The notes under the pieces were generated by a model. It did not search any database, was not told the DNA's origin, and saw only the letters and a program-made list of their open reading frames with translations. The translations under genes were made by a program, and so were the position numbers. A stretch of DNA of 40,419 bases from Candidatus Hydrothermarchaeota archaeon. Its GTDB lineage: Archaea; Hydrothermarchaeota; Hydrothermarchaeia; Hydrothermarchaeales; BMS3B. Below are positions 1 through 40,419 of the stretch, in pieces. Location: positions 1 through 40,419 of the forward strand of contig WANW01000053.1 of the NCBI GenBank assembly GCA_015521615.1. The letters run 5' to 3'. Position 1 is the first letter of the stretch, and each line of letters opens with the position of its first letter.

Positions 1-2
1 GA

Positions 3-110
3 CTGGTGAAGAGGGTAAGAGAAGGCAAAAAGGTAAGACCTGTAGTAGACAAGGAAGGAATCTACCTCCCGCTAACCAAGCCTAAGCCAATTGAGGAGCT
101 GGTTGCTTAG
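3..110 (+). CDS. C-terminal tail of an unidentified protein (5' end outside window)
   Basis: An open frame runs from the window edge to a TAG stop at 108-110 and encodes about 35 residues, including KKVRPVVDKEGIYLPLTKP. It is rich in charged residues and reads like real coding sequence. It overlaps the 3' end of the convergent recombinase gene by four bases. No family can be named from this tail alone, and whether it is a complete 3' end or a fragment left by integration is unknown. Confidence 0.45.
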   Translation: MVKRVREGKKVRPVVDKEGIYLPLTKPKPIEELVA

Positions 111-1276
111 CTCTTCCCCTTCAGCTCTGCAATAATCTCCTTGTACACCAGCTCTTTGATCTCCTGGACGATCTTCTCCTTGGCTGCAACCTCGCTCATG
201 ATAAGCTCCTGCTTAATTGCTGCCTGGAGGTCCAGCACAGCCCCGCACCTTACGCAGAAGTAGGCGCTTGTGGGGTTGATCTGTTTGCACCTTGGGCACT
301 TCTTTGGCTTTGGCTTCTCTTCCTCTTCGTCCTTCTTCAACCCATGAAGCTTTAATATAGCGTCGTCTACGTCGCGCCCGCTCAGGTGCACATAGACCGC
401 TGCCATGTCGCTGCTCTGAGTCCAGCCAAAGTATTCCTTCATCTGCGCCTCTGTCAGATGCTTTGCCAGGTAGGTAGCCCGGCTATGCCTAAAAATATGC
501 GGGTGGATTCGCTTCTTAATTCCTGCCTTTTTCGCTGCGGTCTGGATTTGCTTCCGTATCCCGTAGTAGTTCATGGCTTCGGTCTTGCCGTTCCATATCT
601 TCACCCAGAGGGGAGCCTCAGGATCATCTTTCAGCGGATGCTGCTCCAGCCAGTCCATGAGGTAGGGCACAGCCCAGATTACCCTAACCCTCCTGTAACC
701 TGTTTTGCCATGCACAACCAGCACAGCGCCGTAGTCGTCGAAGATCACGTTTTTAACCTTAAGGCTCCCCGCTTCTCCCACTCTTAGCCCAGCGTCCCAG
801 AGCACGGCAATGAGCGCTTTATCGCGGGTGTGAGGCGTGGCGTCTATCATCGCCTTAACTTCGTCTTCGCTTAGAAGGTCCTCGGGTAGCTTCTTTCCGT
901 TGTTCTTTACCGTGGTCCTTATCCACTCTGTAATCTCTGGATCCTTCCCTGGCGGCAGCTTATAGAGCCAGCGATAGAAGCGCTTTATCGCCACCTTGTA
1001 GTTTTGCTTTGTCCACTCTTGGAGCTCGCTCTTCTCTATCTGAGCAACCACCCGCCTTATATCCCCCTCCTCCGCCTTATCGAAGTCCTTGCCCAGCCAC
1101 TCCGCTATCCTCTTCAGAAGCCTCACGTACTTGATAACCCTCAGCTCTGAAAGTCCTTCGGCGAGGAGGTCGTGGTGGAACTTCAGAACAAGCTCTTTGT
1201 TTCTCTTGCCTATCTCAGCCTCCTCTAAATCCCTCACAGCCGCCTCCAAGTTCATGTTAGTGTAAAGCTTGGTCAT
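107..1276 (-). CDS. Tyrosine recombinase/integrase with C-terminal zinc ribbon
   Basis: A phage-integrase-family site-specific recombinase that would cut and rejoin DNA through a covalent phosphotyrosine. Seen: an N-terminal SAM-like core-binding region (roughly the first 130 residues), then the catalytic domain with the Arg of AGLRVGE, the HxxR box in HPHIFRHSRA, a GW in EYFGWT and the nucleophile Tyr in VYVHLSG. A zinc ribbon CPRCKQ...CVRCG follows, then a helical tail. The tracked ORF opens at 1330. I prefer the internal ATG at 1276 because an AT-rich TATA-like element (AAAATTATTTATG, complement of about 1300-1312) lies about 30 bp upstream of it. The protein could be a mobile-element integrase or a domesticated Xer-like enzyme. 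No att repeats or other phage genes are visible in the window. Confidence 0.85.
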   Translation of the reverse strand: MTKLYTNMNLEAAVRDLEEAEIGKRNKELVLKFHHDLLAEGLSELRVIKYVRLLKRIAEWLGKDFDKAEEGDIRRVVAQIEKSELQEWTKQNYKVAIKRFYRWLYKLPPGKDPEITEWIRTTVKNNGKKLPEDLLSEDEVKAMIDATPHTRDKALIAVLWDAGLRVGEAGSLKVKNVIFDDYGAVLVVHGKTGYRRVRVIWAVPYLMDWLEQHPLKDDPEAPLWVKIWNGKTEAMNYYGIRKQIQTAAKKAGIKKRIHPHIFRHSRATYLAKHLTEAQMKEYFGWTQSSDMAAVYVHLSGRDVDDAILKLHGLKKDEEEEKPKPKKCPRCKQINPTSAYFCVRCGAVLDLQAAIKQELIMSEVAAKEKIVQEIKELVYKEIIAELKGKS

Positions 1277-1330
1277 GCTGATATCTTTTTTATTACTCCC
1301 ATAAATAATTTTCGTTAGGCTTTGAACCAT

Positions 1331-1449
1331 AAGTTCATTGCCCGCCCGAGGCTCTCTTTAGCCCTTTCCCATCCTAAATCCTTAATTTTCTGCTACCTTG
1401 GATGGATAATGGACTAAAACCTTAATACCGCTGACTCAGAATAAAACAC
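1331..1449. promoter_or_regulatory. Divergent intergenic region between recombinase and DUF362 gene
   Basis: About 120 bp with no credible ORF. A TATA-like CCTTAATAC at about 1420 lies roughly 27 bp before the ATG at 1450, so the DUF362 mRNA may be leaderless. The recombinase promoter lies just inside the tracked recombinase ORF. Promoter assignment is inferred from spacing only. Confidence 0.35.
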
Positions 1450-2499
1450 ATGCGAATAAAAAGGAGGGCACTGATTTCTGCTGCCGCCCTGCTCGGCTCG
1501 GCACTGGCATACAAGTATCTGTACCCTCTGCGCTACTTTTTTCTTGGACCCAGAAAGATTGGACAGGTGGTTAGAGTGACAAAAAAGCAAAATGTTTTTA
1601 TGCGCGATAACAGGTCGCTTGTATCTGTTGTGGGGATTGGAGACGTCAGGGAGGCGGTGGATAAGGCTGTGAAGCTGATAGGTGGCTTTGAGAAGCTCAG
1701 GCTTAAAGGGAAGGATGTACTTGTAAAGCCAAATGTAAACAGCGACGACCCTCATCCTGCCACCACAAATCCGGAGGTGGTGCGAGCCACTGTAGAACTT
1801 CTTTATGAAGCGGGCGCCTGCAGAGTTGTTGTTGGTGACATGAGCGGTATATACTGGCTGCCAACCAGGCGGAGCATGGAGAAGACAGGTATCGCCAGAG
1901 CTGCCCTTGAGGCAGGTGCAGAGCTTGCCTTCTTTGAGGAAGAAGAGTGGGTGACTCTGGCTCCGCCACAGGCCAGGTACATTAAAAGCTTTTCAATTCC
2001 ACGCCGGATATATGAAGCTGAGGTATTAATTTCACTGCCTGTGATTAAAACCCACAGGTATGCAACCTACTCCATGAGCCTCAAAAACTTTGTTGGTATA
2101 ATCTCCGGTGCTGACAGACGCAAACTGCACACCTCTCGCTACATGGAGGAGATGATTGCAGAGATTAATCTTGCAGCAGCTCCAGATTTAATAATAATGG
2201 ACGGAACGCTGAGTATGGTTGCAGGAGGGCCTACAAGCGGGAGTGTGAAGGAGACCAATGTAATTCTTGCCAGTGGGGACAGGATAGCAATAGATGTGGC
2301 AGGGTTGAGCATAGTCAAGAGCTTCAATGAGTGGGAAAGGGTGGCCGGAATAGGGGTATGGGAGCAGAGACAGATAAGGCGTGCTGTTGAGCTCGGGCTA
2401 GGAGCAAATAGCTGTGAGGATGTTGAGATCGTCAGCGCCGGAGAGGGAGATGAGTTTACACAGCTTGTGGAGTTTATTAAGAGAGCAATAAGCGGGTAG
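1450..2499 (+). CDS. DUF362-family protein with N-terminal membrane anchor
   Basis: The 349-residue product matches the DUF362 family by its VLVKPNVNSDDPHPATTNPE segment, the acidic GACRVVVGDMSG strand, PVIKTHRYATYSMSLKN and the IIMDGTLSMVAGGPTSG box. DUF362 proteins are widespread in archaea and anaerobic bacteria, often near iron-sulfur proteins, but their reaction is undefined. The N terminus (KRRALISAAALLGSALAYKYL) has two Arg followed by a short hydrophobic stretch, giving a single anchor or an uncleaved Tat-like signal. No ferredoxin domain is fused here, unlike some relatives. The gene stands alone, with about 65 bp before the YeiH gene. Function remains unknown. Confidence 0.8.
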   Translation: MRIKRRALISAAALLGSALAYKYLYPLRYFFLGPRKIGQVVRVTKKQNVFMRDNRSLVSVVGIGDVREAVDKAVKLIGGFEKLRLKGKDVLVKPNVNSDDPHPATTNPEVVRATVELLYEAGACRVVVGDMSGIYWLPTRRSMEKTGIARAALEAGAELAFFEEEEWVTLAPPQARYIKSFSIPRRIYEAEVLISLPVIKTHRYATYSMSLKNFVGIISGADRRKLHTSRYMEEMIAEINLAAAPDLIIMDGTLSMVAGGPTSGSVKETNVILASGDRIAIDVAGLSIVKSFNEWERVAGIGVWEQRQIRRAVELGLGANSCEDVEIVSAGEGDEFTQLVEFIKRAISG

Positions 2500-2525
2500 T
2501 TTTATAGACTGAAACACACCAAAAT

Positions 2526-2536
2526 TTTTATTATAC
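2526..2536 (+). promoter_or_regulatory. TATA box of the yeiH-type/sensor operon
   Basis: TTTTTATTATA sits about 30-40 bp upstream of the ATG at 2566 in the only spacer before this gene. This suits an archaeal TBP site giving a very short leader. Assignment is by position and composition. Confidence 0.4.
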
Positions 2537-2565
2537 GCAGACCATATCTTATCCTCGAATAACCA

Positions 2566-3534
2566 ATGTTGTCCCGCCCCAAAGGGAGCCTGAAAATGAA
2601 TAAGATACTTGGCTGCATCCTGATTGTTGCCTCGGGCGTAGCAGCCTATGCCATAAGCAGCATATATCCTGCTCTAAATGCCCTTTTCATAGCCCTTATC
2701 TTTGGCATAGCCTTTGGAAGTATTCTGGAAAGCAAGGAAATGAAAGCCCTGGCAGAGAGGTCTCTTATTATAACCCTCCCTGTGGGAATAATATTATATG
2801 GAGTAAACATAAAGTTCCCCCTCCCCTGGGATTTTCCAGCACAGGTCATTCTCCTCACCTTCTTCTCAGCCACACTGATGGGCACCGCTGTTTATCTATT
2901 TGCGAAGATTCTTAAAGTACGGGAGAAGCTTGCACTGCTTCTGGCATGTGGCACCGCATTGTGCGGTGTCTCAGCCATTGCCATTCTCTCACCAATAATC
3001 AAACCAAAAAAGGAGGAATTTTCAGCAGCTATTATAATAATAACTGTGGTAGGGCTAACAGGGGCTCTGCTTTATCCCTTCCTGGGCTACATTCTCGGGA
3101 TGAGTGGTAAGGTTTATGCATTTATGAGCGGAGCCACGCTGCACCAGACAGGTCTGGTGGTGATTGCTTCAAAGCCCTTTGGAAGCGAGGTTCTCCAGGA
3201 CGGTCTTGCTGTTAAAGGAATACGTATAGCCATGATAGCCCTGGTGGCCCTCCTGATATCATTTATTTACGCAGAACACAGATTCTATATCCCGTGGTAT
3301 GTGGTTATCTTCCTGCTTGTGGCTTTTCTCACCAGCTTCGTGCTTCCACAGTATATAGTTAATATGCTCAAACCCCTATCCACAATTGCCTTCTCCATAA
3401 CCCTCGCATCCATAGGATTCTCTGTAAATATAAGAGATATTCAGAATATACGTCTGAGTCCTCTTATCGCAGCTTACCTGGGATGGTTCTGTGCTATTTC
3501 CATATTTATTTTCATTTTGAGGTTGATATTATGA
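2566..3534 (+). CDS. YeiH/UPF0324-family membrane transporter
   Basis: A polytopic membrane protein of about 320 residues with roughly ten hydrophobic segments. The pattern fits the YeiH (UPF0324, putative sulfate exporter) family: an early FGIAFGSILESKEMK turn, the central LACGTALCGVSAIAI segment, GATLHQTGLVV, and the C-terminal FSITLASIGFSVNIRDI. Family members are called putative sulfate/sulfonate exporters, but the substrate is rarely proven. The start could be 2566 (leaderless, matching the TATA spacing) or the ATG at 2596, which has GGGAG upstream. The stop overlaps the ATG of the sensor gene (ATGA), so the two are probably translationally coupled, suggesting that the sensor responds to what this carrier handles. 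Confidence 0.82.
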   Translation: MLSRPKGSLKMNKILGCILIVASGVAAYAISSIYPALNALFIALIFGIAFGSILESKEMKALAERSLIITLPVGIILYGVNIKFPLPWDFPAQVILLTFFSATLMGTAVYLFAKILKVREKLALLLACGTALCGVSAIAILSPIIKPKKEEFSAAIIIITVVGLTGALLYPFLGYILGMSGKVYAFMSGATLHQTGLVVIASKPFGSEVLQDGLAVKGIRIAMIALVALLISFIYAEHRFYIPWYVVIFLLVAFLTSFVLPQYIVNMLKPLSTIAFSITLASIGFSVNIRDIQNIRLSPLIAAYLGWFCAISIFIFILRLIL

Positions 3535-5717
3535 GAATGCCAATCTTTTTTAAAATAGTTACCATTTCGCTCCTGTTTTCAATGTTATCCCTGGGACTCT
3601 TCACAGTAAGTTATGCCACACCGGGAGGCTTCACACCTGCATACTTCCTGTACATGGTTATAATCATCCTCGGAATCTCCCTCTTTGTTGCCGGGAGTAT
3701 AACAGAACCTCTGGAAAGGCTGAAAGTTGGTTTTGAGAGGATTATGAGTGGTGGCAACGCCCATGTGGAGATAAACACAGGAGATGAGTTTGAAGATCTC
3801 GCCCATGCGTTTAATCACATGGCTGGAGAGCTGACAAGACAGAGGGAGATGTTAAAGAGGAGTGAGGAGAAGTACAGGCTTTTAATAGAAGATATCAACG
3901 ACTGGGTGTTTGAGCTGGATGAAAACTGGGTTTATACATATTCCAGCCCGAAGGTCAGGGAAATCCTGGGATATGAGCCTGAGGAGGTGCTTGGCAAGAC
4001 ACCTCTTGACTTCATGCCAGAGGAAGAGAAGGTATTGGCTATTAAAAAAATTGAAGAAATCAGAAAGAAGCAAACCTCTTTCTGGGGGCATGAAAATGTT
4101 TTCATGAAAAAAGATGGGAATCTCGTCGTTCTGGAAACCAGTGGCAGGCCATTTTTTGATGAAAATGGACGTTTAAAGGGCTATAGGGCTGTTAGCAGGG
4201 ATATAACTGCAAGAAAACGGGCTGAAGAGAGACTGGCCTACCTGGCCGGTATTGCAGAGCATTCTATAGATGCAATAATATCCCTGGATCTGGAAGGTAG
4301 AATAGTTTCCTGGAATAAAGGTGCAGAGATGATGTTCGGGTATAGGGAGGAGGAAGTAATAGGTAAGCTGATGAACACAATTGTGCCTGAGGAACTCTGG
4401 GATTCATGTGGAGAGAACTTCAAAAAGGCGATTATGGAGGGTTATGCCAGGGATATAGAGACGATAAGGCTGGCGAAAGATGGAAGAAGGGTGCTTGTGG
4501 ACCAGACACTTACCACAATCTACAATCCGAAAGGTGAGCTGATAGGCTTCGTTGCAATAATGCGAGATATAACCAAGCGAAAGAAGGCAGAAGAGGAGCT
4601 TAAGAGAGCATACAGAGAATTAGAAGAAAAGACAAAGGAGCTGTTGAGATCACAGAAAGAACTTAAATATTTTGCAAATATTGTCGAAAACTCAAATGAT
4701 GCCATATATTCTGTAAATCTGGGGGGCATTATTACCAGCTGGAATAAAACTGCCGAAAAAATGTTTGGCTGGAAAAAGGACGAAGCTATAGGTATGCGAG
4801 CAGATAGACTGCTGCCGGATGAGATAAGAAATGAGACACCCTTCCTTATCCAGAAGATAAAGCAGGGAGTGAAGTTCATATCATATGAGACAAAGAGGGT
4901 GAGCAAAGATGGCGCTATAATAGATGTGGATGTAACCATCTCACCAATACTTGATGAAGGTGGCAATCCTGCAGGATTTTCTGTAATAGCCAGAGATATA
5001 TCTTCCAAGGTTAAAGCCGAAGAGGGGATGCTCAAAAGGATATTAAAGTACGATGTCAGTAGAGGCAGGATATACCTTATAGAAGAGCCCTTTCCAGAGC
5101 TTGCCAGAGATGTGCTTCTTGATCTGGTAAAATGTGGCTATGCAGGTACAGTCATAACAAGAAGACTTGCGGAGGAGATAGGCGTAAGCGGGGTTTCTTA
5201 CTTCTGGCTTTCTGAGAAGAGAGGAAAAGACACCATCTCCCCGGAGATTTCTGAGGTGGAGTCTGTAATAATGAACCTGCCAAACTGGAACAACGCCGTG
5301 CTTTTAGAGCTGGATTACCTCATCCTCAAAAATGGATTCAACAGGGTATTTGAGTTTGTCCAGAGAATTAAGGAGGCATTTTATTTCCTGAAAAAGGGTG
5401 TGCTGCTTCTCTCACTGGATCCTGAGATTTTGACGCAGAGACAGGTAAGGCTCCTCAGAAAGGAGTGCGGTACTATAAAACCAAAGCAGCATGAGCTCCC
5501 ACCAGAGGTTTTCGAAATTTTGAGATATGTTTACATGGAGAACAGGGTGGGAAAGAAGCCATCCATTAAGGAGGTTATGCAGAAGTTCAACATTGCAAGA
5601 AATACTGCCAAAAAACGCATTAGATATCTGGAAGGCAAGGAATTGCTGAATGTCGTCAAGGTTGGCAGGGTGAAGTTACTCGAGGTCACTGAGAAGGGCA
5701 AGGAACTGTTCTATTAG
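3531..5717 (+). CDS. Membrane PAS sensor with DUF835 and C-terminal winged helix
   Basis: A 728-residue signalling protein. The tracked ORF starts at 3483, but the ATG at 3531 overlaps the upstream stop as ATGA and is the likely start. Domains in order: two transmembrane helices (about residues 5-60) with a very short outside loop, a HAMP-like linker, three PAS domains (about 105-225, 230-350, 375-495), a DUF835 domain (about 500-640) and a C-terminal winged helix beginning near PPEVFEILRYVY, with IARNTAKKRIRYLEGKELL as the recognition region. No histidine-kinase or GGDEF domain is present. The architecture suggests a membrane-tethered one-component regulator. DUF835 is common in archaeal sensors but has no settled function. 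Regulation of the adjoining transporter is inferred from context. Confidence 0.8.
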   Translation: MRMPIFFKIVTISLLFSMLSLGLFTVSYATPGGFTPAYFLYMVIIILGISLFVAGSITEPLERLKVGFERIMSGGNAHVEINTGDEFEDLAHAFNHMAGELTRQREMLKRSEEKYRLLIEDINDWVFELDENWVYTYSSPKVREILGYEPEEVLGKTPLDFMPEEEKVLAIKKIEEIRKKQTSFWGHENVFMKKDGNLVVLETSGRPFFDENGRLKGYRAVSRDITARKRAEERLAYLAGIAEHSIDAIISLDLEGRIVSWNKGAEMMFGYREEEVIGKLMNTIVPEELWDSCGENFKKAIMEGYARDIETIRLAKDGRRVLVDQTLTTIYNPKGELIGFVAIMRDITKRKKAEEELKRAYRELEEKTKELLRSQKELKYFANIVENSNDAIYSVNLGGIITSWNKTAEKMFGWKKDEAIGMRADRLLPDEIRNETPFLIQKIKQGVKFISYETKRVSKDGAIIDVDVTISPILDEGGNPAGFSVIARDISSKVKAEEGMLKRILKYDVSRGRIYLIEEPFPELARDVLLDLVKCGYAGTVITRRLAEEIGVSGVSYFWLSEKRGKDTISPEISEVESVIMNLPNWNNAVLLELDYLILKNGFNRVFEFVQRIKEAFYFLKKGVLLLSLDPEILTQRQVRLLRKECGTIKPKQHELPPEVFEILRYVYMENRVGKKPSIKEVMQKFNIARNTAKKRIRYLEGKELLNVVKVGRVKLLEVTEKGKELFY

Positions 5718-5986
5718 GCGCAGGCTTATTGAAAATGTTGACACTTTTTTTGACGATATTGATAAGCAAACTGTCACCTTTTACTCTTTCCAGAAGTATT
5801 GGAAAGGTGAGGTAGGAAGTGGGCCAGGGCGTTAAGGTAGAATTTGGAAGAGAGTGGAGCAAGCTATGGAATACCGAGGAATGGTGGGCTGTTTGGGAGG
5901 CTCTGCTTAAACTCTCTGGCTATGGAAACAGAAAAGATGCACAGATAGAAAAGGTTTTGAGATATAGCAAAAGTAGCAGAAGATAG
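5716..5986 (+). pseudogene. Decayed or frameshifted small gene, family unknown
   Basis: Two protein-like frames join through this otherwise empty stretch. The first reads DTFFDDIDKQTVTFYSF then KYWKGEVGSGPG and hits a stop near 5830. The second, one frame over, reads VKVEFGREWSKLWNTEE, then WWAVWEALLKLSGYGNRKDA, to a TAG at 5984-5986. Removing one base near GGGCGTT at about 5828-5833 would give one continuous frame. No good start codon is present, so the 5' end may also be missing, overlapping the end of the sensor gene. The rich Trp/Gly content looks like real protein. I do not recognise the family. A 55-residue GTG-start ORF at 5819-5986 is the alternative reading. Confidence 0.4.
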
Positions 5987-6013
5987 ATTAAAAACAGGAC
6001 CGCGGGTATTCCG

Positions 6014-6244
6014 ATGAAACAGATACATGCAAACAAAATCATAGTGCTTAATAAAACCTTCTGTCCGCCTGCAGCGGTGGTGCTCTCCAGTTTAAAGAAG
6101 GCAAAAGCAGGAGAAGTGCTCCATATCAAAGCCTCCGCCTGTCATGCCCAGCTTGTAGCTGACCTGGCTGAGCGTGTGGGTGCTGAGGTACTCTTAAAGG
6201 ACAAAAATGGTACCTGTACAAACTTCTGGATTCTAAAAAAATAG
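6014..6244 (+). CDS. TusA/SirA-like sulfur-carrier protein
   Basis: A 76-residue protein with the TusA-fold pattern: an early Cys in TFCPPAAVVL, a Gly-containing turn KAKAGEVLHI, a helix with ACHAQLVADLAE, and a final strand pair. TusA-family proteins carry persulfide on the CPxP cysteine or act in redox and tRNA-thiolation relays. Here the motif is CPP followed by Ala, slightly off consensus. Two further Cys (in SACHAQ and GTCTNFW) are present. The gene runs convergent with ccdA, leaving one base between the stops. Partner and substrate are not evident; the assignment rests on size and motif. Confidence 0.6.
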   Translation: MKQIHANKIIVLNKTFCPPAAVVLSSLKKAKAGEVLHIKASACHAQLVADLAERVGAEVLLKDKNGTCTNFWILKK

Positions 6245-6245
6245 C

Positions 6246-6956
6246 CTAGCTCAGGTACTCCGCCAATTTGCTCTCAAGTTCTGGCATGTAGGGGGCCAGC
6301 ATCGACTGAAGTATACGATCCAGATTGAACAGAAATGCTATCCCCGCGATTATCAGCACCCAGCCTGCAATCTTTTTTGCATAGACATTGTACTTGCTGA
6401 CGCTCGCTACCCTGCTTGTGAAAAACTTCCCGAGATATGCCACAGCAAGCATTGGTATGCCCAGACCTATTGAATACGCGAAAAGGGAGGCGCCACCTGT
6501 AACCACATCGCTGGTTACCAGCATCAGTACCGGACCCAGTACAGGACCAACACAGGGGATCCACACTATTCCCAGAGATAGACCTAGAAGGAGCGCTCCC
6601 AAATAGCCCTCCCTCTGCTTTGATGTGAAACCGGGGACTCTGAGCTTGTTGAGGAGCATTGTGGAGTACATCACAAAGTAACTGTTCAGCCTCTCGCTAA
6701 CAAGCACAGCCCCCATAAGTATTATGAGGATTATTCCAAATATACGCAATTCCCCGGCAATTGATCCCATGGCCTCTCTGAAGATGGAGGTTAGCACACC
6801 CATAACTGTGAAGGTTATGCTCATCCCCATTACAATTATAACCGGGCGAAGTCTGGAGCCAGCACCACCGGCAAGAATTACCGGAACAAGGGGAAAGACG
6901 CATGGGGAGGTGATGCTCACTATGCCGGCGAGAAATGAGATGAGCACCAGCTTCAT
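6246..6956 (-). CDS. ccdA: CcdA/DsbD-like thiol-disulfide membrane transporter
   Basis: A 236-residue protein with six hydrophobic segments and two transmembrane cysteines in the signature contexts SITSPCVFPLVPVILAGG and WIPCVGPVLGPVLML. These are the conserved pair of the CcdA/DsbD family, which carries reducing power across the membrane to thioredoxin-like partners used in cytochrome c maturation or disulfide reduction. No thioredoxin-fold partner or cytochrome gene lies alongside. The neighbours are the convergent TusA-like gene and divergent pyrB. The length is typical for stand-alone CcdA. Confidence 0.88.
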   Translation of the reverse strand: MKLVLISFLAGIVSITSPCVFPLVPVILAGGAGSRLRPVIIVMGMSITFTVMGVLTSIFREAMGSIAGELRIFGIILIILMGAVLVSERLNSYFVMYSTMLLNKLRVPGFTSKQREGYLGALLLGLSLGIVWIPCVGPVLGPVLMLVTSDVVTGGASLFAYSIGLGIPMLAVAYLGKFFTSRVASVSKYNVYAKKIAGWVLIIAGIAFLFNLDRILQSMLAPYMPELESKLAEYLS

Positions 6957-7954
<998 letters not shown>

Positions 7955-7955
<1 letters not shown>

Positions 7956-8416
7956 TGGAGAGAGACATACGGGTAAGGAAGATCAAGGACGGCACCGTTA
8001 TAGACCACATCACTGCCGGGCAGGCGCTCAATGTGCTGAAAATAATCGGCATAACCCGGGAGTTCCCGAAGACAACCGTAACAGTAGCGATAAATGTGCC
8101 TTCCCGGAAAGCGGGGCTGAAGGACATAGTGAAGGTGGAGGGGAAGGAGCTCAGAAGCGAAGAAGTGGACAAGATTGCGCTCATCGCACCCAAGGCGACA
8201 ATAAACATAATTCGCAACTACCAAGTGGTGGAGAAGAAGAAGGTCTCAATTCCACCAAAGCTTGAGGGTGTGCTGAAGTGTGCCAATCCCAACTGCATAA
8301 CCCACTTTGAGCCTGTTAAAACCAGATTTCATGTGGAGAGGAAGGAGCCAATAAAGCTCAGGTGCCATTACTGCGAGCGGGTGATGAGCGAGGCAGAGAT
8401 TGTTAGACAGTTCTAG
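7955..8416 (+). CDS. pyrI: Aspartate carbamoyltransferase regulatory subunit
   Basis: The nucleotide-binding regulatory chain that joins PyrB trimers into the holoenzyme and transmits allosteric control. The N-terminal allosteric domain begins VRKIKDGTVIDHI. The C-terminal zinc domain shows CANPNC and CHYC pairs supplying four Cys ligands. The tracked start at 7952 is GTG; the ATG at 7955 shares a base with the pyrB stop and gives 153 residues, the usual size. Confidence 0.96.
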
Positions 8417-8421
8417 CGCAT

Positions 8422-9357
8422 ATGGACGCAGCAGAAATCCGCCAGAGGTTTGCAGAGATCAACCCGAAATTTGTGAAGAGGTACTCAAAGATAGATGATA
8501 GTGACGAATTTTACATATACTCAGCAAAGCCTCTGAGACCATGCATACGGATTAATACTCTAAAGGCAGGTGTCGAAGAGGTTGTGAGCAGGCTGAGCGA
8601 GAGGTTTGAGCTTGAGCCGGTACCCTGGTGTCGTGAGGGCTTCTGGGTGAGGGGAAAGGAAAAGGTGAGCACCACCATTGAACATGCACTGGGCTTAATT
8701 TTTGTTCAGGAAGCGGCATCCATGCTCCCCCCGGTGGTTTTATATGTGGAGCCTGGGATGCTTGTTCTTGACGTCGCCGCCTCACCCGGAGCAAAAAGCA
8801 CCCAGATAGCCCAGTACATGCACAACCGGGGCTGTCTTATTGCCAATGATGTTAGAATTGAGCGGGCCAGGATACTCGCCTCTAACCTGCAGCGCTGCGG
8901 AGTGCTCATAGCAAAGGTCACCCTCAGTGACGGACGGAGCTTTTCCAGATATCGTGAAACCTTTGACCGCGTGCTCCTGGACGCACCCTGCAGCAACGCT
9001 GGTATGGTGCGCAAAAACTACAAGTACCTCAAAATATGGGGGCAGCGCCGCCCCAAAAAGTACTCCAGGCTTCAGAAGGAGCTTATAACCGCTGCCTATG
9101 AGGCATTAAAGCCAGGCGGAGTGCTGGTCTACTCCACATGCACCCTTGACCCGATGGAGAACGAAGGTGTGATTGACCACCTCCTCAGAAGTACAGATGC
9201 AGAGATTGAGGAGCCAGCACTTCCAGTTAAAAGGCATCCTGCATTTTTAGAGTTTGAGGGTGAGAGCTACACCAGCGAGGTGCGCAGGTGTCTGCGCCTG
9301 CATCCCCAGGACAATGACACAGAGGGTTTCTTCGTGGCGAAGGTGGTGAAGCCGTGA
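8422..9357 (+). CDS. NOL1/NOP2/Sun (RsmB/F-type) RNA m5C methyltransferase
   Basis: An S-adenosylmethionine-dependent RNA cytosine-C5 methyltransferase, probably acting on tRNA or rRNA. Seen: an N-terminal RNA-binding part with RINTLKAG, the SAM motif VLDVAASPGAKSTQIAQ, the motif IV region LLDAPCSNAGMVRKNYK and the catalytic STCTLDPMENEGV, where the Cys of TCT is the nucleophile. PCSNAG replaces the more common PCSGxG, a mild departure. The PUA-like C-terminal domain of RsmF-type enzymes is absent from this chain and is encoded by the next gene, which overlaps by four bases. Confidence 0.9.
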   Translation: MDAAEIRQRFAEINPKFVKRYSKIDDSDEFYIYSAKPLRPCIRINTLKAGVEEVVSRLSERFELEPVPWCREGFWVRGKEKVSTTIEHALGLIFVQEAASMLPPVVLYVEPGMLVLDVAASPGAKSTQIAQYMHNRGCLIANDVRIERARILASNLQRCGVLIAKVTLSDGRSFSRYRETFDRVLLDAPCSNAGMVRKNYKYLKIWGQRRPKKYSRLQKELITAAYEALKPGGVLVYSTCTLDPMENEGVIDHLLRSTDAEIEEPALPVKRHPAFLEFEGESYTSEVRRCLRLHPQDNDTEGFFVAKVVKP

Positions 9358-9755
9358 GCATTGAAAGGGTGCTTGAGCTACTCTGGGAGCAGTTCGGAAT
9401 CAGGAGCGTTGACTTCAGGCTGCGTGAAGGTGGAAGCGGTCGTTACTACGCCTACAGGGAATGCAAGCTTGAGATTGAGGAGTTTGCCTCCGGGGTATAC
9501 TTCGGAAAACTGGAGAAGGATGGCTTTCGCCTCTCTGTAGAGGGGTGCTACCTTGTGGGGAGGAATGCCACAAAGGGCGTGGTGGAACTGAGCAGGGAGC
9601 AGGCAGAAAAATGGATGCGCGGCGAAGACCTGGAGATTGAAGCCAGAGGTTATGTGATTCTCCGCTGGGGGGACTATTTCCTGGGATGTGGAAAGGGCAA
9701 GGGCGGGAAAATCCTTAACTACCTGCCAAAGGAGAGGAGGGTGCCTCCACCGTAA
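9354..9755 (+). CDS. PUA-like RsmF C-terminal-type RNA-binding protein
   Basis: A 133-residue protein whose end (ARGYVILRWGDYFLG, then GKILNYLPKERR) resembles the PUA-like tail of RsmF methyltransferases, which presents the substrate RNA. The GTG start sits in a GTGA overlap with the stop of the methyltransferase gene, so the two products are made together and probably act as a split two-chain enzyme. That partnership is inferred from coupling and from the missing domain in the upstream gene. Confidence 0.7.
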   Translation: MSIERVLELLWEQFGIRSVDFRLREGGSGRYYAYRECKLEIEEFASGVYFGKLEKDGFRLSVEGCYLVGRNATKGVVELSREQAEKWMRGEDLEIEARGYVILRWGDYFLGCGKGKGGKILNYLPKERRVPPP

Positions 9756-9756
9756 C

Positions 9757-9766
9757 CTTTATATAT
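9757..9766 (+). promoter_or_regulatory. TATA box of the aroA'-aroB' operon
   Basis: CTTTATATAT lies 48-57 bp before the aroA' ATG, in the spacer after the PUA gene. With archaeal spacing, transcription would begin near 9785, inside the palindromic array. Confidence 0.6.
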
Positions 9767-9768
9767 GT

Positions 9769-9802
9769 CATGCTACTATGTAGCATGCTAACAACTAGCA
9801 TG
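9769..9802. promoter_or_regulatory. Double palindromic operator upstream of aroA'
   Basis: Two inverted repeats overlap here. CATGCTAC-TAT-GTAGCATG (9769-9787) is perfect over eight bases per arm, and CATGCTA-ACAAC-TAGCATG (9784-9802) is perfect over seven. They share the central CATG and together cover the predicted start of transcription up to the ribosome-binding site. Such a layout suits a dimeric repressor blocking initiation of the aromatic genes. The cognate regulator is not identified. Confidence 0.65.
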
Positions 9803-9813
9803 AGGTGAACAGG

Positions 9814-10611
9814 ATGAGTGAGATAGGCAAACGCGTCAGGCTTGAGAGGATAATAAATCGTGAGACGAGAAAAACAATAATCGTGCCTATGGACCATGGT
9901 GTGAGCTCGGGCCCGATAGCGGGCTTAATAGACATGCCCACAGCAGTGAATAGCGTTGCAGAGGGCGGAGCGAATGCGGTACTTCTTCATAAGGGTATAA
10001 TAAAACACGGCCACCGCGGCTATGGCCGGGATATTGGTTTGATAATGCATCTCTCCGGAAGCACCTCACTTTCGCCTGACCCCAACCACAAAGTACTTGT
10101 CGCAACGGTGGAAGAGGCTATAAAGCTTGGCGCAGATGCTGTAAGCATCCACGTCAATGTGGGTGCTGATGACGAGGCGGAGATGCTCACCCAGCTTGGT
10201 GAGATAAGCGCAAAGTGCATGGAGTGGGGCATTCCGCTGCTTGCGATGATGTATCCCCGGGGGAGGAAAATTGACAGCGAGCACAACGTTGAGGTTGTGA
10301 AGCACGCTGCCCGCGTTGGCGCAGAGCTTGGTGCAGATATAGTCAAGACCAATTACACCGGCGACGTGGACACATTCAAAGAAGTTGTCAAAGGCTGTCC
10401 TGTGCCAGTGGTTATTGCAGGCGGCCCAAAGATGAGCACAGACCGCGAGGTGCTTGAAATGGTTGCAGGCGCAATAGAGGCAGGCGCCGCAGGAACAAGC
10501 ATAGGCAGGAACATCTTCCAGCATGCCTCGCCCACGAAGATGGTGAGAGCAATAGCGGCAATTGTTCATGAAGGTAAGAGTGTGGATGAAGCTATGAAAC
10601 TCCTGCAGTAG
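9814..10611 (+). CDS. aroA': 2-amino-3,7-dideoxy-D-threo-hept-6-ulosonate synthase
   Basis: A class I aldolase of the archaeal aromatic pathway that joins 6-deoxy-5-ketofructose phosphate and aspartate semialdehyde to give ADH, bypassing erythrose 4-phosphate. Seen: the start region [44 protein letters not shown] with the Schiff-base Lys, and [14 protein letters not shown] followed by a GRNIFQH phosphate loop. The tracked ORF opens at a GTG (9805). I place the start at the ATG 9814 because GAGGTGA ends six bases before it. aroB' follows 28 bp downstream. The alternative, a plain fructose-bisphosphate aldolase, is less likely given that neighbour. Confidence 0.92.
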
Positions 10612-10639
10612 TATAACTTGCTGCCAGCGTGGTGATGCA

Positions 10640-11752
10640 ATGAAGTTTTTCTGGGTGGACGCAACGGCGCAGGAAAGCTGGGATGAGCGCAAGACAGTTA
10701 TAACTGCCAGCCTTGAATCAGGCGCCTCTGGAATAGTGGTGCGCAGCGAGGACGCCAAGAAAGCGGCAAAGCTTGGCAAGGTGAAGCTGATCTGCGAGGG
10801 TGAAGAGTGCGACTGCACACTGGTGCGCTTTACAGAGGAGGAGCTCCCCTCAAGCCTGGAAGAGCTGGAAGGTGTTGCGCGAGTCAGAGAACTGAAGAAC
10901 AAGGGCAAGGAAGTCGCTGCCTACGTTGAGATTCTCAGTAAAGCCCATGAGAGACTGGCAGCGCTCCTTGCGAGGCTCACCGATTATATAATCGTTGTTG
11001 GAAAGGACTGGAAAGTTATCCCCCTTGAGAACCTGATAGCAGAGCTTCAGAAGGAAGACGTGAGGGTAATCGCTGGCGTTAAAAACGCCGAAGAAGCGAA
11101 GCTTGCGCTTGAAACTCTGGAAGTTGGCACAGACGGCGTTCTCCTGGAGAGCAGCGACATTAATGAAATAAAGCGCGTCTCAAGCGTGGTTTCGCGCAGT
11201 GTAGAGAAGCTTGAGCTAACCTGCGCGAAGGTTGTGAACCTCAAACAGGTGGGCATGGGTGACCGCGTTTGTATAGATACAGCCTCGCTGCTAAAGATAG
11301 GGGAGGGGATGCTGGTTGGAAGCCAGGCCGCCGGGCTATTCCTTATACACTCAGAGACCCTGGAAAGCGAGTACGTCGCCTCACGCCCCTTCCGGGTGAA
11401 CGCCGGGGCGGTGCATGCCTATGTTCTTGCCCCAGGTGGAAAGACACGCTACCTCAGCGAACTCAAGGCTGGAGATGAGGTTCTGGCTGTCGACGCTAAA
11501 GGAAACACCAGGCGTGTTGTGGTGGGCAGGGTGAAGATAGAGCGCCGCCCGCTTATGCTGATTGAAGCAGAAGTAAAGGGCAGAGTTTATAAAACCCTGC
11601 TCCAGAACGCTGAAACAATCAACCTGGTTACAAAGGACGGTAAACCCATCTCTGTGGCAAAGCTCAAGGTTGGGGATGAGGTGCTGATTTACTGCGCCAG
11701 CGAGGGCAGGCACTTCGGCATGGAAGTGGAGGAGACGGTAATAGAGCGGTAA
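10640..11752 (+). CDS. aroB': 3-dehydroquinate synthase II (archaeal type)
   Basis: Converts ADH by oxidative deamination and cyclisation to 3-dehydroquinate, the second step of the archaeal shikimate entry. Recognised by the KFFWVDATAQESWDERK start, a central VGMGDRVCIDTASLL region, GSQAAGLFLIHSET, and a C-terminal part with FRVNAGAVHAYVLAPGGKTRYLSEL. The 370 residues match the family. A GGTGA stands five bases before the ATG. Its TAA directly abuts the stop of the convergent DUF166 gene with no base between. Confidence 0.94.
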   Translation: MKFFWVDATAQESWDERKTVITASLESGASGIVVRSEDAKKAAKLGKVKLICEGEECDCTLVRFTEEELPSSLEELEGVARVRELKNKGKEVAAYVEILSKAHERLAALLARLTDYIIVVGKDWKVIPLENLIAELQKEDVRVIAGVKNAEEAKLALETLEVGTDGVLLESSDINEIKRVSSVVSRSVEKLELTCAKVVNLKQVGMGDRVCIDTASLLKIGEGMLVGSQAAGLFLIHSETLESEYVASRPFRVNAGAVHAYVLAPGGKTRYLSELKAGDEVLAVDAKGNTRRVVVGRVKIERRPLMLIEAEVKGRVYKTLLQNAETINLVTKDGKPISVAKLKVGDEVLIYCASEGRHFGMEVEETVIER

Positions 11753-12367
11753 TTATCGCTTCTCTTTCAGTGCCCTTTTAAACGCGGCGATGTGCACCTC
11801 GCCGGCGAAGTGCAGCGGAGCCTTTTTACCCTGTGCAGCCTCATATCCTGCAGCACCTCTGCATATGAACTGCACCTCCAGCGCAAATCGATGCATAGCC
11901 TTTTCTACAGGCATGCACACTATCTTCTCAGCCGCCTCCCAGGTGGCACCGCAGGGTGCACCTTTCTTCACCCTTACGCTGGTTACCTTTCCCCCGCGTA
12001 CCTCAACCTCAAGTTCGGGTGTACCGAAGCGCCGGGCGTATTCTCCCGCTTCCTTCACATCACCCAGGCCACAGCACGTTGGCGGGGTTATTGCACCGGT
12101 GATGCGCCTTCCCGGTGAGACAACAGGCACGCCCTTGGGTTTCGCAATCTCAACAAGAAAATCGCTCAAGTCAGGGTGGTACAGGTAGTCCAGCACAAGA
12201 TCTGCCTCAAAATCGCTGGATATGTATTCCTCGGGGTTGTCTATAATCTCCGGTAGAGCTTCGGGTACTGTGAAAACCTCAGTTATCTCAATACCCCTGC
12301 CATACTTCCTAATGCCAGCTATCTTGTGGATTGCCCTTTCGCCTCGCTGAAAAACAACAATTCTCAT
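11753..12367 (-). CDS. DUF166 family protein
   Basis: An archaeal DUF166 protein of about 204 residues. Visible: a Rossmann-like start RIVVFQRGERAIHKIAG, DLVLDYLYHPDLSDFL, ITPPTCCGLG, KKGAPCGATWEAAEK and a C-terminal FICRGAAGYEAAQG. Four of the Cys lie in short conserved-looking blocks, suggesting a metal or redox site. The family has no established reaction that I can name. The start is the ATG at 12367, which shares a base with the stop of the small upstream zinc-type gene (TGATG). Confidence 0.75.
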   Translation of the reverse strand: MRIVVFQRGERAIHKIAGIRKYGRGIEITEVFTVPEALPEIIDNPEEYISSDFEADLVLDYLYHPDLSDFLVEIAKPKGVPVVSPGRRITGAITPPTCCGLGDVKEAGEYARRFGTPELEVEVRGGKVTSVRVKKGAPCGATWEAAEKIVCMPVEKAMHRFALEVQFICRGAAGYEAAQGKKAPLHFAGEVHIAAFKRALKEKR

Positions 12368-12507
12368 CACGGACCCGGCTGAAAGTCAAGACAGCGCCTG
12401 TTTTTCTCTATGTTCAGATTCCAGCGATTGTGCATAAGGCACCTGTACCTCATGTTGTAGTCAGTTATAAAATTCTCCAGCAGGGCACAGTCCTCGCACC
12501 TTACCAT
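12367..12507 (-). CDS. Small Cys-rich (zinc-finger-like) protein, not in ORF track
   Basis: I read a 46-residue ORF from ATG at 12507 to TGA at 12367. It begins MVRCEDCALLENF and ends CLDFQPGP, with Cys at 4, 7, 23 and 39 and His at 26: a CxxC plus CxxH pattern typical of a small zinc site. GGTGGTG lies just before the ATG, and a TATA-like ATTTATATA lies about 50 bp upstream. The stop overlaps the DUF166 start, so the two are co-translated. No family is recognised. The strong coupling and motif spacing make it a credible gene. Confidence 0.62.
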   Translation of the reverse strand: MVRCEDCALLENFITDYNMRYRCLMHNRWNLNIEKNRRCLDFQPGP

Positions 12508-12554
12508 GGCACCACCATAGTATGCTGGGATTTAGCCTCTTTGTGGGTTGTTGT

Positions 12555-12563
12555 GTATATAAA
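12555..12563 (-). promoter_or_regulatory. TATA box for the small zinc-protein/DUF166 operon
   Basis: On the minus strand, ATTTATATACAC stands about 50 bp before the ATG at 12507. The remaining spacer to mtnA (about 12564-12728) holds the mtnA promoter on the plus strand (AATATTTTTTAAC near 12692), 30-35 bp before the start. Confidence 0.45.
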
Positions 12564-12728
12564 TGTTTCCCTTAAAATCAAATCGGTTATTTATTGTTTT
12601 TGTTGTAATGCTCAATCTCCACGTCCAGAGTAATTACCAGACCCTCGCCAACCAGTTTAAGGAATAACCCACAGCACCAACCCCAATATTTTTTAACTTC
12701 CCGGAGCAATACAGGATATGTGGTGGAT

Positions 12729-13751
12729 ATGCGAACTATAGAGCTTAAAGGCGAAAAGGTTATAATGATAGACCAGACTCTCCTCCCGCGGGAGGTGAGA
12801 TTAATAGAGTGCCACGACACAGAGTGCATCGCCGAAGCTATAGAAAACCTGAGAATACGTGGCGCACCAGCACTGGGCGTTGCCGCAGCCTTCTCCCTCG
12901 CCCAGACGGCGCTGAAGCATGCAAACTCCCCTCGCAATGAAGTACTTGCCGCACTCGAGAAGACCTACAGACGAATAAAGGCCACCCGCCCCACTGCAGT
13001 AAACCTTCATCTAGCTCTTGAGAGGGTTATGAGCAGGGCCAGGGAAAGTGAGAATCCGGCTGAGGCTGCATATAAGGAAGCCCTCAGAATTTACGAAGAG
13101 GATTTCGAGGCGAACCGCAAACTGGGCGAATACGGGGCAGAGCTTTTTGAAGATGGAGACGTGGTGCTCACGCACTGCAATACCGGTGCGCTTGCAACAG
13201 CGAGCTACGGCACCGCCCTGGGCGTCATAATAACAGCATGGCGTCAGGGCAAGAAGCTCAGGGTATTTGCTGACGAAACACGCCCACTTCTCCAGGGCGC
13301 AAGGCTCACTGCCTGGGAGCTGGTCCAGGAGGGCATACCTGTAACAGTTATAACAGACAGCAGCGCCGCCTATGTGATGCGCACCCAGGGTGTGAGCAAG
13401 GTCATAGTGGGCGCCGACAGAATCGCCGCCAACGGCGACACTGCCAACAAGATAGGAACCTATTCCCTCGCGATACTCGCAAAGGAACATGGGATACCCT
13501 TCTACGTCGCCGCTCCCCTCTCAACTATAGACCCGGCGACGCCAAGCGGTGAGCACATACCTGTGGAGTACAGAAGGCGCGAGGAAATTGAGTTCTTCAA
13601 CAGCCAGCGCATCGTGCCTCCAGAGGCTGAGATACTCAACCCGGCCTTTGACGTCACTCCTGCGGAGTACATATCAGGCATAATAACAGAAGCGGGTGTG
13701 CTCACCCCACCCTACGAGGAGAGCATAGCACGGGCTCTTAAGAAGCGCTAA
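12729..13751 (+). CDS. mtnA: S-methyl-5-thioribose-1-phosphate isomerase family (aIF-2B-like)
   Basis: An aldose-ketose phosphate isomerase of the methionine salvage type. Seen: LRIRGAPALGVAAA, the catalytic Cys in LTHCNTGALATASYGTALG, DETRPLLQGARLTAWEL, and the catalytic Asp in VGADRIAANGDTANKIGTY, all classic MtnA motifs. The tracked ORF starts at GTG 12720. The ATG at 12729 gives the usual N terminus (RTIELKGEKV), with GGTGG just upstream. In archaea, homologues can act on 5-methylthioribose-, 5-deoxyribose- or ribose-1,5-bisphosphate-type substrates, so exact specificity is uncertain. No other salvage gene is adjacent. Confidence 0.88.
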   Translation: MRTIELKGEKVIMIDQTLLPREVRLIECHDTECIAEAIENLRIRGAPALGVAAAFSLAQTALKHANSPRNEVLAALEKTYRRIKATRPTAVNLHLALERVMSRARESENPAEAAYKEALRIYEEDFEANRKLGEYGAELFEDGDVVLTHCNTGALATASYGTALGVIITAWRQGKKLRVFADETRPLLQGARLTAWELVQEGIPVTVITDSSAAYVMRTQGVSKVIVGADRIAANGDTANKIGTYSLAILAKEHGIPFYVAAPLSTIDPATPSGEHIPVEYRRREEIEFFNSQRIVPPEAEILNPAFDVTPAEYISGIITEAGVLTPPYEESIARALKKR

Positions 13752-13753
13752 GT

Positions 13754-13767
13754 TATTTATATAAACC
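13754..13767 (+). promoter_or_regulatory. TATA box for the surface/coiled-coil gene
   Basis: TTATTTATATAAAC lies about 25-30 bp before the ATG at 13785, immediately after the mtnA stop, indicating a leaderless or very short-leader transcript. Confidence 0.55.
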
Positions 13768-13784
13768 AGAGGGTTAATGCTATT

Positions 13785-15191
13785 ATGCGCCTCTTTATCC
13801 TTTTTCTCCTGCTGCTTGCCCCGCTCACTCATGCAGATACACAGCTCAGTGCTGTGGAGCACAACATAACTTACTTTCTCGGGAAGGAGAACTTCTCTGT
13901 AACGGAGGAGATAACCCTCAAAAATAGCCCCTTTTCGATAACCTCACCTGTATATTATCACCTCGGCACTGATGCAGAAGACATAAGTGTAGATGTAACC
14001 GGTGGAGCTGATTATAAGATCGACGAGACCTATGGAGGGGTGATATTTGATTTTAGAAATGCCTACTCCACACGGGTTAAGATTAAGCTGCTCTACTCCT
14101 ACCCCAAGAGCCTGCGCAGAAGTGACGGCACTTATCTCTTCGAGGGTGAGGCTATAAAGCGGGTATATCCCTGGGGAATAAACATAGTAAATCTGCGCTT
14201 TGTTCTTCCGCCCGGGTTCACCTTTGGAGAGGTCTCGCCCGTGCCGCAGGAGAAAGGTGAGGGCTACCTTCTATACAGGATAACCTATCTTGACCCCCGC
14301 GCATATGAGGGATTCCCGGTAAGTATAGAATATGCCAACTACCGCGAACTTGCAGAAAAAAGCCTCAGCCTGGCAAAGGCGAGAGAGCATGATACCTTTC
14401 TGGCTGTGAGGGAGGCGAACCAGAGCATTGAGAATGCACAAAGCTACGGGGCAAACCTGTCACTGGCGCTGGCAAGCTTCAACGAGGCGCTTGCCCACCT
14501 GCAGAATTACTTCCAGTTCGCAAGACGAGCAGAGCTCATCCTTGAGAAAAACAGCTATGAGGCTTATAAGAGTGCATCCTCAGCGGTGGAGGAGCTGGAA
14601 CTCGCTGGGATAAAGGCAAGAGACGCCTACAGCAGAGCAAACTTTGCAATACAGCTCGCCCTTGAGAAGAGGCTCGCCACTTTTGAGGAGAACCTAACCA
14701 GCATGAGCAAAGAGGAGCCTGAAGCGAAGCGCATTGTAATGGTAGAACAGCCCGCAAAGGGTGCAAACCTTTACAAGTATGCCTTTTTTGCCCTTGCGGC
14801 GCTCTTTGTGATATTTATAGCAAGCGAGACTTACCGCATCCTAGCACCGAAAAGCTATCGCAGGAGAAGCAGTGTAAAGGACTTCAGGGTAATTGGCGAC
14901 CTGAAGAGAAAGACTTTCAACGGATTTGAGAAGAAGGTGGCCAGAGTAAAGAGGGGCGTTGATATTGCGCAGGAGATTCGAAACCTGAGAAAACGACGCG
15001 AGAAGCTGAAGCTTGGCATAGAGAACGCCAGAAAGAAGTACGCCTCTGGCGAGATAACCGCCGAGCTTTATGAGCTGGAGAGGGATAAATTTGAAGGGGA
15101 GATAGAGGAGATAGACCGTAGGATTGCACTCCTCGAGAAGGAGCTTAGTGAGATTAAGAGGCATGGGCATGAGGAAGGTAGGACAGATTGA
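13785..15191 (+). CDS. Secreted-domain membrane protein with cytoplasmic coiled coil
   Basis: A 468-residue protein of unknown function. An N-terminal signal peptide (LFILFLLLLAPLTHA) is followed by an outside beta-rich domain (about 20-185), then a long helical region (about 190-310) rich in Ala, Glu and Lys. A single transmembrane helix KYAFFALAALFVIFIASE (about 327-350) follows, then a basic cytoplasmic stretch and a coiled coil ending KKYASGEITAELYELERDKFE, which resembles a SHOCT-like oligomerisation tail. The end overlaps the deoxyhypusine synthase gene by 23 bases. It may be a surface or envelope factor; nothing more specific can be supported. Confidence 0.75.
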   Translation: MRLFILFLLLLAPLTHADTQLSAVEHNITYFLGKENFSVTEEITLKNSPFSITSPVYYHLGTDAEDISVDVTGGADYKIDETYGGVIFDFRNAYSTRVKIKLLYSYPKSLRRSDGTYLFEGEAIKRVYPWGINIVNLRFVLPPGFTFGEVSPVPQEKGEGYLLYRITYLDPRAYEGFPVSIEYANYRELAEKSLSLAKAREHDTFLAVREANQSIENAQSYGANLSLALASFNEALAHLQNYFQFARRAELILEKNSYEAYKSASSAVEELELAGIKARDAYSRANFAIQLALEKRLATFEENLTSMSKEEPEAKRIVMVEQPAKGANLYKYAFFALAALFVIFIASETYRILAPKSYRRRSSVKDFRVIGDLKRKTFNGFEKKVARVKRGVDIAQEIRNLRKRREKLKLGIENARKKYASGEITAELYELERDKFEGEIEEIDRRIALLEKELSEIKRHGHEEGRTD

Positions 15192-16101
15192 GATTCTCAG
15201 CGGAATGAGCGTCGATGCGCTAATGCGCCAGTACCGCGAAGCGGGCGTACTCGGCGCAGGCGCTTTGGGCAGAGCATGCGACATCCTGGAGGAGATGGTC
15301 AGAGCAAGAGCAACAATATTCCTGGGCCTAGCCGGACCTCTTGTCGCCGCCGGAATGAGAAATGTGATTACAGAGCTTATCAGAATGGGTGCGGTAAGTG
15401 CAATTGTAACCAATGGAGCAAATGTGGTGCACGATGTGCTGGAGGCGCTGGGCGGTGCACACTATGTGGGCAGCTTTCGCAGCGACGATGCAAAGCTGCA
15501 CAGGGAGGAGCTTGGCAGAATAGGCAACGTCTATACCAGGGTTAAGGACTTCGTCGCCTTTGAGGACTACATTCAGGAACTCCTTTTGAACATAGACGAA
15601 GAGAAGAGGAAGAACCTCTCAATAAGGGAACTGCTCTCAGAGATAGGAAAGAGTATAGGTGACACCAACTCCTTCCTCAGGGCCGCATATGAGCGGCATA
15701 TACCGGTGTTCTCACCGGCAGTGGTGGATTCGATGCTGGGCTTGCAGCTCTTCTTCTTTGCGGAGAGGAACCGCATCGTGTTAAATGCGGTTAAGGACAT
15801 GAAAGAGCTTGCCCAGATGGTTTTTGATGCTAAGAAGGTGGGGGCAGTATTCTTGGGCGGAGGTGTCCCGAAGCACTACATACTCGGAGCCAATCTGCTC
15901 CGCGGCGGGATAGACTACGGAATTCAGGTTACCATGGATAGGGAGGAAGCAGGCTCGCTGAGTGGTGCAAAGCTGGAGGAGGGGATAAGCTGGGGCAAGA
16001 CAAGGGAGGAAGGGAAAGTCGTAACTGTAGTGGGCGATGTAACGATAGTTTTTCCCCTGCTGGTGGCTAGCCTTAAACAACGTCTGGAGGGCGGACAGTG
16101 A
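15169..16101 (+). CDS. dys: Deoxyhypusine synthase family protein
   Basis: Transfers the aminobutyl group of spermidine to a lysine of aIF5A, the first step of hypusine formation, with NAD. Seen: the early MSVDALMRQYREAGVLGAG, TNGANVVHDVLEAL, NAD-contacting LGGGVPKHYILGAN, and the active-site Lys in GISWGKTREEG followed by VTIVFPLLVASL. The tracked ORF starts at a TTG (15124). I choose the ATG at 15169 because GAGG lies seven bases before it; the ATG at 15163 is the alternative. pyrF follows with a GTGA overlap. Some archaeal paralogues may make other polyamine products, so substrate is slightly uncertain. Confidence 0.9.
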   Translation: MRKVGQIEILSGMSVDALMRQYREAGVLGAGALGRACDILEEMVRARATIFLGLAGPLVAAGMRNVITELIRMGAVSAIVTNGANVVHDVLEALGGAHYVGSFRSDDAKLHREELGRIGNVYTRVKDFVAFEDYIQELLLNIDEEKRKNLSIRELLSEIGKSIGDTNSFLRAAYERHIPVFSPAVVDSMLGLQLFFFAERNRIVLNAVKDMKELAQMVFDAKKVGAVFLGGGVPKHYILGANLLRGGIDYGIQVTMDREEAGSLSGAKLEEGISWGKTREEGKVVTVVGDVTIVFPLLVASLKQRLEGGQ

Positions 16102-16757
16102 GGCTGCAAAGGGAGTACGGGCTTATCCTTGCACTGGATGTAACCTCACGTAAAAGTGCACTGAGTGTTGCGGAGAGCGTCGCTGATTACATAGATGCTG
16201 TGAAGGTGGGCTACCCTCTGGTGCTCTCCTGCGGTCTTGATATTATAGGCGAGCTTTCTGGACTGGGCAAGCCTGTAATCGCAGATTTTAAGGTGGCTGA
16301 CATACCGTATACCTCACGCCTCATCTGCGAGCAGGCCAGGCGCGCGGGGGCGAGCTTTGCAATCGTCCATGGCTTTGTGGGTAGCGACACCGTCAAAGCA
16401 TGCGCCGAGGTGCTCGATATTTTTGTTGTTGCTGAGATGAGCCATTCTGGAGCTAAGGAGTTCATGCAACCCGTCGCTGAGAGGATAGCAGAGCTTGCAA
16501 GGGAGAACAAGGCCTGCGGCATCGTCGCCCCGGCTACAAGGCCAGAGAGGATTGCGAGGCTTCGATCTATTGTCGGGGAGCTTATTATAATCTCACCCGG
16601 TGTTAAGGCCCAGGGTGCTCGCCCGGGAGATGCGATACGTGCGGGTGCCGACTTTGAGATAGTGGGGCGCGGGATATACGCCTCTGCTGAACCACGCAGA
16701 AGCGCTGCAGAAATTGCAGCAGAGCTTAAGGCCGCAATGGAGGAGCAAAAGCACTAG
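16098..16757 (+). CDS. pyrF: Orotidine 5'-phosphate decarboxylase
   Basis: Decarboxylates OMP to UMP, the last pyrimidine step. The TIM-barrel signature is clear: LILALDVTSRKSA, the catalytic DxKxxD in IADFKVADIPYTSR, and the phosphate-binding end GRGIYASAEPR. At 219 residues the length is typical. A GTG start lies within the deoxyhypusine synthase stop. The 3' end overlaps the convergent SpoIIM-like gene by four bases (CTAG). Confidence 0.95.
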   Translation: MRLQREYGLILALDVTSRKSALSVAESVADYIDAVKVGYPLVLSCGLDIIGELSGLGKPVIADFKVADIPYTSRLICEQARRAGASFAIVHGFVGSDTVKACAEVLDIFVVAEMSHSGAKEFMQPVAERIAELARENKACGIVAPATRPERIARLRSIVGELIIISPGVKAQGARPGDAIRAGADFEIVGRGIYASAEPRRSAAEIAAELKAAMEEQKH

Positions 16758-17377
16758 CCCTCAAGCAGCGCCGCAAAGTAGAGAAGCACAAGGATTAAAA
16801 GCATGCCAAGCACATTCCCGGGTTCGCGAACGAGTGCGCGGATTTCCCTTTCAAAGGCATCAATATCGCCACGCATGGCAACATCCCTCAGCCTGCTGGC
16901 TATTGCCAGACCCAGCGCAATGCTTGAGAGGATTGCAGGTATCTCCAGAAGTGCGTGGGGCATTAGATAGGAGATAAACTCTGAAACTCCCCCGGGGGCA
17001 AAACTCCAGAAAAGTGCGCTCATCGCAGTGAGATTGACAAAGAGGCTCAAAAGGGGTACAAAGTACAGGTAGAAGAGGCAGGCTCTGAGCGGAGAGGCTA
17101 TGCGAAAGGTGGTAAACCGGGAGAGTGCAAAGTAAAGCGGCTCTGTAAGCCTGTCCAGCATCGAGTATGTTTTTTCAGAGGTTTGCCTGTAAATAAGCAG
17201 TTCAAGATAGCTTAAAAATGTGCCCAGGTAAACTGTAACAATAGCGGCGAGCGCATTTTTTAAGAATATGCTGCCAAGAAGCGTTGCAGGAATGGCAAAA
17301 AACACGTGGATATAACTCCGGAGAAGGTAACCTGCGAACACAGAAGTTACAACAAGCGCTGCAATGCTTTTCCTCAT
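16754..17377 (-). CDS. SpoIIM/DUF95-like integral membrane protein
   Basis: A 207-residue multi-pass protein with about five hydrophobic segments. The segment YLMPHALLEIPAILSSIALGLAIA is characteristic of the stage II sporulation protein M superfamily (PHGxxEIPA-type motif), found in many non-sporulating archaea with unknown role. A start-stop overlap couples it to the upstream wHTH gene, which may sense or regulate it. Confidence 0.7.
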   Translation of the reverse strand: MRKSIAALVVTSVFAGYLLRSYIHVFFAIPATLLGSIFLKNALAAIVTVYLGTFLSYLELLIYRQTSEKTYSMLDRLTEPLYFALSRFTTFRIASPLRACLFYLYFVPLLSLFVNLTAMSALFWSFAPGGVSEFISYLMPHALLEIPAILSSIALGLAIASRLRDVAMRGDIDAFEREIRALVREPGNVLGMLLILVLLYFAALLEG

Positions 17378-17667
17378 TTCAACAGTGCAAAAAAGAGCTT
17401 CCCCTTCTCGGTGATCTTAATAAACCTCCGCGGTCTATCGCCGCGCAGCTTTGTCTCCCTCACCTTAATGAGACCCTTCCTCTTGGCCTCATCCAGTGTG
17501 GCGTCTATCTCCTCACGAGGCTTGCCCAGCGCCTTTGCGAGGCGAATCTGGCACACCTCGTCGTAGGCGCAGAGATTCAGCCCGAGCATTCTGCACTTGC
17601 CGCATATATCATCCTCTTTTATGGGCAGAACCTCAGAAGCAGGTATAAAGCTTATTCTGGTCTTCAT
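17374..17667 (-). CDS. Small winged-helix protein with Cys cluster
   Basis: A 97-residue protein. The first part has ICGKCRMLGLNLCAYDEVC (four Cys, probably binding metal). The rest forms a helix-turn-helix-like unit (LAKALGKPREEIDATLDEAKRKGLI) and a basic wing ending RFIKITEKGK. It is probably a DNA-binding or metal-responsive regulator. It overlaps the SpoIIM-like gene by four bases. I do not recognise a named family. Confidence 0.6.
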   Translation of the reverse strand: MKTRISFIPASEVLPIKEDDICGKCRMLGLNLCAYDEVCQIRLAKALGKPREEIDATLDEAKRKGLIKVRETKLRGDRPRRFIKITEKGKLFFALLK

Positions 17668-17696
17668 TTTCTTCCAGTAACATTCTGTTTTTACAG

Positions 17697-18509
17697 CTAT
17701 TTAAAATTTCGCTTTCTGAGGACTCTTAATATCTCACGGTGCATCTCCATGCTGTGTGCAGCCACTATATTAAGTCTCTCTATCCTCAAAAGCGATGCCT
17801 TTAGAGAGGTGCCCCGCATGTCTGTGACAGCACCATCCGCCTCCTCTACCACAAGCTTGGCCGCTGCTACGTCAATATTGCGCAGATATGTGCGTACATC
17901 AACAAAGGCGTCAAAGTCACCCCTTGCAACATGGCACAGCTCCAGAGCAGCACTGCCCAGGGTGCGCACACGCTTTATGCGTTTGAGCAGAGGCATAAGC
18001 GTCCCAACACTCTGCGGCGTGGAGTAGATACAGACGGTGGCTTCGCTCAGATTTCCTGCTCCCGTGCCTCTTATCCTCCGTCCGTTATACCATGCCCCTC
18101 TCCCGCGCTCTGCCGTGAACTCATCACCTGAGTAGAGGTTGAGCACATAGGCTGTGCTAACATCAGCCAGACTTGCGTCCTCGCGATAGGGTGCAAAGGC
18201 GATGGAAAGGGCATAGAAGGGCAAGTTGTGAAGCGCATTGTAGGAGCCGTCTACTGGATCTATCACGGCGATGTACTCAGGCTCCTCTGCGAGAGCCACG
18301 CTGCCCGCTTCCTCACTGAGCACAAAGAAGGCTCCTTTCTCACTGAGACGTTCCATCACCACATTCTCAGCTATCTTATCTATCGCCTCTGTGGGCGTAC
18401 CATCTGCGCCAATGCCAACCTCACATGAAGCTTCACCGCTCTCAAGCGCCTCTCTCACTACGCTGCGCAGTTCTGCGCCCACCTTACGGGCAAGATTAAG
18501 CAGATTCAC
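17697..18509 (-). CDS. Inositol-1-monophosphatase / fructose-1,6-bisphosphatase family
   Basis: A Mg-dependent sugar phosphatase. Seen: GADGTPTEAIDKIAE, metal-binding SEEAG and DPVDGSYNALHNLPFYA, and the C-terminal RNIDVAAAKLVVEEADG corresponding to the WDxAAG box. At 270 residues it matches archaeal dual-function IMPase/FBPase enzymes (gluconeogenesis or inositol lipid and solute synthesis). Gene context does not tell which. It is transcribed alone, divergent from LSm. Confidence 0.88.
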   Translation of the reverse strand: MNLLNLARKVGAELRSVVREALESGEASCEVGIGADGTPTEAIDKIAENVVMERLSEKGAFFVLSEEAGSVALAEEPEYIAVIDPVDGSYNALHNLPFYALSIAFAPYREDASLADVSTAYVLNLYSGDEFTAERGRGAWYNGRRIRGTGAGNLSEATVCIYSTPQSVGTLMPLLKRIKRVRTLGSAALELCHVARGDFDAFVDVRTYLRNIDVAAAKLVVEEADGAVTDMRGTSLKASLLRIERLNIVAAHSMEMHREILRVLRKRNFK

Positions 18510-18577
18510 AAGCTTAGATTGGTGGCGTGGTTTTTAATTTTTAGCCCTGAAGCTTCTGCCAGTATGAACCTGCGCAA

Positions 18578-18588
18578 AGTTTAAATAT
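18578..18588 (+). promoter_or_regulatory. TATA box of the LSm gene
   Basis: GTTTAAATATA lies about 45 bp before the LSm ATG, in the 121-bp divergent spacer. A GGAGTGA at 18618-18624 precedes the start at good spacing. Confidence 0.55.
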
Positions 18589-18615
18589 ACCCACGGTGAA
18601 CTCATAATCCTCTAA

Positions 18616-18849
<234 letters not shown>

Positions 18850-18933
18850 AATTCAAGCAGATAATGGGCTCAAACCAAAAGTAAAGTAGCTGGTTTTGGG
18901 TATATTGTTTTAAAAAGAAATGGGGAGGAAATT
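18850..18933. terminator. Convergent terminator region between LSm and Cys-rich gene
   Basis: An 84-bp stretch holds an imperfect hairpin (CCAAAA...TTTTGG, about 18875-18899), followed by T-rich GTATATTGTTTT on the plus strand. On the minus strand TTTCTTTTTAAAAC lies just after the Cys-rich gene. U-rich tracts on both strands suit archaeal termination of both genes. No ORF is seen. Confidence 0.35.
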
Positions 18934-19113
18934 TTACCCCTTGTAAAAACATGTCCCCGCAAGAAAGTGTTCGCAGGTACGCCATACCTCACGGGTTCGC
19001 CAGCCATGTTCGCATATGTGGTATATACAGCACATTCTGCACGAATCACGCTCACGCTGGCAGTTGACCTTTGCATAGTCCTCGTCGTTAGCGGTGCATA
19101 GCAGCTTTTCCAT
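18934..19113 (-). CDS. 59-residue Cys-rich protein ending the mevalonate operon; not in ORF track
   Basis: I read ATG at 19113 to TAA at 18934. The product starts MEKLLCTANDEDYAK and has eight Cys (6, 18, 25, 28, 29, 34, 47, 55) plus His, including RMCCIYHICEHG and CEHFLAGTCFYKG. A very strong ribosome-binding site, AAGGAGGAGTGA, precedes the ATG, and the DUF35 stop lies only three bases upstream, so it is the last gene of the HMG-CoA synthase operon. A zinc or iron-sulfur role is likely from composition. I recognise no family. Confidence 0.7.
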   Translation of the reverse strand: MEKLLCTANDEDYAKVNCQRERDSCRMCCIYHICEHGWRTREVWRTCEHFLAGTCFYKG

Positions 19114-19116
19114 TTC

Positions 19117-19521
19117 TCACTCCTCCTTCACGGGCTTAAATTTGAAGCCATAGTATATTAGGCCTGCCTCTCCATCCTCCTGAATCTTCCTGAATACACT
19201 CTCCACGCGCATTCCTATCTCAACCTCTTCTGGGCTAACGTCAACTATCTGCGTTGTCACCATCACACCCTCGTCGAGCTTCACCAGCGCCATTACATAG
19301 GGCGCCTGCCTTTCAAAACCTTCTGGAGGCGTTCGTATGACTGTGTAGCTCACAACCTCGCCCCTGCCACTGAGCTGCACCTCCTCGAGCTCGCCCCTTC
19401 TGCGGCAGTTTGTGCAGAAATTGCGTGGGGGGAAGTATATCTCGCCACAGCGCGTGCAGCGCTTACCTATGAGGTTATACCTGCTCTTCATGTTGCGCCA
19501 GAATCTCGGGATACTGCTCAT
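19117..19521 (-). CDS. DUF35 OB-fold / zinc-ribbon acyl-CoA scaffold protein
   Basis: A 134-residue DUF35 protein: a rubredoxin-like zinc ribbon (RCTRCGEIYFPPRNFCTNC) followed by an OB fold (GRGEVVSYTVIRTPPEGF). In archaea, DUF35 proteins bridge acetoacetyl-CoA thiolase and HMG-CoA synthase and allow CoA-intermediate channelling in mevalonate synthesis. The adjoining genes here are exactly those two enzymes. GAGGTGAT precedes the ATG, and nine bases separate it from the thiolase stop. Confidence 0.92.
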   Translation of the reverse strand: MSSIPRFWRNMKSRYNLIGKRCTRCGEIYFPPRNFCTNCRRRGELEEVQLSGRGEVVSYTVIRTPPEGFERQAPYVMALVKLDEGVMVTTQIVDVSPEEVEIGMRVESVFRKIQEDGEAGLIYYGFKFKPVKEE

Positions 19522-19530
19522 TATATCACC

Positions 19531-20685
19531 TCATTTCTCAAGGATATGGACCACCGCAGTGCCGCCGCTGCCACCTACGTTGTGAGTCAAGCCCACGTCA
19601 GCGTCCACCTGGCGCTTACCTGCCTCGCCTCTGAGCTGGAGCACCACCTCTACAATCTGCGCAACACCGGTTGCACCAACTGGATGCCCCTTCGCCTTAA
19701 GCCCGCCAGAGGTATTAACAGGTATGCGCCCGCCTATGGCGGTTTCTCCATCTTCCGTGGCCCTGCCTCCTTCGCCTATCTCGACGAAGCCAAGCCCCTC
19801 AATAGCAAGAATCTCTCCTATTGTGAAAGCGTCATGAACCTCTGCCACCTGAATATCGCGTGGCTCGCGCTTTGCCCTCGCGTAGGCTTCCCTGGCAGCA
19901 TTCACCGTAGCGTCGGTAACAGTTATCTTCTTCCTGTCGTGGAGCGCAATCGTACTCGAGGCCTGGCCACTGCCTGTGATATATACTGGGTTGTCCACAA
20001 ATTCGCGCGCCTTCTCCTCGCTGGCTAGAACAACACACGCTGCGCCGTCGGTTATAGGTGAGCAGTCCAGCAGACGCAGGGGATCTGCGACAAGAGGCGA
20101 GCGCAACACATCCTCGACAGTAATCCTTGAGTGGAACTGCGCATAGGGGTTGTGAAGAGCGTTCTCATGGTTCTTCACAGCCACCATGGCGAGCTGTTCC
20201 CTGGTCGTGCCGTACTCATGCATATGCCGCCTTGCTATAAGCGCATACAGACCAGGAAAGGTCATTCCCATGAAGGCCTCCCACTCGCTGTCGCTGGCTG
20301 TGGCCAGAGTCTGAGTGGTCTTCTCGGTAACCACGTCGGTCATCTTTTCCACGCCGCCAACAACAACCACATCGTGGAAGCCCGAGAGTATCGACATAAC
20401 TCCCTGGCGTATTGCAAGCCCGCCAGAGGCGCACGCCGCCTCGACGCGCGTCGCGGGTATGGGTGTTAAGCCGGCATGATCGGCGATCAAGCAGGAGATG
20501 TGCTCCTGGTCGACAAAGCGCCCGCCTGACATATTTCCCACATAAAGTGCATCTATATCATCGCCGTCTATGCCTGCATCATTTATCGCCATGGCACCTG
20601 CTTCAACAAACAGCTGAGAGAAGCTGGTCTCCCAAAGTTCGCCGAACTTGGTTAAGCCTACCCCTATAACAGCAACTCTCTTCAT
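19531..20685 (-). CDS. Acetyl-CoA C-acetyltransferase (archaeal SCP-x-like thiolase)
   Basis: Condenses two acetyl-CoA to acetoacetyl-CoA for the mevalonate pathway. Seen: the start [14 protein letters not shown], the nucleophilic Cys in [15 protein letters not shown], the [17 protein letters not shown] segment with its catalytic His, and C-terminal [15 protein letters not shown]. At 384 residues it is the expected length for the archaeal type. It sits three bases after the HMG-CoA synthase stop and upstream of DUF35, so all three probably form one complex. Confidence 0.93.
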
Positions 20686-20688
20686 ACT

Positions 20689-21729
20689 CTACACCTTTAT
20701 CTTCTTCCTGAGTTTTACATATGTTGCGTAGTCAATGTACTGCTTGTGTGCGATGAAATCCTCAACGCCCGGCGCAAGATCACGCTTCGCCTCTATTGCA
20801 TCCTCAACCACCACTGCAAAGGAGTCGCTGCCTGCACCTGAGCCGAAGGAGGTCACCAGAATTCTATCCCCGGGTTTTGCTATGTCGAGAACCTTCGCAA
20901 ACCCGAGCAGGGAAGAGCCAGAGTAGGTGTTGCCTATCCTGTCCACCAGTATACCCGGCTCCACCTGCTCGCTGGTAAAGCCCAGCTTCTTCGCCACAAC
21001 ACGGGGAAACTTGCCGTTGGGCTGGTGGAAAACCGCATAGTCGAAATCCTTGGGCTCTAGCCCAAGCTGCTCCATGAGCCCGCGTGATGCATTGTAAACA
21101 TGCTTGAAGTAGGCGGGCAAACCGGTGAAGCGCCCGCCGTGCCGTGGATATGCCTGTCCCTCACGACGCCAGAAGTCAGGCGTATCTGTTGTGTAGGAGT
21201 ACGTCGCCTCTATGCTCGCAACCAGTTTATCTCTGCCTATTACAAACGCTGCCCCACCGGCGGCGGCAGTATATTCAAGCGGGTCTCCGGGTGCACCCTG
21301 CGCTGTATCAGCACCTATTGCAAGGCCATACTCTATCATGCCTGAAGCCACAAGTCCCATGCAGGTTTGCACACCTGCGGTGCCGGCCTTGCATGCAAAC
21401 TCATAGTCTGCAGCAGTCAGGTCAGGTGTAGCCTGTATCGCAGCTGCAACTATCGTAGCTGTCGGCTTAACAACATATGGATGACTCTCAGAGCCGACAT
21501 ATATCGCTCCTATCTTCTGTGCGCTGATCTGTGCCCGCTTCAGGGCATTTCTCGCCGCCTCCACGGCGATAGTGGCGGCATCCTCATCCAGAGCCGGAAC
21601 AGCCTTCTCCGCAATCCTGAGAGAGGCTTTTATAGTCCCGGCATTACCGCCCCACACGCGGGCTATCTCCTCAACCTTTATCCTGTACCTCGGGATATAA
21701 ACCCCGTAGCCGGTGATACCAACCTTCAC
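20689..21729 (-). CDS. Hydroxymethylglutaryl-CoA synthase
   Basis: Adds acetyl-CoA to acetoacetyl-CoA to make HMG-CoA, feeding archaeal isoprenoid lipids. Seen: [17 protein letters not shown], the catalytic Cys in [33 protein letters not shown] with its His, and [13 protein letters not shown]. The GTG start at 21729 follows a GAGGT. The 346-residue size matches archaeal enzymes. Confidence 0.95.
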
Positions 21730-21743
21730 ACTACCTCACCTTT

Positions 21744-22451
21744 TCAACTTGTCTTTCTCCTGAGCTCTCTTATTAATTCATCGCTGCTCTTATGATGGGA
21801 GAGTATCACGGGTATGCGCTCCTTCTCGGCTATTTTCACACCCAGCGCGTCAACACTTTTCAGTCCGTGGAGCACAACCACACCTGGCTTTATCGTTGAG
21901 ACGCGTATTGCTATAAAGGGCGACCTTCCGCTGCTTACGCGGGTGAAAACAAGCGCCCGTTCGGAGGTAAGGCCATATATCTTCAGAAACTCCTCCGCAG
22001 AAAGCTCGAGTATTGCGCGAGGGGAGTCAAGCACAGTGTAGCCATAGATGTACTTGTCCAGAAGCTCTCTGTTTGCAACAACCTCCCCTGCCACGATGTC
22101 CACAAGCTGAGAAGCGCGCATGGGTGTAGCAAATTCGCGTATGTCGAGAATGGCATCAGTTTTAATCTCATTGCCCAGCATACGCTCATACGCGCGGAGC
22201 ACTTTGGAGCCGCGCTGTTCATCAAGCGCAATAAGCGCCTCCACTATGCGCTTGACCACCGCTACACCTGGAGAACGGCGGCGGCCACTCTCATAATCAC
22301 TTATTACAGAGGTGCTGACCCCCAGCATGGATGCAAGCTCCTTTTGCGTAATCCCAAACACCTCGCGCCACTTCTTTAAGGTCATTGCAGGCTTTGAGGA
22401 GAGCACCACTTCACCTGCGATTTTCACAGAAAGCTCCTCGCGCACACTCAT
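21744..22451 (-). CDS. XRE-type transcriptional regulator heading the mevalonate operon
   Basis: A 235-residue DNA-binding protein with a clear helix-turn-helix (FGITQKELASMLGVSTSVISDYESGRR, about 30-60) and a C-terminal domain of about 150 residues (including ALGVKIAEKERIPVIL) that probably senses a ligand. It lies 14 bp upstream of HMG-CoA synthase and is the first gene of the transcript. This pairing occurs in other euryarchaea, suggesting regulation of lipid precursor synthesis; the signal is unknown. A TATA-like TGTTATATAGG lies about 35-45 bp before the ATG. Confidence 0.83.
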   Translation of the reverse strand: MSVREELSVKIAGEVVLSSKPAMTLKKWREVFGITQKELASMLGVSTSVISDYESGRRRSPGVAVVKRIVEALIALDEQRGSKVLRAYERMLGNEIKTDAILDIREFATPMRASQLVDIVAGEVVANRELLDKYIYGYTVLDSPRAILELSAEEFLKIYGLTSERALVFTRVSSGRSPFIAIRVSTIKPGVVVLHGLKSVDALGVKIAEKERIPVILSHHKSSDELIRELRRKTS

Positions 22452-22483
22452 GCTATCGCCTTGCTTTCATTACTCATTCGCCT

Positions 22484-22494
22484 ATATAACAATT
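22484..22494 (-). promoter_or_regulatory. TATA box of the mevalonate operon
   Basis: The minus-strand TGTTATATAGG sits 33-43 bp before the regulator ATG at 22451. No clear palindrome is visible around it. Confidence 0.45.
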
Positions 22495-22545
22495 TCGGCA
22501 AAAAGAATATGTTAGAACGGCGATTGCCTTACCTGCAGGATGAAG

Positions 22546-22558
22546 GTTATATTTATGT
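22546..22558 (+). promoter_or_regulatory. TATA box of tRNA-Pro
   Basis: GGTTATATTTATG lies about 30-40 bp before the mature tRNA 5' end, matching archaeal tRNA promoters with a short 5' leader. Confidence 0.5.
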
Positions 22559-22587
22559 TGTTAACTTTCAAGATTTTTCAGCTTTTC

Positions 22588-22661
22588 GGGGCTGTAGGGT
22601 AGCCTGGTCATCCTCGCGGCTTCGGGAGCCGTGGACCCCAGTTCAAATCTGGGCAGCCCCA
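22588..22661 (+). tRNA. tRNA-Pro (anticodon CGG)
   Basis: A full cloverleaf is visible. The acceptor GGGGCTG pairs with CAGCCCC and the D arm is GGGT/ATCC. The anticodon stem GCGGC/GCCGT carries loop TTCGGGA, with CGG at 34-36 and G37. The variable region is GGAC and the T arm is CCCAG-TTCAAAT-CTGGG. The discriminator is A and no CCA is encoded. No intron is seen. The stop of the convergent DUF2095 gene lies just two bases beyond the 3' end. Confidence 0.97.
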
Positions 22662-22663
22662 TC

Positions 22664-22981
22664 CTACTTATAATACCCCCACTCCCTTTTGGGCCCAAAA
22701 CTTCTTATGCCATACTTTATTAGCTGTATTCTGAGACGCAGGGCATAGTCGGAGCTTATCTCGCCGCGCTTCTCCAGGTATCTTATAATCTCCATGCCCT
22801 CCTCTTCGGTGCTGCACCTGTTAAGAAAGTCGATTACGCCTGGGTTGTAACCCTTAAATCTGTCCCCCTCCTCCCGATTCCGGGCAACGCCTTCAACCTT
22901 TATCCTGATAAAATTGCTCTCTTCTATCTCCTTTGCCAGGTTTGGATACTTCCTCTTAAATTCCTCATTGTACTCTATCAT
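22664..22981 (-). CDS. DUF2095-like archaeal protein
   Basis: A 105-residue soluble, charged protein. The C-terminal RLRIQLIKYGIRSFGPKREWGYY resembles the archaeal DUF2095 family, whose role is unknown. The middle part (KGYNPGVIDFLNRCSTEEEGMEIIRYLEKRGEI) is predicted helical. It ends two bases from tRNA-Pro and stands 23 bp downstream of the PEGA protein gene on the same strand. Confidence 0.65.
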   Translation of the reverse strand: MIEYNEEFKRKYPNLAKEIEESNFIRIKVEGVARNREEGDRFKGYNPGVIDFLNRCSTEEEGMEIIRYLEKRGEISSDYALRLRIQLIKYGIRSFGPKREWGYYK

Positions 22982-23004
22982 CTACACCACATGATTACTT
23001 CCAA

Positions 23005-24854
23005 TCATCTCCTCGTAATATATTCCTCCAATTCCTCCCTGGGGAGGCGCATGCGTTCTTTTAGAGCCTCTATTACTTTATAAATAAGAAAGGCTGCAAC
23101 ACTCATCGCCACCAGGACCACAAAGAAAAAGATCGCCGGCGATAGGCCAAAGACCATCTTTATCAGCTTCGCCTCCACACTTGTGCTTCGCCCCGAGAAA
23201 ACCTCAACCTCTGTCTCATAGGGCAGGTAACCGGCCTTCTCAAGCCTCACTCTGTACCTTCCGGGCGGAAGATAAAGCTCCGCATCCGTGGTTGCCACGC
23301 GCTTACCATCTATGTATACCTCAGCACCTGCTGGAATAGAGCTAACCACAAGAAGACCCTTCTCGACCTCCCTTCTGTACACTTCAAAAGTAACCTCATC
23401 GCTGGCAGTGCTCTTACCATCACTGACGCTGGCGCGGAGCAGGTATCTTCCTGCCTCAAAGGATGAGACATCTAGGGTATATTCCCCCTCTGCATCCCTC
23501 CCATCATAGAGCGTCGTCACCTCTCCCGCGGAAATGAGTTCTATCCTCACAGTAAGTGGGTCTCCATCAGCATCCCTTGCGAGCCACCTCACCCTAACCT
23601 CGCCAGAAGCCTTTGTTCCCTGTGGTGGTGATACTATCCTAACCTCTGGTGGAGTATTCTTTTTCTCTCCTCTTCCCCACGCACCTCACGCTTCTGCGGC
23701 TGTATAACGTCAACCCGCCAGCTAAGCAGCCTCTTACTGAAAGGCGCCGAGACAATGCACTCCACAACACCGGAGCCGAGCTTCGCAGTATAGTTGAATT
23801 CTCTGCTACGTGAAACATCTACACCATTGAACCGCCACAGATAATTCACCTCTATGCCGTCGGTGTGCTCTGCCTCAACACCAAAAAGAACCACCTCCCC
23901 AGGTTTTACTGTGAGCTTCTCAGAAGTTGGGCGCAAGGAGAGCACCTTAAGTGCACTCTCCACATTGCCCAGAAAAATCACTGGCTTAACTTTATAGTGT
24001 CGGAGCACATCCAGCGTGCGCAGACCCTGAGTGGTGCCGTAGGTATAGCCCGGCTCATACCTCATCAACCTGAGTCTGGTCTCGTAATAAACGTACTCCA
24101 CGCCAACAAACTCATCTCTGCCGTCGCCATCAACATCCCCTGCGAGCAGGGCTGCGAGAGGCCGTGTATATTTCGCCTCCCCTATTTTGTTAAGCTTCTC
24201 AGTTAACCCGTGGACATAGGAGGTATCGTAAAGAAATATGGTCAGCCTCGTCTCATAGGGTAACTTATCAATGGCTATAAGCTCATCTATGCCATCACCA
24301 TTGACATCGCCAGCGAGCCAGCTCACAAGAGGCCTGCGGTACTTCAGGACGTCCAGCTGGCGCAGCTTCTGTGTGGTCCCCCAGGAGTACCCGGGATCGT
24401 AAGTGTAGAGGTATATCTCTGTCCATGCAACCTCGGGCAGAATAAGTATAAGCTCATCCACACCGTCACCGTTGATGTCGCCGGCAAGCCATTTCCCCCA
24501 GTCGCCGTGGTGCGCAACATTCAGGCGTAGAAGCTTATTTTCATCACTGTCGTAGCGGTATATCTCAAGCCTGGAACCCTGCGCCTCCCTTACAACCCTT
24601 ATAAGCTCATCTATACCATCGCCATCAATATCGCCTGTGAAAAAGCTAGCCGTATATGGCAGCTCCACCGAGGCCTTCCTCTCCAGACCATAGTTATTAC
24701 CATAGGAATAGCCACTTTTGTACTGATAGAATGACAGCTCCATTCCGGTAGTGGTGTTAACAGCAACCACAACTTCATCCACGGGATAGGCAGGAAGTGC
24801 ATGGATATGCGCAAAAGTTAGCAGCGTTGCCAGTGCCACCATAAACCAGCGCAT
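23005..24854 (-). CDS. FG-GAP repeat / Ig-like / PEGA surface protein, split by a frameshift
   Basis: The two tracked ORFs (24875-23634 and 23592-23005) are one gene of about 616 residues. The signal peptide is WFMVALATLLTFAHIHA. Four FG-GAP/VCBS-type repeats with acidic loops (GDIDGDGIDEL, GDINGDGVDEL, GDVNGDGIDEL, GDVDGDGRDEF), likely calcium-binding, form a beta-propeller half. Two Ig/PKD-like domains follow (LWRFNGVDVSR; LARDADGDPLTV), then a PEGA domain (SSIPAGAEVYIDGKRV), a transmembrane helix (FFFVVLVAMSVAAFLIY) and a short cytoplasmic tail. The frame breaks at an A5 run (23660-23664 on plus); one more A would restore KKNTPPEVRIVSPP. This is a sequencing indel, a real mutation or recoding. 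The start is the ATG 24854, about 25 bp after TATA, giving a leaderless mRNA. Probably an anchored cell-surface or adhesion protein. Confidence 0.8.
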
Positions 24855-24876
24855 AGTTAAAGTAGTGCCGGACACA

Positions 24877-24907
24877 TATATAAGGTTTGACGGTTTATTT
24901 GACGGTT
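24877..24907. promoter_or_regulatory. Divergent promoter with TTTGACGGTT direct repeats
   Basis: The minus-strand TATA (CTTATATAT, 24877-24885) serves the surface protein. Directly beside it lie two identical decamers, TTTGACGGTT at 24886-24895 and 24898-24907, with a 12-bp period. They are followed by the plus-strand AACTTAAATATC (about 24906-24917), a TATA candidate for the MoxR operon. The repeats sit between both TATA boxes and could control both directions. Confidence 0.5.
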
Positions 24908-24994
24908 AAACTTAAATATCTCTTTGAACCATTTTGATGACGTTGGTTTTAGTGTTGCGTCTTGGCACACCTGAACAAAACTGGAGGTACGACC

Positions 24995-25810
24995 ATGGTT
25001 GAGAGCAAGACCCTCAAGGTTGAAGAGTACATAATAACAGAGGAGCCCTACTACGAGCCCGTAGGAAATGAGATTGAGATTTTTGAGGCCGCTTACAAGA
25101 ACAAGCTCCCTGTTATGCTTAAAGGTCCCACCGGTTGCGGGAAAACGCGATTCATGCAGTACATGGCCTGGAAGCTTAAGCGCCCTCTGATTACTGTATC
25201 CTGCCACGACGACCTTACGTCGAGTGACCTGGTGGGACGTTACCTTGTTAAGGGTGGCGAGACCGAGTGGGTTGACGGCCCTCTCACCAGGGCGGTTAAG
25301 GTTGGTGCTATATGCTACCTCGACGAAATTGTAGAGGCGCGAAAAGACACCACTGTTGTGATTCACCCGCTCACTGATGACAGGCGAATTTTGCCCATAG
25401 AGAAGAGGGGTGAGATAATTAAGGCGCCTGATGAATTCCTTCTTGCCATCTCCTACAATCCGGGTTACCAGAGCGTGCTCAAGGATTTGAAGCACTCAAC
25501 CAGGCAGCGTTTTGTAAGCATAAACTTCGACTACCCGCCCAAGGAGCTGGAGAAGAAGATTGTGATGAAGGAGAGCGGCGTGGACGAGGAAACTGCAGAG
25601 GCGCTTGTTACGCTGGGCGAGAAGATACGCAACCTCAAGGACAAGGGCCTTGAAGAGGGCGCGGGCACCAGACTGCTCATCTATGCCGGTCAGCTTATTA
25701 AAGAAGGCATTGAACCGGCACAGGCTGCAGAGATAGCGATGGCAAACCCGATAACAGACGACGCCGACATGCTCCGCGCTATTAGAGAGCTCATAACCAC
25801 TGTGTTCTAG
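24995..25810 (+). CDS. CbbQ/NorQ-type MoxR AAA+ ATPase
   Basis: A 271-residue MoxR-family ATPase. Seen: Walker [14 protein letters not shown], the [12 protein letters not shown] pore/substrate region, Walker [15 protein letters not shown] leading into [12 protein letters not shown], sensor 1 [12 protein letters not shown], the arginine finger around STRQRF, and a C-terminal lid. These phrases are typical of CbbQ/NirQ/NorQ proteins, which team with a VWA partner to remodel or activate an enzyme (Rubisco, NO reductase). The tracked ORF begins at a TTG (24962); the ATG at 24995 has GGAGGT seven bases before it. The VWA gene follows after ten bases. No Rubisco or NO-reductase gene is present, so the target is unknown; the chaperonin-like neighbour is a candidate partner. 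Confidence 0.9.
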
Positions 25811-25820
25811 GGTAGCGAAT

Positions 25821-28184
25821 ATGGCGAGCTTTGAAGACGTACGCAGTAATCTGTTCAAGATTCTGGGGCAGACCTCCTTTGGCGAGGACGTAATGGATGT
25901 CCGCTTCACGGGCTTCCATTACGCCAGGGGACTGCGCAGCATAGACGAGGCAGTACCAGCGCTGATGGAGCTGCCCAACGATGTGCTGAGGGAGATCTAC
26001 AGACAGGGAGAGAAGCTGGCGAAGCGTGACAAGGAGATGGCCTTCAACTTCTTCATGACGGCTCCGGATGCTGTGACCCACTTCAGCCTCGAGGATCTCA
26101 AGAAGTGGGTGGAGATGGGTCTGGAGCTGGCGGACGCGTACGGTGTCATACCAGCGCGCAACTTCTTCAAGGGCATTACGCGCGAGACAATAGAGAAGAT
26201 CCACTCCCACGGGCTGGAATTTAAAGATGTTGCAAGAATAATGGAGATATACATCAACGCGCTGAGCGGTGACCAGCTTGCTGTGCAGGAGGATGTCACA
26301 AGCTACACAGATACACGAGTGGTCTACCTGCCCCAGAAGGTGGAGGAGTTCGAGAACAACGAGCTCAACTTCAAGGTTTACAAGGTGATTGCGGCACATC
26401 GCTACGCCCAGAAGCGCTACCGCAGCCTTGAACCTAATCTGAAGCGGATTGAGGATCTGGTAAACGAGCTTCAGCAGAAATACGGGCGCAGCATCTCTGA
26501 CTCTCGCGAGGGGCTGGAGAATTTTATATACCTCTTCCCTGAGGAGCAGCTTGCTCTGGACATCTTCAGCATAGTGGAGAATGCCCGCGTTGAGAGAAAC
26601 CTGCGCAAGGAGTTTAGAGGTATAGCCCGTGACATGGATATGCTTCTAGAACGTGAATGGGAGCGCAGGCCGAGCTTTTCAAAGCTGAGCGATAAAGAGG
26701 CGGTGCTCGAGGCACTGATGCAGCTCCTGACCTACGGGAAGCTTAAAGATGGTCTCAATCCGAACCTCGAGGAGATAGCGCGTGAAGCCTACAAGATAGT
26801 AAAAGAGATGCTGGAAAAGGAGCGCCCGACCGTAGAGGATAGTTGCGTCGCAACCTATAAGATTTATGAGCTCATTGAGGAAAAGCTCTTTGGCACGCCT
26901 TACAACCGCTTTAACGACATAGCATTTAGGGGCGTCATTAAGCCGGAGCAGGTGACTGCCGGCCTGAGAAAGACCAAGAAGGAGATGGCAGAAAAGCTGG
27001 AGTCACTGCTTGAGGACCTGAATATAGAGAAGCCTCCGGATATAGACAGCATGATTCAGCACGCTATAAATGAGGTGCCGGACCCCCTCGCCTATGGTGC
27101 GCCCCTCGACTTCCTGTTCCGTCTCGGTCTGGAGATACCCGAGGAAATACAGGAGGAGATTCTGCGCGAGATAGAGAAGATACTCGGTGAGCTGGGTGAG
27201 ATAGACGCCAGCATGCTGATGAAGGTTCTGGACAGTGCCGGCCGCAAAATAAGGGCAAATATCCAGGCCAAGGTTACAGAGTTTCAGGTTGAGCTTACTG
27301 AGGAGGACAAGCAGGGGGCCTTCCTCTACGATGAGTGGGACTACAAGGTGGGGAACTACCGCGCCGCCTGGTGCGCCCTTAAGGAGAAGATGATGCACAA
27401 GGGCAGCGACAAGTTCGTGGAGAAGACACTTCAGAAGCACTCGGGCCTGGTCTCCCTTATAAAGCGCCAGTTTGAAATGATGCGCCCAGACTACAAGAGG
27501 CTCTTCAAGCAGATGTACGGCGAAGAGATAGACCTGGACGCCTTCGTCGAGGCCTTTGCTGACATTAAGGCAGGTGTAACACCCAGCGATAAGCTATACA
27601 TAAAAGTGGACAAGAAGGAGCGCGACATCGCTGTGGCCTTTCTGGTGGACCTCTCCGGCTCAACTACCGGCTGGGTTATTGAAACTGAGAAGGAAGCTCT
27701 AGTGCTGATGTGCGAGGCGCTTGAAATTCTCGACGATAAGTATGCGATTTTCGGCTTCTCTGGCAAGACCCGCAAGCAGTGCGACTTTTACATAATAAAG
27801 CGCTTCGACGAACCATATGATGAGGAGGTAAAGCAGCGTATCGCCGGCATGGATGCCTTTGACTACACACGAATGGGGCCACCAATACGCCACGTGACCA
27901 AGATACTCGAGGAGACGCCGGCCAAGATTAAGCTGCTCATAGTGCTCAGTGATGGCAAGCCCGAGGACTTCGACGAATACAAGGGCGACCATGGCATAGA
28001 GGATACAAAGAAGGCGCTGATTGAGGCAAAGCGCAAGCATATCCGCCCCTTCTGCATCACAATAGACACCGAGGCGAGGGACTACATACAGCGCATGTTT
28101 GGCGAGATTGGTTACATTATCCTCGATGACGTTGCAAAACTCCCCAGAAAGCTTCCAGAGATATACAGGAGGCTCACCACCTGA
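25821..28184 (+). CDS. CbbO/NorD-type VWA-domain protein
   Basis: A 787-residue partner of the MoxR ATPase. A long helical N-terminal and middle part (about 1-580) is followed by a C-terminal von Willebrand A domain. This has an intact MIDAS: DLSGSTTG (DxSxS), the Thr in YTRMGPPIRHV and the Asp in VLSDGKPEDFDEY. In CbbQO and NorQD systems the VWA/MIDAS binds a carboxylate on the target and positions the AAA+ ring. The length is normal for CbbO. The next gene begins 11-17 bp downstream behind a strong GGGGAGGTGA. Confidence 0.88.
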   Translation: MASFEDVRSNLFKILGQTSFGEDVMDVRFTGFHYARGLRSIDEAVPALMELPNDVLREIYRQGEKLAKRDKEMAFNFFMTAPDAVTHFSLEDLKKWVEMGLELADAYGVIPARNFFKGITRETIEKIHSHGLEFKDVARIMEIYINALSGDQLAVQEDVTSYTDTRVVYLPQKVEEFENNELNFKVYKVIAAHRYAQKRYRSLEPNLKRIEDLVNELQQKYGRSISDSREGLENFIYLFPEEQLALDIFSIVENARVERNLRKEFRGIARDMDMLLEREWERRPSFSKLSDKEAVLEALMQLLTYGKLKDGLNPNLEEIAREAYKIVKEMLEKERPTVEDSCVATYKIYELIEEKLFGTPYNRFNDIAFRGVIKPEQVTAGLRKTKKEMAEKLESLLEDLNIEKPPDIDSMIQHAINEVPDPLAYGAPLDFLFRLGLEIPEEIQEEILREIEKILGELGEIDASMLMKVLDSAGRKIRANIQAKVTEFQVELTEEDKQGAFLYDEWDYKVGNYRAAWCALKEKMMHKGSDKFVEKTLQKHSGLVSLIKRQFEMMRPDYKRLFKQMYGEEIDLDAFVEAFADIKAGVTPSDKLYIKVDKKERDIAVAFLVDLSGSTTGWVIETEKEALVLMCEALEILDDKYAIFGFSGKTRKQCDFYIIKRFDEPYDEEVKQRIAGMDAFDYTRMGPPIRHVTKILEETPAKIKLLIVLSDGKPEDFDEYKGDHGIEDTKKALIEAKRKHIRPFCITIDTEARDYIQRMFGEIGYIILDDVAKLPRKLPEIYRRLTT

Positions 28185-28201
28185 ATGGGGAGGTGATGCC
28201 A

Positions 28202-29857
28202 TTGCAGAATAACAACCAGGGGAAACCTGGTCCCCGGGACATTGAAGCTCTTATTGCAAATGAGCGCTATATTGGTAAGGACGCCGTACGTGGCAATATC
28301 GTCGCTGCCCTCGCCGTGGCCGAGACGCTTAAAACCACGCTCGGTCCCCGTGGTCTGGACAAAATGTTGCTGGTGGAGGGGGGAGAGGTAGCGATTACAG
28401 ACAGCGGGGGTACAATACTCAAGCTCATAGACCTGGTGCACCCTGCGGCGAAGATGATGCAGAGCCTGGGTTTGACAATGGGTGAGCGCTACGGTGACGG
28501 CGCTACCACAAGTGTTGTTTTTGCCGGCGAACTTCTGAAGCGGGCCCTGAATTTGATGGAGCTCGGGCTTCACCCTACCACAATAATAAATGGCTACCAT
28601 CTTGCCCTGGAAGAGACGCTTAAGGTAATGCAGAAGCTCTCACGAAAGGTCACCCCCGGAATAATAAAGGATGTGGGGATAACCATATTCAAGGGCAGGC
28701 TCGGTGAGAAAGACGCTGAGTTTATGGCGCAGGTTGTTGCATCAGCACTTGACTTCGCAGGCGGGGATAAGGATAATGTTTATGTGAATTATCGCCCCGG
28801 AGGCAAGCTCCGCGACACCACCCTCTATGAGGGGATATACATAGACCTGGGAAAGCGTGTTCATCCCGCGATGCCAAAACGCGTGCAGCACGCACGCATA
28901 CTGCTCATAGATACCGAGTTCGACGTGCGCAAGGTTGAGAATGCGAAGTATGAGATTGGCGACCCGCGCAGAATGCGCGAGTTCATGGAGTACAAGCGCA
29001 AGGTGCTTCGCGTTGCTGTGGAAATGATAGCTCGTTCCGGCGCTAACGTAGTGTTCTGCCAGAAGAATATCGCAGATGTGGCAATGTACTACATGGCAAT
29101 GAAGGGCATCCTGGGCGTGCGCGACGTGGAGAAGAAGGTGATGCACCTTCTGGAGAGAGCTACAGGCGCACAGATTGTTAGCCACGTGAAGGAGGTTACG
29201 CCAGAGGTGCTGGGCTACGCGGGTTATGTGGAGGAGGACAAAATTGGCTTAGAGGAGATAATGTATGTGCGCAAGTGCAAGAATCCAGGCGTCGCATCGA
29301 TACTTGTTCGCGGCGGCAATGAGAAGTTTGTGCTGGAGCTTAAGCGTCAGATTGAAGATTTAATCGACGTGTTTGCAGCGCTTCGAGAGCATGGCAGGGT
29401 GGTGCCCGGCGGTGGCGCCGTGGAGGGCGAGGCTGCAAAGCGCCTGCGCAGGTTTGCGCGTAGTGTGGAGAGCAAGGAGCAGCTCGCCATTGAAGCTTTT
29501 GCAAATGCACTTGAGGAGCTCCCCCGCGCAATAGCAGCAAACGCAGGAATGGACGCAACATATGCAGTGCTGAAGATACGTGAGTGGCACCACAGAGGTA
29601 AGAAGGGCTATGGTGTCGACGCGATGCGACGCGGTATGGGCGATGCATACGTTAAGGCTATCCTTGACTCCTACGAGGTGCGCAGGAACGCCTTAAGCTC
29701 CGCAGTGGAGGTGGCGTGCTCAATTTTGAGGATAGACGACGTGCTCATAAAGCGCAAAAAGAAGAAGGCTAAGCCAAAGAAGCCCGAGCCGGTGGATTCG
29801 CCGGTACGCAAAGATGGCAAGATAGACCTGAGGTATGCGTTCAAGGGGTTGAGGTAG
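28202..29857 (+). CDS. Divergent thermosome-like group II chaperonin
   Basis: About 551 residues with group II chaperonin layout. Conserved: TLGPRGLDKMLLVEGG, PAAKMM, the apical domain with helical protrusion (NAKYEIGDPRRMREF), ANVVFCQKNIADVA, ATGAQIVSHV, GRVVPGGGAVEGEA and C-terminal SILRIDDVL, followed by a Lys/Pro tail instead of the usual Gly-Met-rich end. The nucleotide site departs from the family. ITDSGGTIL stands for ITNDGATIL, so the catalytic Asp matching GroEL D52 seems replaced by Ser; GDGATTS stands for GDGTTTA. The Asp in QIEDLIDVF (GroEL D398 position) is kept. The start may be TTG 28202 (five bases after GGAGGTGA) or ATG 28196. It may be a paralogue acting with the MoxR-VWA pair rather than the main thermosome. 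Confidence 0.85.
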   Translation: MQNNNQGKPGPRDIEALIANERYIGKDAVRGNIVAALAVAETLKTTLGPRGLDKMLLVEGGEVAITDSGGTILKLIDLVHPAAKMMQSLGLTMGERYGDGATTSVVFAGELLKRALNLMELGLHPTTIINGYHLALEETLKVMQKLSRKVTPGIIKDVGITIFKGRLGEKDAEFMAQVVASALDFAGGDKDNVYVNYRPGGKLRDTTLYEGIYIDLGKRVHPAMPKRVQHARILLIDTEFDVRKVENAKYEIGDPRRMREFMEYKRKVLRVAVEMIARSGANVVFCQKNIADVAMYYMAMKGILGVRDVEKKVMHLLERATGAQIVSHVKEVTPEVLGYAGYVEEDKIGLEEIMYVRKCKNPGVASILVRGGNEKFVLELKRQIEDLIDVFAALREHGRVVPGGGAVEGEAAKRLRRFARSVESKEQLAIEAFANALEELPRAIAANAGMDATYAVLKIREWHHRGKKGYGVDAMRRGMGDAYVKAILDSYEVRRNALSSAVEVACSILRIDDVLIKRKKKKAKPKKPEPVDSPVRKDGKIDLRYAFKGLR

Positions 29858-29865
29858 AGCAATAA

Positions 29866-29884
29866 AATAAAACTTTTTATATTT
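29866..29884 (+). terminator. U-rich terminator after the chaperonin operon
   Basis: AAATAAAACTTTTTATATTT follows the chaperonin stop by about ten bases. It is a U-rich run of the kind that ends archaeal transcripts, with no stable hairpin. Confidence 0.35.
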
Positions 29885-29908
29885 CCCTAGCATTGGGACA
29901 AAATTCCC

Positions 29909-30470
29909 TCAGGTTGCATTCACCCTTACTGTGAACAGGTTATGGAGTACAGCGATGGCGAACAGCGCTGTTTCCTGTCTATCCTCTCTTCGCTGTCTAA
30001 TTTTTCCATCCGAACCTTCTTTTATCGGCAGAAAAGCCAGCTTCGCTCAGGTTTCGTTTAAAATATCTTTTCAGAAAATCTAAGGGCAAGCATGCTATCT
30101 TTCTCAGCACTCTGCTCCACTCCATTCCCAGTCTTGAGACATTCTTCTTTGGTATCACGTAGACAGCCACCTCCCTTCCAAATAACCTCAGCACCTCTCG
30201 TGAGGAGTAGTATTTGTCTAAGGGGATCGAATCTGCTTTAACTCCCAGTTTTTCCAGCATTCTAACAGCCTTATGGAAAGCTTCCATTTCTGAGTGCTTA
30301 GAATAGCCAAAGGCGACGTATAAGCCAGTTTCTATGTCCATGAACTTGAAGACGAAGCAGAAGTCTCTGCCCTTCTTTTCAGGGCTATTCCTGTAGTGCT
30401 TTTCTATGCTCAGCGAGTAGCCGGTGCCATCGCCGGAGAAGCTACCCGAGACGCCTTCTTCCTGCAGGAG
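29909..30470 (-). pseudogene. Degenerate DDE transposase remnant
   Basis: The tracked 114-residue ORF is the middle of a longer decayed transposase. Upstream in the same frame lies GSFSGDGTGYSLSIEKHYRN (no start; a stop near 30510). Downstream, skipping one A in the T5 run at 30001-30005 gives FGWKIRQRREDRQETALFAI, then AVLHNLFTVRVNAT and a TGA at 29909. The candidate catalytic acids are the Asp of GDGTGYS, the Asp of PLDKYYSS and the Glu of RREDRQE, as in IS4/IS5-like DDE enzymes. The N-terminal third is missing and no clear terminal inverted repeats are seen. It is inactive, and borders the toxin-antitoxin pair. Confidence 0.7.
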
Positions 30471-30574
30471 AAGAACAAACAGATGAAGTGGAAATCGTGT
30501 ACGAAAAGAGAGTTACACCCTTTATTATATATTTTTTATATATTTCTTTATGTGTTACGTTTTGAGCTTTATGC
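30471..30574. promoter_or_regulatory. AT-rich promoter region of the toxin-antitoxin pair
   Basis: TTATTATATATTTTTTATATATTTC (about 30521-30545) is a strong double TATA-like block 30-50 bp before the antitoxin ATG. The first half of the spacer holds decayed sequence at the edge of the transposase remnant. Confidence 0.45.
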
Positions 30575-30832
30575 ATGGAAGTTATTCTTAGGATTCCAGG
30601 GGATGTTGTAGAAAATCTTCGACTGCCACCTGAGAATATAGAAGAAGAATTAAAAAAAGAACTCGCAATTATATTATATCAGAGGGGCATCCTGTCATCT
30701 GCAAAAGCCTGCAAACTTGCTGGATTGACAAGGTGGGAATTCGAGGATCTTCTAGGAAAAAGAAAAATCAGGAGACATTATACGGAGAAGGACTTAGAGG
30801 AAGACATTGAGTATGCAGTCAGTGGTGTGTGA
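30575..30832 (+). CDS. UPF0175-family antitoxin
   Basis: An 85-residue protein with N-terminal MEVILRIPGDVVENLRLPPE, EELKKELAIILYQRGILSSAKACKLAGLTRWEFEDLLGKR, and an acidic end. This is the UPF0175 pattern: a helix-turn-helix-like antitoxin that pairs with a DUF3368 PIN-like toxin. The next gene overlaps its 3' end by 20 bases. Confidence 0.85.
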   Translation: MEVILRIPGDVVENLRLPPENIEEELKKELAIILYQRGILSSAKACKLAGLTRWEFEDLLGKRKIRRHYTEKDLEEDIEYAVSGV

Positions 30833-31310
30833 TTCCTCTGTGCTCATCCATCTGGCAAAAATAAAGAGACTCCACCTCCTCAAGGATTTTTACGGAAGCA
30901 TTGCAATAACGCCTGCTGTGTGGAGAGAAGTGGTTGAGGAGGGGAAAGATAGGGAGGATGTTAAACTAATTAAAAAAGCCTTTGATAACGGGTGGATAGC
31001 TGTGGATTCACCAGCTAACAAACCTCTTGTCAAAATTCTGGAGAGGCGCCTTCACCTAGGAGAAGCTGAAACAATCGCCCTGGCTGTGGAGAAGTCAGCT
31101 TTAGTTCTCCTAGATGAATCAGAAGGCAGGAGAGTTGCCGATGTTTATGGACTGAGGAAAACAGGGGTGGTAGGTATCCTACTCAAGGCTAAGCTGAAAG
31201 GAATAATACCTTCCCTTAAAAAAGAGCTGGACGCGCTGAGGTATAAAGCAGGGTTCTGGATAAGCGACGACCTCTATAGTAAAGCTCTGAAGTTTGCAGG
31301 AGAAGAATAG
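30813..31310 (+). CDS. DUF3368 PIN-like toxin
   Basis: A PIN-superfamily putative RNase of about 165 residues. Seen: VVCDSSVLIHLAKIKRL (first acidic residue), LHLGEAETIALAVEKSALVLLDESEGRRVADVYG (GEAET and the paired acids), and TGVVGILLKAKLKGIIPSLK, which are DUF3368 hallmarks. The ATG at 30813 (or TTG at 30807) lies within the antitoxin gene, so the two are translationally coupled like VapBC. Not obviously broken. Confidence 0.85.
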   Translation: MQSVVCDSSVLIHLAKIKRLHLLKDFYGSIAITPAVWREVVEEGKDREDVKLIKKAFDNGWIAVDSPANKPLVKILERRLHLGEAETIALAVEKSALVLLDESEGRRVADVYGLRKTGVVGILLKAKLKGIIPSLKKELDALRYKAGFWISDDLYSKALKFAGEE

Positions 31311-31339
31311 ACAAAACAGCTCAAAACATGCTCAAAAAA
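31311..31339 (-). terminator. U-rich terminator at the 3' end of the molybdoenzyme operon
   Basis: On the minus strand CTTTTTTGAGC-ATGTTTTGAGC-TGTTTTG gives three successive U tracts just at and after the cupin stop, partly as a repeated TTTTGAGC. This suits archaeal U-tract termination. Confidence 0.4.
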
Positions 31340-31676
31340 GCGGCGGGGCGTGGGTTGCGAGCAGAATCAGCTCCTCTTCGCCGGTATTCTCAATCCCATG
31401 CTCCTCTCCCGGCGGGACGAAGATATAGTCGCCCTCGCCTATGTCAACCCACTCCCCATTCACATAAGCTTTTCCCGTACCCTTTAAAATGTAGATGGAG
31501 TCCACCTCCTTCTCATGGAGGTGCACGCTGGCGGAGCTTCCAGGGGATATTTTCAGAATAGAGACGCTCACCTCAGAGTTTTTCTCGCTCGTTATGAGTT
31601 TTGCAATCTCTACTCCTGCGAACTTCGGATGAGGCTCAAACCTGATATCAGCACTTTTTATTAAAACACCCGCCAT
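31332..31676 (-). CDS. Small cupin-domain protein
   Basis: A single-domain cupin of about 114 residues. The metal-binding boxes are visible: PGSSASVHLHEKEVDSIYILKGTGKAYV (motif 1, with HLHEKE) and PPGEEHGIENTGEE (motif 2). It is the last gene of the molybdoenzyme operon. The ATG at 31676 lies three bases past the TorD-like gene's stop; a GTG at 31682 overlapping that stop is the alternative. Its role could be small-molecule binding or a redox-linked metal enzyme; this cannot be resolved. Confidence 0.8.
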   Translation of the reverse strand: MAGVLIKSADIRFEPHPKFAGVEIAKLITSEKNSEVSVSILKISPGSSASVHLHEKEVDSIYILKGTGKAYVNGEWVDIGEGDYIFVPPGEEHGIENTGEEELILLATHAPPLF

Positions 31677-31678
31677 GC

Positions 31679-32743
31679 TCACTCCGCCCTGAGGAAATAG
31701 GTGCTCTCCCCGGAGGTGTCCATCTTATCCACAGAGGCAAAGGCTGCACTGAGCTCCTCCTCGCTCAGATTGCTCGCAGCGTTCAGCATCTCCTCCACCT
31801 GCTTATACTCGTGCTCAAGGAAGAGCTTCGCAAGCTTTGCCATAGCTCTGTAAAAGTCCATCTCCACTATCTCTTCACTCTTATACTTCTCCACGTCGCG
31901 CACGTCACCATGGTACTTGAGCGCTATGCCCACTTTGAAATCATCATTCGCGACGTCGTCGAAGAGGTAGGGCAGCCAGAGGATCATGTGCTCATGAATG
32001 AACTTCTTCTGACGCTCCAGGGCGAGAAGTGCCTTTTCCCTGTCACCGGCTTTCCAGGCTTCTATCTCATCCTCCAGCAGGCGGAAGGCAAACTCCAGCT
32101 CGAGCTTGGCCTCATCGGGTGGCAGATTGCCACGTGACTTGTCCAGGATGTAGCCCGCCTCGCGGTACAGGTTCTTTACCTCAGCTGTCAAATCACCCAT
32201 TATCTGCTTCTCACTTCTATACACCGACTCGTGCCCCGAGATGTATGGCATAAGGTCGTCGTCAAAGATTGTAAAGCGCTCCGCCTCCAGTTCGCGCCTG
32301 AACTTCTTGGGCTTCATATCAGCAAAGGCGTTACGGAATCGCTCCAGAGCTAGAAAATGCTCCTCAAGCAGATTCTCGGGAATAAGCTTGCCCAGAGCAG
32401 AGCGGAGCTTTTCCATGTACTCCCCGCTCAGGACCTCCTCCGCCAGCGCTGGAGAAATCTCCGTAAAAGCACGAAAAATCTGGAAGTATGCATCCCGCCT
32501 GGCAGTGGCAAGTTCTGCATAACTCTTTGCGTCGTGAGGAGTTGCAGGAGTGCGCTGAATGTTTGGCTTTCTGTTCTCTATTAGAGCAATCCAGTGATCT
32601 TTATCCTTCACATTCATCGCATGGATCCAGAAAAGATAGTTATACTTCTTGAGCAGGTTCTTCCAGTCCTTTGCCAGCTCTGGGTCAAAGTACCACTTTA
32701 TGTAGTCATTCCTCTCAAATATATCCTTGGGCTCTCTCGGCAA
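31679..32743 (-). CDS. TorD/DmsD-family molybdoenzyme maturation chaperone (extended N terminus)
   Basis: The C-terminal two-thirds match the TorD-like fold: YISGHESVYRSEKQIMGD, LPPDEAKLELEFAFRLLEDEIEAW and a helix with KKFIHEHMILWLPYLFDD. These chaperones bind apo-molybdoenzymes and help insert the bis-MGD cofactor. At about 354 residues it is longer than the usual 200, with a helical N-terminal extension of unknown role. The tracked start is a GTG (32752) overlapping the Shine-Dalgarno sequence. The TTG at 32743, six bases after GAGGTG, is the likelier start. Confidence 0.78.
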   Translation of the reverse strand: MPREPKDIFERNDYIKWYFDPELAKDWKNLLKKYNYLFWIHAMNVKDKDHWIALIENRKPNIQRTPATPHDAKSYAELATARRDAYFQIFRAFTEISPALAEEVLSGEYMEKLRSALGKLIPENLLEEHFLALERFRNAFADMKPKKFRRELEAERFTIFDDDLMPYISGHESVYRSEKQIMGDLTAEVKNLYREAGYILDKSRGNLPPDEAKLELEFAFRLLEDEIEAWKAGDREKALLALERQKKFIHEHMILWLPYLFDDVANDDFKVGIALKYHGDVRDVEKYKSEEIVEMDFYRAMAKLAKLFLEHEYKQVEEMLNAASNLSEEELSAAFASVDKMDTSGESTYFLRAE

Positions 32744-32797
32744 GGTTAACACCTCTTCTCAAATTATAAACCAAAAACGAGGGAAAGGAAAACTGAA

Positions 32798-33634
32798 TCA
32801 GTGCCTCTCCTCTGGCGCCGGCTCCGGGAAGTCGTCGCCAGGTAATGCATAGTATACAGAGCCCACACGTATAATACGCCTGTTCTCCGCCTTCTTTTCA
32901 ATAACCTTCTTCACGTCCTTATAGTATCCGAAGGTCATAGCCTCTGTGGAACACTTGGTTGCGCAGGCGCTCCACAGACCCTCGTAGGTAATGCTCTCCA
33001 CACCACGACCAACTTCTGCAAGCTTCTTACCCGAAAGGGGCTCTCCCTTCTCATCTACAAGCCTGCCCTTGTTGTCCCGCTTTATGTTGCCAACCTCATC
33101 CGCCACGGGAAGGCGTACCTCTCCGCCATGCTTGTATGTATAGCGGTAGATCTTCTGAAGCTCTTCTTTAGTGTAGGTCCTGCGATAATCCACACGCTGC
33201 ATGCAGAAGTTGCATTTCACCACCCTACCAGTGCGAGAGTCATACTGAGGGGCACCATAGGGGCAAGCCTGCATGCAGCGCTTGCAGCCTATGCACGCTT
33301 CGCTGTCAACAAAGACAATACCATCCCTGGCACGCTTCTGCATGGCTCCAGTCGGGCACGCCTCAACACAGGGCGCGGGGTTGCAGTGATAGCACAGCAT
33401 AGGAATGTAGAGAGTCTTAACCCTGCCAAGCACCTTCCTTGGTCCAACCTGAATAACACGTATCAGGCGAGGACCCATGCTCAGGTCATGCTCCAGCTTG
33501 CAGGATGTTTCACAGGAAAAACAGCCTATACAGCGTTTTAAATCGATAAGCATAACAACAGTATTATCACTCGGCTCACGCTGATCAACCTCATACATAC
33601 TAAAAGCTTCATCAAACACCTCTACACTTGCCAT
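32798..33634 (-). CDS. Four-cluster ferredoxin subunit of molybdoenzyme (paralogue 1)
   Basis: An electron-transfer beta subunit of the DMSO-reductase superfamily. Four [4Fe-4S] motifs: CIGCFSCETSCK, CYHCNPAPCVEACP, CIGCKRCMQACP, and a last cluster split as CNFC ... CATKC with an insertion of roughly 60 residues (YTKEELQKIYRYTYKHGG onwards) not found in its paralogue. It has no signal or membrane segment and is thus cytoplasmic. Its ATG overlaps the stop of the small tail-like gene (TAATG), with GGAG just before. Confidence 0.9.
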   Translation of the reverse strand: MASVEVFDEAFSMYEVDQREPSDNTVVMLIDLKRCIGCFSCETSCKLEHDLSMGPRLIRVIQVGPRKVLGRVKTLYIPMLCYHCNPAPCVEACPTGAMQKRARDGIVFVDSEACIGCKRCMQACPYGAPQYDSRTGRVVKCNFCMQRVDYRRTYTKEELQKIYRYTYKHGGEVRLPVADEVGNIKRDNKGRLVDEKGEPLSGKKLAEVGRGVESITYEGLWSACATKCSTEAMTFGYYKDVKKVIEKKAENRRIIRVGSVYYALPGDDFPEPAPEERH

Positions 33635-33906
33635 TACTCCTTCCTCCTGGGTTTAAGCATGTCCTCAGGCAGAACATTGTGACGTTCTGGATAAGCTGAA
33701 GCAGGAGAGACCATTATCTCATCCTTATCTCCCCAGAAATAAGCATACACAGTCTCAAGAGCACGAATCTCCCTTACAGCAGTGAGACCATACTTCCAGT
33801 TAGGATTTTTTATAATGCTCTTTTTAATCACATCAGGAACAACACCCTCAAGGGCCTTCTTCTGAGCCTCATCAAGCTCTCCACGATAACCCTTCGTCTT
33901 TGCCAA
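33634..33906 (-). CDS. Small protein resembling the detached C-terminal tail of the ferredoxin paralogue
   Basis: A protein of about 90 residues without cysteines. Its end (YFWGDKDEIMVSPASAYPER, then a Lys/Arg tail) is similar to the C-terminal tail of the neighbouring second ferredoxin subunit (FFNDKADTDLLTSPAYAFPER). It therefore looks like the tail domain of an ancestral subunit made as a separate chain. The tracked ORF starts at 33936. The TTG at 33906 is favoured because AGGAGGA ends seven bases before it. It probably contributes to holding ferredoxin and catalytic subunits together. The similarity is by eye. Confidence 0.65.
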   Translation of the reverse strand: MAKTKGYRGELDEAQKKALEGVVPDVIKKSIIKNPNWKYGLTAVREIRALETVYAYFWGDKDEIMVSPASAYPERHNVLPEDMLKPRRKE

Positions 33907-33967
33907 TTCAGTATCCTCCTGTGAAAAGTAAACCAAAAATCAAAAATAAAAGGGCTTTGGAAAGCCC

Positions 33968-34753
33968 CTACTTCTGCTTCTTCAGGAACACTGGCTTTGT
34001 CACTTCGGTTACGCGCTCAGGCAGCTTGCCAGGCTTGAGGCGTATCCTGGGTATGAACAGTGCACGCTCCGGGAATGCATAGGCCGGCGAGGTCAGCAGG
34101 TCGGTGTCTGCCTTGTCATTGAAGAACACTCTCGCAAGGCGGATAGCATCCTTCTCGCGGAAGTATGTCATTATGTCCGCAGGGTTGCCTATGTACAGGC
34201 AGTGGGTGGAGCACTTGGTCACACAGGCCGGCTGCAGACCCTTGTCGATACGGTGCATGCAGTAGTCGCACTTTATTACCTTGCCGGTTCGAGAATCCCA
34301 CTGCGGCGCACCGAAGGGACAAGCCTGCATACAGCGCTTGCAGCCTATGCACTTCTCACTGTCCACAAAGACAATGCCGTCCTTGGCGCGCTTTGTCATT
34401 GCGCCTGTGGGGCAGGCTTCCACACACGCTGCATGGCCGCACATGAAGCAGTTCATGGGGATGTACATCGCCTTGGTATGGCGACCCACCTTCTTGGGCC
34501 CCACCTGGATGACACGCATCCTGCGCGGCCCCATGGGGTCGTCATGCTCCAGCTTGCACGCTGTTTCGCAGGCGAAGCAGCCTATGCAGCGCTTGAGGTC
34601 GACAAACATGGTAATGTGGTCTGGGGGGATGCCCCAGACGCTGGCAGCCTGTGCCTCGTAAAGACCAATCTTCCTGTTTCTCTCGAGACCCTGCCTGGCA
34701 GTCTCCTGGTCAACGTTGAGAAGGGGACCCTTATCGGAGAATACCTCATCCAT
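33968..34753 (-). CDS. Four-cluster ferredoxin subunit of molybdoenzyme (paralogue 2)
   Basis: A second beta-type subunit of about 261 residues. Four [4Fe-4S] motifs: CIGCFACETACK, CFMCGHAACVEACP, CIGCKRCMQACP and CDYCMHRIDKGLQPACVTKC (compact last cluster). It then carries the SPAYAFPERALFIPR tail. The tracked start (34795) lies inside the catalytic gene; the ATG at 34753 follows GAGGTGA with good spacing. It is closest in sequence to the other ferredoxin of the operon. It would relay electrons from the molybdopterin subunit, as no membrane anchor gene is present. Confidence 0.9.
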   Translation of the reverse strand: MDEVFSDKGPLLNVDQETARQGLERNRKIGLYEAQAASVWGIPPDHITMFVDLKRCIGCFACETACKLEHDDPMGPRRMRVIQVGPKKVGRHTKAMYIPMNCFMCGHAACVEACPTGAMTKRAKDGIVFVDSEKCIGCKRCMQACPFGAPQWDSRTGKVIKCDYCMHRIDKGLQPACVTKCSTHCLYIGNPADIMTYFREKDAIRLARVFFNDKADTDLLTSPAYAFPERALFIPRIRLKPGKLPERVTEVTKPVFLKKQK

Positions 34754-34763
34754 CTCAATCACC

Positions 34764-37259
34764 TCACTTGGTCTCCCACTTCTCACGCGGCACACCTACG
34801 TAGTAGATGCCGCTGCCCTTCTGGATGAACCTGGTGTAGGTACCCAGATTGACAGTGGGCTCCTTCTCCGGGTCAAGGTAATCCTTGGGTGTGCGCTTGA
34901 CCTTGGCAAGGAACTCCTTGGTCTTCTCCACTGCCTTGTCGGGATCGTCGCCCAGGCGGTACACGCGCACAAGGTTGCACTTGTACTGAGCCTGGGTGTA
35001 GAAGGGATCCTTCACAGTGTCGTCCACGAGCTCGTTGATGTTGCTGTACGGATAGAAGGGCTGATACTTGTCGAAGCCCTCGGGGCCCCAGACCTCGCCC
35101 TCGTCAACCATCTCGTTGACCCAGGCGGGGCCTATCACCTTACCGTAGTCGTTCTCGCACACAACAGTGTCACCATCGCGTATGCCAAGTGCCTTTGCAA
35201 GCTCTGTATGGATGTTTATGAACCTGTGAGGTTCAAGCTCAACCATCCACGGCCACCAGTGACCCATCTCGTGGAAGTGTGCCACGAGTCTGCCTGTGCA
35301 CAGGATGAGCGGGTACTTCTCCCACAGGTCGGGCCTGGCCACAGGAGCATTGCTGGGCTCGATGTGTATCGGCAGCGGATACCAGCCGATCTGCTCCAGA
35401 GCTCTGCTGTAAATCTCCACCTTGCCGCTTGGTGTCGGGAAGCGCTTGTCAGTGCCTGGGTAGTTCACACCCTCCTTGTACATTATCCACTGGGCACCGC
35501 GTATAGTCGCTTCGGGATCGGAGTACATCATGGCCTCGTCCTTTGTCTCAGCAGGCCACATCACACCGCCCTTCGGGGACATCTCGGGATCCATGAGCTC
35601 CACGGTTATGCCGGCGACAAAGCTCTCCTGAGCGTGGAACCAGTTCTGGCACACGCGCTCGTCAATCTCATGGGTTGTGCCCGGATACTTGGGATCCTCA
35701 GGCAAGGGGTTGCCGAACACGTCCTTCTTTGCCCACCAGCTCTTGCCATCAGGAGCATAGTAGGCCTCGGCGAACTCAAAGCGCTTCGCCAGGCCGGCCC
35801 AGAAGTCTATGTCGGCGCGGCACTCCCACTGGCGCTCTATAATCTGGTTGTGCCACTGCACGTGGCGGTTGTTGCCGTGGTGCACCACACCTTCGTGCTC
35901 AAAGAAGCTGGTTATTGGAAACGCCGCGTGCATCCAGCTCATGGTCTCGTTGGGGTGGAAGCTCAGGTGCACACCGCAGTACAGGTTCTTCATGTACTCT
36001 CTTACCTTGTTGTTGTTCGGCCACTGCACTATGTGGTTTCCATTCCAGATGAGACCCTTGACAGGGTAGGGCTTGCCGGTGTAGCCGGGGTTGATTGTGC
36101 ACGCGCTTGATGTGTCACCCCAGGGTATAATCTTGTCAGCAAGCTGCGGCTCCTTTATCTTCGCCACATACTCCTTCAGGTCCTTGCCGGCGCTGAGCAC
36201 AGGGCGGCAGTTGTGGAGCCAGTTCCAGCCTCCTCCCTTAACGCCCACGTTACCGGTTATAGCTACGAGTATCTGGTAGGCGGCATTGCCATTACCGGCG
36301 TTGTACTGCTGCGCAGTACCTAAGCAGCCTGTGAAGTGGGTCCTCCTGGGATAGGCAATCCACTCAGCAGCCTTGCGTATGTCCTCCGCAGGAACCCAGG
36401 TGATGTTCTCAGCCTTCTCTGGTGTATAGTCCTTAACCAGCTCCTTGTACTTCTCAAAGCCCACCGTCCAGCGAGCTATAAAGTCCTTGTCAATTCCGTC
36501 AATCTCATAGATAAGCACGTGGGCAAGCGCATTCGCCAGGTAGCAGTCGGTGGTCGGGCGCAGGCGCAGTGCAAGGTCCGCCTTAGCCATGGTGGCATTG
36601 AAGCGCGGGTCTATGACTATCATCTTGGCACCATTGCGGTCCTGCGCCTCGATGAACCACTTCATGGTTATTACTTCCAGTGCCGCGGCATTGGCACCGG
36701 AGATGAATATGGTATCGCTGTTCATCGCGTCCTGGCAGGGGTTCATCAAGCGAAGGAACTCCTTGGCACCAAATACGTACTGACCCCTCGCTCCAGGCGA
36801 CTCACAGCAAAGCGGCCCCTGGCCGTAGATGTTCGGAGTACCGTACATCGCCAGGAATCTTGAGCCGCCCAGCTTGTTACCGTAGCTGCTTCTTCCAGTG
36901 CGGTGACACGCTACGGTATGGGCACCCCACTTCTCACGGATGTACTTAAGGCGGTCTGCGACGAAGTCAAGAGCTTCGTCCCAGGTGACGCGCCTGAACT
37001 TTCCGTTTACATTGTCCTCTCTAATAACAGGATACTTGGCGCGCAGGGGGTTATATGCATGCTGGTAGTTCGCAGTACCTTTGGGGCAAAGGGAGCCGTA
37101 GTTCTGCGGATGCTCGTCGTCACCCCAGATATCGACTATTCTGCCATCCTTGAGGTACACCTTCAACCCGCAACCGCTTTCGCACATGTTGTCGCAGGTG
37201 GTGTACCTGATGGTATCGTAGTCCTTTACGGACTCCGACACTCTCCTCAATACTACCAC
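34764..37259 (-). CDS. Molybdopterin (bis-MGD) oxidoreductase catalytic subunit
   Basis: An 831-residue member of the DMSO-reductase superfamily. The N-terminal [4Fe-4S] site is TTCDNMCESGCG with GSLCPKG. Further cofactor-domain signatures are VTWDEALDFVADRLK, MNSDTIFISGANAA, IVIDPRFNATMAKADLALRLRPTTD and C-terminal FPTPSGKVEIYS. The likely metal ligand is a Cys in GPLCCESPGARG. No Tat signal is present, so the enzyme is cytoplasmic. The substrate cannot be named: sulfur, nitrogen, arsenic oxyanion or formate enzymes share this plan, and Mo versus W is open. The GTG start follows GGAGGTGA by five bases. It heads a six-gene operon and is divergent from cofactor genes mobA-moeA. Confidence 0.93.
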   Translation of the reverse strand: MVVLRRVSESVKDYDTIRYTTCDNMCESGCGLKVYLKDGRIVDIWGDDEHPQNYGSLCPKGTANYQHAYNPLRAKYPVIREDNVNGKFRRVTWDEALDFVADRLKYIREKWGAHTVACHRTGRSSYGNKLGGSRFLAMYGTPNIYGQGPLCCESPGARGQYVFGAKEFLRLMNPCQDAMNSDTIFISGANAAALEVITMKWFIEAQDRNGAKMIVIDPRFNATMAKADLALRLRPTTDCYLANALAHVLIYEIDGIDKDFIARWTVGFEKYKELVKDYTPEKAENITWVPAEDIRKAAEWIAYPRRTHFTGCLGTAQQYNAGNGNAAYQILVAITGNVGVKGGGWNWLHNCRPVLSAGKDLKEYVAKIKEPQLADKIIPWGDTSSACTINPGYTGKPYPVKGLIWNGNHIVQWPNNNKVREYMKNLYCGVHLSFHPNETMSWMHAAFPITSFFEHEGVVHHGNNRHVQWHNQIIERQWECRADIDFWAGLAKRFEFAEAYYAPDGKSWWAKKDVFGNPLPEDPKYPGTTHEIDERVCQNWFHAQESFVAGITVELMDPEMSPKGGVMWPAETKDEAMMYSDPEATIRGAQWIMYKEGVNYPGTDKRFPTPSGKVEIYSRALEQIGWYPLPIHIEPSNAPVARPDLWEKYPLILCTGRLVAHFHEMGHWWPWMVELEPHRFINIHTELAKALGIRDGDTVVCENDYGKVIGPAWVNEMVDEGEVWGPEGFDKYQPFYPYSNINELVDDTVKDPFYTQAQYKCNLVRVYRLGDDPDKAVEKTKEFLAKVKRTPKDYLDPEKEPTVNLGTYTRFIQKGSGIYYVGVPREKWETK

Positions 37260-37294
37260 TTTTTCACCTCCAACCTTTCCGTTGTTACCATACT

Positions 37295-37322
37295 GCGTGG
37301 GCTTGTAAAAACTACCCCACGC
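37295..37322 (-). promoter_or_regulatory. Inverted repeat in the molybdoenzyme leader
   Basis: GCGTGGG (37295-37301) and CCCACGC (37316-37322) are perfect 7-bp arms 21 bp apart start to start. They lie within the predicted 5' leader of the catalytic-subunit mRNA, between the TATA near 37360 and the ribosome site. It could be a two-turn operator or an RNA stem with a loop of about 14 nt. Confidence 0.45.
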
Positions 37323-37356
37323 GACTTCGCTGTAACCTTTTAATCATTAATACTTC

Positions 37357-37366
37357 ACCCTATATA
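37357..37366. promoter_or_regulatory. Shared divergent TATA, molybdoenzyme operon / mobA
   Basis: CCTATATATACTTTTTT contains a near-symmetric TATATATA. It stands about 30 bp before mobA on the plus strand and about 100 bp before the catalytic-subunit GTG on the minus strand, so it may drive both. Confidence 0.45.
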
Positions 37367-37394
37367 TACTTTTTTATCCGGGGCGAAATTGGGC

Positions 37395-38018
37395 ATGGAG
37401 ATGCACAACCGTTGTAAAAAAATGCAGTGCACCGCGGTTATAATCGCCGGCGGGCAGAGCAGAAGAATGGGGATAGATAAGAGATTTTTAACAATTGGAG
37501 AAGAGAGCTTTATTGAACGCATGCTAAGGCTAGCATCAAGCTTTGCTAGAGAAGTTATTGTTTCCCTGGCAACTGAAGAGCAGGCGTCGAAGTTAGGCAC
37601 CGGTGATAATTTTAAGGTGGTGCTGGATGAAAATCCGGGAAAAGGTCCTGCTTATGCCCTGACCACAGCCGCAAAGCATGCAAGCTATGAGTACATCGCT
37701 GTAATGCCCGTTGATTCTCCTCTGCTGGAACCTGAATTATACTACCTACTTATGCGAGAGGTCCGGGGTTACGACGCGGCAGTACCTGTGGTCAGAGGCT
37801 TTGCCGAGCCCCTGCATGCAGTTTATTCTACAAGTGCACTCCTGTCAAAGGCACAAGCAGGGTCGAAGAGCATGATGGCACTTCTAACCCTGCTCAACGT
37901 TAATTTTGTACCCGAGGAAAAGCTCAGCAGTGCCGGTATAGAGATGTTGAGCTTCCTTAATGTTAACACGCCTGAGGAATACAAAAAACTTAGAGAAAAG
38001 GTGAAAAAATGCAGGTGA
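37395..38018 (+). CDS. mobA: Molybdenum cofactor guanylyltransferase
   Basis: Attaches GMP from GTP to molybdopterin to make the guanine dinucleotide form used by DMSO-reductase-type enzymes. Seen: the nucleotide loop AVIIAGGQSRRMGIDKRFL, ENPGKGPAYALTTA, the metal Asp in IAVMPVDSPLLEPEL, and AVPVVRGFAEPLHAVYS. The start is uncertain: ATG 37395 fits a leaderless mRNA from the TATA, while ATGs at 37401 and 37422 are alternatives. Its end overlaps moeA by ten bases. Confidence 0.9.
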   Translation: MEMHNRCKKMQCTAVIIAGGQSRRMGIDKRFLTIGEESFIERMLRLASSFAREVIVSLATEEQASKLGTGDNFKVVLDENPGKGPAYALTTAAKHASYEYIAVMPVDSPLLEPELYYLLMREVRGYDAAVPVVRGFAEPLHAVYSTSALLSKAQAGSKSMMALLTLLNVNFVPEEKLSSAGIEMLSFLNVNTPEEYKKLREKVKKCR

Positions 38019-39256
38019 GAGGCAAGGGCTTTTACAGCCTGACATCAGTTAGCGAAGCACTGAAGAAGCTACTTTCAGATATTCGCGTACTGGATGAGGA
38101 GGAAATTCTCCTCGAAGATGCGACTGGCAGGGTGCTCGCCAGTGATATTGTTGCAGAGAGGGACAATCCCCCCTTCGATCGTGCTGCAATGGATGGATTC
38201 GCCGTCCGTGGGGAGGACACCTTCGGCGCAAGTCAGGCAAACCCCATATATTTTAGAATAATAGGAGAGGTGCTTACTGGGCAGAACTTCGATGGCGAGG
38301 TTCGTGAGTATGAGGCTGTGCGAATAACCACCGGTGCACCTTTGCCTAGAGGCGCAGATGCCGTGGTGATGCTGGAGCATGTAAATGAGCTTGGAGATGA
38401 GATCGAAGTCGTTAAAGCAGCACCACCTGGAAAAAATGTTTCACTGCGCGGGGAGGATTATAAGAAGGGTGAGACGCTGCTAAAGCGCGGTCGTATGCTG
38501 AACCCCCAGGAAATAGCCATACTTGCCTCTCTCGGATTGCGCAGGGTCAGGGTCTTCCGGAGACCCAGAGTCGGGATAATTTCAACCGGAGATGAAATTA
38601 AAGAGCCTGGTGAGGAGCTGAAAGAGGGGCAGATTTACGACATTAACAGCTTTGCCCTGGCTGCGTTGTGCAGCACAACAGGCGCAATTCCAAAACGCCT
38701 GGGAGTTGTGAAGGACGAGTACAAAGCGATGAGACATGCAATAGAGGCAGGATTGGACAATGACGTCCTGCTGATAAGCGGCGCCACCTCTGTGGGCAAG
38801 CGGGATGTGGTGCCTGAGATAGTACGTGAACTCGGCAAAGTTTTGGTGCACGGCATAGCGATGCGCCCCGGCGAGCCCACAGGCTTTGGTTATATAGGAG
38901 ACACCCTTGTGTTCATGCTACCCGGTTACCCGGTTGCAAGCATAGTCGCCTTTGAAACTTTCGTCCGCCCTGCGCTGCAGGCTATGCAGGGACTTAAGCC
39001 AGAGATGCCCTATCCTGCGATTCGTGCAAGGCTGCGCAGAAAGATACCCTCTGAACTGGGGAGACGCGACTTTGTTCGCGTTCGTGTTGAGAGGTCAGAA
39101 GAGGGCTATGAGGTTGAACCCATAAGAACCTCTGGCTCCGGGATTGTTTCCAGCCTTGTTCGTGGGGATGGGTTTGTAATTGTGCCAGAGAATACGGAGG
39201 GCATAGAGAAGGGCGAGGTGGTAGAGGTTAGGCTTTTCAGAAGTCTGGAGAGGTAG
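38009..39256 (+). CDS. moeA: Molybdopterin molybdenumtransferase (or W homologue)
   Basis: Inserts molybdate or tungstate into adenylylated molybdopterin. Seen: ASDIVAERDNPPFDRAAMDGFAVR, the ITTGAPLPRGADAVVMLEHV box, VGIISTGDEIKEPGE, SGATSVGKRDVVPE, and MRPGEPTGFGYIGDTLVFMLPGYPVASIVAFE. The 415 residues give the normal domains I-IV without a fused PBP domain. It lies directly after mobA and beside a molybdoenzyme, so a dedicated cofactor supply is plausible. Confidence 0.95.
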   Translation: MQVRGKGFYSLTSVSEALKKLLSDIRVLDEEEILLEDATGRVLASDIVAERDNPPFDRAAMDGFAVRGEDTFGASQANPIYFRIIGEVLTGQNFDGEVREYEAVRITTGAPLPRGADAVVMLEHVNELGDEIEVVKAAPPGKNVSLRGEDYKKGETLLKRGRMLNPQEIAILASLGLRRVRVFRRPRVGIISTGDEIKEPGEELKEGQIYDINSFALAALCSTTGAIPKRLGVVKDEYKAMRHAIEAGLDNDVLLISGATSVGKRDVVPEIVRELGKVLVHGIAMRPGEPTGFGYIGDTLVFMLPGYPVASIVAFETFVRPALQAMQGLKPEMPYPAIRARLRRKIPSELGRRDFVRVRVERSEEGYEVEPIRTSGSGIVSSLVRGDGFVIVPENTEGIEKGEVVEVRLFRSLER

Positions 39257-39260
39257 GCAG

Positions 39261-39280
39261 GCATTTTTCATTTTTTGATA
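39261..39280 (+). terminator. U-rich terminator after moeA
   Basis: CATTTTTCATTTTTTGATA follows the stop by a few bases. Two U tracts without a strong stem form a typical archaeal intrinsic terminator. Confidence 0.45.
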
Positions 39281-39287
39281 TACTTTC

Positions 39288-39312
39288 TGAAAAATAAAAT
39301 TTTTAATATCAA
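39288..39312 (+). promoter_or_regulatory. Promoter of the transducer gene
   Basis: AAAAATAAAATTTTTAATATC is AT-rich 50-70 bp before the ATG at 39359. GAGGGGGAGAGGG (39343-39355) forms the ribosome-binding site. Confidence 0.35.
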
Positions 39313-39358
39313 TGATTTACTTTCATTTTTAAACTCTGGACAGAGGGGGAGAGGGATT

Positions 39359-40419
39359 ATGTCACAGTTTAATCTTGGATTAAAAAATAAAATAAACATA
39401 ACACTGGTAGCTATTTTTCTGGCTGTGGTGTTGCTCAGCTTCTTCAGCATAAATTTTACAGAGATCAACAGAAAACTGGTTTTCAGCCTGTCATTTATTG
39501 CCATCGGCGCTATAGCAGCAATGGCCTATAACCTCAACATGAATGTGGTCAGACCTATAGAGAGATTATCAGAGTGGTCAAGAAAGGTCTCAGAGGGTGA
39601 CTATTCCAGCAGTCTGGAGCTAGAAACCACCGACCATGATATTAAACAGCTCGCTGAGTCGTGCAACAATATGGTGGCTAGCCTTACAGAGTACAGACAG
39701 AAGGCAGAATCCATAATCAACGGTGTCGGTGCAGCGGTATATGTAACCGACAACAACTTGAGGATAATTGAGTTTAACCCAGCTGCAGAGGAGCTGCTCG
39801 GATACAAGAGGGAGGAGGTAATTGGCAAGCACTGCTATGATATCACCACCTATGTTGGTGTAACCCCTGCATGTCACACAAAAAAATGCTCCTCTGTGGT
39901 TGTAATGGAGGGCAGGGATGACTTTGTTAGCAGGGAGGTTGTGCTGAGAAGCAAACAGGGTGAGGAGATACCCGTAATGATATATACCTCGCCGCTGTAC
40001 AATGCCAGAGGAGAAAGAGTAGGAGCAATAAAAACAGCGGTCGACCTCAGAAAGATGAAACAGAAGGAGAATGACCTTCTCGTGATGCAGGAGTATCTGA
40101 AGAACGAAATCGGACGCTTCCTGCCGGTGATTGAGGCTGCCGCCTCAGGCGATATGACAAAGAGCATAGAGGCGACCAATCCGAGTGATGAGATTGGCAA
40201 AGTAATCAACACTTTTGGCAAAATGAGAGAAAACCTCTGCTCACTTATTCTTTCAGTCAAATCGGTGGCCGAGCGAGTAGCAGCTACAGCAGAGGAGCAG
40301 GCTGCATCCTCGGAGCAGCTGAATGCGGCGAGCGATGAGATTACCTCGGCGGTGCAGCAGATAGCTACGAAGGCACAGAACCAGGCAAGGCTCATAGATA
40401 CCAGCTCCAAGGAGATGGC
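39359..40419 (+). CDS. Methyl-accepting chemotaxis-type transducer, 3' end outside window
   Basis: Open to the window edge (at least 353 residues) and so missing from the ORF track. Order: two transmembrane helices separated by only a few residues (LVAIFLAVVLLSFFSIN; LVFSLSFIAIGAIAAMAYN), a HAMP domain (RPIERLSEWSRKVSEGDY), and one PAS domain (VTDNNLRIIEFNPAAEELLGY). A second HAMP-like segment and the start of the signalling coiled coil (ATAEEQAASSEQLNAASDEI) follow. The PAS domain has a Cys set, HCYDIT...ACHTKKCS, seen in some redox or metal-linked PAS sensors. With almost no outside loop, it should sense inside the cell or membrane. The presence of CheA/CheW elsewhere is assumed, not shown. 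Confidence 0.88.
   Translation, partial: MSQFNLGLKNKINITLVAIFLAVVLLSFFSINFTEINRKLVFSLSFIAIGAIAAMAYNLNMNVVRPIERLSEWSRKVSEGDYSSSLELETTDHDIKQLAESCNNMVASLTEYRQKAESIINGVGAAVYVTDNNLRIIEFNPAAEELLGYKREEVIGKHCYDITTYVGVTPACHTKKCSSVVVMEGRDDFVSREVVLRSKQGEEIPVMIYTSPLYNARGERVGAIKTAVDLRKMKQKENDLLVMQEYLKNEIGRFLPVIEAAASGDMTKSIEATNPSDEIGKVINTFGKMRENLCSLILSVKSVAERVAATAEEQAASSEQLNAASDEITSAVQQIATKAQNQARLIDTSSKEM

Follow-up and report, generated by a model that had tools for sequence, protein, structure and literature searches.

A soluble molybdoenzyme operon of Hydrothermarchaeota with a putative two-piece counterpart of its beta subunit

Two iron-sulfur subunits besides one catalytic subunit have been documented for the arx operon (arxB2ABCD), which encodes the anaerobic arsenite oxidase (PMC6549141). 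For the DMSO-reductase (MopB) superfamily, Wells et al. 2023 described unnamed Cys-ligated lineages basal to the chalcophile, Asp-ligated and Ser-ligated groups; the passages of that article on the unnamed lineages mention no operon, subunits or function, and Hydrothermarchaeota are not named in its text (PMC10100899). Hydrothermarchaeota are uncultured archaea of the hot seafloor, the energy metabolism of which has been guessed from annotation: The relevant sections of the articles on this phylum list genes of nitrate reductase, formate dehydrogenase or tetrathionate reductase, and no description of the operon presented here was found in them (PMC6775978, PMC6759336, PMC6946796).

The window, i.e. 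the whole stretch of DNA analyzed, comprises 40,419 nucleotides (contig WANW01000053.1); its source genome is that of a Candidatus Pyrohabitans-like member of the Hydrothermarchaeota. The minus strand carries the genes of the catalytic subunit (A), two beta subunits (B1 and B2), a small tail-like protein (sm), a TorD-like chaperone and a cupin, with mobA-moeA in the opposite direction (see Table 1). Every gene of the initial annotation was found at its locus, including the divergent mobA-moeA pair, from which the operon is separated by 129 bp; two starts were revised. B1 most likely begins at Met-15 of the longer reading frame (34753 instead of 34795) and consequently does not overlap with A, and sm most likely begins with a TTG codon at 33906, preceded by AGGAGG. 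The gene order A-B1-sm-B2 was constant throughout the Hydrothermarchaeota, with TorD included in nearly all of them, which argues for real genes rather than chance reading frames. The cupin gene is present as annotated, but is confined to the genus of the window and was therefore rejected as a core part of the operon. The PF02613 domain covered only residues 140-263 of the 357 residues of TorD (63 bits versus a cut-off of 22), as expected for the extended chaperone proposed.

Table 1. Positions of the operon genes, their diagnostic segments and the divergent cofactor genes within the window.
Feature	Position	Strand	Description
A	34764..37259	-	catalytic subunit, 831 aa, DMSO-reductase (MopB) superfamily
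A, [4Fe-4S] motif	37086..37196	-	C22, C26, C30, C58 (codons 22-58), N-terminal
A, C151 codon	36807..36809	-	aligned with metal ligand Sec/Cys140 of E. coli FdhF
B1	33968..34753	-	261 aa, four [4Fe-4S] clusters and C-terminal tail
B1, C-terminal tail	34031..34171	-	sm homologue
sm	33634..33906	-	approximately 90 aa, cysteine-free, carries TxxRExxA
B2	32798..33634	-	278 aa, four [4Fe-4S] clusters, without B1-type tail
B2, specific insertion	32981..33196	-	approximately 70 aa, splitting the final cluster motif between its two pairs of cysteines
TorD	31679..32752	-	TorD-like chaperone, 357 aa, extended N-terminus
Cupin	31332..31682	-	Cupin_2 protein, 116 aa, accessory
Intergenic region A/mobA	37260..37388	.	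divergent, 129 bp
mobA	37389..38018	+	mobA-like NTP transferase (cofactor nucleotide attachment)
moeA	38009..39256	+	molybdenum insertion

Subunit A belongs to the DMSO-reductase superfamily: The Molybdop_Fe4S4, Molybdopterin and Molydop_binding domains all scored above their Pfam cut-offs, and the predicted fold matched many members. The fold, the cysteine at the ligand position and the linked cofactor genes suggest that A holds a Mo/W-bisPGD, with tungsten instead of molybdenum as a possible metal. The arginine pair near the start of A is neither conserved nor followed by a hydrophobic stretch, no transmembrane segment was found in A and no membrane-spanning protein in the operon; thus, the proposal of a cytoplasmic, anchor-free enzyme with a catalytic subunit lacking a Tat signal was borne out. 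In the alignment with FdhF of E. coli, Sec140, His141 and Arg333 corresponded to Cys-151, Cys-152 and His-349 of A. Cys-151 is invariant in the clade, and the Ser/Asp metal ligand that characterizes DmsA, TorA, NarG, PcrA and EbdA was absent, cysteine being present throughout; the position of His141 is occupied by Cys-152 in A and by Thr or Gly in its relatives, and both catalytic residues of FdhF (His and Arg) were replaced in 21 of 21 aligned clade members. The predicted structure (pLDDT 75, weak around the active site) had its nearest folds scattered over Nap, FDH, AH and PSR proteins at an identity of 19-24%, so that the family was not decided by structure.

In the phylogenetic tree, which included no acetylene hydratase and sets A apart only from the reference families it contained, A formed a clade of its own (support 100/99) that was divided by a 100/99 branch from FdhF, FdnG, FDH3, NapA and AioA. 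The clade was located in the half of PsrA/PhsA/ArrA/ArxA and DmsA/NarG, with DmsA/NarG on a separate branch and without nesting of A within the PSR/PHS/ARR/ARX clade. Judged by sequence, A is accordingly a superfamily clade outside every reference family tested, and a placement inside a characterized enzyme, by which the initial annotation would have been refuted, was not seen. An assignment of A to the respiratory nitrate reductases was rejected, as NarG is Asp-ligated and far off in the tree. Within the genus A was 99.3% identical despite a divergence of 0.31 at four-fold sites, and across the phylum the identity was approximately 77%; this conservation indicates that A probably catalyzes a main reaction of these cells. 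Cluster subunits accompanied A in every case where the contig reached far enough.

The annotation of two paralogous beta subunits with eight clusters was confirmed (nine if the cluster of A is counted): The 16 cluster cysteines were invariant in B1 and in B2 (nine species each) as well as across 28 B sequences. B1 and B2, each a clade supported by 100/99, were sisters in the tree, and the topology identifies them as products of a duplication confined to Hydrothermarchaeota, the support of the sister relationship being only 93/83. ArxB2 was considered as a homologue of B2 and rejected, since the tree placed B2 next to B1 and not to ArxB2. The likeness of sm to a subunit tail, already suspected, was substantiated by hhalign (probability 97.9%, E 5e-13 against the C-terminal tail of B1); the sm profile matched the B1 tail in 16 of 16 sm-bearing Hydrothermarchaeota genomes and gave no match in 15 A-bearing bacterial genomes. 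Bacterial B, B1 and sm all contain the motif TxxRExxA, which B2 lacks. Sm is thus a homologue of the B1 tail carrying the motif that B2 has lost, and B2 together with sm resembles B1 in two pieces. The predicted structure of sm was mostly helical, of low confidence and weaker than the model of A.

The rare bacterial relatives, Nitrospirota and Sulfobacillus among them, possess A and one B, in operons of the order A-B-small-TorD-CooF-FNOR without a transmembrane anchor. These operons add a CooF-like ferredoxin, as second ferredoxin after TorD, and an NAD(P)/FAD oxidoreductase, a module that is missing from the Hydrothermarchaeota operon. The small partner protein of approximately 120 aa is conserved and, in the genome of the window, encoded away from the operon. 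Among 198 Nitrospirota genomes it occurred in 9/9 with A versus 0/189 without A; in Hydrothermarchaeota the counts were 14/16 versus 1/7 (p=0.0017) with A plus sm as system markers, and p=0.006 was obtained with A as sole marker. Searches of Pfam, NCBIfam and PDB assigned this protein to no family and gave no convincing PDB match, and a comparison with sm revealed no relationship. It probably acts either as a subunit or in maturation, and constitutes an unrecognized partner to be sought. A MOT1-type molybdate transporter was encoded close to A in L046 (Pfam); in L069, L070 and L075 such a transporter was recognized near A solely by its resemblance in sequence.

Which reaction A catalyzes has to be weighed against three kinds of described enzymes. 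A formate dehydrogenase or CO2 reductase drifted in sequence appears very improbable: The best curated model of A was indeed that of the formate dehydrogenase alpha subunit (TIGR01591), its best solved relatives by profile were formate dehydrogenases, the bacterial context is NAD(P)-linked, and a 40% paralogue of A adjoins genes resembling fwdB and fwdD; however, the score of 297 bits was far below the cut-off of 666, and this assignment was rejected because the clade-wide replacement of the catalytic His and Arg and the 100/99 branch in the tree oppose it. Kinship with acetylene hydratase, i.e. a non-redox or hydroxylating activity, is nearly as improbable, even though, of all solved proteins, this enzyme came closest to A in the C-terminal domain (E 1.7e-13) and, in published trees, AH-like lineages and unnamed Cys-ligated ones branch off close to the base of the superfamily half of A (PMC10100899); the conserved multi-cluster partners and the NAD(P)-linked module of the bacteria rather imply redox chemistry. 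Acetylene hydratase itself is known as a single-subunit, non-redox enzyme that works without an electron-transferring subunit. An activity on sulfur, arsenic or selenium oxyanions, with A as a soluble relative of polysulfide, thiosulfate or arsenate reductases, is less remote but still rather unlikely. Its position in the tree half of these enzymes, Qmo/Hdr-like genes near A in some Nitrospirota and the sulfur-cycle lineages among the hosts would agree with this function, whereas A lies outside the PSR/ARR/ARX clade and lacks both Tat signal and anchor, and sulfur metabolism could not be deduced from the co-occurrence with dsrA, which was significant neither for Nitrospirota (5/9 versus 82/189, p=0.51) nor for Hydrothermarchaeota (11/15 versus 3/8, p=0.18). 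We tentatively propose, with slightly more doubt than confidence, that A founds a new enzyme family within the DMSO-reductase superfamily, with an active site rich in histidine and an obligate small partner of its own, acting in a soluble complex with one whole beta subunit, a duplicate split into B2/sm and two electron outlets, and catalyzing a central, so far unrecognized reaction.

On balance, we favor with some reserve a soluble cytoplasmic molybdenum oxidoreductase of a separate superfamily clade, in which B2 and sm form a two-piece counterpart of B1. The cofactor would be made and loaded by mobA/moeA and TorD; the substrate would react at the metal, and a soluble carrier would receive the electrons after their passage through the cluster of A and a B subunit. 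In the bacterial relatives, the core may exchange electrons in either direction with NAD(P) via the CooF-like ferredoxin and the FAD protein. As a consequence of the two-piece nature of B2 and sm, B1 and B2/sm would probably occupy equivalent docking positions instead of forming a single long wire, which would imply either a pair of A-beta units or a choice between two outlets. Besides the two options initially annotated, a long relay or two alternative partners, this is a third and more specific one, a split second copy of B1, and the tail data favor it. A serial relay, in which A docks B1 alone and an sm-held B2 on B1 replaces the CooF-like ferredoxin to give a nine-cluster soluble path to a ferredoxin or Hdr-type flavoprotein, is possible but the less likely arrangement. 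The conserved order B1-sm-B2 and the absence from the Hydrothermarchaeota operon of the second ferredoxin that follows bacterial TorD are compatible with such a path; B2 also lacks several positions common to bacterial B and B1, the tail motif included (7-10 positions, compared with 4-5 in the reverse case), a loss that would also fit docking elsewhere. Against the relay, the B2 core and B1 are about equally near to bacterial B, B2 retains most of the positions conserved there, and an unrelated docking site for B2 would leave sm with no need to copy the B1 tail. With B2/sm as a divided counterpart of B1, the split-tail beta subunit represents a concrete case of an electron-transferring subunit that was duplicated and then divided.

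Compared with the described systems, the cytoplasmic formate dehydrogenases are nearest to A by profile score: FdhF, FdhF of HDCR and the F420-dependent FdhA are likewise soluble and Cys/Sec-ligated, with one N-terminal cluster and ferredoxin-type partners, but differ in the catalytic His/Arg and in their clade. PsrABC/PhsABC share with the operon a catalytic subunit plus a four-cluster B, the Cys ligand and the tree half; in contrast, they are exported, membrane-anchored and equipped with a single B. Acetylene hydratase is, like A, cytoplasmic and Cys-ligated and matches its C-terminal domain best, yet A comes with cluster subunits. The unnamed Cys-ligated lineages agree with A in the ligand, and their best hits, as far as described, spread over AH-, PsrA- and DmsA-like proteins (PMC10100899). 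The two-beta arrangement, annotated as unusual, has a parallel in arx, where a TorD-like protein and two iron-sulfur subunits likewise accompany the catalytic one; nevertheless, the arx enzyme is Tat-exported and possesses an NrfD anchor, ArxA belongs to another clade, and its second ferredoxin is of another type, ArxB2 being sister to neither ArxB nor B2.

The six minus-strand genes and the divergent mobA-moeA pair recognized in the initial annotation were each confirmed as real genes. In all complete Hydrothermarchaeota loci examined, the order of the catalytic subunit gene A, the gene of the four-cluster ferredoxin B1, that of the tail protein sm and that of the second ferredoxin B2 was constant, followed in nearly all by the TorD chaperone gene; the cupin, likewise taken for an operon member, is present in the window and restricted to its genus. 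Orthologues of A with 99-100% identity were found in Candidatus Pyrohabitans JdFR-16, JdFR-17 and further Hydrothermarchaeota MAGs. B1 most likely starts at 34753, since its orthologues start likewise, and sm most likely at a TTG codon (33906), which is preceded at eight bases by AGGAGG and agrees with the sm profile match. In the MAG G007, two separate frames encode A, with the break near codons 147-151 and thus not far from the codon of the metal ligand; either a sequencing error or a genuine interruption would explain it. A PIN-domain-like ORF adjoins the operon (neighbourhood kept in one congener, L039), a phage-type integrase gene lies at the window edge, and three Hydrothermarchaeota loci encode a B12-binding radical-SAM protein downstream of TorD.

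Coordinates of the features discussed (L, loci compared; G000, the genome of the window)
Feature	Location	Strand
Catalytic subunit A	window 34764-37259	-
B1	window 33968-34753	-
sm	window 33634-33906	-
B2	window 32798-33634	-
PIN-domain-like ORF	window 30807-31310	
Phage-type integrase	window 107-1330	
Small partner, window's genome	G000:C7:2311-2676 (= L147:2311-2676)	
Small partner, another locus	L045:481-822	
Paralogue of A and its neighbourhood, genus g3	L048:283-4689; L049:7169-11938	
Streptomyces plasmid enzyme	L091:3791-6316	
Nostoc plasmid enzyme	L083:3806-6322	
B12-binding radical-SAM protein	L043:6430-8505; L044:15105-17237; L045:1544-3805	
Two-frame A, MAG G007	L042:4300-6796	

All three MopB domains were detected in A by Pfam, and none of the NCBIfam models reached its cut-off (top: Fdh-alpha, 297 of 666 bits). 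The superfamily tree proposed by the initial annotation (46 sequences, acetylene hydratase not among them; LG+C20) placed A outside the characterized reference families included: A formed a single clade with its bacterial relatives and a 40% paralogue (support 100/99), divided by a 100/99 branch from FdhF, FdnG, FDH3, NapA and AioA, and positioned beside, not within, DmsA/NarG, PsrA/PhsA/ArrA/ArxA and an unnamed Nostoc/Streptomyces group. Unnamed Cys-ligated lineages in the same superfamily region are reported by Wells et al. 2023 (PMC10100899). The paralogue, from genus g3, has its own B subunit and directly adjoins fwdB-like and fwdD-like genes, accompanied by moaA-like and two moeA genes; the unnamed group comprises single-subunit molybdopterin enzymes encoded on plasmids and falls in the same half of the tree as A, the Streptomyces copy lying within an arsenic gene cluster. 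The window's genome encodes five Molybdopterin-domain proteins, three others resembling NapA-, FDH- and PhsA/ArrA-type enzymes by profile.

In the alignment, Sec140 of FdhF corresponds to C151 of A, the catalytic His141 to C152 (Thr or Gly in some clade members) and the catalytic Arg333 to an invariant His349; as both catalytic positions are replaced, a formate dehydrogenase mechanism is unlikely. A His-His pair (460-461) is also invariant. The fold search with the predicted model of A singled out no single family. The C-terminal domain of A had acetylene hydratase as best match among solved proteins. Co-occurrence of A with dsrA was not significant in Nitrospirota and Hydrothermarchaeota, so that a sulfur role has its only basis in the tree neighbourhood and the Qmo/Hdr-like genes near A in some bacteria.

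B1 and B2 each formed one group (100/99) and were sisters (93/83) adjoining the single B of bacteria; a duplication at the base of Hydrothermarchaeota is therefore most likely, as judged from the tree. The 16 cluster cysteines are invariant across 9 B1, 9 B2 and 10 bacterial B sequences. In the last motif of B2, roughly 70 inserted residues separate the cysteine pairs, and a B1-type tail is absent. The cysteine-free sm aligned to the tail of B1 (profile comparison: 97.9% probability, E 5e-13); its profile matched sm as well as the tail of B1 in 16 Hydrothermarchaeota genomes, which serve as the positive control for the absence of any match in 15 A-bearing bacterial genomes. A TxxR[E/Q/D]xxA-like motif right after the ferredoxin core is common to bacterial B, B1 and sm; in B2 its Arg is lost. 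On the simplest reading, sm would supply B2 in trans with the tail that B1 has in cis.

Relatives sharing about 46-55% identity across A were found in Sulfobacillus and other Bacillota, Nitrospirota (9/198), Chloroflexota (1/301) and a single-cell genome labelled Altiarchaeales (1/29 in its phylum), and are thus rare. In the latter, Candidatus Altiarchaeales WOR_SM1_SCG, two copies (L081, L115) group with bacterial sequences despite the archaeal label, reflecting either contamination or transfer. Where the contig reaches, Nitrospirota and the single-cell genome mostly show the order A, B, small protein, TorD, CooF-like ferredoxin and FAD/NAD(P) oxidoreductase, some loci including a VWA protein; in Bacillota, the ferredoxin/FAD genes are separated from the small protein by Moco genes, and the loci examined showed no TorD. 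As these ferredoxin and oxidoreductase genes occur without a membrane anchor in the bacterial loci examined, the gene content points to an NAD(P)-linked flow of electrons in the bacterial form. The small protein, 77-122 aa long and assigned to neither a Pfam nor an NCBIfam family, was found in 9/9 Nitrospirota genomes with A and 0/189 without (Fisher p 9e-16, shared ancestry ignored), and in 14/16 Hydrothermarchaeota genomes with A or sm versus 1/7 without; the co-occurrence thus spans two phyla. In most Hydrothermarchaeota its gene is unlinked to A, and in several a Tfx-like HTH regulator adjoins it.

The A protein is 99.3-99.5% identical to those of four congeners at a four-fold degenerate site divergence of 0.30-0.32 (nearby thermosome: 97.8% at 0.37; mobA: 61-80% protein identity). 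This near-identity despite silent-site divergence, together with 76-80% or more across the phylum, indicates that A is under strong purifying selection. Silent sites of A and of B1 have diverged to almost the same extent from all four congeners, unlike those of B2, TorD, mobA and moeA, for which two of the congeners are more distant; this evenness could stem from high expression of the A-B1 segment or from its recent exchange.

The search for the same two-ferredoxin arrangement yielded a precedent: the arxB2ABCD operon (PMC6549141), also observed in the loci compared here, includes two ferredoxins, but the second is of a type other than B2 and, unlike the Hydrothermarchaeota operon, it encodes an exported catalytic subunit together with an NrfD anchor. 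No characterized enzyme with the A-B1-sm-B2 arrangement was found. Judged by these comparisons, the A system belongs to a known superfamily, within which it forms a new lineage with a novel subunit composition.
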